Assembly (NCBI RefSeq): GCF_000219605.1
Contig: NC_015740.1
Coordinates: 4,278,001-4,342,000, forward strand
Length of the DNA stretch: 64,000 nt
Source of the DNA: Stutzerimonas stutzeri
Lineage (GTDB): Bacteria > Pseudomonadota > Gammaproteobacteria > Pseudomonadales > Pseudomonadaceae
Direction of reading: 5' to 3'
A program made the position numbers and the translations under genes. Of this stretch, positions 1 through 64,000 are shown piece after piece (position 1 is the stretch's first letter; every line of letters begins with the position of its first letter). The notes beneath the pieces were generated by a model that was not told the origin of the DNA, searched no databases, and saw only the letters and a list, made by a program, of their open reading frames with translations.

Positions 1-1382
<1,382 letters not shown>

Positions 1383-1383
<1 letters not shown>

Positions 1384-1400
1384 GGGCCGCCGTCGGCCCT
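1383..1400 (+). terminator. Hairpin just after coaD
   Basis: A perfect 7-bp stem (AGGGCCG/CGGCCCT) with a CCGT loop begins on the last base of the coaD stop codon. No U-tract follows, so it may stabilise the coaD mRNA or attenuate into the ferredoxin gene instead of ending transcription. Confidence 0.4.
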
Positions 1401-1448
1401 GCGTCGAGTGCACGCCGAGCGTCGATGCGGCACAATTGGCCGTCGTAA

Positions 1449-1741
<293 letters not shown>

Positions 1742-1742
<1 letters not shown>

Positions 1743-3475
1743 TGCGCTGGCGGCGACCGACCCGGCGGAGGCTCCTGTTCAGGGTGCTCCACGGCTGGTT
1801 CGCCGCCCTGCTGTTACTGGCCTGCAGCGTCCAGGCCAACCCGCTCGACAATGGTGCCGTCGCCACTGCCCACCCCCTGGCCAGCGAAGTCGGCCGCCAG
1901 ATCCTTGAAGCAGGCGGCAACGCCTTCGACGCCACCGTCGCGGTGAGCGCCGCACTGGCCGTGGTCGAGCCCTATGGCTCGGGGCTCGGCGGTGGTGGCT
2001 TCTTTCTGCTGCGCGAGGCCGCCGAACCGGCCCGTCACGTATTTCTCGACGCCCGCGAGCGTGCGCCGCGCGCCGCCACGCCGGACATGTATCTGCGCGA
2101 CGGGCAGTTCCAGCGCGACCTGTCGCTGAACGGCCCGCTGGCGGCGGCGATTCCCGGCACGCCAGCGGCGCTGGTCGAGCTCGCCGAACAACGTGGTCGC
2201 CTGCCACTCGAGGCGACCCTGGCGCCGGCCATCGCCCTGGCCCGCGATGGCTTCGCCGTGGATGCGGTGTACCGCCAGCGTGCCGGCTGGCGCCTGGCCG
2301 CACTGCGTGACGATCCCGAGAGTGCGCGGCTGTTTCTCGACGAGGGCGATCTTCCGGCCGAAGGTCATCTGCTGCGCCAGCCGGAACTGGCGCAAACCCT
2401 GGAGCGACTCGCCAGCAACGGCCGTGACGGCTTCTATCGCGGCGAGCTGGCACAGAAGCTGGTCCAGGGCGTACGTGCGGCCGGCGGCATCTGGTCGCTG
2501 GACGACCTGGCCGACTACCGCACCGTGGAGCGCGAGCCCCTGCGGTTCGCCCTGGCCGATGGCCGCGAGCTGATCGGTGCGCCGCCGCCCTCGGCCGGCG
2601 GGGTGATCCTCGCGCAGAGCCTGGGCATCCTCGAACGCCTCGCCTGGCGTGAGGCCGAACCGCTGCAGCGCAGCCACCTGGTGGTCGAGGCATTGCGTCG
2701 CGCGTACCGTGACCGCGGGCTGCTGGGCGATCCCGATTTCGTCGCCGCACCGATCGAGCGGCTTTTGTCCGCGCGCTACCTGGACCAGCTGGCCGCCGCC
2801 ATCGACCGCGAGCACGCCACCCCGAGCAGCGACCTGCCACCGGCACCACGCTGGCGCGAGGGCGAGCACACCACGCATTTCGCCGTGATCGATGCCGAAG
2901 GCAATGCGGTGGCGGCGACGCTGTCGCTGAACATGATGTTTGGCGCCGCCTTCACCGTGCCCGGCACCGGGGTACTGCTCAACGACGAGATGGACGATTT
3001 CGCCGCCGACATCGACGGCAGCAACGCCTACGGTCTGGAAGGCAGCAGCGCCAACGCCATCGCCGGGGGCAAGCGGCCGTTGTCGAGCATGAGCCCGACC
3101 TTCATCGAGAGCCGCGAGGAATTCACCGCTTTCGGCACCCCCGGCGGCAGTCGCATTCCCAGCATGGTGCTGCTCTCGGCCCTGTCCTATCTGGACGGCG
3201 AGCCGGTGCAGGCCTGGCCGGCGGCGCCACGCTACCACCATCAGTACCTGCCGGACGTGCTGCAGTACGAGGCCGATGCCTTCAGCGCGGCCCATCTGGA
3301 CGCGCTACGTGCCCGCGGCCACCAGCCCAGGCTGATCGAGCGGGACTACGGCAACCAGCAGGTGCTCTACTGGCACAAGCCGAGCGGCAAGGTCGAAGCG
3401 GCCAGCGACCCGCGCGGCATCGGCCGCGCGCTGAAGGTACCCGCACGGCGCCAGCCGATCACGGCTGCACAATGA
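1742..3475 (+). CDS. ggt: Gamma-glutamyltransferase precursor (glutathione hydrolase)
   Basis: 577 aa periplasmic Ntn-hydrolase that cleaves the gamma-glutamyl bond of glutathione and transfers the glutamyl group to water or amino acids. The N-terminus is basic (MRWRRPTRRR) with a hydrophobic segment ending ACSVQA, so it is exported; LLAC is a weak lipobox. The autoprocessing, catalytic threonine is Thr377 in GEHTTHFAVID, giving a small subunit of about 200 aa. A GTPGGSRIPSM glycine-rich oxyanion loop is also visible. The ATG overlaps the ferredoxin stop codon. The 3' end overlaps the convergent Na/Pi gene by 17 nt. Confidence 0.95.
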
Positions 3476-5294
3476 CCGGGCCGTCGTCCGCCGCCAGCTG
3501 CCGCAGCTGACGCGTCAGCTCGTGGCCCTCACCCAGCAGCAGGGCGTTGCGCAGGCTCTGGATGATGCGGCTGGCATAGCCCAGGTCGTTCATCAGCGAG
3601 CTGGTCTGCAGGCCGTCCAGCTTGTGATTGCGGATCGACTCGAACAGCCGCCGGCGAAACTCGGCGTCGAAGTGTGCGGCACGTTCGTCCAGCCAGTTCA
3701 GCCGCTCGCGCCAGAGCTCATCGGGCAGCTCGGAGTGATTCAGCGCGCGAATTTCCCGTAGCGATTCCAGCAGCTGCCGGCGCAGTTCGACATAGGCCTG
3801 GCGCGCGGCGGAATCGTCCTGGCGCAGGTACAGGCCAAGGTTCTTCTGCAGGTGCTTGGCATCCTTGACCGCATCCACCAGCTGCAGCGCGGCGACCTGG
3901 CAGTTCACCCAGAACGCCTGATGGCTCTCGTCCAGCGGCAGCTCCAGGCGGCCCATGAACGTCAGCAGATCGGAATACACGCCCTTGATATGGCGCCGGT
4001 ACAGATGTTCGGCGTCCAGCGCCTGGGCTTCGGGACGGGCATGCAGCAGCGCTTCGTCGACCCGGCCCTGCTGACGCAGCTGCTCGACCGGCAAGTAGAG
4101 GGCATGACAGATCACCTCCAGGCTCAGGCGTGCCAGGTGCTGCAGCTCCTGAGCCACCGCGCTGGCCGCGGCATCGGCCGAATCCAGCGCCCGCTCGTTG
4201 AGATAGCGCGCATGGGTCACGCCATCCGCCGGCGTTGGCGTCAGCTCGGTGATCAGCACCGTCGGCTCGGCCCGCTCCGGCAGCACGCGCAGCAGGACGT
4301 TTGCCAGCTGCGTCTGCCAGGGCCAGAAGAGCAGCACGCCCATGCCGTTGAACAGGCTGTGGAACAGCGCCAGCTGAATCAGCCGGTTCTCGCCCAACCC
4401 CAGCGGCGCGACCAGCCACTGCACCAGCCAGGCCAGGGGCACCAGCAGTGCGATCGCCAGGATGGCGGTCGTGACGTTGAACAGCACATGCGCCAGGGCC
4501 AGGCGCTGGCCGCTGCGGTTACCGCCCAGCGAGCCGACAAAGGCGGTGGTGACGCTGGTGCCGATGTTCGCACCGATGGCGGTGGCCAGCGCCTGAGTCA
4601 GATCCAGCTGACCGGCGGCCAACGCGCTCAGGGTCAGCATCAGCGTTGCGTGGCTCGATTGCAGGACCACGGTGGCGAGCAGGCCGATGCCGACGAACAG
4701 CAGCTGGCCGGTCAACCCGCCGGCGTGATACTGCGACAGGTCCATGCCACCGAAGCTGGAAAAGCCGGTCTTGATCTGATCGATACCGAGAAAGATGAAG
4801 GCGATACCGAGCACGATGCGCCCGGCCGCCTTGCCCTTGTCTCCGCTGAAGCTGGCCAGCACCCCGAAGACCAGCAGCGGCAAGGCCAGCGGACTCAGGC
4901 TGACGTTCTGGCCGGCCAGCGCCAGCAGCCAGATGCCGGTGGTGGACCCCAGGTTGGCGCCGAACAGGATGGCGATACCGCCGGCGAGCTTGATCAGCCC
5001 GGTACTGATGAAGGCGATGGTGAGCAGCGATACCAGCGTGCTGGACTGCAGCAGCATGGTGCCGCTGACGCCGAACATCAGCCCCTTGAACGGGGTCGCG
5101 GTACTGCGGGCGAGCAGTTGCTCGAGCGTGCTGCCGGCCAGCTGACGCAGGCCCTCCTCGAGGCACTGCATGCCGAACAGGAACAGCGCCAGCCCCGCGC
5201 AGAGTTCGAGCCAGCCGCTGCTGGCCCAGAACGACCAGGACAGCAGCAATACGCCCGCGAGGGGCAGGAGGATCTTGAAGAAGGAAGGTTTCAA
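3459..5294 (-). CDS. Na+/phosphate cotransporter family protein (NptA/YjbB-like)
   Basis: 611 aa inner-membrane protein. The N-terminal ~330 residues hold two inverted Na_Pi_cotrans repeats, each with a QSS motif (LLQSSTLVSLL and VLQSSHATLML) that is expected to form the substrate site. The C-terminal ~250 residues are helical and PhoU-like. Bacterial relatives move phosphate with sodium, in E. coli YjbB mainly outward; direction here is unknown. A second family member lies at 44.2 kb and the pst operon at 24-31 kb. The 3' end overlaps ggt, tail to tail. Confidence 0.88.
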   Translation of the reverse strand: MKPSFFKILLPLAGVLLLSWSFWASSGWLELCAGLALFLFGMQCLEEGLRQLAGSTLEQLLARSTATPFKGLMFGVSGTMLLQSSTLVSLLTIAFISTGLIKLAGGIAILFGANLGSTTGIWLLALAGQNVSLSPLALPLLVFGVLASFSGDKGKAAGRIVLGIAFIFLGIDQIKTGFSSFGGMDLSQYHAGGLTGQLLFVGIGLLATVVLQSSHATLMLTLSALAAGQLDLTQALATAIGANIGTSVTTAFVGSLGGNRSGQRLALAHVLFNVTTAILAIALLVPLAWLVQWLVAPLGLGENRLIQLALFHSLFNGMGVLLFWPWQTQLANVLLRVLPERAEPTVLITELTPTPADGVTHARYLNERALDSADAAASAVAQELQHLARLSLEVICHALYLPVEQLRQQGRVDEALLHARPEAQALDAEHLYRRHIKGVYSDLLTFMGRLELPLDESHQAFWVNCQVAALQLVDAVKDAKHLQKNLGLYLRQDDSAARQAYVELRRQLLESLREIRALNHSELPDELWRERLNWLDERAAHFDAEFRRRLFESIRNHKLDGLQTSSLMNDLGYASRIIQSLRNALLLGEGHELTRQLRQLAADDGPVIVQP

Positions 5295-5397
5295 GATGGC
5301 TTCGCGCGGATAGATGAACTGGGGAGGCGAAGCCTACTGCAGCGGCACCGCGATCGGAAGGCTCAGCGCCTGCCAGTCGCGGTGCGGATGATGCCGG

Positions 5398-5739
5398 TCA
5401 ATTCTGTGCGTTGTAGCCGCTGGTGGTGCAGCCCAGGCAGCGTACGAAGGCTGCCTTGCCCGGCTCGACCACCAGCGCCTTGCCCGCCTCACCGACATTG
5501 CCGCCCAGCGCGGTGAACGGCAGGCTGACGACGAAAGCGGCGGCGCCCAGCACGGTCGCGCCGATCAGCAGCGGGCGGGCGATGACCAGGTCACCGATCA
5601 TGGAGTAGGCCTTCGGCGCCTCGACGGTGTACATCGGATCGCCGCTGGCGTTCTGCGGGACCGATTCCGCGTGCGCCGGCATTGCCAGCAGGCCAGTGGT
5701 CAGAGCCAAGACAGCAGCGGTGGAGCGGAACAGATTCAT
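5398..5739 (-). CDS. Small exported membrane-associated protein, function unknown
   Basis: 113 aa. Signal peptide [24 protein letters not shown], then one strong hydrophobic stretch (about residues 53-75, [20 protein letters not shown]) and a tail with two cysteines in RCLGC. Pseudomonad homologues are often labelled multidrug transporter, which one membrane segment does not support. The ATG at 5739 is chosen over an in-frame one at 5772 because GAAGGA lies at good spacing before it and it starts the signal peptide. It lies between mutM and the Na/Pi gene on the same strand. Confidence 0.75.
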
Positions 5740-5853
5740 GGTGTGGTCCTTCAGCTGTGCGAAACGCGGCAATTTTAGTTGTGGCGGCCACTATAGCAGC
5801 GGCCAGGGCCCGCGGGGCGTGAACGCCGTCAACGCGCGCGCAGTTGCGCCGCC

Positions 5854-6666
5854 TCAGCGTTGGCAGCGACCGCAGTAGACACTGGCGCGCTGACCGAGGC
5901 GAATCTCGCGCAATGTGCCACCGCAGTTCCTGCAGAACTCTCCGCCACGGCCATAGACGAACAGCTCCTGCTGGAAGTAACCGGGCTTGCCATCGCCACC
6001 GACGAAATCGCGCAGCGTGGTGCCACCGCGCTCGATGGCCATGGCCAGGATGCGGCGGATCTCCTCGCCGAGCTTCAGATAGCGCGCCCGCGAGATGCTG
6101 CCGGCCGGCCGCCGCGGATCGATCCCGGCGGCGAACAGCGCCTCGCTCGCATAGATGTTGCCGACGCCCACCACCACAGCGTTGTCCATGATGAACGGCT
6201 TGACCGCCATGCTGCGCCCGCGCGACAGCCGATACAGCCGGTCGCCATCGAAGTCCTCGCCCAGCGGCTCGGGCCCGAGGCTGGCCAGCAGTACATGCGC
6301 CAGCGGCTCGTCGCTCCAGAGCATCGCGCCGAAGCGCCGCGGATCGGTGTAGCGCAGGGCCTGACCGGACTCCAGCAGGATGTCGACGTGCTCATGCTTG
6401 GCCGCGGGCGATGCCGCATCCACCAGACGCAGGCTGCCGGACATGCCGAGATGGACGATCAGCGTGCCGCTTTCGGCGCGGATCAGCAGGTACTTGGCGC
6501 GCCGCTCGACGGCCTCGATGCGCTGCCCGGACAGACGCACGTCGAGATCCTCCGGAATCGGCCAGCGCAGGCGACGATCACGCACCAGCACGCGGCTGAC
6601 GCGCTGGCCGACCAGATACGGCTCGATGCCACGGCGGGTGGTTTCGACTTCGGGAAGTTCGGGCAT
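5854..6666 (-). CDS. mutM: Formamidopyrimidine-DNA glycosylase (Fpg/MutM)
   Basis: 270 aa bifunctional glycosylase/AP lyase that removes 8-oxoguanine and formamidopyrimidines from DNA. It starts [13 protein letters not shown]: after Met removal Pro2 is the Schiff-base nucleophile and Glu3 the acid. Lys58 is the conserved beta-lyase lysine. The C-terminal zinc finger is intact (Cys245, Cys248, Cys265, Cys268). Length is standard for Fpg, and the finger separates it from fingerless Nei-like proteins. Confidence 0.97.
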
Positions 6667-6722
6667 GGCGAGATACGGTTACAGCGAAGGGATGCCGACC
6701 TTAGCAGGCCGGCGCCGGAGCG

Positions 6723-7589
6723 TCAGCCCACGCCCAGTTCGCGAATGCTTTCCTTCAGGCAGACGAAGTCGTAATCCGACAGGCCGACATAGTCGAGCAC
6801 CAGGCGCGCGACGCTGTCCCACTCGTGGTCCTCGGGCTGACCGCCCAGCACGCGATGACAGGCACAGATGTGTTCGGCCATCTTGAGGATCGCCAGCAGC
6901 GTCTTGATCGGCGCGTCACGCCCGGAGTCGTCGGAGAACAAGGACAACGCGTTGTGGTGATTGGCGATGGCATCGCACAGGTACAGCGGCAGGTTCCACG
7001 ACTTGGCGGTGAAGTAACCGACCACCGCGTGGTTGGTGCTGAGCACGCGGTTCTCGATGTCGACGATGCGCTGGCCCTCGCCGGTACTGGCGTAGGCTTC
7101 CTCCAGCACCGCTATGTAACCGGGGAAGCGCTTGAGCATCAGCGGAATGCCGCAGTTGTGGAACAGCCCCAGCGCGTAAGCCTCGTCCGGCGCCTGGTAG
7201 CCGATGCGCTTGGCCAGGGTCAGGCAGGCCATGGCCACGTCCTGCGCGCTGTCCCAGAAGCGATTGAGGGTGACGATGGTCTCGTCGCTCATCTCGCCCT
7301 TGATCGACTGGGCGTTGATCAGGTTGATCACCGAGTCGCAGCCGAGCAGGTTGACCGCCTGCTGGATGGAGGCGATGCGGTTGGTCAGGCCGAAGTACGG
7401 CGAATTGACGATCTTCAGCAGCGCGCCGGAGAGCCCCGGGTCTTGGCTGATCAACCGGGCGATGGCCTTGAGGTCGGGCACCGGCATGACCTGCTCCATC
7501 TGCAGATCGACCATGATCTGCGGCTGCGGCGGCACGCTGATGCCTTGCAGCACCCGGCGGATTTGATCGGCGGACAGTTCAACGGCCAT
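6723..7589 (-). CDS. HDOD-domain signalling protein
   Basis: 288 aa from the ATG starting [12 protein letters not shown]; an upstream in-frame ATG at 7670 would add 27 unconserved-looking residues. The core (about residues 20-220) is an HDOD domain, an HD-superfamily fold that lacks the full metal-binding set, with [21 protein letters not shown] and a later [13 protein letters not shown] helix. HDOD proteins act as non-enzymatic regulators in bacterial signalling; no catalytic GGDEF, EAL or kinase module is attached. It ends 56 bp before the mutM start and may share its transcript. Confidence 0.85.
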
Positions 7590-7719
7590 GGCGGGACGCT
7601 CGGACAGGTAAGGCAAAGTGCTATCGGCAGGAAAGGGCGAACTTTGGCTGAGATGTGGGTCCCATTTCAAGTGACTCGCATTCGGCGAGTGTTACCGACA
7701 GACAGACGGAGGTAAGCCC

Positions 7720-8259
7720 ATGTCCCAATCCCTCAACGGCAAACGCGTGGCCATTCTGGTGACCGACGGTTTCGAGCAGGTCGAGCTGACCGGGCCCAAG
7801 GAGGCGCTGGAAAAGGCCGGCGCAACCGCCGAGATCATCTCCGCCAAGAACGGCGAGGTGACCGGCTGGAACCACACCACCCCGGCCTCCAAGTTCCATG
7901 TCGACAACACCTTCGACAGCATACGCATGGAGGACTACGACGCCGTGCTGCTGCCCGGCGGCGTGGTCAATTCCGACACCATCCGCACCGACAAAACCGC
8001 GCAGAAGCTGGTCCGGGCGGCGGCCGATGCGAACAAGCCCATCGCGGTGATCTGCCATGGCGGCTGGCTGCTGATCTCCGCCGACCTGGTCGAGGGCAAG
8101 CGCATGACCAGCTGGCCCTCGCTCACCGACGACCTGAAGAACGCCGGTGCCGAGTGGGTCGACGAGCAGGTGGTGGTGGACGGCCAGCTCATCAGCAGCC
8201 GCAAACCCGATGACATCCCGGCATTCAGCCAGGCGCTGATCGACGCCCTGTCCGCCTGA
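7720..8259 (+). CDS. pfpI: DJ-1/PfpI family protein (YhbO-type)
   Basis: 179 aa cytoplasmic class I glutamine amidotransferase-like protein. The nucleophile elbow AVICHGGW contains Cys112 followed by His113, and the conserved acidic residue lies in TDGFEQVE. Family members have been described as stress-protective proteases, glyoxalases or deglycases; the exact activity is disputed. A CGGAGG ribosome site lies 9 nt before the ATG. It is transcribed divergently from the HDOD gene. Matches PA0355 in context (from memory). Confidence 0.92.
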   Translation: MSQSLNGKRVAILVTDGFEQVELTGPKEALEKAGATAEIISAKNGEVTGWNHTTPASKFHVDNTFDSIRMEDYDAVLLPGGVVNSDTIRTDKTAQKLVRAAADANKPIAVICHGGWLLISADLVEGKRMTSWPSLTDDLKNAGAEWVDEQVVVDGQLISSRKPDDIPAFSQALIDALSA

Positions 8260-8359
8260 GCGAGACAGCGGCAGCACGCGGCGAGCGTTTTTCCGCCGAC
8301 CCGGCGCGCGCCGCCTGCCGCTCGTTTAGAATGCCCGTCTTTTTTCCGGAGCCCTGCCG

Positions 8360-9556
8360 ATGACCCTGCCCAGCCTGCGCCTCAAAGCCAATGCCGATCG
8401 CCGCCTGCGCGCGGGCCACCTGTGGGTCTACAGCAACGAGGTCGACACCGCGGCCACGCCCCTGGCCGGCTTCGCCGCTGGCGACCAGGCCATCCTCGAG
8501 GCCGCCGGAGGCAAGCCGCTGGGCATCGTCGGGGTGTCGCCGAACAACCTGATCTGCGCACGGCTGCTGTCGCGCGATCTCAAGCACAGCCTGGACAAGT
8601 CGCTGCTGGTGCATCGCATCCAGGTCGCGCTGTCGCTGCGCGAGCGCCTGTTCGATCAGCCGTGCTACCGCCTGATCTACGGTGATTCCGACCTGCTGCC
8701 GGGCCTGGTGGTGGACCGCTTCCACGACCACCTGGTGGTGCAGCTGGCTTCGGCCACTATGGAGCGCAACAAGGATGCCGTGCTGGAAGCGCTGGTGCAG
8801 GTGCTCAAGCCGCGCGGCGTGCTGTGGAAGAACGACTCCAGCGCCCGCGATGCCGAAGGCCTTGAACGCTACGTCGATACCGCCTTCGGCGTGGTACCGG
8901 AGTGGGTCGCGCTGGAAGAGAACGGCGTGAAGTTCGAGGCGCCGGTGCTGCAGGGCCAGAAGACCGGCTGGTTCTATGATCACCGCATGAACCGTGCGCG
9001 CCTGGCGCCCTACGTCAAGGGCAAGCGCGTGCTCGACCTGTTCAGCTACATCGGTGGCTGGGGCGTGCAGGCCGCCGCCTTCGGCGCCAGCGAAGTGTTC
9101 TGTGTCGACGCCTCGGCCTTTGCCTTGGATGGCGTGGAGCGCAACGCTGCGCTCAATGGTGTAGCCGAGAAGATGACCTGCGTCGAAGGTGATGCCTTCG
9201 AGGCGATGAAGGAACTGAAGAACGCCGAAGAGCGCTTCGACGTGGTGATCACCGATCCGCCGGCGTTCATCAAGCGCAAGAAGGATCTGAAGAACGGCGA
9301 GGCCGCCTACCGCCGCCTCAACGAAACCGCCATGCGGCTGCTGAACAAGGACGGCATCCTGGTCAGCGCCAGCTGTTCGATGCACCTGCCCGAGGACGAC
9401 CTGCAGAACATCCTGCTCGGCAGCGCGCGCCATCTGGATCGCAATATCCAGCTGCTCGAGCGCGGCGCCCAGGGTCCGGATCACCCGGTGCATCCGGCGA
9501 TCCCGGAGACCCGCTACATCAAGAGCCTGACCTGCCGCATCCTGCCCAACAGCTGA
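8360..9556 (+). CDS. rlmI: 23S rRNA (cytosine-1962-C5)-methyltransferase, RlmI family
   Basis: 398 aa. The N-terminal PUA domain (about residues 1-80, GHLWVYSNEV) binds RNA. The Rossmann methyltransferase follows, with SAM motif VLDLFSYIGGWGVQAAAFGA and the NPPY-like motif DVVITDPPAFIKRKK. A conserved cysteine in SASCSMHLPEDD is the expected catalytic residue for C5-cytosine methylation. TAGAAT at about 8325 is a plausible -10 and CGGAGC precedes the ATG. The precise target base is inferred from the family. Confidence 0.9.
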   Translation: MTLPSLRLKANADRRLRAGHLWVYSNEVDTAATPLAGFAAGDQAILEAAGGKPLGIVGVSPNNLICARLLSRDLKHSLDKSLLVHRIQVALSLRERLFDQPCYRLIYGDSDLLPGLVVDRFHDHLVVQLASATMERNKDAVLEALVQVLKPRGVLWKNDSSARDAEGLERYVDTAFGVVPEWVALEENGVKFEAPVLQGQKTGWFYDHRMNRARLAPYVKGKRVLDLFSYIGGWGVQAAAFGASEVFCVDASAFALDGVERNAALNGVAEKMTCVEGDAFEAMKELKNAEERFDVVITDPPAFIKRKKDLKNGEAAYRRLNETAMRLLNKDGILVSASCSMHLPEDDLQNILLGSARHLDRNIQLLERGAQGPDHPVHPAIPETRYIKSLTCRILPNS

Positions 9557-9570
9557 TCGGCCATCCGGTT

Positions 9571-9596
9571 GCGCAGGGCGGCGGACCGCCCTGCGC
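9571..9596. terminator. Hairpin between convergent rlmI and hydrolase genes
   Basis: A perfect 11-bp stem (GCGCAGGGCGG/CCGCCCTGCGC) with a CGGA loop sits 14 bp after the rlmI stop and 11 bp before the end of the opposing hydrolase gene. The following bases TTCCCC are only weakly U-rich, so termination strength is uncertain; position favours a shared bidirectional terminator. Confidence 0.6.
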
Positions 9597-9606
9597 TTCC
9601 CCTGCC

Positions 9607-10455
9607 TTACTCGATGCCCTTGCGCTCCACACTCCACAGCAGGCTGGTACAGAGCCGGCAGAGCCGGCCATAGAAGGTGCTGCGCGCCGACTGGTCGTCC
9701 ATCAGCTGGTAGCGGAACCAGGCCGTGCTCGGGCCGCGATACTCGCCGCCATTGCCAACCGGCTCGAAATGGCTGACATAGCGCCGCTCGCCCCAGAAGA
9801 TCGGCACGTTGGCCCGGCTGTAGACCGGCTGCGCATTGAGGTAGGGCACGGCGATGGTGTCCGCCCCGCCGGACATGAGGAACATCGGCCCGCGCTGGTT
9901 GCGCTGCGAGGACGAGTCATGGCCGAGGCCGATGGTGTACGGCTGGATCGGCGCGGTGGCCCGGACGCGGTCGTCCCGGCCGGCCATGATCGAACCGCCG
10001 CCGCCCTGGGAGTGCCCCGAGGTCCCGACCCGCCCGGTATTGAGCACGCCGACATAGGTGCCATAGGTGCGGTTGCTCTCCTGCACCAGGTAATCCAGAC
10101 AGGCGAGCATCTCCCGTCCGGTGCCGGCGTTGGAGGTTTCCGCCGCGGCGACGACGAATCCATGGCTGGCCCAGTGGGTCAGCAGTCCGGAATAGGTCGT
10201 CGGCCCGGTACCGGTGCCGTTACCCCAGAGGATGATCGGGTGCCGGACCCCGCCCTGGCCGAGCGTGCGTGGCCGATAGACACGGCAACTGGGCCCCTCG
10301 CTCTGGCTGGTGACCGCGTACGGACCGGAATTGTCGAAGCTCGAAACCGCCGGGAACGGCGCGCCGGGCGTATCGGGCAGCGGAGCGGCGATGGCGGAAA
10401 CGGACAGGGCGACCAGCGCCGTGGCACTCAGGCATCCAAGTGTGAACTTGTGCAT
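9607..10455 (-). CDS. Secreted PETase/cutinase-like alpha/beta hydrolase
   Basis: 282 aa, exported: signal peptide MHKFTLGCLSATALVALS with cleavage likely after SAIA. The nucleophile elbow GTSGHSQGGGGS gives Ser149; Asp199 (SGGADTIAVP) and His229 (YVSHFEP) complete a triad spaced like that of PET hydrolases. ASHGFVV, YSRANVP, TAWFRYQLMDD and STFYG also line up with the PETase/cutinase fold. The residue after the nucleophile is Gln, where PETases have Met. Cysteines at 266 and 269 lie near the end. The second ATG is chosen because GAGG is 7 nt before it, while the first ATG abuts GAGGA. Substrate (polyester, cutin or lipid ester) is unproven. Confidence 0.82.
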   Translation of the reverse strand: MHKFTLGCLSATALVALSVSAIAAPLPDTPGAPFPAVSSFDNSGPYAVTSQSEGPSCRVYRPRTLGQGGVRHPIILWGNGTGTGPTTYSGLLTHWASHGFVVAAAETSNAGTGREMLACLDYLVQESNRTYGTYVGVLNTGRVGTSGHSQGGGGSIMAGRDDRVRATAPIQPYTIGLGHDSSSQRNQRGPMFLMSGGADTIAVPYLNAQPVYSRANVPIFWGERRYVSHFEPVGNGGEYRGPSTAWFRYQLMDDQSARSTFYGRLCRLCTSLLWSVERKGIE

Positions 10456-10966
10456 CTGCATTCCTCGTTCTTGTCATTGGTATAAGGATTCATCGCCGGT
10501 CGAACGCTGCCCTACCGCCGCGAAACGGACACCTACCGGCGACCGACCACCCGCGGGCAGCGCGCATCTGCAGAGGCGCGACAGCCAGCGAAGCGGTCGG
10601 GAATGGACTGTAGCGAGCGATAATCGACCCGCCAGTCGCACGCAGGCAGAACCGGACCAGCGGTCAAAGCGGCGAATTTCGGCGGATGCGCACCCCGGAC
10701 GGCCGCTCAGGCGGCCCCGCGCGGCTAGCTCGCGGCATGCCGGCGTACCGGCAATCGTCCCGCCTGGCCCGGCTGCCGGAACGTGCGTAGAATCGGTGAT
10801 ATCTCGCCATTCACCACACGGCGGACCCAGAGCCCAGGCCCCACGAGCGATTACCCCGCCTCGACCCGGCCCCTTCCGAACGCGCGGTCACCCTCCGTTG
10901 CATCCGGCACAGGCGTTGCTCACCATACGCATACCTCCGATTACCTGATTAGCCGCAGGAACCGTC
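10456..10966. other. Intergenic region between divergent hydrolase and ilvD genes
   Basis: About 510 bp without a convincing gene. An open frame at 10310-10948 (+) has arginine/proline-rich, shadow-like composition and runs into the hydrolase antisense, so it is not called. I see a GAGG site for the hydrolase and GCAGGA before ilvD, but no clear leader peptide with runs of Ile, Leu or Val codons and no terminator/antiterminator pair, so ilv-type attenuation is not supported. Confidence 0.6.
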
Positions 10967-12805
10967 ATGCCTGATTACCGTTCGAAAACCTCCACGCACG
11001 GCCGCAACATGGCCGGTGCCCGGGCGCTGTGGCGCGCCACCGGCATGAAGGATGAAGACTTCAAGAAGCCGATCATCGCCATCGCCAACTCCTTCACCCA
11101 GTTCGTCCCCGGCCACGTGCACCTCAAGGACATGGGCCAGCTGGTCGCCCGCGAGATCGAGAAGCACGGCGGCGTGGCCAAGGAATTCAACACCATCGCG
11201 GTCGACGACGGCATCGCCATGGGTCACGACGGCATGCTCTATTCGCTGCCGTCGCGCGAGATCATCGCCGACTCCGTGGAGTACATGGTCAATGCGCATT
11301 GCGCCGACGCCATCGTCTGCATCAGCAACTGCGACAAGATCACCCCCGGCATGCTGATGGCCGCGCTGCGCCTGAACATCCCGGTGGTGTTCGTCTCCGG
11401 CGGGCCGATGGAAGCCGGCAAGACCAAGCTGGCCAACCACGGCCTGGACCTGGTCGACGCCATGGTGGTGGCCGCCGACGATTCCTGCTCCGACGAGAAG
11501 GTCGCCGAATACGAGCGCAGCGCCTGCCCCACCTGCGGCAGCTGCTCGGGCATGTTCACCGCCAACTCGATGAACTGCCTGACCGAAGCCCTCGGCCTGT
11601 CCCTGCCGGGCAACGGCACCACGCTGGCCACCCACGCCGACCGCGAGCAGCTGTTCCTGCGCGCCGGGCGTATCGCCGTCGAGCTGTGCAAGCGTTACTA
11701 CCAGGACGGCGACGAGTCCGTACTGCCGCGCAACGTGGCCAGCCGCAAGGCCTTCGAGAACGCCATGACCCTGGACATCGCCATGGGCGGTTCGACCAAC
11801 ACCATCCTGCACCTCCTGGCCGCCGCCCAGGAAGCCGAGGTCGACTTCGACCTGCGCGACATCGACGCGCTGTCGCGCAAGGTGCCGCAGCTGTGCAAGG
11901 TGGCACCGAACATCCAGAAGTACCACATGGAAGACGTGCACCGCGCCGGCGGCATCTTCTCCATCCTCGGCGAGCTGGCCCGCGGCGGCCTGCTGCACAC
12001 CGATGTTTCCACCGTGCACAGCCCGAGCATGGCCGATGCCATCGCCGAATGGGACATCACCCAGACCCAGGACGAAGCGGTACATACCTTCTTCAAGGCC
12101 GGCCCGGCGGGCATCCCGACCCAGGTCGCCTTCAGCCAGGCCACCCGCTGGCCGAGCCTGGACCTGGACCGTGCCGAAGGCTGCATCCGCAGCGTCGAGC
12201 ACGCCTATTCCCAGGAAGGCGGCCTCGCCGTGCTCTACGGCAACATCGCCCTGGACGGCTGCGTGGTGAAGACTGCCGGCGTGGACGAGTCCATTCACGT
12301 GTTCGAAGGCACGGCGAAGATCTACGAAAGCCAGGACAGCGCCGTGAAAGGCATCCTCGCCGACGAGGTGAAGCCAGGCGACATCGTCATCATTCGCTAC
12401 GAAGGTCCGAAGGGCGGCCCGGGCATGCAGGAAATGCTCTACCCGACCTCGTATCTGAAGTCCAAGGGCCTCGGCAAGGAATGCGCGCTGCTCACCGACG
12501 GTCGCTTCTCCGGCGGCACCTCGGGCCTGTCCATCGGCCATGCTTCGCCGGAAGCGGCCGCAGGCGGCGCCATCGGTCTGGTGCAGGACGGCGACAAGGT
12601 GCTGATCGACATTCCCAACCGCAGCATCCAGCTGCAGGTGTCGGATGAAGAGCTGGCCCACCGCCGCATCGAGCAGGACAAGAAGGGCTGGAAGCCGGCG
12701 CAGCCGCGCGCGCGCAAGGTCTCGACCGCGCTCAAGGCCTACGCCCTGCTGGCCACCAGCGCCGACAAGGGCGCGGTGCGCGACAAGGCGATGCTGGACG
12801 GCTGA
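10967..12805 (+). CDS. ilvD: Dihydroxy-acid dehydratase
   Basis: 612 aa [Fe-S] dehydratase that converts 2,3-dihydroxy-isovalerate and 2,3-dihydroxy-3-methylvalerate into the keto acids for valine, leucine, isoleucine and pantothenate. Length fits the long (E. coli) type. Cluster and metal motifs are intact: [44 protein letters not shown], and [14 protein letters not shown] near the end. GCAGGA lies 8 nt before the ATG. It is monocistronic and ends in a strong intrinsic terminator. Confidence 0.98.
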
Positions 12806-12825
12806 TCACCTGCCGCAGCCGCAAC

Positions 12826-12856
12826 AAAAAAGCCCGACCTTGTGTCGGGCTTTTTC
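12826..12856. terminator. Bidirectional intrinsic terminator after ilvD
   Basis: An A-run, then an 8-bp stem AGCCCGAC/GTCGGGCT with loop CTTGT, then a T-run. A on one side and T on the other let it work in both directions, serving ilvD (+) and the convergent DUF4153 gene (-) that stops 8 bp later. Confidence 0.93.
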
Positions 12857-12863
12857 ATGCGCG

Positions 12864-14597
12864 CTATTTGGTAATCGCCGGCTCCAGCCGTATGCCGTCG
12901 ATCTGCAGCGCATTGAAACGCGGCGCCACCACCCGCCAGGCCCCACGCTCGATCTGTTCCTTGAGGGTCTCGCCGTCGAGGGTCTCCTCGTCGGCGCTGC
13001 GAAGGTGGCCGATCCAGCGCCAGCTGCCGTTCGCCTCACGCCCCAGCACCGTCACGATCCGCGGCCGCGCACCGCGTAGCAGCAGCACCTCGGGCTGGCC
13101 GTCGTCATCCAGATCGACGGCAAACAGGGCGCAGTCCCCGTCACAGCCCTGGGTCGCGATGGCCTGGGCCAAGGCGCCGTCGGCATCTTCGAGAGGCGCG
13201 CCGATCCATGGCACGGGAGCGGTGTTGGCCATGTCGTGCGCGTGTCGCCAGTTCCAGTAGTTGTCGGCTTTGTCCAGTCGCTGCAGGTCCGCCTGCAGTT
13301 GCTCCCGACGCGCGTCGGCGATGCCCGGTTGGCTCAGGCGCTGGCGCAGTTTTTCGAGATGGTCGCGACCGGGCTGTCCCAGCTGAAAGCGCAGCGCGCC
13401 GAGATCGGTGCGCTCTGCCGGCACCTGCTCGTCGAGCAGGCGCTGGTACTGATTGGCTGCGCTGAGCTGCAACGGGCTCAACGGTGGCAGATGCATGAGC
13501 AGCAACAGCGCCACCGAAACCAGCGCCAGCAGCGGGTTGCTCCGGCGCAAGCCCGCCAACCAGCCATCCCGCCGTTGCAGCACCGCCGCCATCAGCGCCA
13601 GCGCGTGCAGCAGCGCCACCAGGGTCGCCCCGAGCGCCACCACCCGATCAGGCGTGAGCCCGTACTGAGCGATCCGCAGCCACAGCGCGTAAACCGCAAG
13701 ACCGGCCAGAAGGGGCAGGCACAGGGAGCTGGCGTCGACCAGCACGCGCAGCGCACGCGGGTAATGCACCGCTTGCCGGCCATCCTGAACGACGCCGTTG
13801 AGCAGCGCGACATGGGCGAACACCATGGCCAGCAGGATCGGCGTCGCGTGGCGGGTTTCCCACAACGGCTGCAGACCGGTGAATGGCAGGCAGACCACGA
13901 ACAGCAGCAGGATCAGCACCGTCAGCGGCAGCAGGAAGCGACACATCGCCTGCAGCACGTTGCGCAGCGCATCGACCAGTTGGCCACGCTCGAGACCGAT
14001 CCACAGCCCGATGGCGACGACCGTCGCGCTGGCCACCCAGATAAAGCCGGACGACTCGAACAGCGTTGCGAAAAGCCTGATGCCGACCAGCTTGAACAGG
14101 CCGGCCCAGAGCCAGATCAGCAGCCAGAACGCCGCCAGCATCAGCAGCGCCATGAACAGCAGCAGGCCGTTGTTGATGGCATGCCGGTATAGCGCGGCGT
14201 AGTCGACACGCCAACGATGACCGATATCCCGCGCCTGGATGAAGGGTGTCAGCACATAGGCCAGGATCAGGTTGCTCCAGAGCAGCAGGGTGCCGACGGA
14301 TTCACCCAGGTAATACCAGCGCGGCTGCTCGAACTGCAGCGCGAGACCGCCCGCCAGCACGGCCGGCAGCGCGGCAGCCGCAAGCACCAGGCGCCAGCGT
14401 CCGGCCTCGCACAACCCGCCCCAGAGCATTTGCACCTGCCAGCCGCCAATCACCGTGAAGGCCAGCAGCGCCGAACACAGAACCCGCCAGCCAGTAGCGT
14501 GCGGCCAGGCCTCGCTGGCCGCCCAGAGCGCCAAACCCTGCAGCAATCCGACCGCCAGATAGACTTTCAGCGGGCGGGCTTCGCCTGTCAGTTCCAT
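12864..14597 (-). CDS. DUF4153-type polytopic membrane protein
   Basis: 577 aa. The first ~400 residues contain about ten hydrophobic segments with basic loops, for example LLLFMALLMLAAFWLLIWLW and ILLAMVFAHVALLNGVV. The last ~170 residues are soluble, with an acidic DLDDDGQPEVLLL stretch resembling an FG-GAP/calcium-binding loop, probably periplasmic. The pattern matches DUF4153 proteins, whose role is unknown. The ATG at 14597 is chosen because AAAGGAAC precedes it; the longer frame to 14744 has a Cys/Arg-rich artefactual start. Confidence 0.8.
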   Translation of the reverse strand: MELTGEARPLKVYLAVGLLQGLALWAASEAWPHATGWRVLCSALLAFTVIGGWQVQMLWGGLCEAGRWRLVLAAAALPAVLAGGLALQFEQPRWYYLGESVGTLLLWSNLILAYVLTPFIQARDIGHRWRVDYAALYRHAINNGLLLFMALLMLAAFWLLIWLWAGLFKLVGIRLFATLFESSGFIWVASATVVAIGLWIGLERGQLVDALRNVLQAMCRFLLPLTVLILLLFVVCLPFTGLQPLWETRHATPILLAMVFAHVALLNGVVQDGRQAVHYPRALRVLVDASSLCLPLLAGLAVYALWLRIAQYGLTPDRVVALGATLVALLHALALMAAVLQRRDGWLAGLRRSNPLLALVSVALLLLMHLPPLSPLQLSAANQYQRLLDEQVPAERTDLGALRFQLGQPGRDHLEKLRQRLSQPGIADARREQLQADLQRLDKADNYWNWRHAHDMANTAPVPWIGAPLEDADGALAQAIATQGCDGDCALFAVDLDDDGQPEVLLLRGARPRIVTVLGREANGSWRWIGHLRSADEETLDGETLKEQIERGAWRVVAPRFNALQIDGIRLEPAITK

Positions 14598-14648
14598 GCA
14601 CGTTCCTTTTGCCGGTGATGCGCCGTCCGATCGCGGCGGGTTGCAGTG

Positions 14649-14672
14649 TGCGGCCCGTCCGCACGGGCCGCA
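14649..14672 (-). terminator. Hairpin between the lhgO-like and DUF4153 genes
   Basis: Perfect 10-bp stem (TGCGGCCCGT/ACGGGCCGCA) with a 4-nt loop, 23 bp after the end of the upstream oxidoreductase gene on the minus strand. No T-run follows, so it may be a weak terminator or an mRNA-stabilising hairpin. Confidence 0.45.
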
Positions 14673-14694
14673 ACGCGAGCGCGACAGCGCGTGA

Positions 14695-15813
14695 TCAGGT
14701 CGCCAATGCCGTGGGCTCGAGCAACCCAAGGACGTGTTCGGCAATCGCCAGACAGGCAGTCAGGCCCGGCGACTCGATGCCGAACAGGTTCACCAGCCCG
14801 GCGACGCCGTGCTGCGCCGGGCCATCGATGCGAAAGTCCGCGGCCGCCTCGGCGGGGCCGCTGATCTTCGGGCGGATGCCGGTGTAGGCGGGTTGCAACG
14901 AAGCGTCCGGCAGCGCCGGCCAATAACGGCGAATCGCGGCGTAGAAGCCTTCGGCCCGTTCCGGCTCGATGCGATAGTCGAGCGCCTCGACCCACTGCAC
15001 GTCCGGGCCGAAACGCGCCTGGCCGGCCAGATCCAGGGTCAGGTGCACACCGAGGCCGCCGGGCTCAGGCAGCGGATAGACCAGATGGCGAAACGGCGTG
15101 CGCCCGCTCAGGCTGAAGTAGCTGCCCTTGGCAAAGAACTGCCGCGGCCGCGCGGCCGGGTCCAACCCGGCGGTGTGCGCGGCGAGGATGGGCGCACCAT
15201 GCCCGGCGCAATTCACCACGGTGCGAGCCAGCAACTGCAGCGGGTCGGCGCCGCCCACCTCGACCTGCAAGCCTGCGCTGCCGACGGTGATCGCCGTTAC
15301 CGGCGCGTTCAGTGCCAGCACCGCGCCGTGGCGCTCGGCATCGCCCAGCAGTGCCAGCATCAGCGCGTGGCTGTCGATGATGCCGGTGCTTGGCGAAAGC
15401 AGCCCTGCCACCGCCTGTACTTCCGGCGCCAGCGCCAGCACCTCCCGCCCATCGAGGTACTGCAGGTCATCGACCCCATTGGCCAGCGCGTGCCGCCGCA
15501 GTTGTTCCAGCGCAGCGATCTGGGCCTCGTCGGTGGCGACGATCAGCTTGCCGCAACGTCGATGGGCCACGCCGTGGCTGTTACAGAAATCGTAGAGCTG
15601 GCGACGCCCGGCCACGCACAACCGGCCCTTGAGCGAGCCCTGCGGGTAGTAGATGCCGGCGTGGATGACTTCGCTGTTGCGCGCGCTGGTGGCGGTGCCA
15701 AAGGCCGCCTCGGCTTCCAGTATCAGCACCTCGCGACCGGCCAGCGCCAGCGCACGCGCCACCGCCAGCCCGACCACTCCCGCACCCACCACCACGCAAT
15801 CCACCCGATCCAT
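14695..15813 (-). CDS. FAD-dependent oxidoreductase, L-2-hydroxyglutarate dehydrogenase (LhgO)-like
   Basis: 372 aa DAO-fold flavoprotein. Residues 2-30 form the dinucleotide-binding motif ([18 protein letters not shown], ending LILEAE). [12 protein letters not shown] at about residues 46-57 is characteristic of the LhgO/YgaF group, which oxidises L-2-hydroxyglutarate to 2-oxoglutarate and passes electrons to the membrane quinone pool. The C-terminus has the expected GIRPKISGP and [14 protein letters not shown] motifs. GAGGAG before the ATG sets the start. No csiD or glutarate gene is next to it, so the substrate is inferred. Confidence 0.82.
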
Positions 15814-15910
15814 GCCAGACTCCTCGACCCGAACAGCCCAAGCCTGCCGCAACCACAGCGGTCGGCCAAGGGTCGGATGACCTGACGAAGCAGTTAAAGG
15901 GAACACCGGC

Positions 15911-16366
15911 ATGCGCATCGGCCTGATCTCCGACACCCACGGCCTGCTCCGCCCCGAGGCGGTGGCGGCACTGCAGGGCTGCGCACAGATCATTCACGCC
16001 GGCGATATCGGCAAACCGCAGGTGCTCGACGGGCTGCGTGCCATCGCGCCGCTGGAGGCGATCCGCGGCAATATCGATACGGCCGACTGGGCGCAGGTGC
16101 TGCCCGAACGCCTCGACCTGCGCATCGGGGGTCTCACCCTGCACGTGCTGCACGACCTCAAGCAGCTGGATATCGACCCGCTTGCCGCCGGCGTCGACGT
16201 GGTGATCGCCGGCCACTCGCACAAACCGACGGTCGAGCGGCGCGATGGCGTGCTCTACGTGAACCCGGGCAGCGCCGGTCCGCGACGCTTCAGCCTGCCG
16301 ATCAGCCTGGCACTGCTGGAGCTGAACGACGGCCAGGCGCAGGTGGAGCTGATCAGCCTCAGCTGA
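15911..16366 (+). CDS. YfcE/MJ0936-type metallophosphoesterase
   Basis: 151 aa cytoplasmic protein with the full metallophosphoesterase set in order: ISDTHG, HAGDIG, IRGNIDT and VIAGHSHKP, the metal-ligand motifs of a dinuclear Mn/Fe phosphodiesterase. A closing [10 protein letters not shown] motif is typical of the YfcE family. E. coli YfcE acts on model phosphodiesters with no agreed natural substrate. It is divergent from the LhgO-like gene and overlaps the convergent YitT gene by 8 nt. Confidence 0.88.
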
Positions 16367-17006
16367 CGCCCATGTAGCGATCGGCGCGGTGATTGATCGC
16401 CAGCACCAGATTCAGCGCCACGGCGCCGAGCACCGACAGCAGCACCTTGTCCACCGGGACGACGAATACCGCGGCCATGACGATCAGCGCGTCGATGCCC
16501 ATCTGGAAGGTACCGGCGCGCAGGCCGAAACGCTCCTGCAGGAACAACGCGAGGATGTTCACCCCGCCAAGACTGGCGCGATGGCGGAACAGGATCAGCA
16601 GGCCGATGCCGATGGCGAAACCACCGAACACTGCGGCGTAAACCACGTTCAGCTCGGCGAAGCGCACCCACTGTGGGGTCAGCTCGGCGAACAGCGAGAC
16701 CAGCCCCACTGCGCAGACGGTGCGCAGGGTGAACTTCCAGCCCATGCGCCAGATCGCCAGTGCATAGAACGGCAAGTTGAGCAGGAAGAACACCGGGCCG
16801 AACGACCAGCCGGCCAGGTACTTGAGCAGAAAGGCCAGCCCAACGGTGCCGCCGGTCAGCAGCCCGGCGTGGCTGTAGAAGGCGATGCCAAGGGCGACCA
16901 GCGCGGTGCCGGTCAGCAGCGCCAGAGCGTCCTCCCACAGCGGGTGACGAACGAAGATCGCCGATACGCGCTCGGCTTGCGGCACGTCGGATTCGCGGGT
17001 TTGCAT
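16359..17006 (-). CDS. YitT-family (DUF161) membrane protein
   Basis: 215 aa with five to six membrane segments, starting after a cytoplasmic N-terminus at ALALLTGTALVALGIAFY. LLTGGTVGLAFLLKYL and the Gly-rich GGFAIGIGLLILFRHRASLGGVNI segment are typical of YitT proteins. The DUF2179 soluble domain found in Bacillus YitT is missing; this short form is common in proteobacteria. Function unknown, with transport suggested for the fold. Confidence 0.8.
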   Translation of the reverse strand: MQTRESDVPQAERVSAIFVRHPLWEDALALLTGTALVALGIAFYSHAGLLTGGTVGLAFLLKYLAGWSFGPVFFLLNLPFYALAIWRMGWKFTLRTVCAVGLVSLFAELTPQWVRFAELNVVYAAVFGGFAIGIGLLILFRHRASLGGVNILALFLQERFGLRAGTFQMGIDALIVMAAVFVVPVDKVLLSVLGAVALNLVLAINHRADRYMGVS

Positions 17007-17093
17007 CGGCTGGGTCTCGAAAACGGTTGTTGCGAAGGATAGAAGCTGGCCAGGCGGAAGGACTTGGCGCCGATCAAGTGAAGACGGCGCCGA

Positions 17094-17609
17094 TCAGCGC
17101 CGTTGCCAGGTCTCGAACCGATACGCAGGCGCCTCGCCCTCGGCCGGACGCGGCTGGCTGTCGATGCACTGCCATTCGTGCTCGTCGAATACCGGGAAGA
17201 AGGCATCGCCCTCGGGCTGCGCGTCGATCCGTGTCAGGTAAAGCCGCTGCGCCTGCCCCAACGCCTGAGCGTACAGCTGCGCACCGCCGATCAGCATCAG
17301 CTCGTCGACGCCCTGCTCGCGCGCCCACTGCTCGGCACGCACCAGCGCGGCATCCAGATCGGTGAAGGTTTCCGCGCCGTCGAGCTGCAGATCGGCCTGG
17401 CGACTGACCACCAGGTTGAGCCGCCCCGGCAGCGGGCGGCCGAGCGAGTCCCAGGTCTTGCGACCCATGATGATCGGCTTGCCAAGGGTCATGGCCTTGA
17501 AATGCCTGAGATCGGCGGGCAGGTGCCAGGGCATGCGGTTGTCGAGGCCGATCACGCGGTTCTGTGCGAGGGCGGCGATCATGGCGAGGGGAAGGCGGGT
17601 CTGATTCAT
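17094..17609 (-). CDS. folA: Dihydrofolate reductase
   Basis: 171 aa NADPH-dependent enzyme that reduces dihydrofolate to tetrahydrofolate, the target of trimethoprim. The canonical signature is present: IAALAQNRVIG, then NRMPWHLPADLRHFK with the catalytic acid in the usual Trp-x-x-x-x-Asp arrangement, PIIMGRKTWDSLG, and the C-terminal ELMLIGGAQLY. The ATG at 17609 starts the conserved core; the frame is open for 66 more codons upstream, but these look non-coding. Confidence 0.97.
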   Translation of the reverse strand: MNQTRLPLAMIAALAQNRVIGLDNRMPWHLPADLRHFKAMTLGKPIIMGRKTWDSLGRPLPGRLNLVVSRQADLQLDGAETFTDLDAALVRAEQWAREQGVDELMLIGGAQLYAQALGQAQRLYLTRIDAQPEGDAFFPVFDEHEWQCIDSQPRPAEGEAPAYRFETWQRR

Positions 17610-17695
17610 GGCGGCGAGAATACCAGAGCGGCCCCGATTCCCGCAGCGCCAGCCGTTCGTCGGCTTAACCGTTTTGCAACGCAAGGGGCAACGCA

Positions 17696-17713
17696 GCGTC
17701 AACGTCCGGTCAT
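17696..17713 (+). promoter_or_regulatory. Possible Pho box upstream of glpQ
   Basis: GCGTCAA-CGTC-CGGTCAT has the 7+4+7 spacing of a PhoB box (consensus CTGTCAT repeats): the second half matches 6/7, the first 4/7. It ends 44 bp before glpQ, a gene commonly in the Pho regulon. No good -10 lies 10-11 bp downstream, so this is tentative. Confidence 0.3.
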
Positions 17714-17757
17714 GCAAGTGGCGCAGGCTGTGACATCCAAACCGAGGAGATGCCGAA

Positions 17758-18873
17758 ATGGCCCGCAAGACCACCGCTTCCCTTCGCCGCTGGCTCACCG
17801 CCTGCACCCTGTTGCTACCGCTCTCCGGCTTCGCTGCGCCGGATGAACACGCCGCGAAACACCAGGCTGCGCGGGGCGAACCGACCCCGCTGGTGATCGC
17901 CCACCGCGGCGCCAGCGGCTATGTACCGGAGCACACCCTGGCCGCCTATGCCCTGGCCGTTTTCCAGGGCGCCGACTACATCGAGCCGGACCTGGTGATG
18001 ACCCGTGACGGGCAGATCGTCGCCCGCCACGACAACGAGCTGGGCCTGACCACCGACGTCTCGCAGCGCCCCGAGTTTGCCGATCGCAAGCGCACCCAGC
18101 AGGTCGACGGCGTCACCCTTACCGGCTGGTTCAGCGAAGACTTCACCCTCGCCGAGCTGAAGACCCTGCGCGCCATCGAGCGCATCCCGGATATCCGCCC
18201 GGGCAATGCCCGCATGGACGGCAGCCTGGAAATCCCGACCCTGCAGGAGATCATCGACCTGGTGAAAACACTGCAGCTCAGCCAGGGCCGGCGCATCGGC
18301 CTGTACCCGGAAACCAAGCATCCGACGCACTTCCAGCAGCTCGGCCTGGCCATGGAGAAGCCGCTGGTGCGCATCCTCACCCGCAACGGCTACGTCGGGC
18401 GCCACGCGCCGGTGTATATCCAGTCGTTCGAGGTGGACAACCTCAAGACCCTCAGCCGCCTGACCCAGCTGCGCCTGGTGCAGCTGTTCAGCTCCGGCCA
18501 GCCGTATGACCAGCAGGTGCGCGGGACCAAGCTGACCTACGCGCAGATGGCCACCCCCGCCGGGCTCAAGGCCATCTCCCGCTATGCCGCTGGCGTCGGC
18601 CCGGAGAAGAGCTACATCATCCCGCGTGACGGCAACGGCAATCTGGGCACGCCGACCGGCTTCGTCGCCGCCGCCCATGCGGTCGGGCTCAAGGTCCACC
18701 CGTACACCTTTCGCGCGGAAAACGCCTTCCTCCCGGCCAACCTGCGCAGCAGCGACAAGCGCCACGAGCGCGGTGACAGCGAAGCGGAGATCCGCGCCTT
18801 CCTCGATGCCGGCATCGATGGCCTGTTCATCGACCAGCCGGATATCGCCGTGCGCCTGCGCAACGCCGACTGA
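17758..18873 (+). CDS. glpQ: Periplasmic glycerophosphodiester phosphodiesterase
   Basis: 371 aa exported enzyme that hydrolyses deacylated phospholipids to glycerol-3-phosphate and an alcohol. A signal peptide of about 26 residues ends at SGFAAP. The GDPD catalytic core follows: VIAHRGASGYVPEHTLAAY with its His-Arg pair and Glu, then DYIEPDLVMTRDGQIV and a second His in ARHDNEL. The GlpQ-specific insertion and the C-terminal GIDGLFIDQPDIAVR are present, separating it from cytoplasmic UgpQ. CGAGGAG precedes the ATG. It supplies G3P and, indirectly, phosphate. Confidence 0.94.
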   Translation: MARKTTASLRRWLTACTLLLPLSGFAAPDEHAAKHQAARGEPTPLVIAHRGASGYVPEHTLAAYALAVFQGADYIEPDLVMTRDGQIVARHDNELGLTTDVSQRPEFADRKRTQQVDGVTLTGWFSEDFTLAELKTLRAIERIPDIRPGNARMDGSLEIPTLQEIIDLVKTLQLSQGRRIGLYPETKHPTHFQQLGLAMEKPLVRILTRNGYVGRHAPVYIQSFEVDNLKTLSRLTQLRLVQLFSSGQPYDQQVRGTKLTYAQMATPAGLKAISRYAAGVGPEKSYIIPRDGNGNLGTPTGFVAAAHAVGLKVHPYTFRAENAFLPANLRSSDKRHERGDSEAEIRAFLDAGIDGLFIDQPDIAVRLRNAD

Positions 18874-18882
18874 CGACCACAG

Positions 18883-18908
18883 CGGGGAGCCGCAACGGCT
18901 CCCCGTTT
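18883..18908 (+). terminator. Intrinsic terminator after glpQ
   Basis: Perfect 10-bp stem CGGGGAGCCG/CGGCTCCCCG with a CAA loop, 10 bp after the glpQ stop and followed by TTT. A short U-tract but a very stable stem. Confidence 0.8.
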
Positions 18909-18965
18909 CCCCGTTCCGCGCGGCAGCGGTTATCCTCAGGGCTCGACCCGCCAGCGAGAAGCCGC

Positions 18966-20360
18966 GTGACCGTCCGCCCCTCTCCCGATCTCACTCCGCT
19001 CGACCGAATCTGGCTGACCGAAGCCGTGCGCCTGCGCGAAGAGCATGCCGGGCCGCTGGACGACGACGAGGCCAACCGCCAGGCCCGTACCCAGGGCGGC
19101 GATCTGCCGGCGCTGATCGAGCGCCGCGCGCTCTGGCTGGCCCACCGTGACGGGCTCATCGAGGCGCTCCGGCACTGGCGTCAGGGCGCCCGCCTGGGCG
19201 CGCTCGCGCTGATCCTGCTGGCGCTCTTCACCGGTGCCGGGCTGGCCTTCGCCGCGCTCGGCGACGGGCAGCGACCGGTCAACGTGTTCTGGGCGCTGGG
19301 CAGCCTGCTCGGGCTGAACCTGCTGACCCTGCTCGGCTGGCTGCTCGGCCTGCTGCTGACCGGTGACAGCAGCGGCGCGCTGGGGCGGCTGTGGCTCTGG
19401 CTCAGCGAAAAGCTCGCCCGTGATGCCCGCGCCGCGCAGCTGGCCCCAGCCCTGCTGAGCGTGCTGCATCAGCGCCGACTCGGCCGCTGGTTGCTGGGAA
19501 CAGGCGTGCACGCCCTATGGCTGCTGGCGATGGCCAGCGCCTTGCTCACCCTCCTCGCCCTGCTGGCGACCCGCCGCTACGGCTTCGTCTGGGAAACCAC
19601 CATCCTTGGCGAGAACGCCTTCGTCGGCCTGACCCAGGCCTTCGGCGCGCTGCCGGCCCTGCTCGGCTTCAGCGTGCCGGATGTCGAGCAGATCCGCGCC
19701 AGCGGCGCACTCGCCGGCGATCTGGACGGCGCCCGGCAACGCTGGGCCGGCTGGCTGGTCGGCGTGCTGCTGGTCTACGGCCTGCTGCCGCGACTGCTGC
19801 TGGCGAGCCTCTGCCTGTGGCGCTGGCGGCGTGGACGGGCTGCGCTGACCCTCGATCTGAACCTGCCGGCCTACCGCCTGCTGCGCGAACGCCTGCAGCC
19901 ACCCAGCGAGCGCCTCGGCATCCGTGATGCGGCGCCCGCCCAACTGCACGCACCGACTGCCGGCGCTCAGCTCGATGGCAGCGCGGGCGCCGTGCTGGTG
20001 GCCATCGAGCTGGACGGCAGCCGCCCCTGGCCGCCGGCTCTGTCCAAGGGCATCGCCGATGCCGGCATCCTCGACGACCGCGAGGGGCGCCGACGGCTGC
20101 TCGATCAACTCACCCGCTTTCCGCCGGCACGCCTGGCCGTCGCCTGTGATCCGCGACGCTCACCCGACCGCGGCACCCTGGCGCTGATCGGCGAGCTGTC
20201 GCGCTGCGCGGCGGCGACTCGCGTCTGGCTGCTGCAGGCACCCCCGGGCGAGGCGCTGGACAGCGAGCGCCTGGAAGACTGGCACCAGGCGCTGGATACC
20301 CTGGGGCTGGCGCATTCGAGCTGCGCCCCGCTGCGCTGGCTGGAGACAGGCCATGACTGA
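18966..20360 (+). CDS. DUF2868 membrane protein, partner of the downstream GTPase
   Basis: 464 aa with a GTG start. After a charged N-terminus (TPLDRIWLTEAVRLREEHAG) there are about four hydrophobic segments: roughly residues 78-98, 103-140, 180-205 and 262-285. A soluble C-terminal half follows. The stop overlaps the start of the P-loop GTPase gene by 8 nt, so the two are translationally coupled. DUF2868 and DUF3482 genes are regularly adjacent, which suggests a membrane-anchored GTPase complex; no function is established that I know of. The GTG is the first in-frame start after the upstream gene's terminator. Confidence 0.78.
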   Translation: MTVRPSPDLTPLDRIWLTEAVRLREEHAGPLDDDEANRQARTQGGDLPALIERRALWLAHRDGLIEALRHWRQGARLGALALILLALFTGAGLAFAALGDGQRPVNVFWALGSLLGLNLLTLLGWLLGLLLTGDSSGALGRLWLWLSEKLARDARAAQLAPALLSVLHQRRLGRWLLGTGVHALWLLAMASALLTLLALLATRRYGFVWETTILGENAFVGLTQAFGALPALLGFSVPDVEQIRASGALAGDLDGARQRWAGWLVGVLLVYGLLPRLLLASLCLWRWRRGRAALTLDLNLPAYRLLRERLQPPSERLGIRDAAPAQLHAPTAGAQLDGSAGAVLVAIELDGSRPWPPALSKGIADAGILDDREGRRRLLDQLTRFPPARLAVACDPRRSPDRGTLALIGELSRCAAATRVWLLQAPPGEALDSERLEDWHQALDTLGLAHSSCAPLRWLETGHD

Positions 20361-21726
20361 AGCGCTGAAACTGGCCGTGGTCGGCCATACCAATGTCGGC
20401 AAGACCTCGCTGCTGCGCACCCTGACCCGCGACATCGGCTTCGGTGAGGTCTCGCACCGGCCGAGCACCACCCGCCACGTCGAGGGTGCGCGGCTGTCGG
20501 TGGACGGCGAGCCGCTGCTGGAGCTCTACGACACCCCCGGCCTGGAAGATGCCATCGCCCTGCTCGACTACCTCGAACGGCTGGAGCGTCCCGGTGAGCG
20601 CCTCGACGGCCCGGCACGCACCGCGCGCTTTCTCGACGGCAGCGAGGCACGCCAGCGCTTCGAGCAGGAAGCCAAGGTGCTGCGTCAGTTGCTGGCCAGC
20701 GAAGCCGGGCTCTACGTGATCGACGCCCGTGAGCCGGTGCTGGCCAAGTACAAGGACGAGCTGGCGGTGCTCGCCGGCTGCGGCAAGCCGCTGTTGCCGG
20801 TGCTCAACTTCGTCGCCCAGCCGGGGCACCGCGACGAGGAATGGCGTCAGGCCCTGGCCCGCCTCGGCCTGCATGCACTGGTGCGCTTCGACAGCGTGGC
20901 GCCACCCGTGGACGGTGAGCGCCGGCTGTACGAAAGCCTGGCGCTGCTGCTGGAACAGGCGCGACCCAAGCTGCAGCGACTGATCGAGGACCACGAGGCC
21001 CAGGCTGCCGCACGCCTGGCCAGCGGCCAGCGACTGATCGCCGAACTGCTGGTGGATGTCGCCGCCTGCCGACGCAGCGTGGCCGCACAGCCGGAACTCG
21101 AGCGCGGCGCCATTCGTGAACTGCACGATGCCGTGCGCCGCCGCGAACAGCGCTGCGTCGAGGCGCTGCTGCGCCTGTATGCCTTTCGCCAGGACGATGC
21201 AGCGGCCAGTGATCTGCCGCTGCTCGACGGGCGCTGGGGCGACGACCTGTTCAACCCCGAGACCCTCAAGCAGCTGGGCGTGAAGATCGGCGGCGGCATG
21301 GCCGCAGGTGCCGCGGCCGGTGCCGGCGTCGACCTGATGGTCGGCGGCATCACCCTCGGCGCCGCGGCGCTGCTCGGCGCCATTGCCGGCGGCGGCGCGC
21401 AGACCGCGCGGCACTATGGCAATCGCCTGCTCGGCAAGCTCAAGGGGCAGCGCGAGCTGAGCGTCGACGACGCCGTACTGCGCCTGCTCGCCCTGCGCCA
21501 GCGTCAACTGCTGGCCGTGCTCGCGACTCGGGGGCACGCCGCCACCGAGGCGATCCGCCTGGGCACGCCGCAGGATCAGGGCTGGCGCGAGGGCAAGCTG
21601 CCCGAAGCCCTGCAACGCTGTCGTGCGCATCCCGAGTGGTCCTCGCTCAACCCCGGCGCCCGCCTGCAGAACGGCGAGCGCCAGACGGCGCTGGACGAGC
21701 TGCAGGCCGAACTGCGGCAGGGCTGA
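20353..21726 (+). CDS. Era/TrmE-like GTPase with DUF3482 domain
   Basis: 457 aa. The N-terminal G domain has G1 GHTNVGKTS (about residues 10-18), a G2 threonine in PSTTRHVEGA, G3 DTPG in LYDTPGLEDA, and probably G4 at VLNFVAQPG, which departs from the NKxD consensus. The middle is helical. The last third holds a glycine/alanine-rich segment (IGGGMAAGAAAGAGVDLMVGG) that could insert into a membrane. It is coupled to the DUF2868 gene. Nucleotide specificity should be checked given the weak G4. Confidence 0.82.
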   Translation: MTEALKLAVVGHTNVGKTSLLRTLTRDIGFGEVSHRPSTTRHVEGARLSVDGEPLLELYDTPGLEDAIALLDYLERLERPGERLDGPARTARFLDGSEARQRFEQEAKVLRQLLASEAGLYVIDAREPVLAKYKDELAVLAGCGKPLLPVLNFVAQPGHRDEEWRQALARLGLHALVRFDSVAPPVDGERRLYESLALLLEQARPKLQRLIEDHEAQAAARLASGQRLIAELLVDVAACRRSVAAQPELERGAIRELHDAVRRREQRCVEALLRLYAFRQDDAAASDLPLLDGRWGDDLFNPETLKQLGVKIGGGMAAGAAAGAGVDLMVGGITLGAAALLGAIAGGGAQTARHYGNRLLGKLKGQRELSVDDAVLRLLALRQRQLLAVLATRGHAATEAIRLGTPQDQGWREGKLPEALQRCRAHPEWSSLNPGARLQNGERQTALDELQAELRQG

Positions 21727-21755
21727 CCAGCCTGCCGCTTCACCGTGCCTGCACA

Positions 21756-22667
21756 CTAGGCACGGACCGGCGCACCATCGCCGGCCCTGCTTGGCGCCGG
21801 CTGGCGGCCGATGCCCAGGGTGCACAGCGTTGCCAGCATGATCAGCAACCCACCCGCCCAGCCCATCGGCCCCAGCCGCTCACCCAGCCAGAGACCGGCG
21901 ATGATCGCGCCGAACAGCGGTTCGGAGCCCATCAGCAGCGACACCCGCGTTGCGCTGCTGCGCCCCAGCGCGCGGTTCTGCGCAAACATGGCAAACAGCG
22001 TGGCGAACAGCACCAGATACAGCGTGCCGAACCAGAAACCCGGCTCCACCGGCAGCGCCGGCAGTCCGCCCGGCAGCGACACGGCGAGCAGGATGCAGCC
22101 CGCCGCAACGACTCCACTCTGCACCGCAGTCAACGCCAGTGCCGGGATTTCCCGGCCGGCCGTCAATCGCCGAGTCAGGCAGACCAGCACCGCGCGCAGC
22201 AACGCGGCGGCCAGCATCAGCGCATCGCCGAGATTGAGCGACAGCTGCGGCCCGCCGGTCAGCAGCCAGACGCCCGCCAGCGACAGCGCGCAGGCGAGGA
22301 ACAGCGTGTTGTGCGGCCGCTGGCGCAGCAGCAGCCATTCCATGAACGGTGTGATCACCACGCACAGGCTGATCAGAAACGCTGCATTGCTGGCGCTGGT
22401 CAGCATCACGCCCCAAGTCTCGCAGAGAAAGATCGCCAGCATCACCAGCCCCAGCGGCAGGCCGGGGCGCAGCGCCCGGCGACCGGCGCCGCGCAGTTGC
22501 GGCAGCAGCAGGACAAAGGTCAGGCCGAAGCGGATCGCCAGAAAACCCAGCACCGGGTAGAACAGCAGCGCCTGCTTGGCCACCGCATAGCTGCTGCCCC
22601 AGATCAGCGCCACCGTCAGCAGCATGCCATCGGCCAGCCACAGCCCCTGTCTCAACGTGTCTTTCAT
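21756..22667 (-). CDS. EamA/DMT-family transporter (RhaT/YdcZ type)
   Basis: 303 aa with ten predicted membrane helices in two EamA repeats. The first begins LADGMLLTVALIWGSSYAVAKQAL, where WGSSY is typical. The second ends RVSLLMGSEPLFGAIIAGLWLGE. Family members export metabolites or drugs. The ATG at 22667 is favoured over one at 22757, which would lie inside the divergent regulator's start region. It is divergent from a LysR gene, the classic arrangement for a regulated exporter. Confidence 0.87.
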   Translation of the reverse strand: MKDTLRQGLWLADGMLLTVALIWGSSYAVAKQALLFYPVLGFLAIRFGLTFVLLLPQLRGAGRRALRPGLPLGLVMLAIFLCETWGVMLTSASNAAFLISLCVVITPFMEWLLLRQRPHNTLFLACALSLAGVWLLTGGPQLSLNLGDALMLAAALLRAVLVCLTRRLTAGREIPALALTAVQSGVVAAGCILLAVSLPGGLPALPVEPGFWFGTLYLVLFATLFAMFAQNRALGRSSATRVSLLMGSEPLFGAIIAGLWLGERLGPMGWAGGLLIMLATLCTLGIGRQPAPSRAGDGAPVRA

Positions 22668-22755
22668 GTTCGAATCCCCGCACCAATCAGGCGCTGATTG
22701 TCGGGCCTGTCGCGGCAGTCGATAATCCAGCGAAACAGCACAGGACCTGTTCCGC

Positions 22756-23670
22756 ATGGGAACGAATGACAGCGCAGCCCTGCTGCCCTACATGGCCGTG
22801 TTCGTGCGGGTGGTCGAGGCCGGCAGCTTCTCCGGCGCCGCGCGCCTGCTGGGCAGCACACCGTCGGCGGTGAGCCGCCAGGTGGCACGGCTGGAGCAGG
22901 CCCTGGCGCTGCGCCTGCTGGAACGCACCACACGCCAGCTGCGGCTGAACGAGGCCGGGGCGGAGTTCTACCAGCATTGCCGGGACATGCTCGATGCGGC
23001 CGACGCCGCCGTCGCCATCGGCGAGCGGCTGATGCGCAGCCCGCGCGGGCTGGTGCGCCTGAGCGTGCCGAAGGCCTATGGCAAGTTCGTCGTCGGGCCG
23101 TTGATGCCGGCCTTTCTCCAGCGCCACCCCGAGGTCGATGTGCAGCTGCGCATCAGCGACCAGAGCCCGGACCTGATCGAGGACGGTTTCGACCTGCTGG
23201 TGCAGGTCACCGACAACCCACCCGAAGGCCTGGCCGGCAAGCCGCTCGGGCCGGTACGCCAGCTGCTCTGCGCCAGCCCCGACTACCTGCAGCGCCACGG
23301 CGAGCCGCAACATCCGCAGGACCTGCTGCGCCACAGCTGCCTGTATCTGGGAGAAACGGCGGGAGACAATCGCTGGCACCTGCGTCGCGGCGAGCAACAG
23401 GAAACGGTGACGGTGCGCGGTCGCTACATCAGCAACCACAGCGAGGCCCGGTTACTGGTGGCGCTGGCAGGCCTGGGCATCACCTGCCTGCCGCATTTCA
23501 CCGCTGCCCAGGCGCTGGCCGACGGCCAGCTGCGCGAAGTGCTGCCGCAGTGGCGTTACACCGGCTCCTACCAGGGCGCGGCCTGGCTGCTATGGCGACA
23601 GAATCACCACCTGCCGCCGAAGACACGTGCGCTGATCGACTATCTGAGCGAGGCATTGATAGCCAGCTGA
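22756..23670 (+). CDS. LysR-family transcriptional regulator
   Basis: 304 aa. The N-terminal winged helix-turn-helix (about residues 10-68) includes FVRVVEAGSFSGAARLL and the recognition segment TPSAVSRQVARLEQAL. The effector domain of about 210 aa begins GLVRLSVPKAYGKFVVGPLMPAFLQRHPEV. It resembles the CrgA/DsdC-like group that often controls a divergent transporter. The 88-bp gap to the EamA gene should hold its operator; I could not assign a specific T-N11-A site with confidence. Confidence 0.9.
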   Translation: MGTNDSAALLPYMAVFVRVVEAGSFSGAARLLGSTPSAVSRQVARLEQALALRLLERTTRQLRLNEAGAEFYQHCRDMLDAADAAVAIGERLMRSPRGLVRLSVPKAYGKFVVGPLMPAFLQRHPEVDVQLRISDQSPDLIEDGFDLLVQVTDNPPEGLAGKPLGPVRQLLCASPDYLQRHGEPQHPQDLLRHSCLYLGETAGDNRWHLRRGEQQETVTVRGRYISNHSEARLLVALAGLGITCLPHFTAAQALADGQLREVLPQWRYTGSYQGAAWLLWRQNHHLPPKTRALIDYLSEALIAS

Positions 23671-23725
23671 GCGCAACGCGCATCCGCAGACAGTGGGCTG
23701 GCGCCCACCGCTACCGGCGCGCCTG

Positions 23726-24457
23726 TCAGCGCTCCTTGGTGCCTTCCATTTCCTCGGCCATGCGTGCCAGGCCGAGGTGGCGCACGTCGGTGCCGCGCAC
23801 CAGGTAGATCACCAGTTCGGCGATGTTGCGTGCGTGGTCGCCGATGCGCTCCAGCGAGCGCAACGCCCAGATCACGCTGAGCACGCGGGAGATCGAGCGC
23901 GGGTCTTCCATCATGTAGGTGACCAGCTCGCGCAGCGCGGTCTTGTATTCGCGGTCGACGGTCTTGTCGTACTGCGCCACCGACAGCGCCAGCTCGGCAT
24001 CGAAGCGAGCGAAGGCATCCAGTGATTCCTGCACCATCTTGCGCACCTGGTCGCCGATGTGACGCACCTCGACGTAACCCTTGGGCGACTCGCCTTCCTC
24101 GCACAGCTGGATGGCGCGGCGGGCGATCTTGGTCGCCTCGTCACCGATGCGCTCGAGATCGATCACCGACTTGGAGATGCTGATGATCAAACGCAGGTCG
24201 GAGGCCGCCGGCTGGCGGCGGGCGAGGATGCGCACGCATTCCTCATCGATATTGCGCTCCATCTGGTTGATCTGGTCATCCACCTCACGGACCTGCTGGG
24301 CGAGCCCGGAATCGGCCTCGATCAGCGCGGTGACCGCGTCGTTGACCTGCTTCTCCACCAGCCCGCCCATGGCCAGCAGGTGGCTGCGCACCTCCTCGAG
24401 CTCGGCGTTGAACTGCTGGGAAATGTGTTGGGTATGGCTGTCTTTGCTGATCATCAT
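23726..24457 (-). CDS. phoU: Phosphate signalling protein PhoU
   Basis: 243 aa cytoplasmic protein of two three-helix PhoU repeats with the metal-binding E/DxxxD motifs, for example DLERIGDEATKIARRA and SLERIGDHARNIAELVIYL. It links the PstSCAB transporter to PhoR and holds the Pho regulon off when phosphate is plentiful. Last gene of the pst operon. Two adjacent ATG codons (24457, 24454) follow an AAGGG site; the outer one is used here. Confidence 0.97.
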   Translation of the reverse strand: MMISKDSHTQHISQQFNAELEEVRSHLLAMGGLVEKQVNDAVTALIEADSGLAQQVREVDDQINQMERNIDEECVRILARRQPAASDLRLIISISKSVIDLERIGDEATKIARRAIQLCEEGESPKGYVEVRHIGDQVRKMVQESLDAFARFDAELALSVAQYDKTVDREYKTALRELVTYMMEDPRSISRVLSVIWALRSLERIGDHARNIAELVIYLVRGTDVRHLGLARMAEEMEGTKER

Positions 24458-24599
24458 CGAGCCCTTGCGAAACTGTGGTTCTCTCGCCGGACGAGCCGGC
24501 CCTTGGCAAAGCGTGCTGCGCTAGGAGGCGGCGCGCAGACAGTACAAACGAGTACGGCAAGCGCCGCCGACAACGCGCAGCGCGGTTTGCCATGGCCGG

Positions 24600-25427
24600 C
24601 TAGCCGTAGCGGCCGGTGATGTAGTCTTCGGTCTGCTTCTTGGCCGGGTTGGTGAACAGCGTATCGGTGTCGCCGTACTCGATCAGTTTGCCCATGTACA
24701 TGAACGCGGTGTAGTCGGACACCCGAGCGGCCTGCTGCATGTTGTGGGTGACGATGACGATGGTGTACTTGGACTTGAGCTCGTAGATCAGCTCCTCGAC
24801 CTTCAGCGAAGAGATCGGGTCGAGGGCCGAGCTCGGTTCGTCGAGCAGCAGTACTTCCGGCTGCACGGCGATGGTACGGGCAATCACCAGGCGCTGCTGC
24901 TGGCCACCGGAGAGGCCGAGTGCCGATTCGTGCAGGCGATCCTTGACCTCGTCCCACAGCGCCGCACCCTTGAGCGCCCACTCGACGGTCTCGTCGAGCA
25001 CTCGCTTCTGTTTGATGCCCTGGATGCGCAGGCCGTAGACCACGTTCTCGTAGATGCTCTTGGGGAACGGGTTGGGCTTCTGGAACACCATGCCGACGCG
25101 GCGGCGCAGGTCGGCCACATCCACACCCTTCTGGTAGATGTTCTGCCCGTCGAGGTTGATGGCACCTTCGATGCGGCAGCCGTCGACCAGGTCGTTCATG
25201 CGGTTGAAGCAGCGCAGCAGGGTCGACTTGCCGCAGCCGGACGGGCCGATGAAGGCGGTCACGCGCTGGCGCGGAATGTTCATGCTGACGTTGTGCAACG
25301 CCTGTTTCTGGCCGTAGAACAGGCTGAGGTCGGGCACCTCGATGGCGACCTGCTCGTTGGCCAGGCTCAGGCTGCGCTTGTCGCGGCCCAGGGCCGAGAT
25401 GTCGATCGAATGGGTGGTGGTTTGCAT
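24600..25427 (-). CDS. pstB: Phosphate ABC transporter ATP-binding protein PstB
   Basis: 275 aa ATPase that powers phosphate import. Walker A is GPSGCGKST (residues 61-69), the signature LSGGQ is at about 172-176, Walker [13 protein letters not shown] at about 192-203, and the H-loop lies in [20 protein letters not shown]. The N-terminal ~25 residues are a short extension usual in pseudomonads. Its ATG follows GGAG, about 97 bp after pstA ends. Confidence 0.97.
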
Positions 25428-25524
25428 GTGCTCGCTCCGTTTGCAGCCTCGGGCTGCAAGCTACAGGCCGCCATCCGCGCCGGGTGCTTCCCTCGGAAGC
25501 CCACGATGCGGCTGGCGGCGCCAA

Positions 25525-27195
25525 TCAATGATCCAGCGCCTTGTATTTTTCGCGCAGGTGGTTGCGGATGTAGATCGCGCTGAAGTTGAGCGTGGCGATC
25601 ACCAGTACCAGCAGCAGCGCGGTGGCGTAGACCAGCGGCCGCGCCGCCTCGACGTTGGGGCTCTGGAAGCCGACGTCGTAAATGTGGAAGCCCAGGTGCA
25701 TGATCTTCTGATCCAGATGCAGATAGGGGTAGTTGCCGTTGAGCGGCAGGTTCGGTGCCAGCTTGACCACGCCGACCAGCATCAGCGGCGCCACTTCGCC
25801 GGCGGCACGCGCCACGGCGAGGATCAGGCCGGTCATCATCGCCGGGCTGGCCATCGGCAGCACCACCTTCCACAACGTCTCGGACTTGGTCGCGCCGAGA
25901 GCCAGAGAGCCTTCACGGATCATCCGGGGGATGCGCGCCAGGCCTTCCTCGGTAGCGACGATCACCACCGGCAGGGTGAGGATGGCCAGGGTCAGCGAGG
26001 CCCACATCAGGCCCGGCGTGCCGAACACCGGCGCCGGTGCGGCTTCGGGATAGAACAGCCGATCCAGCGAGCCGCCCAGCACGTAGACGAAGAAGCCCAG
26101 ACCGAACACGCCATAGACGATCGACGGCACGCCGGCGAGGTTGTTCACCGCGATGCGGATGATCCGGGTGAGCAGGCCCTGCTTGGCGTACTCGCGCAGG
26201 TAGACCGCGGCGATCACACCGAAGGGGGTGACGATCACCGCCATGATCAGGGTCATCAGCACGGTGCCGAAGATCGCCGGGAACACGCCGCCTTCGGTGT
26301 TCGCCTCACGCGGCTCGTCGCTGACGAACTCCCACAGTTTGGCGAAGTAGAACATCAGCTTCTGCGGGGTCGACATGGCATTGGGCTGGAACGCTCGCAC
26401 CACCTTGCCCAGGCTGATCTCCTGCTCGCGGCCGTCGGCGGTGCGCACGGTGATGCTGTCGCGGTTGAACTGCTGCTGCAGCGCCACCAGCTTGTCTTCC
26501 AGGACCCGGTACTCGGCATCCCACTGGGCGCGCTCGGCATCCAGATCGGCCTGGGCGGCCGCATCCAGACGGTCGTCCAGCTCCAGCTTGCGGGTCTTCA
26601 GGCGCAGACGCTCGAGGCCGTGGTTGATGCGGCCGATCTCCACCTTCTCGATGCGCGAGATCTGCGCATGCAGCTGGTCGACCCGATCGATCCGACGCTG
26701 CAGCTCGCCCCAGGCGGCATCGCCTTCGGCGACCAGCTGGCCGGCTTCCTTGACGTTGAGCAGATAGCCATAGAAGTTGCCCCACTCGCGACGCTCCAGC
26801 ACCATCAGCTCGGCCGGCTTGCGCTGGTTGCTCAGCCATTCGCCGATCACCCAGGAGAAGTCCGCGCCGTAGACCTCGCGGTTACCGACCTTGAGCAGCT
26901 CGCGGGTCATGAACTCGCCGCCCTCGACATTCACCGGCAGCCCGCTGGCAGCCAGGCGCGCCCGTGGCACTTCCTCGGCCTGCACCACCTCGCCGGCCAG
27001 CACGCGCATTTCCGCGCCGGGCATGCTGTAGTCGGCGACGATCACGTCGGCCGGCCAGAAGTGCGCCAGACCGCGCACGGCGATGATCGCCAGCAGCCCC
27101 AGGGTCATGATCACGGCGATGGACACCGCGCCGGCGTTCATCCAGATCCAGGGCGTGCCGCTCTTGACCCAGCTGTTCAACGAATCCTTTTTCAC
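25525..27195 (-). CDS. pstA: Phosphate ABC transporter permease PstA (extended form)
   Basis: 556 aa with a GTG start preceded by AAGG at good spacing. One N-terminal membrane helix is followed by a large extra domain of about 250 residues (DUF3333-type, partly coiled-coil: LHAQISRIEKVEIG). The ABC permease core starts near FGTVLMTLIMAVIVTPFGV and holds the coupling motif SLALGATKSETLWKVVLPMA. E. coli PstA is about 296 aa; the long form is normal in Pseudomonas. It pairs with PstC to form the channel. Confidence 0.95.
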   Translation of the reverse strand: MKKDSLNSWVKSGTPWIWMNAGAVSIAVIMTLGLLAIIAVRGLAHFWPADVIVADYSMPGAEMRVLAGEVVQAEEVPRARLAASGLPVNVEGGEFMTRELLKVGNREVYGADFSWVIGEWLSNQRKPAELMVLERREWGNFYGYLLNVKEAGQLVAEGDAAWGELQRRIDRVDQLHAQISRIEKVEIGRINHGLERLRLKTRKLELDDRLDAAAQADLDAERAQWDAEYRVLEDKLVALQQQFNRDSITVRTADGREQEISLGKVVRAFQPNAMSTPQKLMFYFAKLWEFVSDEPREANTEGGVFPAIFGTVLMTLIMAVIVTPFGVIAAVYLREYAKQGLLTRIIRIAVNNLAGVPSIVYGVFGLGFFVYVLGGSLDRLFYPEAAPAPVFGTPGLMWASLTLAILTLPVVIVATEEGLARIPRMIREGSLALGATKSETLWKVVLPMASPAMMTGLILAVARAAGEVAPLMLVGVVKLAPNLPLNGNYPYLHLDQKIMHLGFHIYDVGFQSPNVEAARPLVYATALLLVLVIATLNFSAIYIRNHLREKYKALDH

Positions 27196-27222
27196 GGATC
27201 GATACCTTTTGGCGAAATCGGG

Positions 27223-29499
27223 TTACAGGCTGGCGTACTTGCCGCGCAGGCGCTGGCGAATCAGCTCGGCCAGGGTGTTCATCACGAAGGTGAACATCAG
27301 CAGGACGAGCGCGGCGAGGAACAGCACGCGGTAATGGGTGCCACCTACCTCGGATTCGGGCATTTCCACCGCGACGTTGGCGGCCAGGGTGCGCATGCCC
27401 TCGAAGATGTTGGCTTCCATGATCGGCGTGTTGCCGGTGGCCATCAGCACGATCATCGTCTCGCCCACCGCGCGGCCTATGCCGATCATCAGCGCCGAGA
27501 AGATGCCGGGGCTGGCGGTCAGTAGCACCACGCGGGTCAGCGTCTGCCAGGGCGTCGCACCGAGGGCCAGGGAGCCCAGGGTGAGGCTGCGCGGCACACT
27601 GAACACGGCGTCCTCGGCGATCGAGTAGATGGTCGGGATCACCGCGAAGCCCATCGCCAGCCCGATCACCAGGGCGTTGCGCTGGTCGAACGGGATACCC
27701 ATGTCGTTGGACAGCCACAGGCGCATGTCACCGCCGAAGAACCAGTTCTCCAGGTGCCCGCTGATCTCCAGCGAGCCGAAGCCCACCAGCAGGATCACCG
27801 GGATCAGCAGCACCGCTTCCCAGCCTTCCGGGATCGCCAGGCGCACGCTTTGCGGCAGGCGGCTCCAGGTCCAGGCGGCGAAGAGGATGCCCACCGGCAT
27901 CAGCAGCAGCAGGGCGAAGATGCCCGGCAGGTGGTTCTCCAGGAACGGCGCGAGAAACAGGCCGGCGAAGAAGCCGAGAATCACCGTCGGCAGCGCCTCC
28001 ATCAGCTCGATCACCGGCTTGACCTTGCGGCGCAGCGACGGCGCCATGAAGTAGGCGGTATAGAACGCCGCGCAGATGGCCAGCGGGGCCGCCAGCAGCA
28101 TGGCGTAGAAGGCTGCCTTGAGCGTGCCGAAGGCCAGCGGCGCGAGGCTCAGCTTGGGTTCGAAATCGCTGTTGGCAGAGGTGGACTGCCAGACGTAATC
28201 GGGCTCCGGATAGCTCTCGTACCAGACCTTGCCCCACAGCGCGCTCCAGGAAATCTCCGGGTGCGGGTTGTCGATGACGAAGCGCTGCAGCCCCTGCGCC
28301 GACTCCAGCAGCAGACGTGTGGCGCGCGGCGACATGGCCGCCAGCGCGGCGCCATCGGCGACCTGCTCCTTGAGCAGCGTGCGGTGTGCGGTGCTGTGGA
28401 AGATGCCGACACTGCCGCTGTCGTCCAGGGCGAGGAAGCCCTTGCGGCGCTCCTCCGGGAGGATCTGGCGGACCGGGCTGCTGCCCAGCTTGAAGTTGCG
28501 CACGTTCTTCAGTTCGGCCTGGCCATCGGCCGCACGCACCATGAACCACTGGCCGATGCTGCCCCTGGAGTCGCCCACCATCAGCGAGATGCCGCCCAAC
28601 AGCGGGCTGACGCTGGTGATCTCGCTGCCGTCGCCGACCAGCTTGTAACGACCGTTGAGCTGCTTGCGGCGCAGGTCGAAGACATCCGCGCTGGCCTTGC
28701 CGCTGATCGCGTAAAGCCACATGTGCCGCGGGTCGATCAGCAGCTGACGGATCGGCTCGGCCAGCTGCGGCAGGTTCAGGCGCTCCTGCTCGAGGGTCAC
28801 CTCGCCGGTCAGCAGGTTCTCGCTGCTGGCGATGCGCTGGGCATGCAGCGCGCTGCCGGTGGCGCCGGCGACCAGCAGGGTCTTGCCGTTCAGGCTGATG
28901 GCGGCGCGCTCGATGGGGCGGCCTTCCGGATCGAGCTCAAGCGGCGCCTCGCCGAAGGGATAGGCGAGCTCGGGGGTGATGGTCTTCTGGTTGTTCGGGT
29001 AGGTGACCTTGTAGTTGTGCTCCAGCACCAGGGCCTGGCCATTGTCCAGACCGAGCACCAGCCGGCGGGTGCCGGGGGTGTCCTGGCCCACCGAGACGAT
29101 GCGGCTGCCTTCCGGCAGCGGCAGGGGCTTGCTCGTCAGCAGCGCACCGTCGCGCAGGCTGAAGAAACGCGCCTGGCCGTCCTCGCCCAGACGCAGGGCG
29201 ACCTGGTTCTGCTCTTCGATGGCCAGCAGCAGCGGCTTGCCGGCATCGGCCAGCCAGGTCGGCTGCTGAGCCTTGCGGGCCTCCAGCTCGGCGCCCTGGA
29301 ACATCGGCAGCACGACCTGCGCCAGATAGAAGAAGATCAGGGTGATGGCGCCCAGCACGGCCAGGCCGCCGATGGACACGTACCAGCGCGCCAGGTGGTC
29401 TTTCAGCGCGCGTATGCGCCGCTTGCGCTGCAGTGCCGGCGTGTTGAAGTCCAGCCGTTGCACATCGGAATTCGCGGTCATGTTGTCCATGTCGTTCAT
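27223..29499 (-). CDS. pstC: Phosphate ABC transporter permease PstC (extended form)
   Basis: 758 aa. After a cytoplasmic start and one helix (VSIGGLAVLGAITLIFFYLA) there is a periplasmic region of about 380 residues with beta-propeller-like character (repeated GxRLGEDGQAR, SLRDGALL). The permease domain of about 280 residues follows, with coupling motif SLALGATPWQTLTRVVLLTA. E. coli PstC is about 319 aa; this long version is usual in pseudomonads. CAGGAG precedes the ATG. Confidence 0.95.
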   Translation of the reverse strand: MNDMDNMTANSDVQRLDFNTPALQRKRRIRALKDHLARWYVSIGGLAVLGAITLIFFYLAQVVLPMFQGAELEARKAQQPTWLADAGKPLLLAIEEQNQVALRLGEDGQARFFSLRDGALLTSKPLPLPEGSRIVSVGQDTPGTRRLVLGLDNGQALVLEHNYKVTYPNNQKTITPELAYPFGEAPLELDPEGRPIERAAISLNGKTLLVAGATGSALHAQRIASSENLLTGEVTLEQERLNLPQLAEPIRQLLIDPRHMWLYAISGKASADVFDLRRKQLNGRYKLVGDGSEITSVSPLLGGISLMVGDSRGSIGQWFMVRAADGQAELKNVRNFKLGSSPVRQILPEERRKGFLALDDSGSVGIFHSTAHRTLLKEQVADGAALAAMSPRATRLLLESAQGLQRFVIDNPHPEISWSALWGKVWYESYPEPDYVWQSTSANSDFEPKLSLAPLAFGTLKAAFYAMLLAAPLAICAAFYTAYFMAPSLRRKVKPVIELMEALPTVILGFFAGLFLAPFLENHLPGIFALLLLMPVGILFAAWTWSRLPQSVRLAIPEGWEAVLLIPVILLVGFGSLEISGHLENWFFGGDMRLWLSNDMGIPFDQRNALVIGLAMGFAVIPTIYSIAEDAVFSVPRSLTLGSLALGATPWQTLTRVVLLTASPGIFSALMIGIGRAVGETMIVLMATGNTPIMEANIFEGMRTLAANVAVEMPESEVGGTHYRVLFLAALVLLMFTFVMNTLAELIRQRLRGKYASL

Positions 29500-29584
29500 G
29501 CCAGGCTCCTGGGCCGAGCGGCCCTTCGGGGCGCCTAATCTAATAAAGCCGTGTGACAGAAAAGTTACAGCCAGGTGACGCGAC

Positions 29585-29618
29585 GATGCCCGCCAGCGCG
29601 TTCAGCGTGGCGGGCATC
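29585..29618 (-). other. Intra-operon hairpin between pstS and pstC
   Basis: Perfect 11-bp arms GATGCCCGCCA/TGGCGGGCATC enclose a 12-nt loop that can add three pairs. It lies 43 bp after the pstS stop and 86 bp before pstC, with no U-tract. Such hairpins after binding-protein genes usually protect the upstream mRNA, so PstS is made in excess over the permease. Confidence 0.7.
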
Positions 29619-29660
29619 TGCGCAAGACCGGCGCAGTGGGCGCCGGCCGTTACGCGGGTC

Positions 29661-30626
29661 TTACAGACCCAGCTCCTGCATGGTCTTGTCGACCACCTTC
29701 TTCGGCAGCGGGATGTAGCCGTCCTTGACCACGACGTCCTGGCCCTGCTTGGAAAGCACCAGCTTGAGGAACTCGGCGTCGATCGGGCTCAGCGGCTTGT
29801 TCGGCGCCTTGTTGACGTAGACGTAGAAGAAGCGAGCCAGCGGGAATTTCCCGGCCAGGGCGTTCTCTTCGCTCGCCTCGAAGGCTTCGCCGCCCTTGGA
29901 CAGCGGTACGGCGCGCACGCTGGAGGTCTTGTAGCCGATGCCCGAGTAACCGATGGCGTTCAGGGTGCTGGAGATCGACTGCACCACCGAGGCCGAACCC
30001 GGCTGCTCGTTGACGTTGGACTTGAAGTCGCCTTTACACAGGGCTTCTTCCTTGAAGTAGCCGTAGGTACCGGATACCGAGTTGCGGCCGAACAGCTGGA
30101 TCGGCTTGGCAGCCCACTCGCCGGTCATGCCCAGGTCGCCCCAGGTCTTGATGTCCTTCTCGCCACCGCACAGGCGGGTGCTGGAGAAGATGGCGTCGAC
30201 CTGCTCGATGTCCAGGGACTTGATCGGGTTGTCCTTGTGCACGAACACCGCCAGGGCGTCGATGGCCACCGGTACGGCGGTCGGCTTGTAGCCGTACTTC
30301 TCTTCGAAGGCCTGGATCTCGTTGTCCTTCATGGGGCGGCTCATCGGGCCCATGTTGGCGGTGCCTTCGGTCAGCGCGGGCGGCGCGGTGGAGGAACCGG
30401 CGGCCTGGATCTGAATGTTGACGTTCGGGTAGCTGCGCTTGAACTCTTCGGCCCAGAGCGTCATCAGGTTGGCCAGCGAGTCGGAACCGACGCTGGACAG
30501 GTTGCCGGAAACGCCAGAGGTCTTCTGGTAGCTCGGCAGTGCCGGGTCTACTGCAGCGACTGCGCTTGCGGCGCCCACGCCAGCGGCTACGAAGGTGAGG
30601 GCCGCCATCAAACGATTCAGTTTCAT
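29661..30626 (-). CDS. pstS: Periplasmic phosphate-binding protein PstS
   Basis: 321 aa, signal peptide [20 protein letters not shown] cleaved about residue 25. The mature protein has the pseudomonad PstS pattern: [43 protein letters not shown] and a C-terminal [12 protein letters not shown]. It captures inorganic phosphate for PstCAB. First gene of the operon, with AGGAG before the ATG and a Pho-box promoter upstream. Confidence 0.96.
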
Positions 30627-30673
30627 ACCTTGCTCCTAGCAGGTGTGTGCTCGAGTGTGTTGGAACGGGGGCC

Positions 30674-30718
30674 AGTATCTGCAGGCCGTGTGAACACTCT
30701 ATGAAGCAAGTGTGACAA
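30674..30718 (-). promoter_or_regulatory. PhoB-dependent promoter of pstSCAB-phoU
   Basis: On the minus strand three 7-mers recur every 11 bp: TTGTCAC, GCTTCAT and TGTTCAC, each with the T-C-A core of the Pho half-site (consensus CTGTCAT). Exactly 10 nt after the last comes GATACT, a -10 matching TATAAT at 4/6. This is the architecture of a PhoB-activated promoter lacking a -35. It lies 48 bp upstream of the pstS ATG. Confidence 0.65.
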
Positions 30719-30849
30719 TCTGATTACGAACCGGCCCATTGACCCAGCGCGGTCGCTGTACGTCTGCACTGCCGCTATACTCGGCGCCGTCGCCCGCGCT
30801 AGCGCGGGCATTTCGCGCCAGAACAACAAACGCGCCGCGAGTCCGACCG

Positions 30850-31251
30850 ATGAAAGAATACGAACAGGAAGATCCGATTCCCCAGGGCGACCTGGCCCTG
30901 CAGCTCACCGCATTGCCGCGCGAAACCAACGGGTTCGGCGATATCTACGGCGGCTGGCTGGTGTCGCAGATGGACCTGGCCGGTACCGCGATGGCCAGCC
31001 GCGTGGCGGCCGGCCGCGTGGCCACGGTGTCCATCGATCGCATGGCCTTCATGGTGCCGGTGGCCGTCGGCGCGCAGCTGTCCTTCTATACCCAGACGTT
31101 GGAAGTCGGGCGCAGCTCGATTCGCATGCTGGTGGAAGTCTGGAGCGACGACCCGCTGTCCAGCGAATGGCGCAAGGTCACCGAGGCGGTGTTCGTCTTC
31201 GTCGCCATCGACGGCAGCGGCCGCACCCGTTCGGTCCCGCCGCGCCGCTGA
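30850..31251 (+). CDS. Acyl-CoA thioesterase, YciA-like hotdog protein
   Basis: 133 aa. Near the start ETNGFGDIYGGWLVSQMDLAG matches the YciA catalytic segment (Asn, Asp and Gly-Gly-Trp in E. coli), and VSIDRMAFMVPV follows as in the hotdog fold. It hydrolyses acyl-CoAs in the cytoplasm; chain-length preference is unknown. The ATG at 30850 begins the conserved region; the open frame upstream is not conserved. It is divergent from pstS. Confidence 0.9.
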   Translation: MKEYEQEDPIPQGDLALQLTALPRETNGFGDIYGGWLVSQMDLAGTAMASRVAAGRVATVSIDRMAFMVPVAVGAQLSFYTQTLEVGRSSIRMLVEVWSDDPLSSEWRKVTEAVFVFVAIDGSGRTRSVPPRR

Positions 31252-31261
31252 GGTTGGCCAG

Positions 31262-32464
31262 CTAGTCGCGGCGCGCCTGCCCGGGGGCGACCGCGAAGCG
31301 GTTCTTGCCGGTCGTCTTGGCCTGGTACAGCGCCATGTCGGCGTTGTGATAGAGCTGCTCGGCCTGCTGACCATCCTGCAGCGTGGCCACGCCGATGCTG
31401 ACCCCCACGCGCGACGCCGGATCGCGCGGATGCCTGACCTCCAGCGCCGCCAGCGCGGCCACCAGCTGCCGCGCGATGCGTTGCGCCGCCGCGTTGTCGC
31501 AGTTGTACAGCAGCAGCGCGAACTCCTCGCCGCCGACCCGCGCAGCCTGATCCAACGGCCGTCGGGCGAACTTTGCCACCAGCTCGCCGAATGAACGGAT
31601 CAGCGCATCGCCGGCCGGATGGCCGAACGTATCGTTGTAGGCCTTGAAATCATCCAGATCGAGCAACAGCAGGCTCAGCGGCTGGCGGTCCCGGCGCGCC
31701 TGGGCGATCCGCTGACGCAACGCCAGGTCGTGACTGCGCCGATTGGCCAGGCCGCTCAGGGCATCATGCTCGGCCACCCAGCCCAGTAGCTTGCGCATCA
31801 GGAACTGGTCGCGCTGCGAATACTCGTGAACGTAGCGGCTGATGGCACCGATGATCAGCAGCAGCAGGTAGTAGCTGACGGCGATCCAGTGCTCGGGCAT
31901 CTGTTCGGGCGTGAGAATCAGACCGGCGATGAGCACATCGGCCACCACGATCAGCACCGCGCAGAGCAGTGCCCACCAGAAGGTCACGCCGAGGAAGAAG
32001 AACGAGCTGACGATCAGCAATCCGGCGCCGTAGCGGAAGTTCAGCTCGGTTCCCAGGGCCTCGAAGCGAATATCGATCAGCGCGGCGATGATCCCGATGA
32101 GCACCAGCAGCACCGGAAAGATGCGGTTGGCCTGGGCGCGAAAGGTGCGGCTGTAGAACGTCAGCACCGGCACGACGACACCGGGCAGGATCTGCAGGAT
32201 GCGCAGCAGCGTCAGCGTCGCCAGCCAGCCGGTGTCGGCGAGGTTGAACAGCCGGTGCTCGACATAGAGGTAGCCGGAGACGGCGATGATCAGCAGTAGC
32301 GCGGCGAGCCGCTGCGACGTGCGCGCATGCCGATCCAGGTACTGGCGAAACTCGCGTTCCAGCTCGGACTTGAAGCGCAGGAGACGAAACCCGCTGTGCA
32401 GCTGCCGTCCGTAGGGGGTATCGCGAAAATCCTCGGCAGAGGGATGGTCGATCATGGGTGACAT
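31262..32464 (-). CDS. Membrane-bound diguanylate cyclase (GGDEF)
   Basis: 400 aa. A cytoplasmic N-terminus, then about six membrane helices (roughly residues 50-215), then a GGDEF domain. The active-site loop is GGEEF at 311-315, functional in known cyclases. Five residues before it RPLD provides the RxxD inhibitory I-site, so product feedback is expected. It makes c-di-GMP from two GTP. The signal sensed by the membrane part is unknown. It ends 10 bp after the convergent thioesterase gene. Confidence 0.9.
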   Translation of the reverse strand: MSPMIDHPSAEDFRDTPYGRQLHSGFRLLRFKSELEREFRQYLDRHARTSQRLAALLLIIAVSGYLYVEHRLFNLADTGWLATLTLLRILQILPGVVVPVLTFYSRTFRAQANRIFPVLLVLIGIIAALIDIRFEALGTELNFRYGAGLLIVSSFFFLGVTFWWALLCAVLIVVADVLIAGLILTPEQMPEHWIAVSYYLLLLIIGAISRYVHEYSQRDQFLMRKLLGWVAEHDALSGLANRRSHDLALRQRIAQARRDRQPLSLLLLDLDDFKAYNDTFGHPAGDALIRSFGELVAKFARRPLDQAARVGGEEFALLLYNCDNAAAQRIARQLVAALAALEVRHPRDPASRVGVSIGVATLQDGQQAEQLYHNADMALYQAKTTGKNRFAVAPGQARRD

Positions 32465-32627
32465 CGGCAGCTCGCGGTTCAGGGCATGAATGATATCACC
32501 GAGCCATTACTGATGGTTCCTGGCCCGACCAGCGTAGCGACAGCGGCGAATGGCTGGTTGGACACAAGACTTGCACTGGACGTTTCCAGCATCGAAGATC
32601 GACCCACATGCATTGCTGGATGTATCC

Positions 32628-33536
32628 GTGACCACCCTTCTCCTGGCCCTCTGGCCTCTCTTCGCGCTGATCGTTGCTGGTTATTTCCTGCGTCTGCGGG
32701 CCTTTCCCAGCGAGGAGTTCTGGCCCGGCGCCGAGCGCATCAACTACTTCGTCCTGTTTCCTGCCCTGTTGTTCAGCAGCCTGGCCACCGCGCCGCTGGA
32801 CAACCCCGCCCTGCCGCAACTGGCCGGCGCGGTCATGCTCGGCCTCGGTCTGGCCTGGGTCGGACTGCTGATCGCCAAGCGACTGCGCGGCTGGTCCGCT
32901 GGCCGCTTCGGTGCCATCACCCAGGGCGTGCTGCGCTTCAACACCTACCTCGGGCTGGCGGCGGTCGGCAGCCTGTTCGGCAAGGAAGGCCTGGCCCTGG
33001 CAGCACTGATGCTGGCGCTCATGGTACCGACGGTGAACGTGATGTCGGTCTGGGCGCTGACCGCCGAGCGCAGCGTCAGCGTACGCGGGCTGCTGCTGCC
33101 GATCGCGAAGAACCCGCTGATCCTGGCCTGCCTGACCGGCGCGCTGGTGAATCTGTCAGGGCTGGGATTGCCGGGCGGCACCGACCGGCTGCTCGGCCTG
33201 CTGGCCGCAGCCAGCCTGCCACTGGGCCTGCTCTGCGTCGGCGCGGCGCTCAAGCCGCAGGAACTGGGCGGGGAAATCCCGGCGCTGGGCTGGAACTGCG
33301 CGGTACGTCTGCTCGCCGTGCCCCTGCTGGCCTACGGCGTCGCGGTGGTGCTCGGCCTGCCGGCGATGGAAACGACTATCCTGGTGCTGTTCTTCGCCCT
33401 GCCCACCGCGCCGACCGCCTACGTGCTGACCCGCCAGCTCGGCGGCGACAGCCACCTGATGGCCGGCATCATCACCCTGCAGACGCTGCTGGCTGCGGCC
33501 AGCCTGCCGTTGGTGCTCACCCTGCTGAACGGCTGA
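32628..33536 (+). CDS. AEC-family auxin efflux-like transporter
   Basis: 302 aa from a GTG start; TGGA lies about 7 nt before it, and the protein then begins at the first helix, as usual (LLLALWPLFALIVAGYFL). About ten membrane helices. INYFVLFPALLFSSLA and the C-terminal LFFALPTAPTAYVLTRQLGGD are typical of the AEC/PIN-like permeases (MdcF, YfdV). Substrate is probably an organic acid, but no metabolic gene is beside it to say which. A longer start at 32550 would put a polar stretch before the first helix. Confidence 0.85.
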   Translation: MTTLLLALWPLFALIVAGYFLRLRAFPSEEFWPGAERINYFVLFPALLFSSLATAPLDNPALPQLAGAVMLGLGLAWVGLLIAKRLRGWSAGRFGAITQGVLRFNTYLGLAAVGSLFGKEGLALAALMLALMVPTVNVMSVWALTAERSVSVRGLLLPIAKNPLILACLTGALVNLSGLGLPGGTDRLLGLLAAASLPLGLLCVGAALKPQELGGEIPALGWNCAVRLLAVPLLAYGVAVVLGLPAMETTILVLFFALPTAPTAYVLTRQLGGDSHLMAGIITLQTLLAAASLPLVLTLLNG

Positions 33537-33980
33537 TCAGCGCGCCACCTGCCCACGCAACAGACGCAGCAGCATCAGGGCCAGGCCGATGCCCACAGCG
33601 CACAGCACCAGCAGCGGCCCGAGGTAACCGAGGGCGTCCTGCAACCAGCCGAGCAGCAGGTGCAGCCACTCAGTATGCAGCGAGGCTTCGACCGCGACGT
33701 AGCCGCCCTGCTGCCATATCTCGTAGGCGGCATGCAGGGGAATCAGCGTCAGCGGCAGCAGGATCAGGCACAGCCAATAGCCGGCACGCCGGTAGGCACC
33801 CAGCAGCCCCCACGGCAGATAGGCGGCACGGATGAGCTGGAAGAAGCAGACGATGTAGTAGACGACCAGCAGCAGCGCGAAACCGCTGGCCGGCGACGGC
33901 TCGAGCCAGAGCGCACGCAGCGCCGCGGTACTGATTGTCAGGCTGAGCGCGCCCCAGAGCAGAAGAAAGAAGGTTTTCAT
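33537..33980 (-). CDS. Small membrane protein, function unknown
   Basis: 147 aa with four predicted helices: an N-terminal FFLLLWGALSLTISTAALRAL, FALLLVVYYIVCFFQLI, YWLCLILLPLTLIPLHA and a C-terminal YLGPLLVLCAVGIGLALMLL. AGGAC lies 5 nt before the chosen ATG. Its stop directly abuts that of the convergent AEC gene. I do not recognise the family. Confidence 0.7.
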   Translation of the reverse strand: MKTFFLLLWGALSLTISTAALRALWLEPSPASGFALLLVVYYIVCFFQLIRAAYLPWGLLGAYRRAGYWLCLILLPLTLIPLHAAYEIWQQGGYVAVEASLHTEWLHLLLGWLQDALGYLGPLLVLCAVGIGLALMLLRLLRGQVAR

Positions 33981-34110
33981 CGCGAGTCCTGGTATCGGCT
34001 TTCGGCGAACGCGCATCGGAACAGAATTGCGCCAGCCAAACCCACAACCGCTTCACGAAACGGAGGCGATGAGCCGCGATCGTGCCGGCTTCGAGCAGCC
34101 GCGCACGCTT

Positions 34111-35961
34111 TTAGAACAGGCTGAGCTGATCGCCCTCGGCTGGCGCCGCACCGATCGGGGCTTCCGGCACCGCATCGGCATCGGCCACGGCGCCCGCCAG
34201 AACCAGCCGCTCGGCCAGCCCGGCGGCGCGCTCGGCGCGGGTGCTGACCGCTTCAGCCAGCCGCGCCGGCAGCGCCCAGATCTCCACCCGGCGCTTGGCG
34301 CGGGTTATGCCGGTGTAGAACAGCGCGCGCGTCAGCAGCGGGCTCGGCTGATCCGGCAAGGCCAGCAGCACCTCGGTGAATTCCGAGCCCTGGCTCTTGT
34401 GCACGGTCATGGCGAAGGCGCTGTCGTGGCTCGGCAGCCGTGCCGGCGCGAAGCCGCGGTAACCGTTGTCACCCTCGAAGAACACCCGCAGGCCCTGCTC
34501 GGTTTTCAGGCACAGGCCGATATCGCCGTTGAACAGCCCCAGCGCGTAGTCGTTCTGCCGGACCATCACCGCACGGCCGGGATACCAGCGTTCGCGGGCC
34601 GGCACGCCGAGGCGACGCCTGAAGCGTGTTTCCAGCGCCTCGTTGATACCGGTCACGCCGAACGGGCCCTCGCGTTGCGCAGTCAGCGCCCGGAAACCGT
34701 TGAAGGCCTCGAACGCCGGGCCTGGATCGCCCTGCCGCGCAGCCTGCAGGTAACCGCCGTAACCCTGCTCCAGCCGCTCGATCAAGGCGGTCGCGCCGGG
34801 CGTCGCGTTCCAGGCGAGATCCGCACGACCTTCCTGCAGCAGCGCGACGGTGCCTTTCGCATCGCCAGCGTTGATCCGCCGCGCCAGCTCGCCGATGCCG
34901 CTGTCGCCGGCGAAGCGGTGACTGTGGGTGAGCAGCACCACCGCATCGCCGAGGCGCGAGCGCGGCGTCTCGACCGGCACGGGCTGGCCGGTGATGCGCT
35001 CCAGCTCGCTTGCCGCCCCGGCATCGAAGCCACGGCCTTCGCAGAGTTCGGCGAACACCGCACCGGCCTCCACGGCGGCCAGCTGATCCTTGTCGCCGAG
35101 CAGGATCAGCCGCGCCTTCGGTGGCAGCGCGACGACCAGTTTGGCCATCAGCGCCAGGTCGACCATCGACGCCTCGTCCACCACCAGCACGTCCAACGCC
35201 AGCGGATTGGCCGCATCGTGGCGCACTCGGGGGCTGTCGCCGCGGCTGCCGAGCAGGCGGTGCAGGGTCCGCGCCTCGTCCGGCAGGGCCTCCTTCACCG
35301 CATCGCTGACCGGCAGCTCGGCCTTGGCGTTGCGGATCGCCTCGGCCATGCGTGCCGCGGCCTTGCCGGTGGGTGCAGCGAGGCCGATGGCCAGGCGCTC
35401 GCCGCCGGGCTGCTCGAGCAGCGCCGCCAGCAGGCGCACCACGGTGGTGGTCTTGCCGGTGCCGGGACCGCCGGAGATTACGGCCAGCCGACGCCGAACT
35501 GCCTGGGCGGCGGCCAGGCGCTGCCAGTCGGGGCGCTGCTGATTGAAGGCGAACAAGCGCGCCAGGCTCTCGGCGAGCCGTGCTTCGTCCACCTCGGGCG
35601 CATCGCCGGTGCGGGCCAGCAGCTGTTCGGCCAGCTGCTGTTCGTAGGCCTGGTAGCGGGCCAGGTAGAGCCGGTCGCCGACCAGGGTCAGCGGCGCATA
35701 GTCGTCCGGTGTCCCGACCAGCGTGGAAGCTTCGAGCTGTGCGTGCCAGACGGGCAGCGCCGGCATGCTGAGATCGACATCGGGCCAGGGGCGCCTTCCG
35801 GCCAGGCGTTCCAGTGGAAGACAGACATCGCCGGCCGCCAGCGCCTCGCAGCACAGCGTGGCGGCGAGTAGCACCGCTTCGGGCGCCTGCGGTTCCAGGC
35901 GTTGCAGGCTGGCGACAAAGGCGCGCTCCAGCGGGCCGAGGGGCAGATCGGCAAGGGTCAT
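34111..35961 (-). CDS. recD: Exodeoxyribonuclease V alpha subunit RecD
   Basis: 616 aa SF1B 5'-3' helicase of RecBCD. The N-terminal ~130 residues are the RecD interaction domain. Walker A GGPGTGKT is at 164-171, Walker B in LVVDEASMVD, and later motifs TVHKSQGSEF and YTGITRAKRRVEIW are present. With RecB and RecC it resects double-strand breaks and degrades linear foreign DNA. AGGAG precedes the ATG, 70 bp after recB. Confidence 0.97.
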   Translation of the reverse strand: MTLADLPLGPLERAFVASLQRLEPQAPEAVLLAATLCCEALAAGDVCLPLERLAGRRPWPDVDLSMPALPVWHAQLEASTLVGTPDDYAPLTLVGDRLYLARYQAYEQQLAEQLLARTGDAPEVDEARLAESLARLFAFNQQRPDWQRLAAAQAVRRRLAVISGGPGTGKTTTVVRLLAALLEQPGGERLAIGLAAPTGKAAARMAEAIRNAKAELPVSDAVKEALPDEARTLHRLLGSRGDSPRVRHDAANPLALDVLVVDEASMVDLALMAKLVVALPPKARLILLGDKDQLAAVEAGAVFAELCEGRGFDAGAASELERITGQPVPVETPRSRLGDAVVLLTHSHRFAGDSGIGELARRINAGDAKGTVALLQEGRADLAWNATPGATALIERLEQGYGGYLQAARQGDPGPAFEAFNGFRALTAQREGPFGVTGINEALETRFRRRLGVPARERWYPGRAVMVRQNDYALGLFNGDIGLCLKTEQGLRVFFEGDNGYRGFAPARLPSHDSAFAMTVHKSQGSEFTEVLLALPDQPSPLLTRALFYTGITRAKRRVEIWALPARLAEAVSTRAERAAGLAERLVLAGAVADADAVPEAPIGAAPAEGDQLSLF

Positions 35962-36031
35962 ATATCGCTCCTGGTCGGCAGGAAAGCGCTGCCACGCCCA
36001 TTCTCGCGGTCAAGACCGCCAAAGCGCATCA

Positions 36032-39000
36032 TCACCGTCCCTCCTCGAACAGTCGATCCAGCGCATCGAGCAGCGCATCGTCCGGCCGCGCGAAGTAGAC
36101 GCCGGCCTCGGGCATGCCGCGCAGGAACAGGTAGAAGGCGCCGCCCAGCTGCTCGTCGCGAAAATCCGCCAGGCGCTGGCGCAGGAAGCGGCGCAGCGCC
36201 ACCAGATAGATCAGGTATTGCAGGTAGTAATGCTCGCCGGCCAGCGCCTGCAGCAGCCGCTCGCCGCCGTAGTAGCTGGCGTCCGGGCCGAGCCAGTTGG
36301 ACTTGTAGTCGGCGATGTACCAGCGGCCGCCGTGCTCGAAGGTCAGGTCGATAAAGCCTTTGAGAAAGCCCTTGAGGCTGTCGAATTCCAGCCGCGCTGC
36401 GGCCTCGCGCAGCGGTGCGGCCAGTCCGTTGGCCGGGTCGGTCAGCAAGGCGCGCAGGCGCGCCACGTCCAGATCCCGCACCGGGAAGGTAAAGCCCAGT
36501 TCCGGCAGGCGTCTGGCCGATTTCAGCGCGGCGAGGGTGAGGCCGGCGCCATCCATATCGGTTTCCAGCACCTTCTGCAGGTGGCTGATGGCTATCTCCT
36601 TCCATTCCAGCGGCAGGCCGTAGGCCTTGAGCGCCGGCTCGACCAGCGCATCCAGCTCGCCCTTGCCCCGCGCCCAGTTCTCGAGGATGGCATGCAGACA
36701 GGTACCGGCCCGCGCGCCGCGTGGGAAGGCGAAGAAGCCGCTGCCCGGCTCGCCGGCATCGGGCATCGCCAGGGCGTCGCGGTCCGGCGCTTCCATGTGC
36801 ATGCCGGCGGCCAGCCCGGAGAAGCTGCCGATGCGCCAGGCGCTGTAGAGGCTGCGGTTGAGCTGCGCCAGCTGCTCGGGCGGCGCTGCGCGGCTGCTGC
36901 CCTGGGTGCTGGCCTCACGCGACTCGAGCGGCAGGCAGGCCATGCGCCCGTCGCTCGCAGCGACCAGCCGCTCGATGGCCAGACGCAGGCTACCGCCGTT
37001 GAGGCCAGCCAGGTGGTTGCCCAGCTCCGTCAGTGGCTGCTCGCCCGGCAGTTCGCGGCCGTGCAGCAGCCAGGCCAGGGCGCTGCTGTGCAAGCCTTCG
37101 TCGGGCAGATTGCCATCCTTCTTCGCCTTGGGCAGGCTCACCGGCCCCCAGTGCAGCCAGAGCCGGTCACGGGCGCGGGTCAGGGCGACGTAGGCGAGCC
37201 GCAGCTGTTCGGCGAACACCTCCTGGCGGGCGCGTTCGAGGTTGTCCTCCAGTTCGCCGCTGCCCAGGTCCAGCAGCGGCTGGCCATCGGCATCGTGACA
37301 ACGGGCACTGTCCTGGTTCTTGCCGAGCAGCTTGCCGTCCCAGAGAAACGGGCAGAACACCAGCGGGTATTCCAGCCCCTTGCTGGTGTGGATGGTGACG
37401 ATCTGCACCCGTTCGGCATCGCTTTCCAGGCGCAGCAGCGCTTCTTCACCGGCGCCTTCGCTGCCGCGCTGGGCGTTGAACCAGGCGAGCAGCGGCTCGA
37501 GCCCGGGCCGCAGCAGGCTCTCGGCCTGCAGCAATTCACCGAGGTGCAAGAGGTTGGTCAGCCGACGTTCGCCGTCGACCCGCGCCAGCAGGCGTTCAGC
37601 CACCGCCTGCTCGTCGAGCCAGGCGCGGAACACGCGCATGAAGCCCTGCTGCTGCCAGAGCTGGTGGTAGCGCTCGGCGGCTTCGCGCTCGGCGTCCCAT
37701 TCATGCTGGTCATCCTGGCAGCGGGCGAGATCGGCGGCGCTGCGGCCCAGCAGGCGCGTCGCCAGGGCATGCCGCAGCAGACCCTCGCGTCCCGGCTCGG
37801 CATAGGCGGCCAGCACCGCGGCCAGCTCACCCGCCTCCTCGCTGCGCCAGACGCTGTCGCGCCCGCGGCGCACGCTGGGCACGCCACGCGCGGCCAGCTC
37901 GTCGGCGATCATCCCGGCCTGGCGGTGATTGGCCACCAGCACGGCGATATCGCCGCCCTGGAGCGGGGCGAAGCCGCCATCCTTGTCGAAACCTGCGCGT
38001 CCCTCGGCGGCGGCGGCCAGCTGCACGGCGATGCGTCGCGCCGTGTCGCTCGCCGTCAGTTGCGCGGCCTCGGCCTTGCCCAGCGGATCGTCGCCGAGCC
38101 AGACCAGCGACAGCGGCGCCGCCTTGCCCTCCTCTGCCAGACGCAGGCTCGCACGCGGCTTGTCGGCGGCACCCACCGGTGGGTAGCGCAGGTCGGGTTG
38201 GGCGAACGGCTGCGGATGGTCGAACAGCTGGTTGAGCGCGGCGATCAGCTCGGGCGTCGAGCGGTAGTTGGTCGGCAGGTTGAAGGGCTCACGATCGGCT
38301 TGCTGCTTGGCCGTCATGTAAGTGGCCAGGTCCGCACCGCGGAAGGCGTAGATCGCCTGCTTGGGATCGCCGACGAAGCACAGCGAGGCATCACGGCCCT
38401 TGGCATAGATGCGGTTGAAGATGGCGTACTGAATCGGGTCGGTGTCCTGGAACTCGTCGATCAGCGCCAGCGGATAGGTCGCACGCAGCGATGCCGCCAG
38501 GTCCTCGCCGACCGGGCCTTGCAGTGCCTGATCCAAACGATTCAGCAGGTCGTCGAAGGCCAGCAGCCGCTGCGCCGCCTTGCGTTCAGGCAACTCTCGG
38601 TTGAGCCGCTCGAGCAGCGCCACTTGAAGGGCGATCAGCCGCTGCTTGCCGGCCGGCAGTGCGTCGGCCACCTGATCGGCCAGCTCGTCCAGGGCCTGGG
38701 CCAGCTCGCACACCGGCGCGTCGAAGCCCTTCTTGCAGGCCTTGCTTAGCGCGCGCGCGCCGAACTTCGCCGCGCCCTCAGGCAGGTCGAACATCACCGC
38801 CGGATCGGCAAAATAGGCATCCAGTTCCGCCTGCCATGGCGCAAACTTGATGCGCTTGTGCGTGCTCTGGCTGAGCCCGCCATGTGCCAGCAATTCGGCG
38901 ACCCAGGCGCTACCCGCCTGCTTCCACAACTCGGCAGCCCGCTGCCAGGCCGCCTCGACCGGGCGCAGATCGGCCGCGACCGGCACGCCCTGCGGTTCGA

Positions 39001-39580
39001 CCCGCAGATAGGGCTTGCCCAGATGACTGCGCAGCCGCTGGCGCAACCACTGCGGAGTGATCCGGCTCTTGGCCAGGAAGCGTGCCCAGGCCGGGTCGGC
39101 ATCGGCCAGCTCGCTACGCCAGGCGTCGGCGAGCAGCGCGTCGATGATCTCGCGGTCATCGGCAGTCAGCTCGCTGTCGAAATCGCCGCCGGCCTCGAAG
39201 GCGGCATCCTGCAGGGCGCGCTGGCAGAAGCCGTGGATGGTGAAGATCGCCGCCTCGTCGAAGCCGTGCACCGCCAGCAACAGGCGCCGCCGCGAGGCGT
39301 CGTCCGGGTAGCGGGCGTGCAGGCGATTGAGAAAGTCATCGCTGCTCGGCGTGCCCTCATAAACCGCCAGCAGATCGGCCAGCCGCGCGCGGATGCGCTC
39401 GCGCAGCTCGGCGGTGGCGGCGGTGGTGTAGGTAACCACCAGAATCTGCCCCACCGAAAGCTGGCGCTCCAGCAGCAGACGCGCATAGAGCGCGGTGAGC
39501 GTCCAGGTCTTGCCGGTACCGGCGCTGGCTTCGATCAGCGAGCGGCCGTCGAAGGGCGAGTCGAGCAGGTCGAGCTTCAT
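36032..39580 (-). CDS. recB: Exodeoxyribonuclease V beta subunit RecB
   Basis: 1182 aa, full length. Walker A IEASAGTGKT starts near residue 16; UvrD-like helicase motifs follow (LIDEFQDTDPIQY, FVGDPKQAIYAFRGAD, TIHTSKGLEYPLVF). The C-terminal nuclease domain has the Mg-binding IDLTFEH and IADYKSNWLG motifs. It is the 3'-5' helicase and the only nuclease of the complex, and loads RecA after Chi. Its ATG overlaps the recC stop (ATGA), giving coupled translation. Confidence 0.97.
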   Translation of the reverse strand: MKLDLLDSPFDGRSLIEASAGTGKTWTLTALYARLLLERQLSVGQILVVTYTTAATAELRERIRARLADLLAVYEGTPSSDDFLNRLHARYPDDASRRRLLLAVHGFDEAAIFTIHGFCQRALQDAAFEAGGDFDSELTADDREIIDALLADAWRSELADADPAWARFLAKSRITPQWLRQRLRSHLGKPYLRVEPQGVPVAADLRPVEAAWQRAAELWKQAGSAWVAELLAHGGLSQSTHKRIKFAPWQAELDAYFADPAVMFDLPEGAAKFGARALSKACKKGFDAPVCELAQALDELADQVADALPAGKQRLIALQVALLERLNRELPERKAAQRLLAFDDLLNRLDQALQGPVGEDLAASLRATYPLALIDEFQDTDPIQYAIFNRIYAKGRDASLCFVGDPKQAIYAFRGADLATYMTAKQQADREPFNLPTNYRSTPELIAALNQLFDHPQPFAQPDLRYPPVGAADKPRASLRLAEEGKAAPLSLVWLGDDPLGKAEAAQLTASDTARRIAVQLAAAAEGRAGFDKDGGFAPLQGGDIAVLVANHRQAGMIADELAARGVPSVRRGRDSVWRSEEAGELAAVLAAYAEPGREGLLRHALATRLLGRSAADLARCQDDQHEWDAEREAAERYHQLWQQQGFMRVFRAWLDEQAVAERLLARVDGERRLTNLLHLGELLQAESLLRPGLEPLLAWFNAQRGSEGAGEEALLRLESDAERVQIVTIHTSKGLEYPLVFCPFLWDGKLLGKNQDSARCHDADGQPLLDLGSGELEDNLERARQEVFAEQLRLAYVALTRARDRLWLHWGPVSLPKAKKDGNLPDEGLHSSALAWLLHGRELPGEQPLTELGNHLAGLNGGSLRLAIERLVAASDGRMACLPLESREASTQGSSRAAPPEQLAQLNRSLYSAWRIGSFSGLAAGMHMEAPDRDALAMPDAGEPGSGFFAFPRGARAGTCLHAILENWARGKGELDALVEPALKAYGLPLEWKEIAISHLQKVLETDMDGAGLTLAALKSARRLPELGFTFPVRDLDVARLRALLTDPANGLAAPLREAAARLEFDSLKGFLKGFIDLTFEHGGRWYIADYKSNWLGPDASYYGGERLLQALAGEHYYLQYLIYLVALRRFLRQRLADFRDEQLGGAFYLFLRGMPEAGVYFARPDDALLDALDRLFEEGR

Positions 39581-42500
39581 TCTTCCTGCTCCTCATCGGC
39601 CAGGGCATCCAGGGCTGGGCCGATCAGCTGTTCGGCCAGGGTTTCGAAACGCTCGTCCAGCGGCTCGCGGTCGCGGAAGGCCAAGGCGTTCCAGGGGTCT
39701 TCGGCTTCGGCGGGGATGGGGCTGAACTCGGCGCCGAGCCAGGCTTCGCGGGCGCGCTTGCGGGCGCAGTCCAGCGGCTCGCTGCCGCGGCTCGGCTTGC
39801 GGTAGCCGCGGGCAAAGGCCTGGCTGCTGCGCGGCAACAGCGGCAGTGGCTCGCGGATCGCGCTGCGGTAGGCCACCAGCCAGGGCTCCAGCAGCTCGGC
39901 GGCGTTGGCCAGCGGCCCCAGCTGCCAGTCACCGGCCGGCGAAAGCATCAGGCTGTGGCGCTCGATGCCGGGCGTGGCGCACAGGTTGAGCAGCAGGTGG
40001 CGCAGCCAGAACGGCGGCAGGTCCCATTCGCCGAGGCGGCCGAGCTTCCAGCCGAACAGCCCGCCCGGCGTCACGCCATCGAGCCAGCCATGCACACGCA
40101 CGCCGGCCAGGGTGATATCCACCGGCAGCGGCTCGGGCACGGCGTCCGGGCGCAGTTCGAACAGCCGCGGTGCAAAGGCACGCACCGGGCCGCGCAGTTT
40201 GCCCCACAGCGCCTGGCCCAGCTCGCCGGTGGGCAGCCAGCCCGCCGCGCAGGCCATGCGCCGCTCCTCCTCGTCGCTCCAGCCCTGCTCCATCGCTTGC
40301 AGCGACAGGCGGCGCAGGCCGTTCCAGGCCGGCATTTCCAGGTCGAACGGTTCGTCGCTGGCAAGCGATTCCTGATCATCGGCCAGGCGCAGACCGAGGC
40401 GCTGTTCGAGCAGGAAGCGCGCCGGGTGGCGGAAGCACTGCAGCAGCTGCGACGGCTCGATGGTCAGCCAGGCCTCATCGGGTTCGGCGAGCAGGCTGGC
40501 GAAGGGTTGCGCCTGCGCCTGTGGTGGCTCGGCCAGGCGCTGGGCGGCGCGGAACCAGGGCAGCGAATAGCCGGCACAGGGCGCTTCGCCGAAATTACGC
40601 GGCGAGAACGGCTGCAACGGATGCGCGATGAGGATCGTCTGGCTGACCGGCCGCGCCCCGTCGGCCAGCACGGCGGTCATGTCCACCGCCTCCAGTACCT
40701 CGCTGAGCAGTACCGAGGGCGGCAGCACGGCGTTGTCGCGCGGGTCGCGGCCGACATAGGACAGGTACAGCGCCTGGCGCGCCGAGAGCAGCGTCTCCAG
40801 CAGCAGGTAGCGGTCGTCGAGGCGCCGCGCCCGGTCGCCACGGCGCGGATGCCGGCCGATCAAATCGAAGCCCGACGGCGGCGTGCGCCGCGGGAAGGCG
40901 CCATCGTCCAGGCCGAGCAGACAGACCACGCGGAACGGCAGGCTGCGCATCGGCACCATGGTGCAGAAGGTCACCGCGCCGGTGAGGAAGCCCGAGGCGC
41001 CGCCGCCCTGCTGCAACGCGGCGCTGAGCTGCTGATGCACCAGTTCCAGCTCGATGGGCCGGGTGAGGTCGGCGGCCTGGGCCTGATCGCGCAGGGCGGC
41101 GCAGGCCTGGGAGAGCAGCAACAGCGTCTCGCCGGCCTCGCGCTCGTCGAACAGCGTATCGATCAGCACTTGCAGGTCATCCGCCCACTCGGCCAGCGGG
41201 CGCGGCCGAGCCAGTTGATCGGCCAGGCTGCCGAGCCGCTCGACGAAGCCCACCAATCGCCCGAGCAACTGCCCGCGCGCGCCTTCCAGCGCGTCCAGCG
41301 GCCAGTGCTCGCCAAGCAAGGGCGCGCGGTCGCCGGCCAGCTGCGGCGGTGCAGCGAAGCCCAGCAGCAGGCGGTCCAGCCCCTGGCGCCAGGTAAAGGC
41401 TGATTCGGCCGGCAGCCCCAGCCGTGCGCGCTGCTCGCCATCGCGGCCCCAGCGCACGCCGGCCTCGCGCAGCCAGTCACGCAGCAGCGGCAGGTCTTCG
41501 CTCTCGATGCCGGCGCGGCGGGCGATGGCCGGCTGTTCCAGCCAGGCGAGGATTTCCTCGGCGGCGAAACGGCTCTGCGCCAGCAACAGCAGTTCAAGGA
41601 AGGCCTCGATCAACGGCACCTCGGCGCGCAGGCTGCGGTCGGCGAGGCTGTAGGGAATCCGCGGGCTGCCCTCGCGCGGGGCGAACACCGCCTCGATGAA
41701 GGGCGCATAACGTTCGATGTCGGGGGTCAGCACTACCACCTGGTCCGGCGTCAGCGCCGGGTCGGCGGCGAAGCGCGCCAGCAGCTGGTCATGGAGGATT
41801 TCCACCTCGCGCAGCGGCGAGTGGGCGATATGCACCTCCAGTGAACGGTCGTTCTCGGCCAGGGTGATCCGCTCATCGGGCAGGCGGGTGCGCAGGCGCA
41901 GGATGTCGTTCTGCAAGGCATGCAGCAGGCTGTCGTCGTGCAGGTCCTCGTCTTCGGAATACAGGCCGAATTCCTGACTGCCTTCGCTGGCGGTCAGGCT
42001 GAACAGCGAGTCGAAAAAGTCGCGGCCCTGCTTGCCGAGACTCGCCAGCAGCGGATGGCCCACGTCCAGATACCAGTCATCCGCGCCGGACGGCTGGGGA
42101 GCTACTGCGCTCGAGGAGGCTTCGTTAAAACCCAACTCGGGATGCTCATGTACGGCCTGTACACTCCGCTCCCTCGCCGGGTTTTGCCTTGCCTGCTCTT
42201 CGCTCGCGACGCTCCCCAGCCGTCCGGAAGAAGGAAGCTGCCGTGCCAGCTCGCGGATATCGCGAATCTCGCCCCACGCCTCGCGGCTCGGGTTGAGCGC
42301 GCAGACCACTACGTCGATATGCCGTGCCAGGCCGTCGAGCACGCGCAGATGGTGCGGCGGCAGGCTGCTGATGCCGAACACCAGCAGGCGCTCGGGGAGG
42401 TCCGGCAACGGCTCGTCGCGATAGAGGCGCTGCAGCAGGTCGCCGAGCAGGCGCGCGCGGTGCGGGTGGCCGTCCTTGGTCAGTTCGCGCCAGAGCAGCG

Positions 42501-42987
42501 CCTGCCAGGCTTCGTCGGGACCGAGGTCGAGGGTTTCTCCACGCTCCCAGGCCGCCAGCCAGTCGTCGCGATAGAGCAGGTACTGGTCGAAGACGTCGGC
42601 GATCTTCGCCGCCAATGACAGCCGCCGGCGCTCGTCGCCGCCATCGAGGTACTGCGCCAGACGCGGCGCCAGCTCGAGATTGGCCGGCTCGCACAGCCAG
42701 CCGTAGAGGCGCCAGGTCAGGGTGGTCGGGGAGAACGCCGACTGCTCGGGCAGGCTGCCCAGCACCGTGCGGCTCAGGTCCCAGACGAACGCCGCCGGCA
42801 GCTGCAGCTCGAGCTGCATGGCGATGCCCTGCCGGCGCGCCAGCTCCAGGGTCAGCCAGCGGCCCATGCCCTGGCTCGGCACCACCACCCGCGCCGGCGC
42901 GAAGGGGTCGGCCAGCGGCTGGGCGAGCAGCGTAGTGGCCAGTTCGCCGAGGGTTTCGAGATCAGGGGCGTGGTAGAGGCTGAGCAT
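39577..42987 (-). CDS. recC: Exodeoxyribonuclease V gamma subunit RecC (with in-frame insertion)
   Basis: 1136 aa Chi-recognition subunit that holds RecB and RecD. It starts MLSLYHAPDLETLGELATTLL and keeps typical blocks: VVPSQGMGRWL, GISSLPPHHLRVLDGLA, DVGHPLLASLGKQGRDF, VVVLTPDIERYAPFIEAVF, CLLGLDDGAFPR. Residues about 254-301, between RELARQLPS and the GADDWYLDVG block, are encoded by a palindromic repeat and are not expected in RecC. The frame is kept, so the protein may work if this loop tolerates the insert. No strong ribosome site is seen. Confidence 0.93.
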   Translation of the reverse strand: MLSLYHAPDLETLGELATTLLAQPLADPFAPARVVVPSQGMGRWLTLELARRQGIAMQLELQLPAAFVWDLSRTVLGSLPEQSAFSPTTLTWRLYGWLCEPANLELAPRLAQYLDGGDERRRLSLAAKIADVFDQYLLYRDDWLAAWERGETLDLGPDEAWQALLWRELTKDGHPHRARLLGDLLQRLYRDEPLPDLPERLLVFGISSLPPHHLRVLDGLARHIDVVVCALNPSREAWGEIRDIRELARQLPSSGRLGSVASEEQARQNPARERSVQAVHEHPELGFNEASSSAVAPQPSGADDWYLDVGHPLLASLGKQGRDFFDSLFSLTASEGSQEFGLYSEDEDLHDDSLLHALQNDILRLRTRLPDERITLAENDRSLEVHIAHSPLREVEILHDQLLARFAADPALTPDQVVVLTPDIERYAPFIEAVFAPREGSPRIPYSLADRSLRAEVPLIEAFLELLLLAQSRFAAEEILAWLEQPAIARRAGIESEDLPLLRDWLREAGVRWGRDGEQRARLGLPAESAFTWRQGLDRLLLGFAAPPQLAGDRAPLLGEHWPLDALEGARGQLLGRLVGFVERLGSLADQLARPRPLAEWADDLQVLIDTLFDEREAGETLLLLSQACAALRDQAQAADLTRPIELELVHQQLSAALQQGGGASGFLTGAVTFCTMVPMRSLPFRVVCLLGLDDGAFPRRTPPSGFDLIGRHPRRGDRARRLDDRYLLLETLLSARQALYLSYVGRDPRDNAVLPPSVLLSEVLEAVDMTAVLADGARPVSQTILIAHPLQPFSPRNFGEAPCAGYSLPWFRAAQRLAEPPQAQAQPFASLLAEPDEAWLTIEPSQLLQCFRHPARFLLEQRLGLRLADDQESLASDEPFDLEMPAWNGLRRLSLQAMEQGWSDEEERRMACAAGWLPTGELGQALWGKLRGPVRAFAPRLFELRPDAVPEPLPVDITLAGVRVHGWLDGVTPGGLFGWKLGRLGEWDLPPFWLRHLLLNLCATPGIERHSLMLSPAGDWQLGPLANAAELLEPWLVAYRSAIREPLPLLPRSSQAFARGYRKPSRGSEPLDCARKRAREAWLGAEFSPIPAEAEDPWNALAFRDREPLDERFETLAEQLIGPALDALADEEQEE
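42086..42227. repeat. 142-bp palindromic element inserted in frame in recC
   Basis: The ends are a perfect 17-bp inverted repeat: CCGGACGGCTGGGGAGC (42086-42102) and its complement at 42211-42227. Between them is a core (CGTTAAAAC, TCGGGATGCTCAT, TACACTCCGCTCCCTCGCC, GTTTTGCCTTGCCTG, CGCTCGCGA) that matches the element at 60054-60198 almost throughout. The core itself is an imperfect palindrome. It contributes about 46-48 codons to recC with no stop in that frame. No transposase is encoded; it looks like a MITE-like mobile palindrome. Confidence 0.85.
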
Positions 42988-43213
42988 GGGCGCACCGCGT
43001 GAACAGAAGTCGCTAGGTTACAGGCCGCTCCGCAGGGGAGCGAGCCGGCGATTTCAGCTTGCGCCCGCCATGCGACAACTCGTGTCGCCGTACATCTCCT
43101 CCTTTCGCCCTGCCCTTTTGCTTCTCTCGACCAATATCAATTGCGCCGCGGCTGCCTAGCATGGGGATACGGGGCGGCCGCTTAGTCGCCCGCCATCAGG
43201 TCAGGAGTCGTTC

Positions 43214-44110
43214 ATGAACCGGAACCGCAAGAAGCTGCTCGCCCTCTCTCTATCTGCCACGCTGGGCGCCGTGCCGCTGCTGCTGCACGCACAGGAACCG
43301 GCCCAGCAGCCGACGCTGGGCTCGGTGGAGCGCAGCCACGCCAGCCAGGCTCGCGCCCTGCTCGACCAGGCCGTGCTGACCTTCCAGGCCAAGGGCCCGG
43401 AACAGGCGATGGCCGCCTTCAACGACCGCAACGGTGAGTTCGTCCGCGGCCAGTACTACATCTTCGTGCTCGGCGAGGACGGCACCATGCAGGCCAGCAG
43501 CGGCCCGTCGGCCAGCCTGGTGGGGCTGAACGTCGGCGAGCTGAAGGACGCGTCCGGCAAGCCGTTCATGCGCGAGCTGCTGGACAAGTCGGCCAGGCAG
43601 GAAAGCGGCGAAGTCGAGTACAAATGGCTCAACCCCGCCGACAACAAGATCGAGAACAAGATCAGCCAGTTCCGCAAGGTCGGCGACCATGTGCTCTGCG
43701 TCGGCTATTACATCCCCCGCGCCACGGCCGAACATGCCAAGGCGCTGCTTGACCGCGCCGTTCGGCAGGTCAAGGACAAGGGCGCCGAGGCAGCCTTCCG
43801 CAGCTTCAACGACCCGCGCGGCGGCTTCGTCTTCCAGGACGAATACGTCTTCGCCATCGGCCTCGACGACGGCCGTTACCGCGCCAGCGGCAGCTCGCCG
43901 AACCTGGTGGGCGTCGATGTGCGCAGCGTCACCGACGCCGCCGGCAAGCCGTTGTTCAAGGACATGATCGAACTGGCACGCAAGCAGGGTTCGGGCACGG
44001 TGGATTACGTCTGGCGCAACCCGGCGACCAATGCGGTCGAGCAGAAGCACACGCTGATCCAGCGGGTCGACGACGTGCTGCTGGGCGTGGGCTACTACAC
44101 CCGCCCCTGA
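43214..44110 (+). CDS. Exported protein of two tandem Cache domains
   Basis: 298 aa with signal peptide MNRNRKKLLALSLSATLGA and probable cleavage at LLHAQE. Two homologous halves follow, about residues 36-170 and 172-298. Each runs ALLD(Q/R)AV... then FND..G.FV...YYIFVLG or EYVFAIG, then a DASGKPF or DAAGKPL segment and W(L/R)NPA, ending VGYY. These are single-Cache (sCache_2) ligand-binding folds. There is no transmembrane output domain, so this is a free periplasmic sensor or binding protein. AGGAG precedes the ATG. Confidence 0.85.
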   Translation: MNRNRKKLLALSLSATLGAVPLLLHAQEPAQQPTLGSVERSHASQARALLDQAVLTFQAKGPEQAMAAFNDRNGEFVRGQYYIFVLGEDGTMQASSGPSASLVGLNVGELKDASGKPFMRELLDKSARQESGEVEYKWLNPADNKIENKISQFRKVGDHVLCVGYYIPRATAEHAKALLDRAVRQVKDKGAEAAFRSFNDPRGGFVFQDEYVFAIGLDDGRYRASGSSPNLVGVDVRSVTDAAGKPLFKDMIELARKQGSGTVDYVWRNPATNAVEQKHTLIQRVDDVLLGVGYYTRP

Positions 44111-44245
44111 GGGCACTCGCAGGGTTTGTGACGGTTCGGTGAACGGGGCCGACGGGCCAGGGTCAATCGAGTATCCCCGGTGCAGATCTGCGTCTTCATG
44201 ACGCGGCTGTCGTCGTTGCCGCTCGCCGGGGCAGGAGCCCGAACC

Positions 44246-45925
44246 ATGCTGACCCTGTTGCACCTGTTGTCGTCTATCGCCCTGCTGGTCTGGGGTACGC
44301 ATATCGTGCGTACCGGGATCATGCGGGTGTATGGCTCGCACCTGCGGCGCATGCTCGGCCAGAGCATGGGCAACGCGCCGCTGGCCTTCGGCGCCGGCAT
44401 CGGCGTCACCGCGCTGGTGCAGAGCAGCAATGCCACCGCACTGCTGGCCATTTCCTTCGTCGCTCAGGGCCTGATGGGGCTGCCCACGGCACTGGCGATC
44501 ATGCTCGGCGCGGACGTCGGTACCGCGCTGATGGCGCGGGTGCTGACCCTCGACCTTTCCTGGCTGTCGCCGCTGCTGACGCTGGTCGGCGTCAGCCTGT
44601 TCCTCTCGCGCAAGCAGAGCCGCACCGGCCAGATCGGCCGCGTGCTGATCGGCCTCGGCCTGATCATCCTCGCCCTGCAGCTGATCGTGCACGCCGCCGA
44701 GCCGATCACCGAGGCGCGCGGCATGCAGGTGCTGTTCTCCTCCCTGGCCGGCGACACCCTGCTGGCGGTGCTGGTGGGTGCGCTGTTCGCCGTCCTGTCG
44801 TATTCCAGCCTGGCGGCGGTGCTGCTGACCTCGACGCTGGCCGGCGCGGGCCTGATCAGCCTGCCGGTGGCACTCGGCCTGGTGATCGGCGCCAACATCG
44901 GCAGCGGCCTGCTCGCCTGGTTCAACGCCAGCCTGCAGCCGGCCTCGGCGCGGCGGGTGGCGCTGGGCAACCTGCTGTACAAGCTCGCCGGCCTCATCGT
45001 GCTGCCTTTCCTGGTGCCGCTGGTGGCCTGGATGGACACCCTCGGCTACAGCGCGCAGACCCAGGTGATCGGCTTCCACCTGGTCTACAACAGCCTGCGC
45101 TGCCTGCTCCTGCTGCCCACCGTGCACCCCATGAGCCGGTTGTGCGAGCGCCTGCTGCCCGAGCGCCAGCTGGACAACGGCGTGGCGCAGCCGCGGCACC
45201 TCGACCCGACGGCGCTGGACACACCGAGCCTGGCGCTGGCCAATGCAGTGCGCGAGACCCTGCGCATCGGCGACATGGTGGAGCTGATGCTGGCGCGCCT
45301 GCTGGAAGTGCTGCGCGAGGACCGTGCCGAACCGGGCGAGGAAATCCGCCGCCTGGACGACGACGTCGATGCGCTCTACAGCGGGGTCAAGCTCTACCTG
45401 GCGCAGATGCCCCGCGAGGACCTGGCCGAGCAGGAAGGCCGGCGCTGGGCGGAGATCATCGAACTGGCGATCAATCTGGAGCAGGCCGGCGACATCATCG
45501 AACACATGGCGAGCAAGGTGCAGAACCTCAAGACCGCCAAGCGCCGTTCCTTCTCCGACAGCGGGCTGGAGGAACTCGGCCAGCTGCACACCCAGCTCAG
45601 CGCCAACCTGCGGCTGGGCCTGTCGGTGTTCATCTCCGGCGACTCCCACGGTGCGCGCCAGCTTCTGCAGCAGAAGCGCCAGTTCCGCAAACTGGAGCGC
45701 GAGCTGGCCCATTCCCATGTGCATCGGCTGCACCGACAAGTGGTGGAAAGCATCGAGACCAGCGCGGCGCATCTGGAGCTGATTGCCGACATGAAACGGC
45801 TCAATTCGCTGTTCTGCAGCGCCGCCTATCCGGCTCTGGAAGGCCCGGGCAAGCCGCGCACTTCCGGCGACACCAACCGTGAGGTGCTGCCCAGCGAGCC
45901 GCACCTGCCGGGGCGTCCCGCCTAG
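44246..45925 (+). CDS. Na+/phosphate cotransporter family protein with PhoU-like tail
   Basis: 559 aa from the ATG that GGCAGGAG precedes; an upstream in-frame ATG at 44180 lacks such a site. The first Na_Pi_cotrans repeat has TALVQSSNATALL. The matching motif in the second repeat is LSYSSLAAVLL, so the Gln of QSS is replaced by Tyr. The C-terminal ~220 residues form a PhoU-like helical domain. Paralogue of the gene at 3459-5294. The 3' end overlaps the convergent gene by 4 nt. Confidence 0.85.
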   Translation: MLTLLHLLSSIALLVWGTHIVRTGIMRVYGSHLRRMLGQSMGNAPLAFGAGIGVTALVQSSNATALLAISFVAQGLMGLPTALAIMLGADVGTALMARVLTLDLSWLSPLLTLVGVSLFLSRKQSRTGQIGRVLIGLGLIILALQLIVHAAEPITEARGMQVLFSSLAGDTLLAVLVGALFAVLSYSSLAAVLLTSTLAGAGLISLPVALGLVIGANIGSGLLAWFNASLQPASARRVALGNLLYKLAGLIVLPFLVPLVAWMDTLGYSAQTQVIGFHLVYNSLRCLLLLPTVHPMSRLCERLLPERQLDNGVAQPRHLDPTALDTPSLALANAVRETLRIGDMVELMLARLLEVLREDRAEPGEEIRRLDDDVDALYSGVKLYLAQMPREDLAEQEGRRWAEIIELAINLEQAGDIIEHMASKVQNLKTAKRRSFSDSGLEELGQLHTQLSANLRLGLSVFISGDSHGARQLLQQKRQFRKLERELAHSHVHRLHRQVVESIETSAAHLELIADMKRLNSLFCSAAYPALEGPGKPRTSGDTNREVLPSEPHLPGRPA

Positions 45926-46944
45926 CCTGCGCGGCGCTGCCAGAGGCGGAACAACGGCTCGGCGAGAAACATCACCAGAAACAGCCTGAGCACCTGCACC
46001 GCGGTAACCAGCGCCACCGACAGCTGCAAGGCTTCGGCGGTCAGGCACAGCTCGGTGATGCCGCCGGGCATCATGCCGAGCATCAGCGACACCTCGTCCA
46101 GCGCCGTCAGCCAGCCCAGGGCACCGCCCAGCGCAGCGGCGACCAGCATGGCCAGCAGGGTGAACAGCAGGATGCGCAACAGGAAGGCCGGCGCACTGCG
46201 GAAGAATGGCCGATCGAAATGACAGGCCAGCGAGCAGCCGATCAGCCACTGGCCGAGCGCGCCGGCCCAGCCCGGCAGGCCGATGTGCAGGTCGAACGCC
46301 ACGCTGGCCAGCGCGCAGACGGTCAGCGGGCCGAGCATCCAGGGGTTGGGCTGGCCAAGGCGCTTCCAGAGCAGCGCCAGCAGGCCACCGGCCGGCAGCA
46401 GCACGGCGAGCCAGGGCCAGCTCACCGGGGCCGCGGGCGGCGCCGCGACGGTCGGCAACCCCCAGGTGAACAGCGCTGGCACGATCAGCACCACCAGCAG
46501 CAGGCGCAGGCTGTGCGCCGCCGCCACGCTGGCCGCCTCGGCCTGGTGCCGGTTGGCCAGCACCACCATCTCGCTGGCGCCACCCGGCATGCTGGCGAAG
46601 AATGCGGTGGCACGGTCGCTGCCGCTGCGCAGCAGGATGAAGATGCCGATCAGCCCCAGCAGCAGGGTGCCGACGGCGCCGGCGAGGATCACGCCGAAGT
46701 GCGCCAGCACCTCGCGCATCACTTCACCGGTGAAATGCAGGCCGATGGCGCTGGCAACGATCCACTGCCCCACCTGCCGGCCGCGCGGCACCTCGCTCAC
46801 CAGCCAGCCGCTGCAGCGCACGGCGATCACCGCCAGCAGCGAGCCGACCATCCACGGCAGCGGCCAGTTGGCCAGGCTCGCCAGCCAGCCGCCGAACGCA
46901 CCGATCAGCGGCGTTGCCCACCAGGCCGGCAGCCGCTGGTGCAT
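45922..46944 (-). CDS. AbrB-family membrane protein (putative ammonia monooxygenase annotation)
   Basis: 340 aa with about ten membrane helices in two AbrB repeats, for example FFASMPGGASEMVVLANRHQAEAASVAAAHSLRLLLVV and the second-repeat counterpart MMPGGITELCLTAEALQLSVALV. Homologues are often labelled ammonia monooxygenase, which is not supported; they are likely transporters (E. coli AbrB). The ATG lies 1 nt after the tctA stop, so it is probably the last gene of the tct operon. Confidence 0.82.
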   Translation of the reverse strand: MHQRLPAWWATPLIGAFGGWLASLANWPLPWMVGSLLAVIAVRCSGWLVSEVPRGRQVGQWIVASAIGLHFTGEVMREVLAHFGVILAGAVGTLLLGLIGIFILLRSGSDRATAFFASMPGGASEMVVLANRHQAEAASVAAAHSLRLLLVVLIVPALFTWGLPTVAAPPAAPVSWPWLAVLLPAGGLLALLWKRLGQPNPWMLGPLTVCALASVAFDLHIGLPGWAGALGQWLIGCSLACHFDRPFFRSAPAFLLRILLFTLLAMLVAAALGGALGWLTALDEVSLMLGMMPGGITELCLTAEALQLSVALVTAVQVLRLFLVMFLAEPLFRLWQRRAG

Positions 46945-46945
46945 A

Positions 46946-48460
46946 TCAGGCCTGTGCCTCGACCGCGTTGCCGCGACGACGCTTGAGGTACCAGCGCAGC
47001 CCCGGCATGGCCAGCATCGCCACGGTCAGCCCCCACAGTGCCAGGGTGATCGGGCTGCCGTAGAGAATGCCCAGCTCACCGTTGGAGATCGACAGTGCGC
47101 GGCGCAGGTTGTCTTCCATCATCTCGCCGAGGACGAAACCGAGGATCAGTGCCGACAGCGGGAAGTCCAGCTTGCGCAGCAGGTAGCCGAACACGCCGAG
47201 GCCGACCATCAGCACCAGGTCGAACACGGTGCTGTGCACCGAATACACGCCGACCATGCTGATCACCGTGATCGTCGGTACCAGAACCCAGTTCGGCACG
47301 CTGAGCATGCGCGAGAACAGGCCGACCAGGGGGATGTTCATGATCAAGAGGATCACGTTGCCGATGAACAGCGAGGCGATCAGACCCCAGACCACGTCCG
47401 GCTGCTGTTCGAACAACAGCGGCCCCGGGGTGATGTTGTACAGCGTCAGTGCGCCGATCATCACCGCGGTGGTGCCCGAACCCGGCACGCCGAGGGTCAG
47501 CATGGGGATCAGCGAACCGCAGGCCGAGGCGTTGTTCGCCGCTTCCGGCGCCGCCAGGCCGCGCAGGTCGCCATCGCCGAAGCGGCCCTTGTCGCCGGCC
47601 ATGCGCTTCTCGCTCATGTAGGTCATGGCGCTGGCGATGGTCGCCCCGGCGCCCGGCAGGGTGCCGATGACGAAGCCGGCCACGGCACTGCGCACCATGG
47701 TCCAGAAGGTCAGGCAGAACTCCTTGAAGTTGAACAGCAGCCGGCCACTGGCCTTGACCGCCTTCTGCCCGCTGTGGGTCTTTTCCAGCATCAGCAGGAT
47801 CTCGCTGACGCTGAAGAAGCCGATCACCACGATGACGAACTGGATGCCGTCGGACAGGCTGACGCTGCCGAAGGTGAAGCGGTAGACGCCGGTGGTCGAG
47901 TCGACACCGACGGTGGCCAGCGCCAGGCCCATCAGCGCGGCCATGAGGGTCTTCACCGGCTTGTCGCCGACCATGCCGCCGAGACAGGCGATGGCGAAGA
48001 TCATCAGCACGAAGTATTCCGCCGGGCCGAAGGCCACCGCCCACTTGGCCAGCAGCGGAGCGAACAGCACCACGCCGCAGGTGGCGATGATGCTGCCGAT
48101 GAACGAGCTCACCGCCGACAGCGACAGGGCGATGCCAGCCTTGCCCTGACGGGCCAGCGGGTAGCCGTCGAGGGTGGTCATCACCGCCGCGGCGTCGCCC
48201 GGCACGTTGAGCAGGATCGCCGAGATACGGCCGCCGTATTCGCAGCCCAGGTACACCGCGGCGAGCAGGATCAGTGCGGTCTCCGGCGGCAGGCCGAGGG
48301 CAAAGGCCAACGGCAGCAGCAACGCCACGCCGTTGATCGGGCCGAGGCCGGGCAGCAGGCCGACGACGGTGCCGACGAAGGCGCCGAACAGCGCCACCAG
48401 CAGGTTGGTCGGCCGGGTGGCGACATCGAAGCCCTGCATCAAGAAATTCAAAGTTTCCAT
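46946..48460 (-). CDS. tctA: Tripartite tricarboxylate transporter large permease TctA
   Basis: 504 aa, about 12 helices. The TctA landmarks are present: GLLPGLGPINGVALLLPL, YLGCEYGGRISAILLNVPGDAAAV, a second GTLPGAGATIASAMTYMSEKR and LTLGVPGSGTTAVMIGAL. It is the main membrane channel of a TctCBA secondary importer driven by an ion gradient, taking up citrate-like acids. It starts 1 nt after tctB ends. Confidence 0.95.
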   Translation of the reverse strand: METLNFLMQGFDVATRPTNLLVALFGAFVGTVVGLLPGLGPINGVALLLPLAFALGLPPETALILLAAVYLGCEYGGRISAILLNVPGDAAAVMTTLDGYPLARQGKAGIALSLSAVSSFIGSIIATCGVVLFAPLLAKWAVAFGPAEYFVLMIFAIACLGGMVGDKPVKTLMAALMGLALATVGVDSTTGVYRFTFGSVSLSDGIQFVIVVIGFFSVSEILLMLEKTHSGQKAVKASGRLLFNFKEFCLTFWTMVRSAVAGFVIGTLPGAGATIASAMTYMSEKRMAGDKGRFGDGDLRGLAAPEAANNASACGSLIPMLTLGVPGSGTTAVMIGALTLYNITPGPLLFEQQPDVVWGLIASLFIGNVILLIMNIPLVGLFSRMLSVPNWVLVPTITVISMVGVYSVHSTVFDLVLMVGLGVFGYLLRKLDFPLSALILGFVLGEMMEDNLRRALSISNGELGILYGSPITLALWGLTVAMLAMPGLRWYLKRRRGNAVEAQA

Positions 48461-48461
48461 A

Positions 48462-48905
48462 TCAGCTCTCCAGCAGACGCAGCAGGCCGAGCGGCAGCGG
48501 TACGTCCAACAGGTAATCGAACAGCCCGTAGAGCAGCACGCCGAGCAGCACGCCGCTGATCACGCTGGGCCACAGGCGACCGTTGAACAGCAGGCCGAGG
48601 GCGAAACCGGCCAGGGCAGTGCTGATGACGAAGCCGAGGATTTCGAACAGCAGGGCGTAGGCCAGCAGCGCCAGCACGCAGAGCACGGCCCGCTGCGCCT
48701 TGGCTCGATCGAACGCTGGCGTCGGCTCGCCATGCGGCTTGAACAGCAGCCACGCCGCACCACAGGCCATCAGGAACAGCAGCAGCAGCGGATAGGCGCG
48801 CGGCCCGACCGGGTCGTAGGCGAAGGGCGCCTCGAAGCCCCAGGCGAGCAGGGCGAGGCCGGCGCAGGCGAGCAGCCACGCCGCGGCGAAGACACGTACG
48901 TACAT
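48462..48905 (-). CDS. tctB: Tripartite tricarboxylate transporter small subunit TctB
   Basis: 147 aa with four helices, the usual size. It opens VFAAAWLLACAGLALLAWGFEAP, followed by YDPVGPRAYPLLLLFLMA, matching the TctB pattern FGPRxFP. It assembles with TctA. Order tctC-tctB-tctA as in P. aeruginosa PA0754-0752 (from memory). Confidence 0.92.
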   Translation of the reverse strand: MYVRVFAAAWLLACAGLALLAWGFEAPFAYDPVGPRAYPLLLLFLMACGAAWLLFKPHGEPTPAFDRAKAQRAVLCVLALLAYALLFEILGFVISTALAGFALGLLFNGRLWPSVISGVLLGVLLYGLFDYLLDVPLPLGLLRLLES

Positions 48906-48930
48906 GACGGGATACCTCAGGATGCGACGG

Positions 48931-48958
48931 CCCGGCCCCAGTGAGGGCCCGGGCCGGG
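48931..48958 (-). other. Intra-operon hairpin between tctC and tctB
   Basis: CCCGGCCC/GGGCCGGG arms of 8 bp lie in the 60-bp gap, 7 bp after the tctC stop, without a U-tract. As with the pstS-pstC hairpin it probably lets the binding protein be expressed above the permease. Confidence 0.6.
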
Positions 48959-48965
48959 TTCTCGG

Positions 48966-49940
48966 TTACTTGACCAGGCCGAACTCGCCGGCCAGCGCCT
49001 TGTAGTCCTGCACCTGCTTCTCGACGAAGGCCTTGAGCTCGTCGCCGGTCATCGACAGCGGGAACAGGTCGCGCTGCTCGCGCAGCTTGGCGAAGTCCTC
49101 GTCGGCCAACAGGCTGTCGAACTGGCTCTTCCACCAGTTGAAGTCCTCGTCGGAGACTTCCGGCCCCATGTAGAAACCGCGGATCACCGGCCAGCTGATG
49201 TCGTAGCCCTGCTCCTTGGCGGTGGGGATGTCGGCCAGCTTGCCCGGCAGGCGCTCGTCGGAGAGCACGGCGAGGATGCGGATCTTGCCGGCGTCGAGTT
49301 GCGGGGTGACTTCGCCGAGGCCGCTGGAGGTGACCTGCACATGGCCGCCGAGCATGGCGGTGAGCGTCTCGCCGCCGCCTTCGAAGGCGACATAGCGCAG
49401 CTTCTGCGGATCGACGCCGGCGGCGCGGGCGATCAGTGCGGTCTGCATCCAGTCCTGCCCGCCGATGGTGGCGCCGGCGCCGAACACCACGCTGCCCGGG
49501 TCCTTCTTCACCGCGGCGATGAGGTCGTCGAGGTCCTGGTAGGGCGCATCGGCACGCACCGAGATGGCGCCGTAGTCGGTGCCGACCGCGGCCAGCCAGC
49601 GCACCGCGGTTTCGTCGTAACGACCGAACTTGCCCTGCGCGAGGTTCAGCAGCGAACCGCTGGAAAAGGCGGTGATGGTCCCCGCCTCCGCGGCGCGCTG
49701 GGCGACCACGGCGTTGTAGGCCACCGCACCGACGCCGCCGGGCATGTAGGTGACGCGCATCGGCGCCTTGAGCAGGCCGGCGTCCTTCAGGCCGCTCTGG
49801 GCCAGCTTGCAGGTCAGGTCGAAACCGCCGCCGGGCTTGGCCGGGGCGATGCACTCGGGGCGCTTGGGCTCGGCCAGCAGCTGGCTGGAGAGCAGCAGGC
49901 AGGACGACAGCAGGGCGATACGGCTGAGTCTGGTTTTCAT
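48966..49940 (-). CDS. tctC: Tricarboxylate-binding periplasmic protein TctC (Bug family)
   Basis: 324 aa, signal peptide of about 23 residues ending LLAEPKRP. The Bug/TctC features follow: ECIAPAKPGGGFDLTCKL (ligand loop), TYMPGGVGAVAYN, FGAGATIGGQDWMQ, and DISWPVIRGFYMGPEVSDEDF. It binds the tricarboxylate and delivers it to TctAB. First transporter gene after the porin pseudogene, 27 bp downstream of it. Confidence 0.93.
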   Translation of the reverse strand: MKTRLSRIALLSSCLLLSSQLLAEPKRPECIAPAKPGGGFDLTCKLAQSGLKDAGLLKAPMRVTYMPGGVGAVAYNAVVAQRAAEAGTITAFSSGSLLNLAQGKFGRYDETAVRWLAAVGTDYGAISVRADAPYQDLDDLIAAVKKDPGSVVFGAGATIGGQDWMQTALIARAAGVDPQKLRYVAFEGGGETLTAMLGGHVQVTSSGLGEVTPQLDAGKIRILAVLSDERLPGKLADIPTAKEQGYDISWPVIRGFYMGPEVSDEDFNWWKSQFDSLLADEDFAKLREQRDLFPLSMTGDELKAFVEKQVQDYKALAGEFGLVK

Positions 49941-49967
49941 CGGGTGTTCCTCGCGTTCTTTTTCTGT

Positions 49968-51223
49968 TTACCAGATCGGCAGGCTGTAGCTGACGATCAG
50001 ACGGTTCTCGTCGGCGTCACGGGCGAAGTCGGAGCGGAACATCGCGTTGCGCCAGCGCACCGCGACGTTCTTCAGCGGGCCGCTCTGCACCACGTACTTC
50101 AGCTCGATGTCGCGTTCCCATTCGCTGCCGTTGCTGCCGCCCGCGTATTCGGCGTTGTCGCCGGAGATGTAACGGGTCAGGAAGGTCAGCCCGGGGATGC
50201 CCATGGCGGCGAAGTTGTAGTCGTAACGGGCCTGCCAGGAGCGCTCGTCGGCGTTGGCGAAGTCGTTGATCTGCACGAAGTTGACCAGGAACGGATCGCT
50301 GCCATCGATATAGGCATAGCCGGTATCGCCGCGCATCTGCTGGTAGCCGAGGCTGACCTTGTGCCCGCCGAGGCTGTAACCCAGCATGCCGTTCCAGGCC
50401 TGGTTGTCGATCTTGCCGGCGTTGGCCGCGCCGGTGTCGTCGCTGAACATCACGCGCAGATCGGCGCTCAGCGCGGAGTTGTCGGTCAGCGGCTTGACCG
50501 CCAGCAGGCCGAAGAAATGCTGGCGGTATACATCATCCAGCTCGCCGTAGTAGTAGCGGCCGGTGAGGTTCTTGTTGAAGGCGTATTCGGCCCCGGCGAA
50601 GGTCAGGTGATCGGCCTCGGCGGCACTGGCGAAACGGCTGTTCTTGTTGTTCAGCTGCAGGTCCTGGGAGTTGGTCGAAGCGCGGTCGATGACCTTGTCC
50701 AAGCGCCCGCCGATCAGCGTCAGCCCTTCGATGTCCTTGGAAGTGGCGGTGCCGCCTTCGAACACCTGCGGCAGCGTGCGGCTGTCGCTGGCCTTGACCA
50801 CCGGCATCTCCGGGATGTGCGAGCCATAGCGCAGCTCGGTCTCGGCGATCTTCGCCTTGGCGGTCAGGCCCAGGCGGCTGAACTCGTCCGGGGTGCCGCC
50901 ATCGTCCTGCACCGGCAAGAGGTCAGTGCCGGCGCGACCACCGCCGGAGTCCAGCTTGACGCCGAGCATGCCCAGCGCATCCAGGCCGACGCCGACGGTG
51001 CCTTCGGTGAAGCCGGACTGCACGTGAAACCCTGGGTCCACTCTTCGCGCTTGGACTGGGCGGTGCCTTCGCGGAAATCGCGGTTCAGGTAGATGTTGTG
51101 GGTCTGCAGGGTTGCACTGCTGTCTTCGATGAACGCGGCCTGGGCGAGCGGCGCCAGCGAGGCGGCGGCAACGGCGAGAGCGAGACGAGCAGGAGCGGGT
51201 GAGCGTCTGACGGCAGTCAGCAT
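49968..51223 (-). pseudogene. OprD-family porin (OpdH-like), frameshifted
   Basis: The gene starts at 51223 (GGAG before the ATG) with a signal peptide and a normal OprD start: AFIEDSSATLQTHNIYLNRDFREG, then KREEWTQGF. At 51021-51025 the frame is lost; the rest continues in another frame as QSGFTEGTVGVGLDALGMLGVKLDS through to the C-terminal strand ending VSYSLPIW. OprD proteins have four residues between GF and QSGFT (12 nt); here only ACGTG (5 nt) remains, so about 7 nt are missing. Context (tctCBA, tctDE) fits the tricarboxylate porin OpdH. True deletion or sequencing error cannot be told apart here. Confidence 0.88.
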
Positions 51224-51404
51224 CGGGGTATCTCCACTATTGTTTTTGTTGTGACGGCGCATGCGCCGCGCGAGGTGGATCGAGCCACCTGTAAGCGATC
51301 CTATGGGGTCAAGCTTTCGCCAGCCTTTCAGCGTCGAAAGCCTGCGGCGACTCTTGCCGTCTGCCGCTACACTGGCGCCCCGTCGCAATGGCAGAGGACA
51401 GGCA

Positions 51405-52076
51405 ATGCGGATTCTTCTGGTCGAGGATCACCCCCAGCTGGCCGAGAGCGTGGCGCAGGCGCTGCGCGGCGCCGGCTGGACCGTGGACCTGCTGCACGAC
51501 GGCATCGCCGCCGACCTGGCGCTGGCCAGCGAGGACTATGCGCTGGCGATTCTCGACGTCGGGCTGCCACGGCTGGATGGCTTTCAGGTGCTGGCGCGCC
51601 TGCGCGAGCGCGGCAAGACGCTGCCGGTGCTGATGCTCACCGCGCGCGGTGAGGTCAGCGATCGCGTGCACGGCCTCAACCTCGGTGCCGACGACTACCT
51701 GGCCAAGCCGTTCGAGCTGTCCGAGCTGGAAGCAAGGGTCAAGGCGCTGCTGCGACGCAGCGTCGGCGGCGGCGAGCGCCAGCAGCGCTGCGGTGTACTG
51801 GTCTACGACCTGGATGCGCGGCGCTTCAGCCTGGCCGAGGAGCCGCTGACGCTGACCTCCCGGGAACAGGGCGTGCTCGAGGCACTGATCGCCCGTCCCG
51901 GCCGGGTGATGAGCAAGGATCAGCTGGCCGCCCAGGTGTTCGGCCTGGACGAGGACGCCAGCGCCGACGCCATCGAGATCTATGTCTACCGGCTGCGCAA
52001 GAAGCTCGAGGGCCAACCGGTGCGCATCGTCACCTTCCGCGGCCTGGGCTACATGCTCGAGGCGCTCGATGGCTGA
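51405..52076 (+). CDS. tctD: OmpR-family response regulator TctD
   Basis: 223 aa. The receiver domain has Asp51 (AILDVGLPRLDG) as phosphoacceptor and Lys101 (YLAKPF). The C-terminal winged helix includes TLTSREQGVLEALIARPG and VYRLRKKLEG. With TctE it should activate the divergent porin-tctCBA operon when tricarboxylates are present. GAGGA lies before the ATG. The 180-bp gap to the porin gene should hold its binding sites. The stop overlaps tctE by 8 nt. Confidence 0.93.
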   Translation: MRILLVEDHPQLAESVAQALRGAGWTVDLLHDGIAADLALASEDYALAILDVGLPRLDGFQVLARLRERGKTLPVLMLTARGEVSDRVHGLNLGADDYLAKPFELSELEARVKALLRRSVGGGERQQRCGVLVYDLDARRFSLAEEPLTLTSREQGVLEALIARPGRVMSKDQLAAQVFGLDEDASADAIEIYVYRLRKKLEGQPVRIVTFRGLGYMLEALDG

Positions 52077-53469
52077 GCCGGAGGTCGCCGGCAGCCTGCG
52101 TGCCCGGCTGCTGCGCCGGCTGGCGATCCTGCTCGCGCTGCTGCTGCTGTTCAGCGGCTGGAGTGCCTACTGGAACGGCCGTGCCGCTGCCGATACCGCC
52201 TACGACCGCACCCTGCTCGCCTCTGCCCGAGCCATCGCCGACGGCCTGGTCACTCACGAGGGTGTGCTGCGCGCCAACGTGCCCTACGTGGCGCTCGACA
52301 CCTTCGCCTATGACAGCGCCGGACGCATCTACTACGGGGTGCTGGACATCCAGGGGCGCCTGGTCAGCGGCTACGAGAACCTGCCCGCCCCTGCCGCCGA
52401 CACCCCGCGCACCGACGATTACCCGGCCCTGGCGCGTTTCTACGATGGCGAGTTCCAGGGCCAGGGCGTGCGCCTGGTGAGCCTGCTGCAGCCGGTCAGC
52501 GAGCCGGAGCTCAACGGCATCGCCGAGATCCGCGTGGCCGAGACCCTCGGCGCCCGGGAGCGCATGGCGCGCAGCCTGCTCACCGATACCCTGTGGCGGG
52601 TCGGGCTGATGGCCGTCGCCGCGCTGCTGCTGGTATGGCTGGCGGTAAGTGCCGCGTTGCGGCCGCTGGGCCGGCTCAGCGAGGCGGTGCAGGAACGTGC
52701 ACCGGACGATCTGCGGCCGCTGCCGCTGGTCAGCGTGCAGCGCGAGCTGCGCCCGCTGGTGGTCGCGCTCAACGGCTTCACCGAACGCCTGCGCGGTCAG
52801 TTCGAACGCCAGGCATGCTTCATCGCCGACGCCTCCCACGAGCTGCGCACGCCGCTGGCGGCCCTCAAGGCGCGTATCGAGCTGGGCCTGCGCGACGCCG
52901 ATCCCGCCGCCTGGCGCAGCACCCTGGAGGACGCCGGACAGAGCACCGACAAGGTCATCCACCTGGCCAATCAGCTGCTTTCCCTGGCGCGCATCGAAAG
53001 CGGCGCACAGTCCATCGCCGAGGGCGGCGCGCAGCGCCTGGACCTCTCGCAGCTGGCCCGCGAGCTGGGCCTGGCGATGGCGGCACTGGCGCACAAGCGC
53101 GGCGTCGCCCTGGCCCTGGAAGCCGAGGCGCCGGTATGGATCGACGGCGAGCCGACGCTGATCAGCGAACTGCTGAGCAACCTGCTGGACAACGCCCTGG
53201 CGCATACCGTCGGTGGCGGCAACGTGGTGCTGCGGGTGCTCGACGGCGCCGTGCTGGAGGTGGAGGACGACGGCCCTGGCATTCCGGTCGCCGAGCGCGA
53301 TCGCGTCTTTGCCCGCTTCTATCGCCGCGACACCAGCGGCCATGGCGCCGGCCTGGGTCTGGCCATCGTCGGCGAGATCGTCCGCGCCCACCGCGCCGAG
53401 ATCAGCCTCGATCAGGGTGCGCTGGGCGGGCTGCTGGTGCGGGTGCGCTTCATACCGGCTGAGGGCTGA
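52069..53469 (+). CDS. tctE: Sensor histidine kinase TctE
   Basis: 466 aa. Helix 1 about residues 18-34, a periplasmic sensor (2CSK_N-type, about 35-172), helix 2 about 178-198, HAMP-like linker, then the phosphoacceptor His257 in FIADASHELRTPLA. ATPase boxes: LLSNLLDNALAH (N), VEDDGPGIP (G1), GHGAGLGLAIVGEI (G2). It phosphorylates TctD. The 3' end overlaps the convergent GGDEF gene by 20 nt. Confidence 0.94.
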   Translation: MAEPEVAGSLRARLLRRLAILLALLLLFSGWSAYWNGRAAADTAYDRTLLASARAIADGLVTHEGVLRANVPYVALDTFAYDSAGRIYYGVLDIQGRLVSGYENLPAPAADTPRTDDYPALARFYDGEFQGQGVRLVSLLQPVSEPELNGIAEIRVAETLGARERMARSLLTDTLWRVGLMAVAALLLVWLAVSAALRPLGRLSEAVQERAPDDLRPLPLVSVQRELRPLVVALNGFTERLRGQFERQACFIADASHELRTPLAALKARIELGLRDADPAAWRSTLEDAGQSTDKVIHLANQLLSLARIESGAQSIAEGGAQRLDLSQLARELGLAMAALAHKRGVALALEAEAPVWIDGEPTLISELLSNLLDNALAHTVGGGNVVLRVLDGAVLEVEDDGPGIPVAERDRVFARFYRRDTSGHGAGLGLAIVGEIVRAHRAEISLDQGALGGLLVRVRFIPAEG

Positions 53470-55375
53470 CGCCGGGGCCGGTTTCGCCGATCGCCGCCTC
53501 GGGCGCACAGACCACCCGGTTGCGACCGGCGTGCTTGGCGGCATACAGCGCCGCATCCGCAGCGGCCAGCAGCGCCTCTGCCGAGACACAGGTCGACCCC
53601 AGCGTGGCGACGCCAAGGCTGATGGTCAACGCCACCGGCAGGTCGCCGTGGCGCAGCTGCAGGCACTCGATGTCCTGGCGGATCCGCTCCGCCAGCACAA
53701 CCGCCTGGCGCTGATCGGATGCCGGCAGCAGCACGACGAACTCCTCGCCGCCATAGCGTGCCGCCAGGTCACCGGCACGCTGGCAATGCGCCATGAGCAC
53801 CGCCGCCACCTGGCGCAGGCACTCGTCACCGAACGGATGGCCATAGCTGTCGTTGATGCGCTTGAAGTGATCGATGTCGGCCAGCAGCACTGCCAGCGGG
53901 CTGCCGCTGCGGCGGGCACGGCGAATCTCCTCGTCCAGCACGCTGTCGAAGCGCCGGCGGTTGGCCAGCTGGGTCAGCGCGTCGGTGGCGCTCAGGCGCA
54001 GCAGTTCGGCATTGGCGGTCTCCAGTCCCTGCCTGGCTTCTTCCAGCGCGCGGGTGCGCTCGTAGACCCGCGCCTCCAGCACCTCGTTGGCCTGCAGCTG
54101 CAGGTCCAGCGCCTCCTGCTTGGCCTGCAGGTGCAGGGCGCGCTCGGCGGCGAGCGACTCGGAGGTCTCCAGGGCCAGCTGCTGCGCCGCGATACGCCGG
54201 TTGCGCTCGATGTTGATGCGCTCGGCCAGCGCCATGGAGAGCAGCACGAACTCGGTGAACATGCCGATCAGCTGGCCGTTCAAGGTCCAGGCGTTGAGCG
54301 GCAGCACGCCATTGAGGGCCAGCAGGTTGACCACGGTGAAGATCAGCAGCGCGCTCCAGGCGATGCTGAACAGCCGCGCCGACGGATTGCCACGCGCCCA
54401 GAGGTTGAGCGTTACCGCCATGGTCAGCCCGCAATGCGGCAGCGCGACGCTTTCCATGAACAGGTAGCGCCCCAACGTCGGCACCAGCAGCAGAACCAGC
54501 ACCGCCGCGCCCCAGTACAGCGTCAGCGTGATGGACACCCACCACACCCAGCCGCCGTAGCGGCGCACGCCGAGAAAGCGCAGGGCGAACAGCATCGGTG
54601 TGAAGAAGCACAGCGCGGCGGACAGTCCGTAGAAGCGCGCCGACAGCTCGGGTATTTCCGGCCAGAGATAGAGCTGGCCGAAGCCGGTGATGCTCAGCAC
54701 GTAGAACACCGCACTGAGCAGATAGAGCACGTAGAAGAAGTAGCTGCCGTCACGGGTGAAGACCAGCAGGCTCAGGTTGTACAGCACGATCACCAGGATG
54801 CCGCCGAAGAACAGGCTGACCAGGGTGACGTCCCGCAGGCGGCCCTCGACGAACTGCTTCTCGTCGATCAGCTCCAGCGGCAACGCCAGGGTTTCGCGGG
54901 CCTGCACCTGCAGATAGACCACCGCCCGCTCGCCCGGCGGCAGCTCGAGTGGGTAGACGAAATGATGGTCGGCCAGCGGCCGAGCGCTCAGCGCCAGGGC
55001 GTCGCCTGCCAGCATCGGGGCACCCCAGCGACCGCTGTCCGGGTAGTGCAGGCGCACCGCGACCCGGTCGAGCACCGGCCACTTCAGCAACAGGTACCAG
55101 AGCCGCGCATCCGTCCCGCCGTTGCGCAAGAACAGGCGCAGCCAGGCACCGTCGGGCTGCTTGCCCAGCGTCGGACGCGCCAGCGGTTGCCATGGCCAGG
55201 CGTCGCTGGCCGCTGCGTCGAAGTCCGCCGCGGGCATGCCGAGCACGTACTCCAGGGCGCCGAGCTGCAGGGTCGAGGCGCCGCGTGTCTGGACCGCCGC
55301 CGAGCCGGCCGCGGTGGCGGCCACCGTAGGCGACAGCAGCAGGCAGGCCAACAGCAGCAGGAGCAGACGTGTCAT
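53450..55375 (-). CDS. 7TM-DISM diguanylate cyclase
   Basis: 641 aa. Signal peptide (MTRLLLLLLACLLLSPTVAA), then a 7TMR-DISMED2 carbohydrate-binding-like periplasmic domain (about 30-170), seven membrane helices (about 180-385), a coiled coil rich in Gln, Ala and Leu (about 390-460) and a GGDEF domain. GGEEF is at 542-546 and RAGD five residues before it is the RxxD I-site. A c-di-GMP synthase controlled by an extracytoplasmic ligand, unidentified. Confidence 0.92.
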   Translation of the reverse strand: MTRLLLLLLACLLLSPTVAATAAGSAAVQTRGASTLQLGALEYVLGMPAADFDAAASDAWPWQPLARPTLGKQPDGAWLRLFLRNGGTDARLWYLLLKWPVLDRVAVRLHYPDSGRWGAPMLAGDALALSARPLADHHFVYPLELPPGERAVVYLQVQARETLALPLELIDEKQFVEGRLRDVTLVSLFFGGILVIVLYNLSLLVFTRDGSYFFYVLYLLSAVFYVLSITGFGQLYLWPEIPELSARFYGLSAALCFFTPMLFALRFLGVRRYGGWVWWVSITLTLYWGAAVLVLLLVPTLGRYLFMESVALPHCGLTMAVTLNLWARGNPSARLFSIAWSALLIFTVVNLLALNGVLPLNAWTLNGQLIGMFTEFVLLSMALAERINIERNRRIAAQQLALETSESLAAERALHLQAKQEALDLQLQANEVLEARVYERTRALEEARQGLETANAELLRLSATDALTQLANRRRFDSVLDEEIRRARRSGSPLAVLLADIDHFKRINDSYGHPFGDECLRQVAAVLMAHCQRAGDLAARYGGEEFVVLLPASDQRQAVVLAERIRQDIECLQLRHGDLPVALTISLGVATLGSTCVSAEALLAAADAALYAAKHAGRNRVVCAPEAAIGETGPGVSPQPV

Positions 55376-55502
55376 GGGATTGCCTCGGGGTGCAACGGGC
55401 TGGCGTACTGCCAGCTAACCGGCGCCATTTATCCAACGACGCGCTCGTCGCCATGATGCCACTGTGATGGCACGTTGTCCCGCTCCGGGCGACAGGCTGC
55501 CG

Positions 55503-56285
55503 TCAGGCCCGTCGTCGCGCCCAGAACTGCTGCACCAGTTCGAGCATGCCGTCGGCCAGCTGCGCCACACCGGTTTCCAGCATCTTCATGGCGAAGGCGA
55601 TCTCGCCGATTTCAACCTTGCGCCCGGTGTAGATCAGCTGACTGACCGGGTTGTGCCCCACTCGCCGCGCCTGCCGGGCCAGCCGCGACAGCGGCGCCAG
55701 GGTGAATGCCGCAAGCGCGGCGGCGGCCGCTCCCGTCGCCAGCCCGGCCACTGTGGCAATGACAGGAGCCGAACCCAACAGGCTACCGAGGGCCACACCG
55801 AGCGCACCGGCACCGGCGGCCAGCAGCGCCACTCGCTCGCGCAGGCCCATGGTGCAACGCAGTGCCCGCGCGCCACGGCCATCGCGCAGCGCGGCATACA
55901 GCGCCTCGGCAGCACGGATCTGCTCGGGTTGGGCGCGGGTCCGCACGGACTGGTATTCCACCACCTTGCCGTCGCGGCTGACCGGTGTAGCGAAGGCGCT
56001 GACCCAGTAGTGGTCGCCGTTCTTGCAGCGATTCTTGACGATGCCCATCCACGAGCGGCTCGTCTGCAGCGTCTGCCAGAGATCGGCGAAGGCTTCGACC
56101 GGCATGTCCGGGTGACGGACCAGGTTATGCGGCGCGCCGAGCAGTTCGGCTTCGTCAAAGCCGGAAATCGCGACGAAGTCCGGGTTGGCGTAGGTGATGG
56201 TGCCTTTGAGATCGGTGGTGGACAGGATGTTCGCCGTTTCACCGACCATGACTTCACGGCCGCTGACGGGCAGGTTGAGGCGCAT
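55503..56285 (-). CDS. Aer-like PAS receptor lacking the MCP signalling domain
   Basis: 260 aa. PAS domain (about residues 10-120: [41 protein letters not shown]), a hydrophobic double segment (about 152-198) and a short HAMP-like stretch ending [10 protein letters not shown] at 238. It then jumps to a tail GVAQLADGMLELVQQFW. The neighbouring full receptor has the same N-terminal part and the same tail, but 266 residues of signalling domain between them. So the flavin/redox sensor and membrane anchor remain without CheW/CheA contact. Clean start (GGAAG) and stop argue it is expressed, not decaying. Confidence 0.85.
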   Translation of the reverse strand: MRLNLPVSGREVMVGETANILSTTDLKGTITYANPDFVAISGFDEAELLGAPHNLVRHPDMPVEAFADLWQTLQTSRSWMGIVKNRCKNGDHYWVSAFATPVSRDGKVVEYQSVRTRAQPEQIRAAEALYAALRDGRGARALRCTMGLRERVALLAAGAGALGVALGSLLGSAPVIATVAGLATGAAAAALAAFTLAPLSRLARQARRVGHNPVSQLIYTGRKVEIGEIAFAMKMLETGVAQLADGMLELVQQFWARRRA

Positions 56286-56333
56286 AAACAGATCTTCCTT
56301 GGAAAAATGGTCTGAGTACGCGAGGCAGGTTCG

Positions 56334-56375
56334 GCGCCGCTTCTGGTGGCGGCGCTCGGATCGGTGCGAAGCACC
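56334..56375 (-). other. Two hairpins in the leader of the short Aer paralogue
   Basis: GCGCCGC/GCGGCGC (56334-56340 with 56349-56355) and GGTGC-GAA-GCACC (56363-56375) are perfect stems within 90 bp of the start codon. No U-tract follows. They may structure the 5' leader of the short receptor mRNA. Confidence 0.4.
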
Positions 56376-56436
56376 TTCTTGTTTACATGCTGCTTGCTGC
56401 GTTGCTGTTTACCTTGCTGTCGTGACGACTGTGCAG

Positions 56437-56601
56437 TCAGCCCTCCTCTTTCTCGCCGGTATCGGTTTCCAGTTGTTCGAGCAGATCGATCAGGCGCCGG
56501 CGCAACTGGCCGAGCTCGCGGGACTTGAACGAGCGGCGGGTGCGTTCGAGCACCTGGATGGTGTCTTCCAGCGCGGTACGCAGGGCTTCTTCGGTCAGCA
56601 T
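56437..56601 (-). CDS. Small helical protein, function unknown
   Basis: 54 aa beginning MLTEEALRTALEDTIQVLERT and ending in an acidic ETDTGEKEEG tail. The whole chain is predicted helical, with a central basic patch (RTRRSFKSREL, RRRLIDLLEQ) that could be amphipathic or coiled-coil. A longer frame exists to 56877 but would run through a strong hairpin-terminator, so the short start is preferred; its ribosome site (GAAGA) is weak. I do not recognise the family. It sits between the RNA element and the short Aer paralogue. Confidence 0.5.
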   Translation of the reverse strand: MLTEEALRTALEDTIQVLERTRRSFKSRELGQLRRRLIDLLEQLETDTGEKEEG

Positions 56602-56684
56602 CGGTTCGTCTTCGTGTGCCACATGCAGATTGGGTGCCGGCTTGGCCCCGGTGGTCGGCCGGCTGGTTTCAGAGCAATAAAAAA

Positions 56685-56790
56685 AAGGCGCCAGTCGAGG
56701 TTCATCCCGGAGGGATGTCACGGCTGGCGCCTTAGCTATCAGGTCCGATTGTCCTGAGCGGTAAAGCAGCTTTCGCAGCATGCGAAAATA
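56685..56790 (-). ncRNA. Structured RNA/terminator element 2 (between the two Aer-like genes)
   Basis: Minus-strand order: hairpin TTTCGC/GCGAAA (56771-56787), hairpin TCAGG-9 nt-CCTGA (56739-56757), then a 10-bp stem AAGGCGCCAG/CTGGCGCCTT (56685-56733) that encloses CATCCC-TCC-GGGATG and is followed by at least six T. The last part is a strong intrinsic terminator. It could end the aer transcript or a short RNA of about 100 nt. CAGG hairpin and GCGCCA terminator resemble element 1 at 58660-58860. Confidence 0.55.
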
Positions 56791-56897
56791 GTGGCATTCT
56801 GCCTGCACGCATGCGCCGTAACAAGCCCATCGATGCCGGTGCAGGCGGCGGCGTTCGGCGTCTGCGGCCTGCACCAAGCTGGGTCACCGGCTGTACG

Positions 56898-58484
56898 TCA
56901 GCCGCGTCGTCGTGTCCAGAATTGCTGCACCAGCATCTCCATGCTGCCGGCCAGCTCGGCGACGCCCGAGGCGCTTTGCCGACTACGCAGACCGCTCTCC
57001 ACGTGACGATCGGAACCGCCGCGAATGCTGACGATGTTCTGGTTGATGTTCTCGCTGACCGCGCTCTGCTGCTCCACCGCCGCGGCGATCTGCATGCTCA
57101 TCGCACTGATCTCGTTGACGCGGCTGTTGATGCCCTGCAGCGAGCGCGCCGCCTGTTCGGCCTGGTCGACGCTCTGCATGGCCTGCTCGCGGCTGCGCTG
57201 CATGACTTCCACCGCCTGACGCGCACCGCCCTGCAGCGCGCCGATCATGTCGTTGATCTCCCGGGTCGACTGCTGAGTGCGCGAGGCCAGGCTGCGCACC
57301 TCGTCGGCGACCACGGCGAAGCCCCGGCCCTGCTCGCCGGCACGCGCCGCCTCGATGGCTGCGTTGAGCGCCAGCAAATTGGTCTGCTCGGCGATGCCGC
57401 GGATGACATCGAGCACCTTGGTGATGTCGTTGCTGTGCGCTTCCAGCTGGTGGATCACGTCGCCGGCATGCTGGATGTCCTGCGCCAGCTGGCCGATGGC
57501 GACGCCGGTGCGATTGACCACCTCGGTGCCGGTGGCCGCTTCGTTGTCGGCGCGGCTGGCCGCTTCCGCGGTGCGCTGGGCGTTGTTCGCCACGTCCTGC
57601 ACACTGACCGCCATCTGGTTGATCGCGGTGGCGACCTGATCGGTTTCGCTCTGCTGGCGCGCCGCGCTCTCGGTGCTGCTGTCCATCGCGCCGAGCAGTT
57701 CATGGGCGTGCTGGCTGAGCTGGCGCGAGGCGTCGCCGATGCGGCCGACCATGGCGCCGGCTTCGGTTTCCAGCATCTTCATGGCGAAGGCGATCTGGCC
57801 GTACTCGTCACGCCGGCCGGCGTAGATCAGCTGCCCCACCGGATTGTCGCCGACCCGGCGCGCCTGTTCGGCGAGTCGCTGCAGGGGCGCCAGCGCCAGG
57901 TAGGTCAGAGCGCTGGCCGCCGCGGCCGCCACCGTCGCGGTAAGCAGCGCCACACCCAGGCCAACACCACCGAGCAGGGCTCCGCCGATCACGCACGGGG
58001 CCGCACCCAACGCGGCGCACAGCGCCACGCGACTGCGCGCGCTGAGCGGCGCGCGCCGCAGCGCCGCCGGCGGCCGCAGGTCACGCAGCTGGGCGTACAA
58101 CCCTTCGGCGGCGGCGATCTGCGCCGGCTGCGGCTTGGTGCGCACCGACTGGTACTCGACCACCCGGCCATTGCGGCTGATCGGGGTGACGAACGCGCTG
58201 ACCCAGTAGTGATCGCCGTTCTTGCAGCGGTTCTTGACCATGCCCATCCAAGAATTGCCGCCGCGCACGCTGGACCAGAGGTCGGCGAACGCCTCGCGGG
58301 GCATGTCCGGATGGCGCACGATGTTGTGGTGCTGGCCGAGCAGCTCGTCCTCGTCGAAGCCGCTGATCTTGATGAAATCCGGATTCACATAGGTGATGTC
58401 ACCGTTGAGATCCGTGGTGGAAAGGATATTGGCGGTATCGCTGATGGAAACATCGCGGCCGGTGACCGGCAGATTCATGCGCAT
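56898..58484 (-). CDS. aer: Aer-type aerotaxis receptor (PAS methyl-accepting chemotaxis protein)
   Basis: 528 aa. PAS sensor (about 10-120) with the Aer hallmark [10 protein letters not shown] and [14 protein letters not shown], presumed FAD-binding. Membrane hairpin about 153-200, HAMP region to about 245, then the cytoplasmic signalling domain with tip [34 protein letters not shown] (in two overlapping blocks, residues 364-398). It reports redox state to CheA/CheW. It ends [17 protein letters not shown]. The ATG at 58484 (MRMN) follows GAGAG; longer starts are unconvincing. Head-to-tail with the shortened paralogue. Confidence 0.92.
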
Positions 58485-59090
58485 GGTGGCTCTCGTGAGC
58501 AAGGCAGTTGTCGTTCTGTTCCGCCATGCACGTCTCGTGTCGACGCACCTCGGGTGCATCGGGCGCTCCTGCCAATCGCTCACCCTGCGGTGATGGTCCC
58601 TGCCTCGGACGGCCCAACGGGTCGTTTGTATCGTTTTTGTCGCGCGGAAAACGGGCATGAAAAAAGCGCCAGCATCGAACCGTCCCTGCGGGTGATCCTT
58701 GATGGCGCTTCAGTCGACAGGCCCGTCGGTCCTGTCCGGTCAGCATGTCTCCTCGCCTGGAGACTGATGCCATAATGATGGCACCTGCTTTCCGCGTGCA
58801 ATGCGACTGAAGTCCTACTCCGCTGGTCGGCTTTTATTCCGTACATGCCAAAGTGATATCAATATTGTACAAACAAGTCTTCTCTGTACAGCTTTATAAC
58901 AAGAAATTTCGCGCGCCCCTCCGCAACCCTTGGTCGGCAAGTCGGTCGTAGCAAAGGGTGCGCGGATTAGCGGATCGGCATGGCGGGGTCCGTGGGCTGT
59001 TCCAGGCGCAGCCGCCTGCTAGACTCAAGTTCCGCGCAGACTCACAAGGGATGCCCGGGATTCCGAAAACAACCAAAAAGGAGTGCATCC
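58485..59090. other. Intergenic region between aer and the TAXI gene
   Basis: About 600 bp without a gene on either strand. It contains structured RNA element 1 (58660-58860). Between it and aer there is an open frame without stops but with no credible start. The stretch 58850-58915 is conspicuously AT-rich for this genome (AATATTGTACAA, TTTATAACAAG) and probably holds promoters for the RNA and, in the other direction, for the TAXI-TRAP genes. Confidence 0.6.
58660..58860 (-). ncRNA. Structured, GGA-rich RNA element 1 upstream of aer
   Basis: Minus-strand hairpins in order: TGCCAT/ATGGCA (58768-58783), GTCTCC/GGAGAC (58747-58764), GACAGG-9 nt-CCTGTC (58716-58736), and an intrinsic terminator AAGCGCCA/TGGCGCTT (58664-58710) followed by six T. 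A possible -10, TACAAT, lies at 58867-58872. The transcript would be about 200 nt with nine GGA triplets, several in or near loops, which recalls RsmA/CsrA-binding RNAs; no GacA box was found. It could also be an attenuated leader of aer. Confidence 0.5.
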
Positions 59091-60056
59091 ATGAAAGGCA
59101 AATCCTTGGCATGGATCTTTACCGCTGCTCTGGCGGGAACCGGCCTGAGCACAGTGGCACAGGCGCAAGAGAAGTTCGTCACCATCGGCACGGGCGGGCA
59201 GACCGGCGTTTACTACGTAGCCGGGCAATCGATCTGCCGCTTCGTCAACCGCAATGCGGAAAACATCAAGTGCAACGCCCCGGCCAGCGGCGGCGGCGTG
59301 GCCAACGTCAACGGTCTGCGCAGTGGCGAATTCAACTTCGGCATCATGCAGTCCGACCACCAGTACAAGGCAATGGAAGGCGTCGCACCCTTCGAGAAAG
59401 AAGGGAAGATGGACGACATCCGCGCGGTGTTCTCCCTGCAGAGCGAAGTCTTCACCGTACTGGCCCGTCGCAGCGCCAACATCAAGGGGCTCGATGACCT
59501 CAAGGGCAAGCGCGTCAACATCGGCAACCCCGGTTCCGGTCAGCGCGACACCCTCGAAGAGATCATGAAGGTCAAGGGCTGGGACAAGTCGGTGTTCTCC
59601 CTGGCCGCCGAGCTGAAGCCGGCTGAGCAGGCCAGCGCACTGGGCGACAACAACATCGATGCCATGACCTACTTCGTCGGTCACCCCAACGGCGCGATCC
59701 AGGAAGCCACCACCACCACCGACGCGGTGCTGGTGCCGATCACCGGCCCGGAGATCGACAAGCTGCTCGAAGAGCGCAGCTACTACACCAAGGCCGAGAT
59801 TCCCGGCGGCCTGTACAAGGGCAACGACCAGGCGACCCAGTCCATCGGTGGCAAGGCCGTGCTGTCCACTACCTCCAAGGTCGATGCCGAAGTGGTCTAC
59901 CAGCTGGTCAAGTCGGTGTTCGAGAACATCGAGCGCTTCCAGCGCCTGCATCCGGCCTTCAAGGACCTGAAGCCGGAAGAGATGATCGAAGTCGGCCTGA
60001 GCGCGCCGCTGCATGAAGGCGCCGAGCGCTACTATAAGGAGCGCGGCTGGCTGTAA
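59091..60056 (+). CDS. TAXI-family TRAP transporter substrate-binding protein
   Basis: 321 aa, signal peptide of about 25 residues (MKGKSLAWIFTAALAGTGL, cleavage near AQAQ). The mature start FVTIGTGGQTGVYYVAGQ and the later RVNIGNPGSGQRDTLEEI define the TAXI (TRAP-associated extracytoplasmic immunogenic) type. Homologues bind glutamate, 2-oxoglutarate or similar small acids. AAAAAGGAG lies 8 nt before the ATG. It partners with the fused permease downstream. The stop codon TAA is part of the repeat that follows. Confidence 0.94.
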   Translation: MKGKSLAWIFTAALAGTGLSTVAQAQEKFVTIGTGGQTGVYYVAGQSICRFVNRNAENIKCNAPASGGGVANVNGLRSGEFNFGIMQSDHQYKAMEGVAPFEKEGKMDDIRAVFSLQSEVFTVLARRSANIKGLDDLKGKRVNIGNPGSGQRDTLEEIMKVKGWDKSVFSLAAELKPAEQASALGDNNIDAMTYFVGHPNGAIQEATTTTDAVLVPITGPEIDKLLEERSYYTKAEIPGGLYKGNDQATQSIGGKAVLSTTSKVDAEVVYQLVKSVFENIERFQRLHPAFKDLKPEEMIEVGLSAPLHEGAERYYKERGWL

Positions 60057-60198
60057 GAACCTGTTCATGATCTGCTGCGCGTCGGCCCTGCTGCGTTAAA
60101 AACAGGCTCGGAATGCTCATTTACATCAGTAAACTCCGCTTCCTCGCCTGTTTTTGCCTTGCATGGCTCTAGCTCGCGAGATCGTGAACAGGCTCTTA
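60054..60198. repeat. 145-bp palindromic element, relative of the recC insertion
   Basis: Ends TAAGAACCTGTTCATGATCT (60054-60073) and its complement at 60179-60198 match at 18/20. The core (GCGTTAAAAACAGGC, TCGGAATGCTCAT, GTAAACTCCGCTTCCTCGCC, TTTTTGCCTTGC, GCTCGCGAGA) closely follows that of the copy in recC. The halves of the core are themselves inverted (AAAAACAGGC and GCCTGTTTTT). It lies between TAXI and its permease and provides the TAXI stop codon; the structure may act as an intra-operon hairpin. Confidence 0.85.
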
Positions 60199-60320
60199 GG
60201 ACTTGCGCAGCGCGGCACTCGCGCTGCGCTGCGCAGTCCTTCGCCTATACCGGAAACCCGTGAGCCCCACCGGCCACGGGTTTCTGCGGTTTCCGAACCC
60301 TGAAAAACAGGCCTCATTTC

Positions 60321-62870
<2,550 letters not shown>

Positions 62871-62889
62871 TCGACCCGGAAGCGTCTGA

Positions 62890-62922
62890 AACCCCGGTCA
62901 CGTGCGAGCGTGCCGGGGTTGT
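62890..62922 (+). terminator. Terminator after the TRAP permease
   Basis: AACCCCGG/CCGGGGTT stem extended by CACG/CGTG after one bulged T, 19 bp after the stop, followed by TTGTTC. It also stands 44 bp from the end of the convergent gene. Confidence 0.65.
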
Positions 62923-62966
62923 TCATTTGGTGCTCCCACCGGCGTACCCGCGCCAGGGCACCACGA

Positions 62967-64000
62967 TCAACCGAAGAACCAGTAGCACACCGCGATGGCA
63001 GCGATGATGCCGGCCAGATCCGCGACCAGGGCACAGCCCACCGCATGCCGCGCGCGCTGGATGCCGACCGCACCGAAGTACACCGCCAGCACGTAGAAGG
63101 TGGTCTCGGTACTGCCCTGCACCGTCGCCGCGACCAGCGCAGGGAAGCTGTCCACGCCCTGACTCTGCATGGTCTCGATCAGCATCGCCCGCGCCGCGCT
63201 GCCGGAGAACGGCTTGACCAGCGCGGTAGGCAGGGCGTCGACGAAGCGGGTGTCCCAGCCCAGCGCTTCGACCAGCCAGCGAATGCCTTCCAGACCGAAA
63301 TCCAGCGCACCGGATGCGCGCAGGGCGCCAATGGCGCAGAGCATGGCGATCAGATACGGCAACAGGCTCTTGGCGACGTCGAAGCCTTCCTTCGCGCCCT
63401 CGACGAACGCCTCGTACACCGGCACCTTGCGCAGCGCTCCGACGACGAGGAAGGCGATGATCAGGCCGAACAGGGTCAGGTTGCCCAGCAACGAGGACAG
63501 CGACGCCAGCGCGGTGGCCGACAGCCCTGCCAGCAGGGCCATGAAACCGCCGAGCAGCAGCGCACCGGGAATGAAATAGGCCAGCACCACCGGGTCCCAC
63601 AGGCGCAGGCGCTGCACCAGCGCCACTGCCAGCAGGCCCGCCAGGGACGAGGCACTGGTGGCCAGCAGAATCGGCAGGAACACCAGGGTCGGGTCGTCCG
63701 CGCCCTGCTGCACGCGGTACATGAAGATGGACACCGGCAGCAGCGTGAGCGAAGAGGTGTTGAGCACCAGGAAGAGGATTTGCGCATTGCTGGCCACGCT
63801 GGGCAGCGGGTTCAGCTCCTGCAGTGCGCGCATCGCCTTGAGGCCAATAGGCGTCGCGGCGTTGTCCAGACCAAGCCCGTTGGCGGCGAAATTGAGCGTG
63901 ATCAGCCCCAGCGCCGGGTGCCCGGCCGGCACTTCCGGCATCAGCCGGCGGAACAGCGGCCCGAGCAGCCGCGCCAGCAGCTCGATCAGCCCGGCCTTTT
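62967..64000 (-). CDS. SpmA/SpmB-like nucleoside-recognition (Gate) membrane protein, 5' end outside window
   Basis: 344 codons of C-terminal sequence; the frame is open to the right edge (an internal ATG at 63941 is not the start, since LLGPLFRRLMPEVP continues the family pattern). SpmA-like block: NFAANGLGLDNAATPIGLKAM. SpmB-like block: FVEGAKEGFDVAKSLLPYLIAML, VKPFSGSAARAM and VQGSTETTFYVLAVYFGAVG. In Bacillus these two halves are separate spore maturation proteins; the fused form occurs in non-sporulating bacteria, role unknown. Confidence 0.88.
   Translation of the reverse strand, partial: KAGLIELLARLLGPLFRRLMPEVPAGHPALGLITLNFAANGLGLDNAATPIGLKAMRALQELNPLPSVASNAQILFLVLNTSSLTLLPVSIFMYRVQQGADDPTLVFLPILLATSASSLAGLLAVALVQRLRLWDPVVLAYFIPGALLLGGFMALLAGLSATALASLSSLLGNLTLFGLIIAFLVVGALRKVPVYEAFVEGAKEGFDVAKSLLPYLIAMLCAIGALRASGALDFGLEGIRWLVEALGWDTRFVDALPTALVKPFSGSAARAMLIETMQSQGVDSFPALVAATVQGSTETTFYVLAVYFGAVGIQRARHAVGCALVADLAGIIAAIAVCYWFFG

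Follow-up and report, generated by a model that had tools for sequence, protein, structure and literature searches.

A palindromic, MITE-like element carried in frame within recC of Stutzerimonas stutzeri, and the hairpin family to which it belongs

Introduction

The Rickettsia palindromic elements (RPE) are described as palindromes of ~150 bp that lie in frame in unrelated protein genes, with 44 gene insertions reported in one species and eleven of twelve homologues situated in ORFs (PMC10969869). The ERIC/IRU/RU-1 repeat is a MITE-like palindrome with an open frame of 41-42 aa that is at times fused in frame; the fusions to named proteins described in that source lie at gene ends (PMC2759123). 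QMITE1 and QMITE2 of Coxiella are reported as long palindromic MITEs whose ends vary around a conserved core and of which some lie in frame in ORFs, and the same source mentions MITEs in structural RNA genes (PMC5896051). MITEPsy1 of Pseudomonas syringae, of IS5 type, is a small non-autonomous element of 100 nt at which CTAG or YTAA is duplicated; homologues are said there to exist in P. stutzeri and perhaps to be widespread (PMC3189936). R178 of P. fluorescens, of ~101 bp with internal 11-bp inverted repeats, is given as intergenic and present in 9-28 copies (PMC2718517).

Here we describe a palindromic element within recC of S. stutzeri, in a stretch of 64,000 nucleotides of contig NC_015740.1 (hereafter the window), together with the family of which it is a copy. 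The closest kinds among described elements are RPE, ERIC/RU-1 and IS5-type MITEs. A literature search, from whose coverage subscription papers were mostly absent, found no description of this palindrome family.

Results

The recC element

The host gene was identified as recC by TIGR01450 (958 bits, above the cut-off) and by full-length alignment of its product to 1w36_C. The element occupies nt 761-902 of the recC ORF and is open in the recC frame (Table 1). A sequence-only reading of this DNA had reported a 142-bp segment bounded by perfect 17-bp terminal inverted repeats, adding some 46-48 residues and sharing its core with a second copy elsewhere in the window. Both repeats were located, the net gain of recC over empty orthologues is 141 bp (47 codons), and over its core (query 34-124) the element aligns with the second copy at 79%; the limits proposed for the latter were also correct. 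The second copy starts at the TAA that forms the stop codon of the upstream gene.

With spacers of up to 300 bp, the recC pair is the only perfect 17-bp inverted pair in the window, and no such pair arose in 100 random sequences of equal base composition. As DNA, the element folds to -41.3 kcal/mol, compared with a mean of -23.3 for shuffled sequences (z -6.4; none of 200 shuffles as good). At the gathering score, Rfam gave no match in the window or in the loci L003, L006, L007 and L010, and the second copy gave only weak Rfam matches, far under the cut-off.

Table 1. Positions in the window of recC, its palindromic element and the second copy
Feature	Position	Strand	Remark
recC (exodeoxyribonuclease V gamma subunit), 1136 aa	39577..42987	-	insert carried in frame
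palindromic element, 142 bp	42086..42227	.	net +47 codons in RecC (codons 254-301)
left 17-bp terminal inverted repeat	42086..42102	.	
right 17-bp terminal inverted repeat	42211..42227	.	
conserved apical hairpin TGCTCATGTAC-5 nt-GTACACTCCGC	42143..42169	+	unpaired TCA/CTCC internal loop kept family-wide
second copy, end-type A	60054..60198	+	flanked by TAA and TTA

A family of covarying hairpins

The element belongs to a family with a conserved hairpin core, covarying stems, variable ends and many copies per genome. DNA searches recover few copies in the S. stutzeri genome because the stems vary, and a covariance model, R1 (118 positions, 34 pairs), was therefore built from an alignment of 26 copies, coding copies among them. 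Searched with R1 at E<=0.1, the own genome yielded 11 matches. Across the genus, 56 of 56 genomes matched at E<=1e-3, with 1 to 50 matches per genome and 627 in total. When 104 matches (101 distinct) were aligned to R1, changes on both sides were seen in 27 of the 34 pairs; covarying cells numbered 365, compared with 80.8 in shuffled controls and no more than 95 when partners were slid, in an alignment that was fitted to the structure and is to that extent biased towards it. Unpaired motifs are conserved between the stems, foremost the TCA/CTCC beneath the apical stem, and the family core is found combined with different ends.

Two further features were noticed by eye. In L009, L070 and L071 (locus positions from ~1590), one arm of the element encloses another hairpin-like stretch rich in GC, and two copies (L009, L012) lie around a hisG-like gene, between murA-like and hisD-like genes (G000:C1:1012081-1013188).

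Ends and target duplication

Copies were sorted by their ends. The pattern that defines type A itself requires TNA, which covers TAA and TGA, on the left, and 22 copies fit it. TNA also stands on the right in 19 of these, and the two Ns are equal in 17 of the 19 against 5.7 expected (0 of 20,000 permutations); the second copy in the window is one of the two in which N disagrees. Among 14 parsed copies of type C, CTAG was found on the left in eight, on the right in nine, and identical 4-mers flanked six. Inspection by eye showed CTAG on both sides of a copy on a Pseudomonas tremae plasmid, and no recognisable TNA or CTAG duplication around the recC copy.

These data show a target-site duplication in at least one end-type, as after transposition. 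We infer that the copies were moved by a transposase, and the TNA and CTAG targets suggest one that is IS5-like. The family combines the terminal inverted repeats and target-site duplication by which MITEs are recognised, the recC copy being without a clear duplication. The mobile palindrome that the sequence-only reading had proposed for this lineage is borne out by the matches in every genus genome and by the type-A duplication.

The recC site in other genomes

Searching the 56 genus genomes by tblastn with this RecC returned a single piece in five (the own genome, G047, G039, G026 and G003). In 48 genomes recC came in two pieces meeting at the insert within ~12 bases, which is the empty site that the earlier reading had proposed to look for in close strains, and in three only a distant homologue of 37-40% identity was found. 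Of the 30 loci fetched, the 18 lying on the parsed strand were read through the junction; four of them hold the insert or a shorter form and 14 are empty. The inserts measure 142 bp (G047), 157 bp (G039), 88 bp (G026) and 71 bp (G003), and the gains over the empty site, 141, 156 and 87 bp for the first three, are all multiples of three. R1 matches the inserts of G047, G039 and G026 (weak, 25 bits); it does not match that of G003, whose kinship to the family is unsure.

A protein database search with the insert only returned nine RecC proteins, and in a search with the whole protein the full insert was present in the query and in 14 of the best 120 of 2841 matches. Among the matches listed, RecC proteins of 73-75% identity also carry it (P0050, P0054, P0057, P0060 and P0072, the last from Pseudomonas sp. 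LS44), whilst the shorter forms P0012, P0016, P0027 and P0031 resemble in-frame internal deletions. With a closely similar peptide at the same site in those five proteins, the insert is not confined to this lineage. The sequence-only reading had held that finding the same residues in the RecC of distant Pseudomonas would refute its proposal; a closely similar peptide does occur in strain LS44, yet the empty sites still show that an insertion took place.

On a quick tree of 121 RecC proteins, built with the loop left out, the presence of the insert requires 12 changes, at least eight of them forced by well-supported branches; since no more changes are required in 16 of 500 label shuffles, the insert is only weakly clustered. 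By eye, the recC insert peptides are closer to one another than to those of a second host gene, nasA (see below). On account of this resemblance we consider that recC was probably entered once and long ago, and that the allele has since undergone loss and in-frame shortening and has probably moved between lineages through recombination. Repeated insertion or selection can also be read from the patchy distribution. The own genome additionally encodes a second, divergent RecC-like protein (G000:C1:3682184-3685453) of 38-39% identity to the RecC of the window.

In-frame copies in other genes

A non-random set of 122 matched rows was examined for coding flanks, comprising the top R1 matches, all own-genome matches, the RecC loci and a few loci from a peptide search; places already represented (L014, L112) and two weak matches on the opposite strand (L193, L149) had been removed. 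Fourteen rows, corresponding to 13 distinct loci, are clearly in frame, in five unrelated genes. Besides recC, these are nasA, a nitrate-reductase-like molybdopterin oxidoreductase named from Pfam and NCBIfam although below the NCBIfam cut-off (G010, G018, G028, G030, G035 and G043); an aromatic ammonia-lyase that passes Pfam PF00221 (G038); a urea carboxylase, whose gene piece is cut by the locus and falls below the NCBIfam cut-off (G005); and a 4-hydroxyproline epimerase that passes the NCBIfam cut-off (G001). The remaining rows showed no long coding frame read through, which does not prove each to be intergenic; L144 and L187, which are open into the downstream gene but before its likely start, were not counted. 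The proposal that the palindrome enters genes in frame thus holds for the family, recC included, but in-frame copies are a minority of the rows.

All five genes carry the copies on one strand and in one phase. Four of the genes came from a frame-blind list, whereas the epimerase was picked by a peptide search in that very frame; coding copies also went into the building of R1. The common frame therefore reflects in part how the copies were found. Among 103 distinct non-coding cores, the used frame is open in 25 and the two other frames in 33 and 28. Of the 56 genus genomes, six have a filled nasA site and 43 a nasA match split where the insert lies, the own genome being empty there; nasA is fragmented in G012, and six genomes lack a close homologue.

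Constraint at silent sites was assessed in five nasA carriers, without G018, which is nearly identical to G010. Of 38 synonymous codon columns in the element two vary, whereas 166 of 422 do so in the flanks (p 4e-6) and, up to a distance of 60 codons, 42 of 103 (p 1e-5); the flanks diverge normally within ~20 codons. For the recC pair G000-G047, of equal length, the corresponding counts are 3 of 48 in the element against 112 of 501 (p 0.004), and against 16 of 116 locally (p 0.13). In the pair G000-G039, with gaps removed, dS is 0.16 in the element and 0.37 in the flanks; the peptide is no more conserved than the flanks, since dN is 0.039 in the element and 0.020 outside it. Constraint on the nucleotides themselves, as judged from these substitutions, is well supported in nasA and unproven in recC.

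Copies within the FMN riboswitch

One copy in the own genome (G000:C1:783162-783294; L003, L106) splits the P3 hairpin of an FMN riboswitch, both halves of which match RF00050 below the cut-off; the split form was detected only with a relaxed Rfam threshold. An FMN riboswitch match was obtained in 54 of the 56 genus genomes, 30 above the cut-off and 24 below. The element was found within the P3 loop in all 23 split cases fetched and in the own genome, that is, in 24 of the 54. Intact riboswitches, of which 25 of 30 were parsed, have P3 loops of 12-33 nt, with a single exception of 66 nt that resembles a remnant.

Mismatches in 22 distinct fetched riboswitch copies comprise 29 cells (13 pairs) that are G.U in the transcript, three cells (three pairs) of A.C and eight others, in copies that share ancestry, so that the cells are not independent. 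From this pattern the riboswitch hairpin is read as one kept as an RNA stem that would lengthen P3. Family-wide, the mismatch cells are 51 G.T, 52 A.C and 75 others out of 3225, at first sight an even balance. A single pair, however, supplies 25 of the G.T cells, and without it G.T stands at 26 against 52 for A.C; for this reason we do not put forward the idea that the palindrome is kept at the DNA level. The family at large may also lean to G.U in the antisense transcript.

Position of the insert in RecC

In the alignment to E. coli RecC (1w36_C) the insert falls between two conserved motifs, WGEI and VGHPLLAS, opposite E. coli residues 252-294 by residue count in that alignment. The stretch between the motifs is 16-32 residues long in 69 of 81 RecC proteins parsed. 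An AlphaFold model of RecC (65 sequences; mean pLDDT 62.5, pTM 0.39), with pLDDT <50 over residues 233-399, did not place the insert. Tolerance of insertion here is supported by the shorter forms, which differ in length among themselves, and by the natural variation in length of this spot, seen in E. coli too; this is the part of the earlier proposal of an insertion-tolerant RecC loop that stands. The inserted residues most likely form a surface extension that RecC tolerates.

Matches beyond the genus

At E<=1e-6, R1 matched 100 of 274 genomes of the class, in 84 of 221 genera with the own genus included. The exact core pattern was found in at least 119 stretches, and 14 of the 80 matches listed are Bacteroidota records by title. 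Twelve genomes chosen from the core-pattern matches gave from 4 to at least 150 R1 matches each at E<=0.01. An even draw of 149 genomes from the class of one Alistipes genome yielded five with a match at E<=1e-4, the chosen centre among them. Copies in a Pedobacter MAG have a proteobacterial look and may be contamination. A Mariprofundales MAG and a Nitrosomonadales MAG (G338, G339; L266, L248, L268) hold at least 150 matches each, and two core matches lie together on some contigs.

Comparison with described elements

The family resembles RPE, by description rather than by sequence, in its in-frame insertion into unrelated protein genes, here five. It differs from RPE in its host lineage, and in that RPE lie mostly within ORFs whereas only the 14 of 122 rows are in frame here. 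Being RPE-like in action yet not mostly genic, the family is classed with in-frame palindromic MITEs. With ERIC it shares the apical hairpin TCA-CTTAC-4 nt-GTAAG-CTCC, identical in two E. coli ERIC copies. The score of R1 against E. coli ERIC is weak (~10 bits, E 0.037 in 1,088 bases), with the apical hairpin aligned exactly, and we treat possible homology between the two as a lead. We do not assign the family to ERIC proper: ERIC is 127 bp long with a TA duplication, compared with 142-145 bp and TNA or CTAG here, and the ERIC fusions described lie at gene ends, whereas the in-frame copies of the present family are internal.

QMITE1 and QMITE2 are alike, as described, in being long palindromes with a conserved core, variable ends and some in-frame copies. 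MITEPsy1 is likewise a small non-autonomous element with a CTAG duplication, but measures 100 nt as opposed to ~140-150 bp, and its terminal-repeat stretch TCTGAAAAAGCC is absent from the family loci examined. The intergenic repeats of P. fluorescens, R178 among them, may be related, to judge by their description.

Discussion

We read the recC segment as a non-autonomous, MITE-like palindromic element of ~140-150 bp that landed in a length-variable surface segment of RecC, where it is likely a tolerated extension, and of which other copies are kept as an RNA stem in a riboswitch; we would put the probability of this account at about 0.8. It is supported by the occurrence of the family in every genus genome, the covariation of its stems, the agreement of TNA at the two ends, the empty sites in recC and nasA, the five genes entered in frame and the riboswitch copies. 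A transposase, of IS5 type to judge from the TNA and CTAG targets, would have moved the non-autonomous copies of the palindrome. Of the landings in genes, only those that kept the frame and yielded a tolerable peptide would have survived. One old landing would have fallen in the length-variable surface segment of RecC, and the resulting allele would then have been lost, shortened in frame and recombined between lineages. A landing in the FMN riboswitch would lengthen the P3 hairpin, the element being kept as an RNA stem.

Ordinary length variation of RecC combined with a chance palindrome can be set aside almost entirely: RecC length does vary at this spot, but the inverted repeat is far beyond chance and the core sequence and structure are common to hundreds of matches elsewhere. 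That the insert alters Chi recognition, as the sequence-only reading had offered besides tolerance, is also very improbable. Chi is recognised in a tunnel housed by RecC (PMC7644769), but the stretch at this position is short in most of the RecC proteins parsed and so dispensable in many, and the structure model has low confidence over this region. Somewhat less remote, albeit still unlikely, is retention of the RecC allele in some lineages under selection from RecC-binding phage proteins resembling P22 Abc2. The insert matches the E. coli segment whose helical bundle is described as displaced by Abc2 (PMC9836394), and its presence on the RecC tree is patchy; such patchiness, however, arises equally from neutral loss and recombination, and the other in-frame host genes encode metabolic enzymes.

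Tolerance alone is harder to reconcile with the nasA copy, where the near-absence of synonymous change is not what tolerance would lead one to expect. A tentative alternative, which we hold to be possible but well short of even odds, is that the hairpin owes its retention to its nucleic acid, as a DNA or mRNA structure bound by a protein both within and between genes, its copies being domesticated rather than merely tolerated. The conserved unpaired core motifs, the silent sites of nasA and the G.U bias of the riboswitch copies are in keeping with this. Against it, the local contrast in recC is not significant, the genomes are related so that codon columns are not independent events, and recent recombinational spread of an element allele could mimic constraint, though the nasA flanks diverge normally. 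A doubtful extension would unite all these hairpins, by their apical TCA/CTCC loop, in one DNA-hairpin superfamily that crosses phyla, its members spread over Gamma-, Beta- and Zetaproteobacteria as well as Bacteroidota and its enterobacterial branch being ERIC; a conserved factor would recognise the core and fix its nucleotides even within genes, and the RecC allele would alter the patch bound by the phage inhibitor.

Under the preferred account of a MITE-like element in a tolerant site, the family provides a free-living relative of the Rickettsia in-frame palindromes. Because empty sites, target duplications and shortened alleles are all available, the survival of proteins that receive such insertions becomes testable. 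The family further shows that, in close to half of the genomes searched in the genus, a riboswitch aptamer houses a mobile hairpin. In RecC, finally, the surface segment known in E. coli as the site of a phage inhibitor is marked out as one at which insertion alleles are gained and lost in nature.
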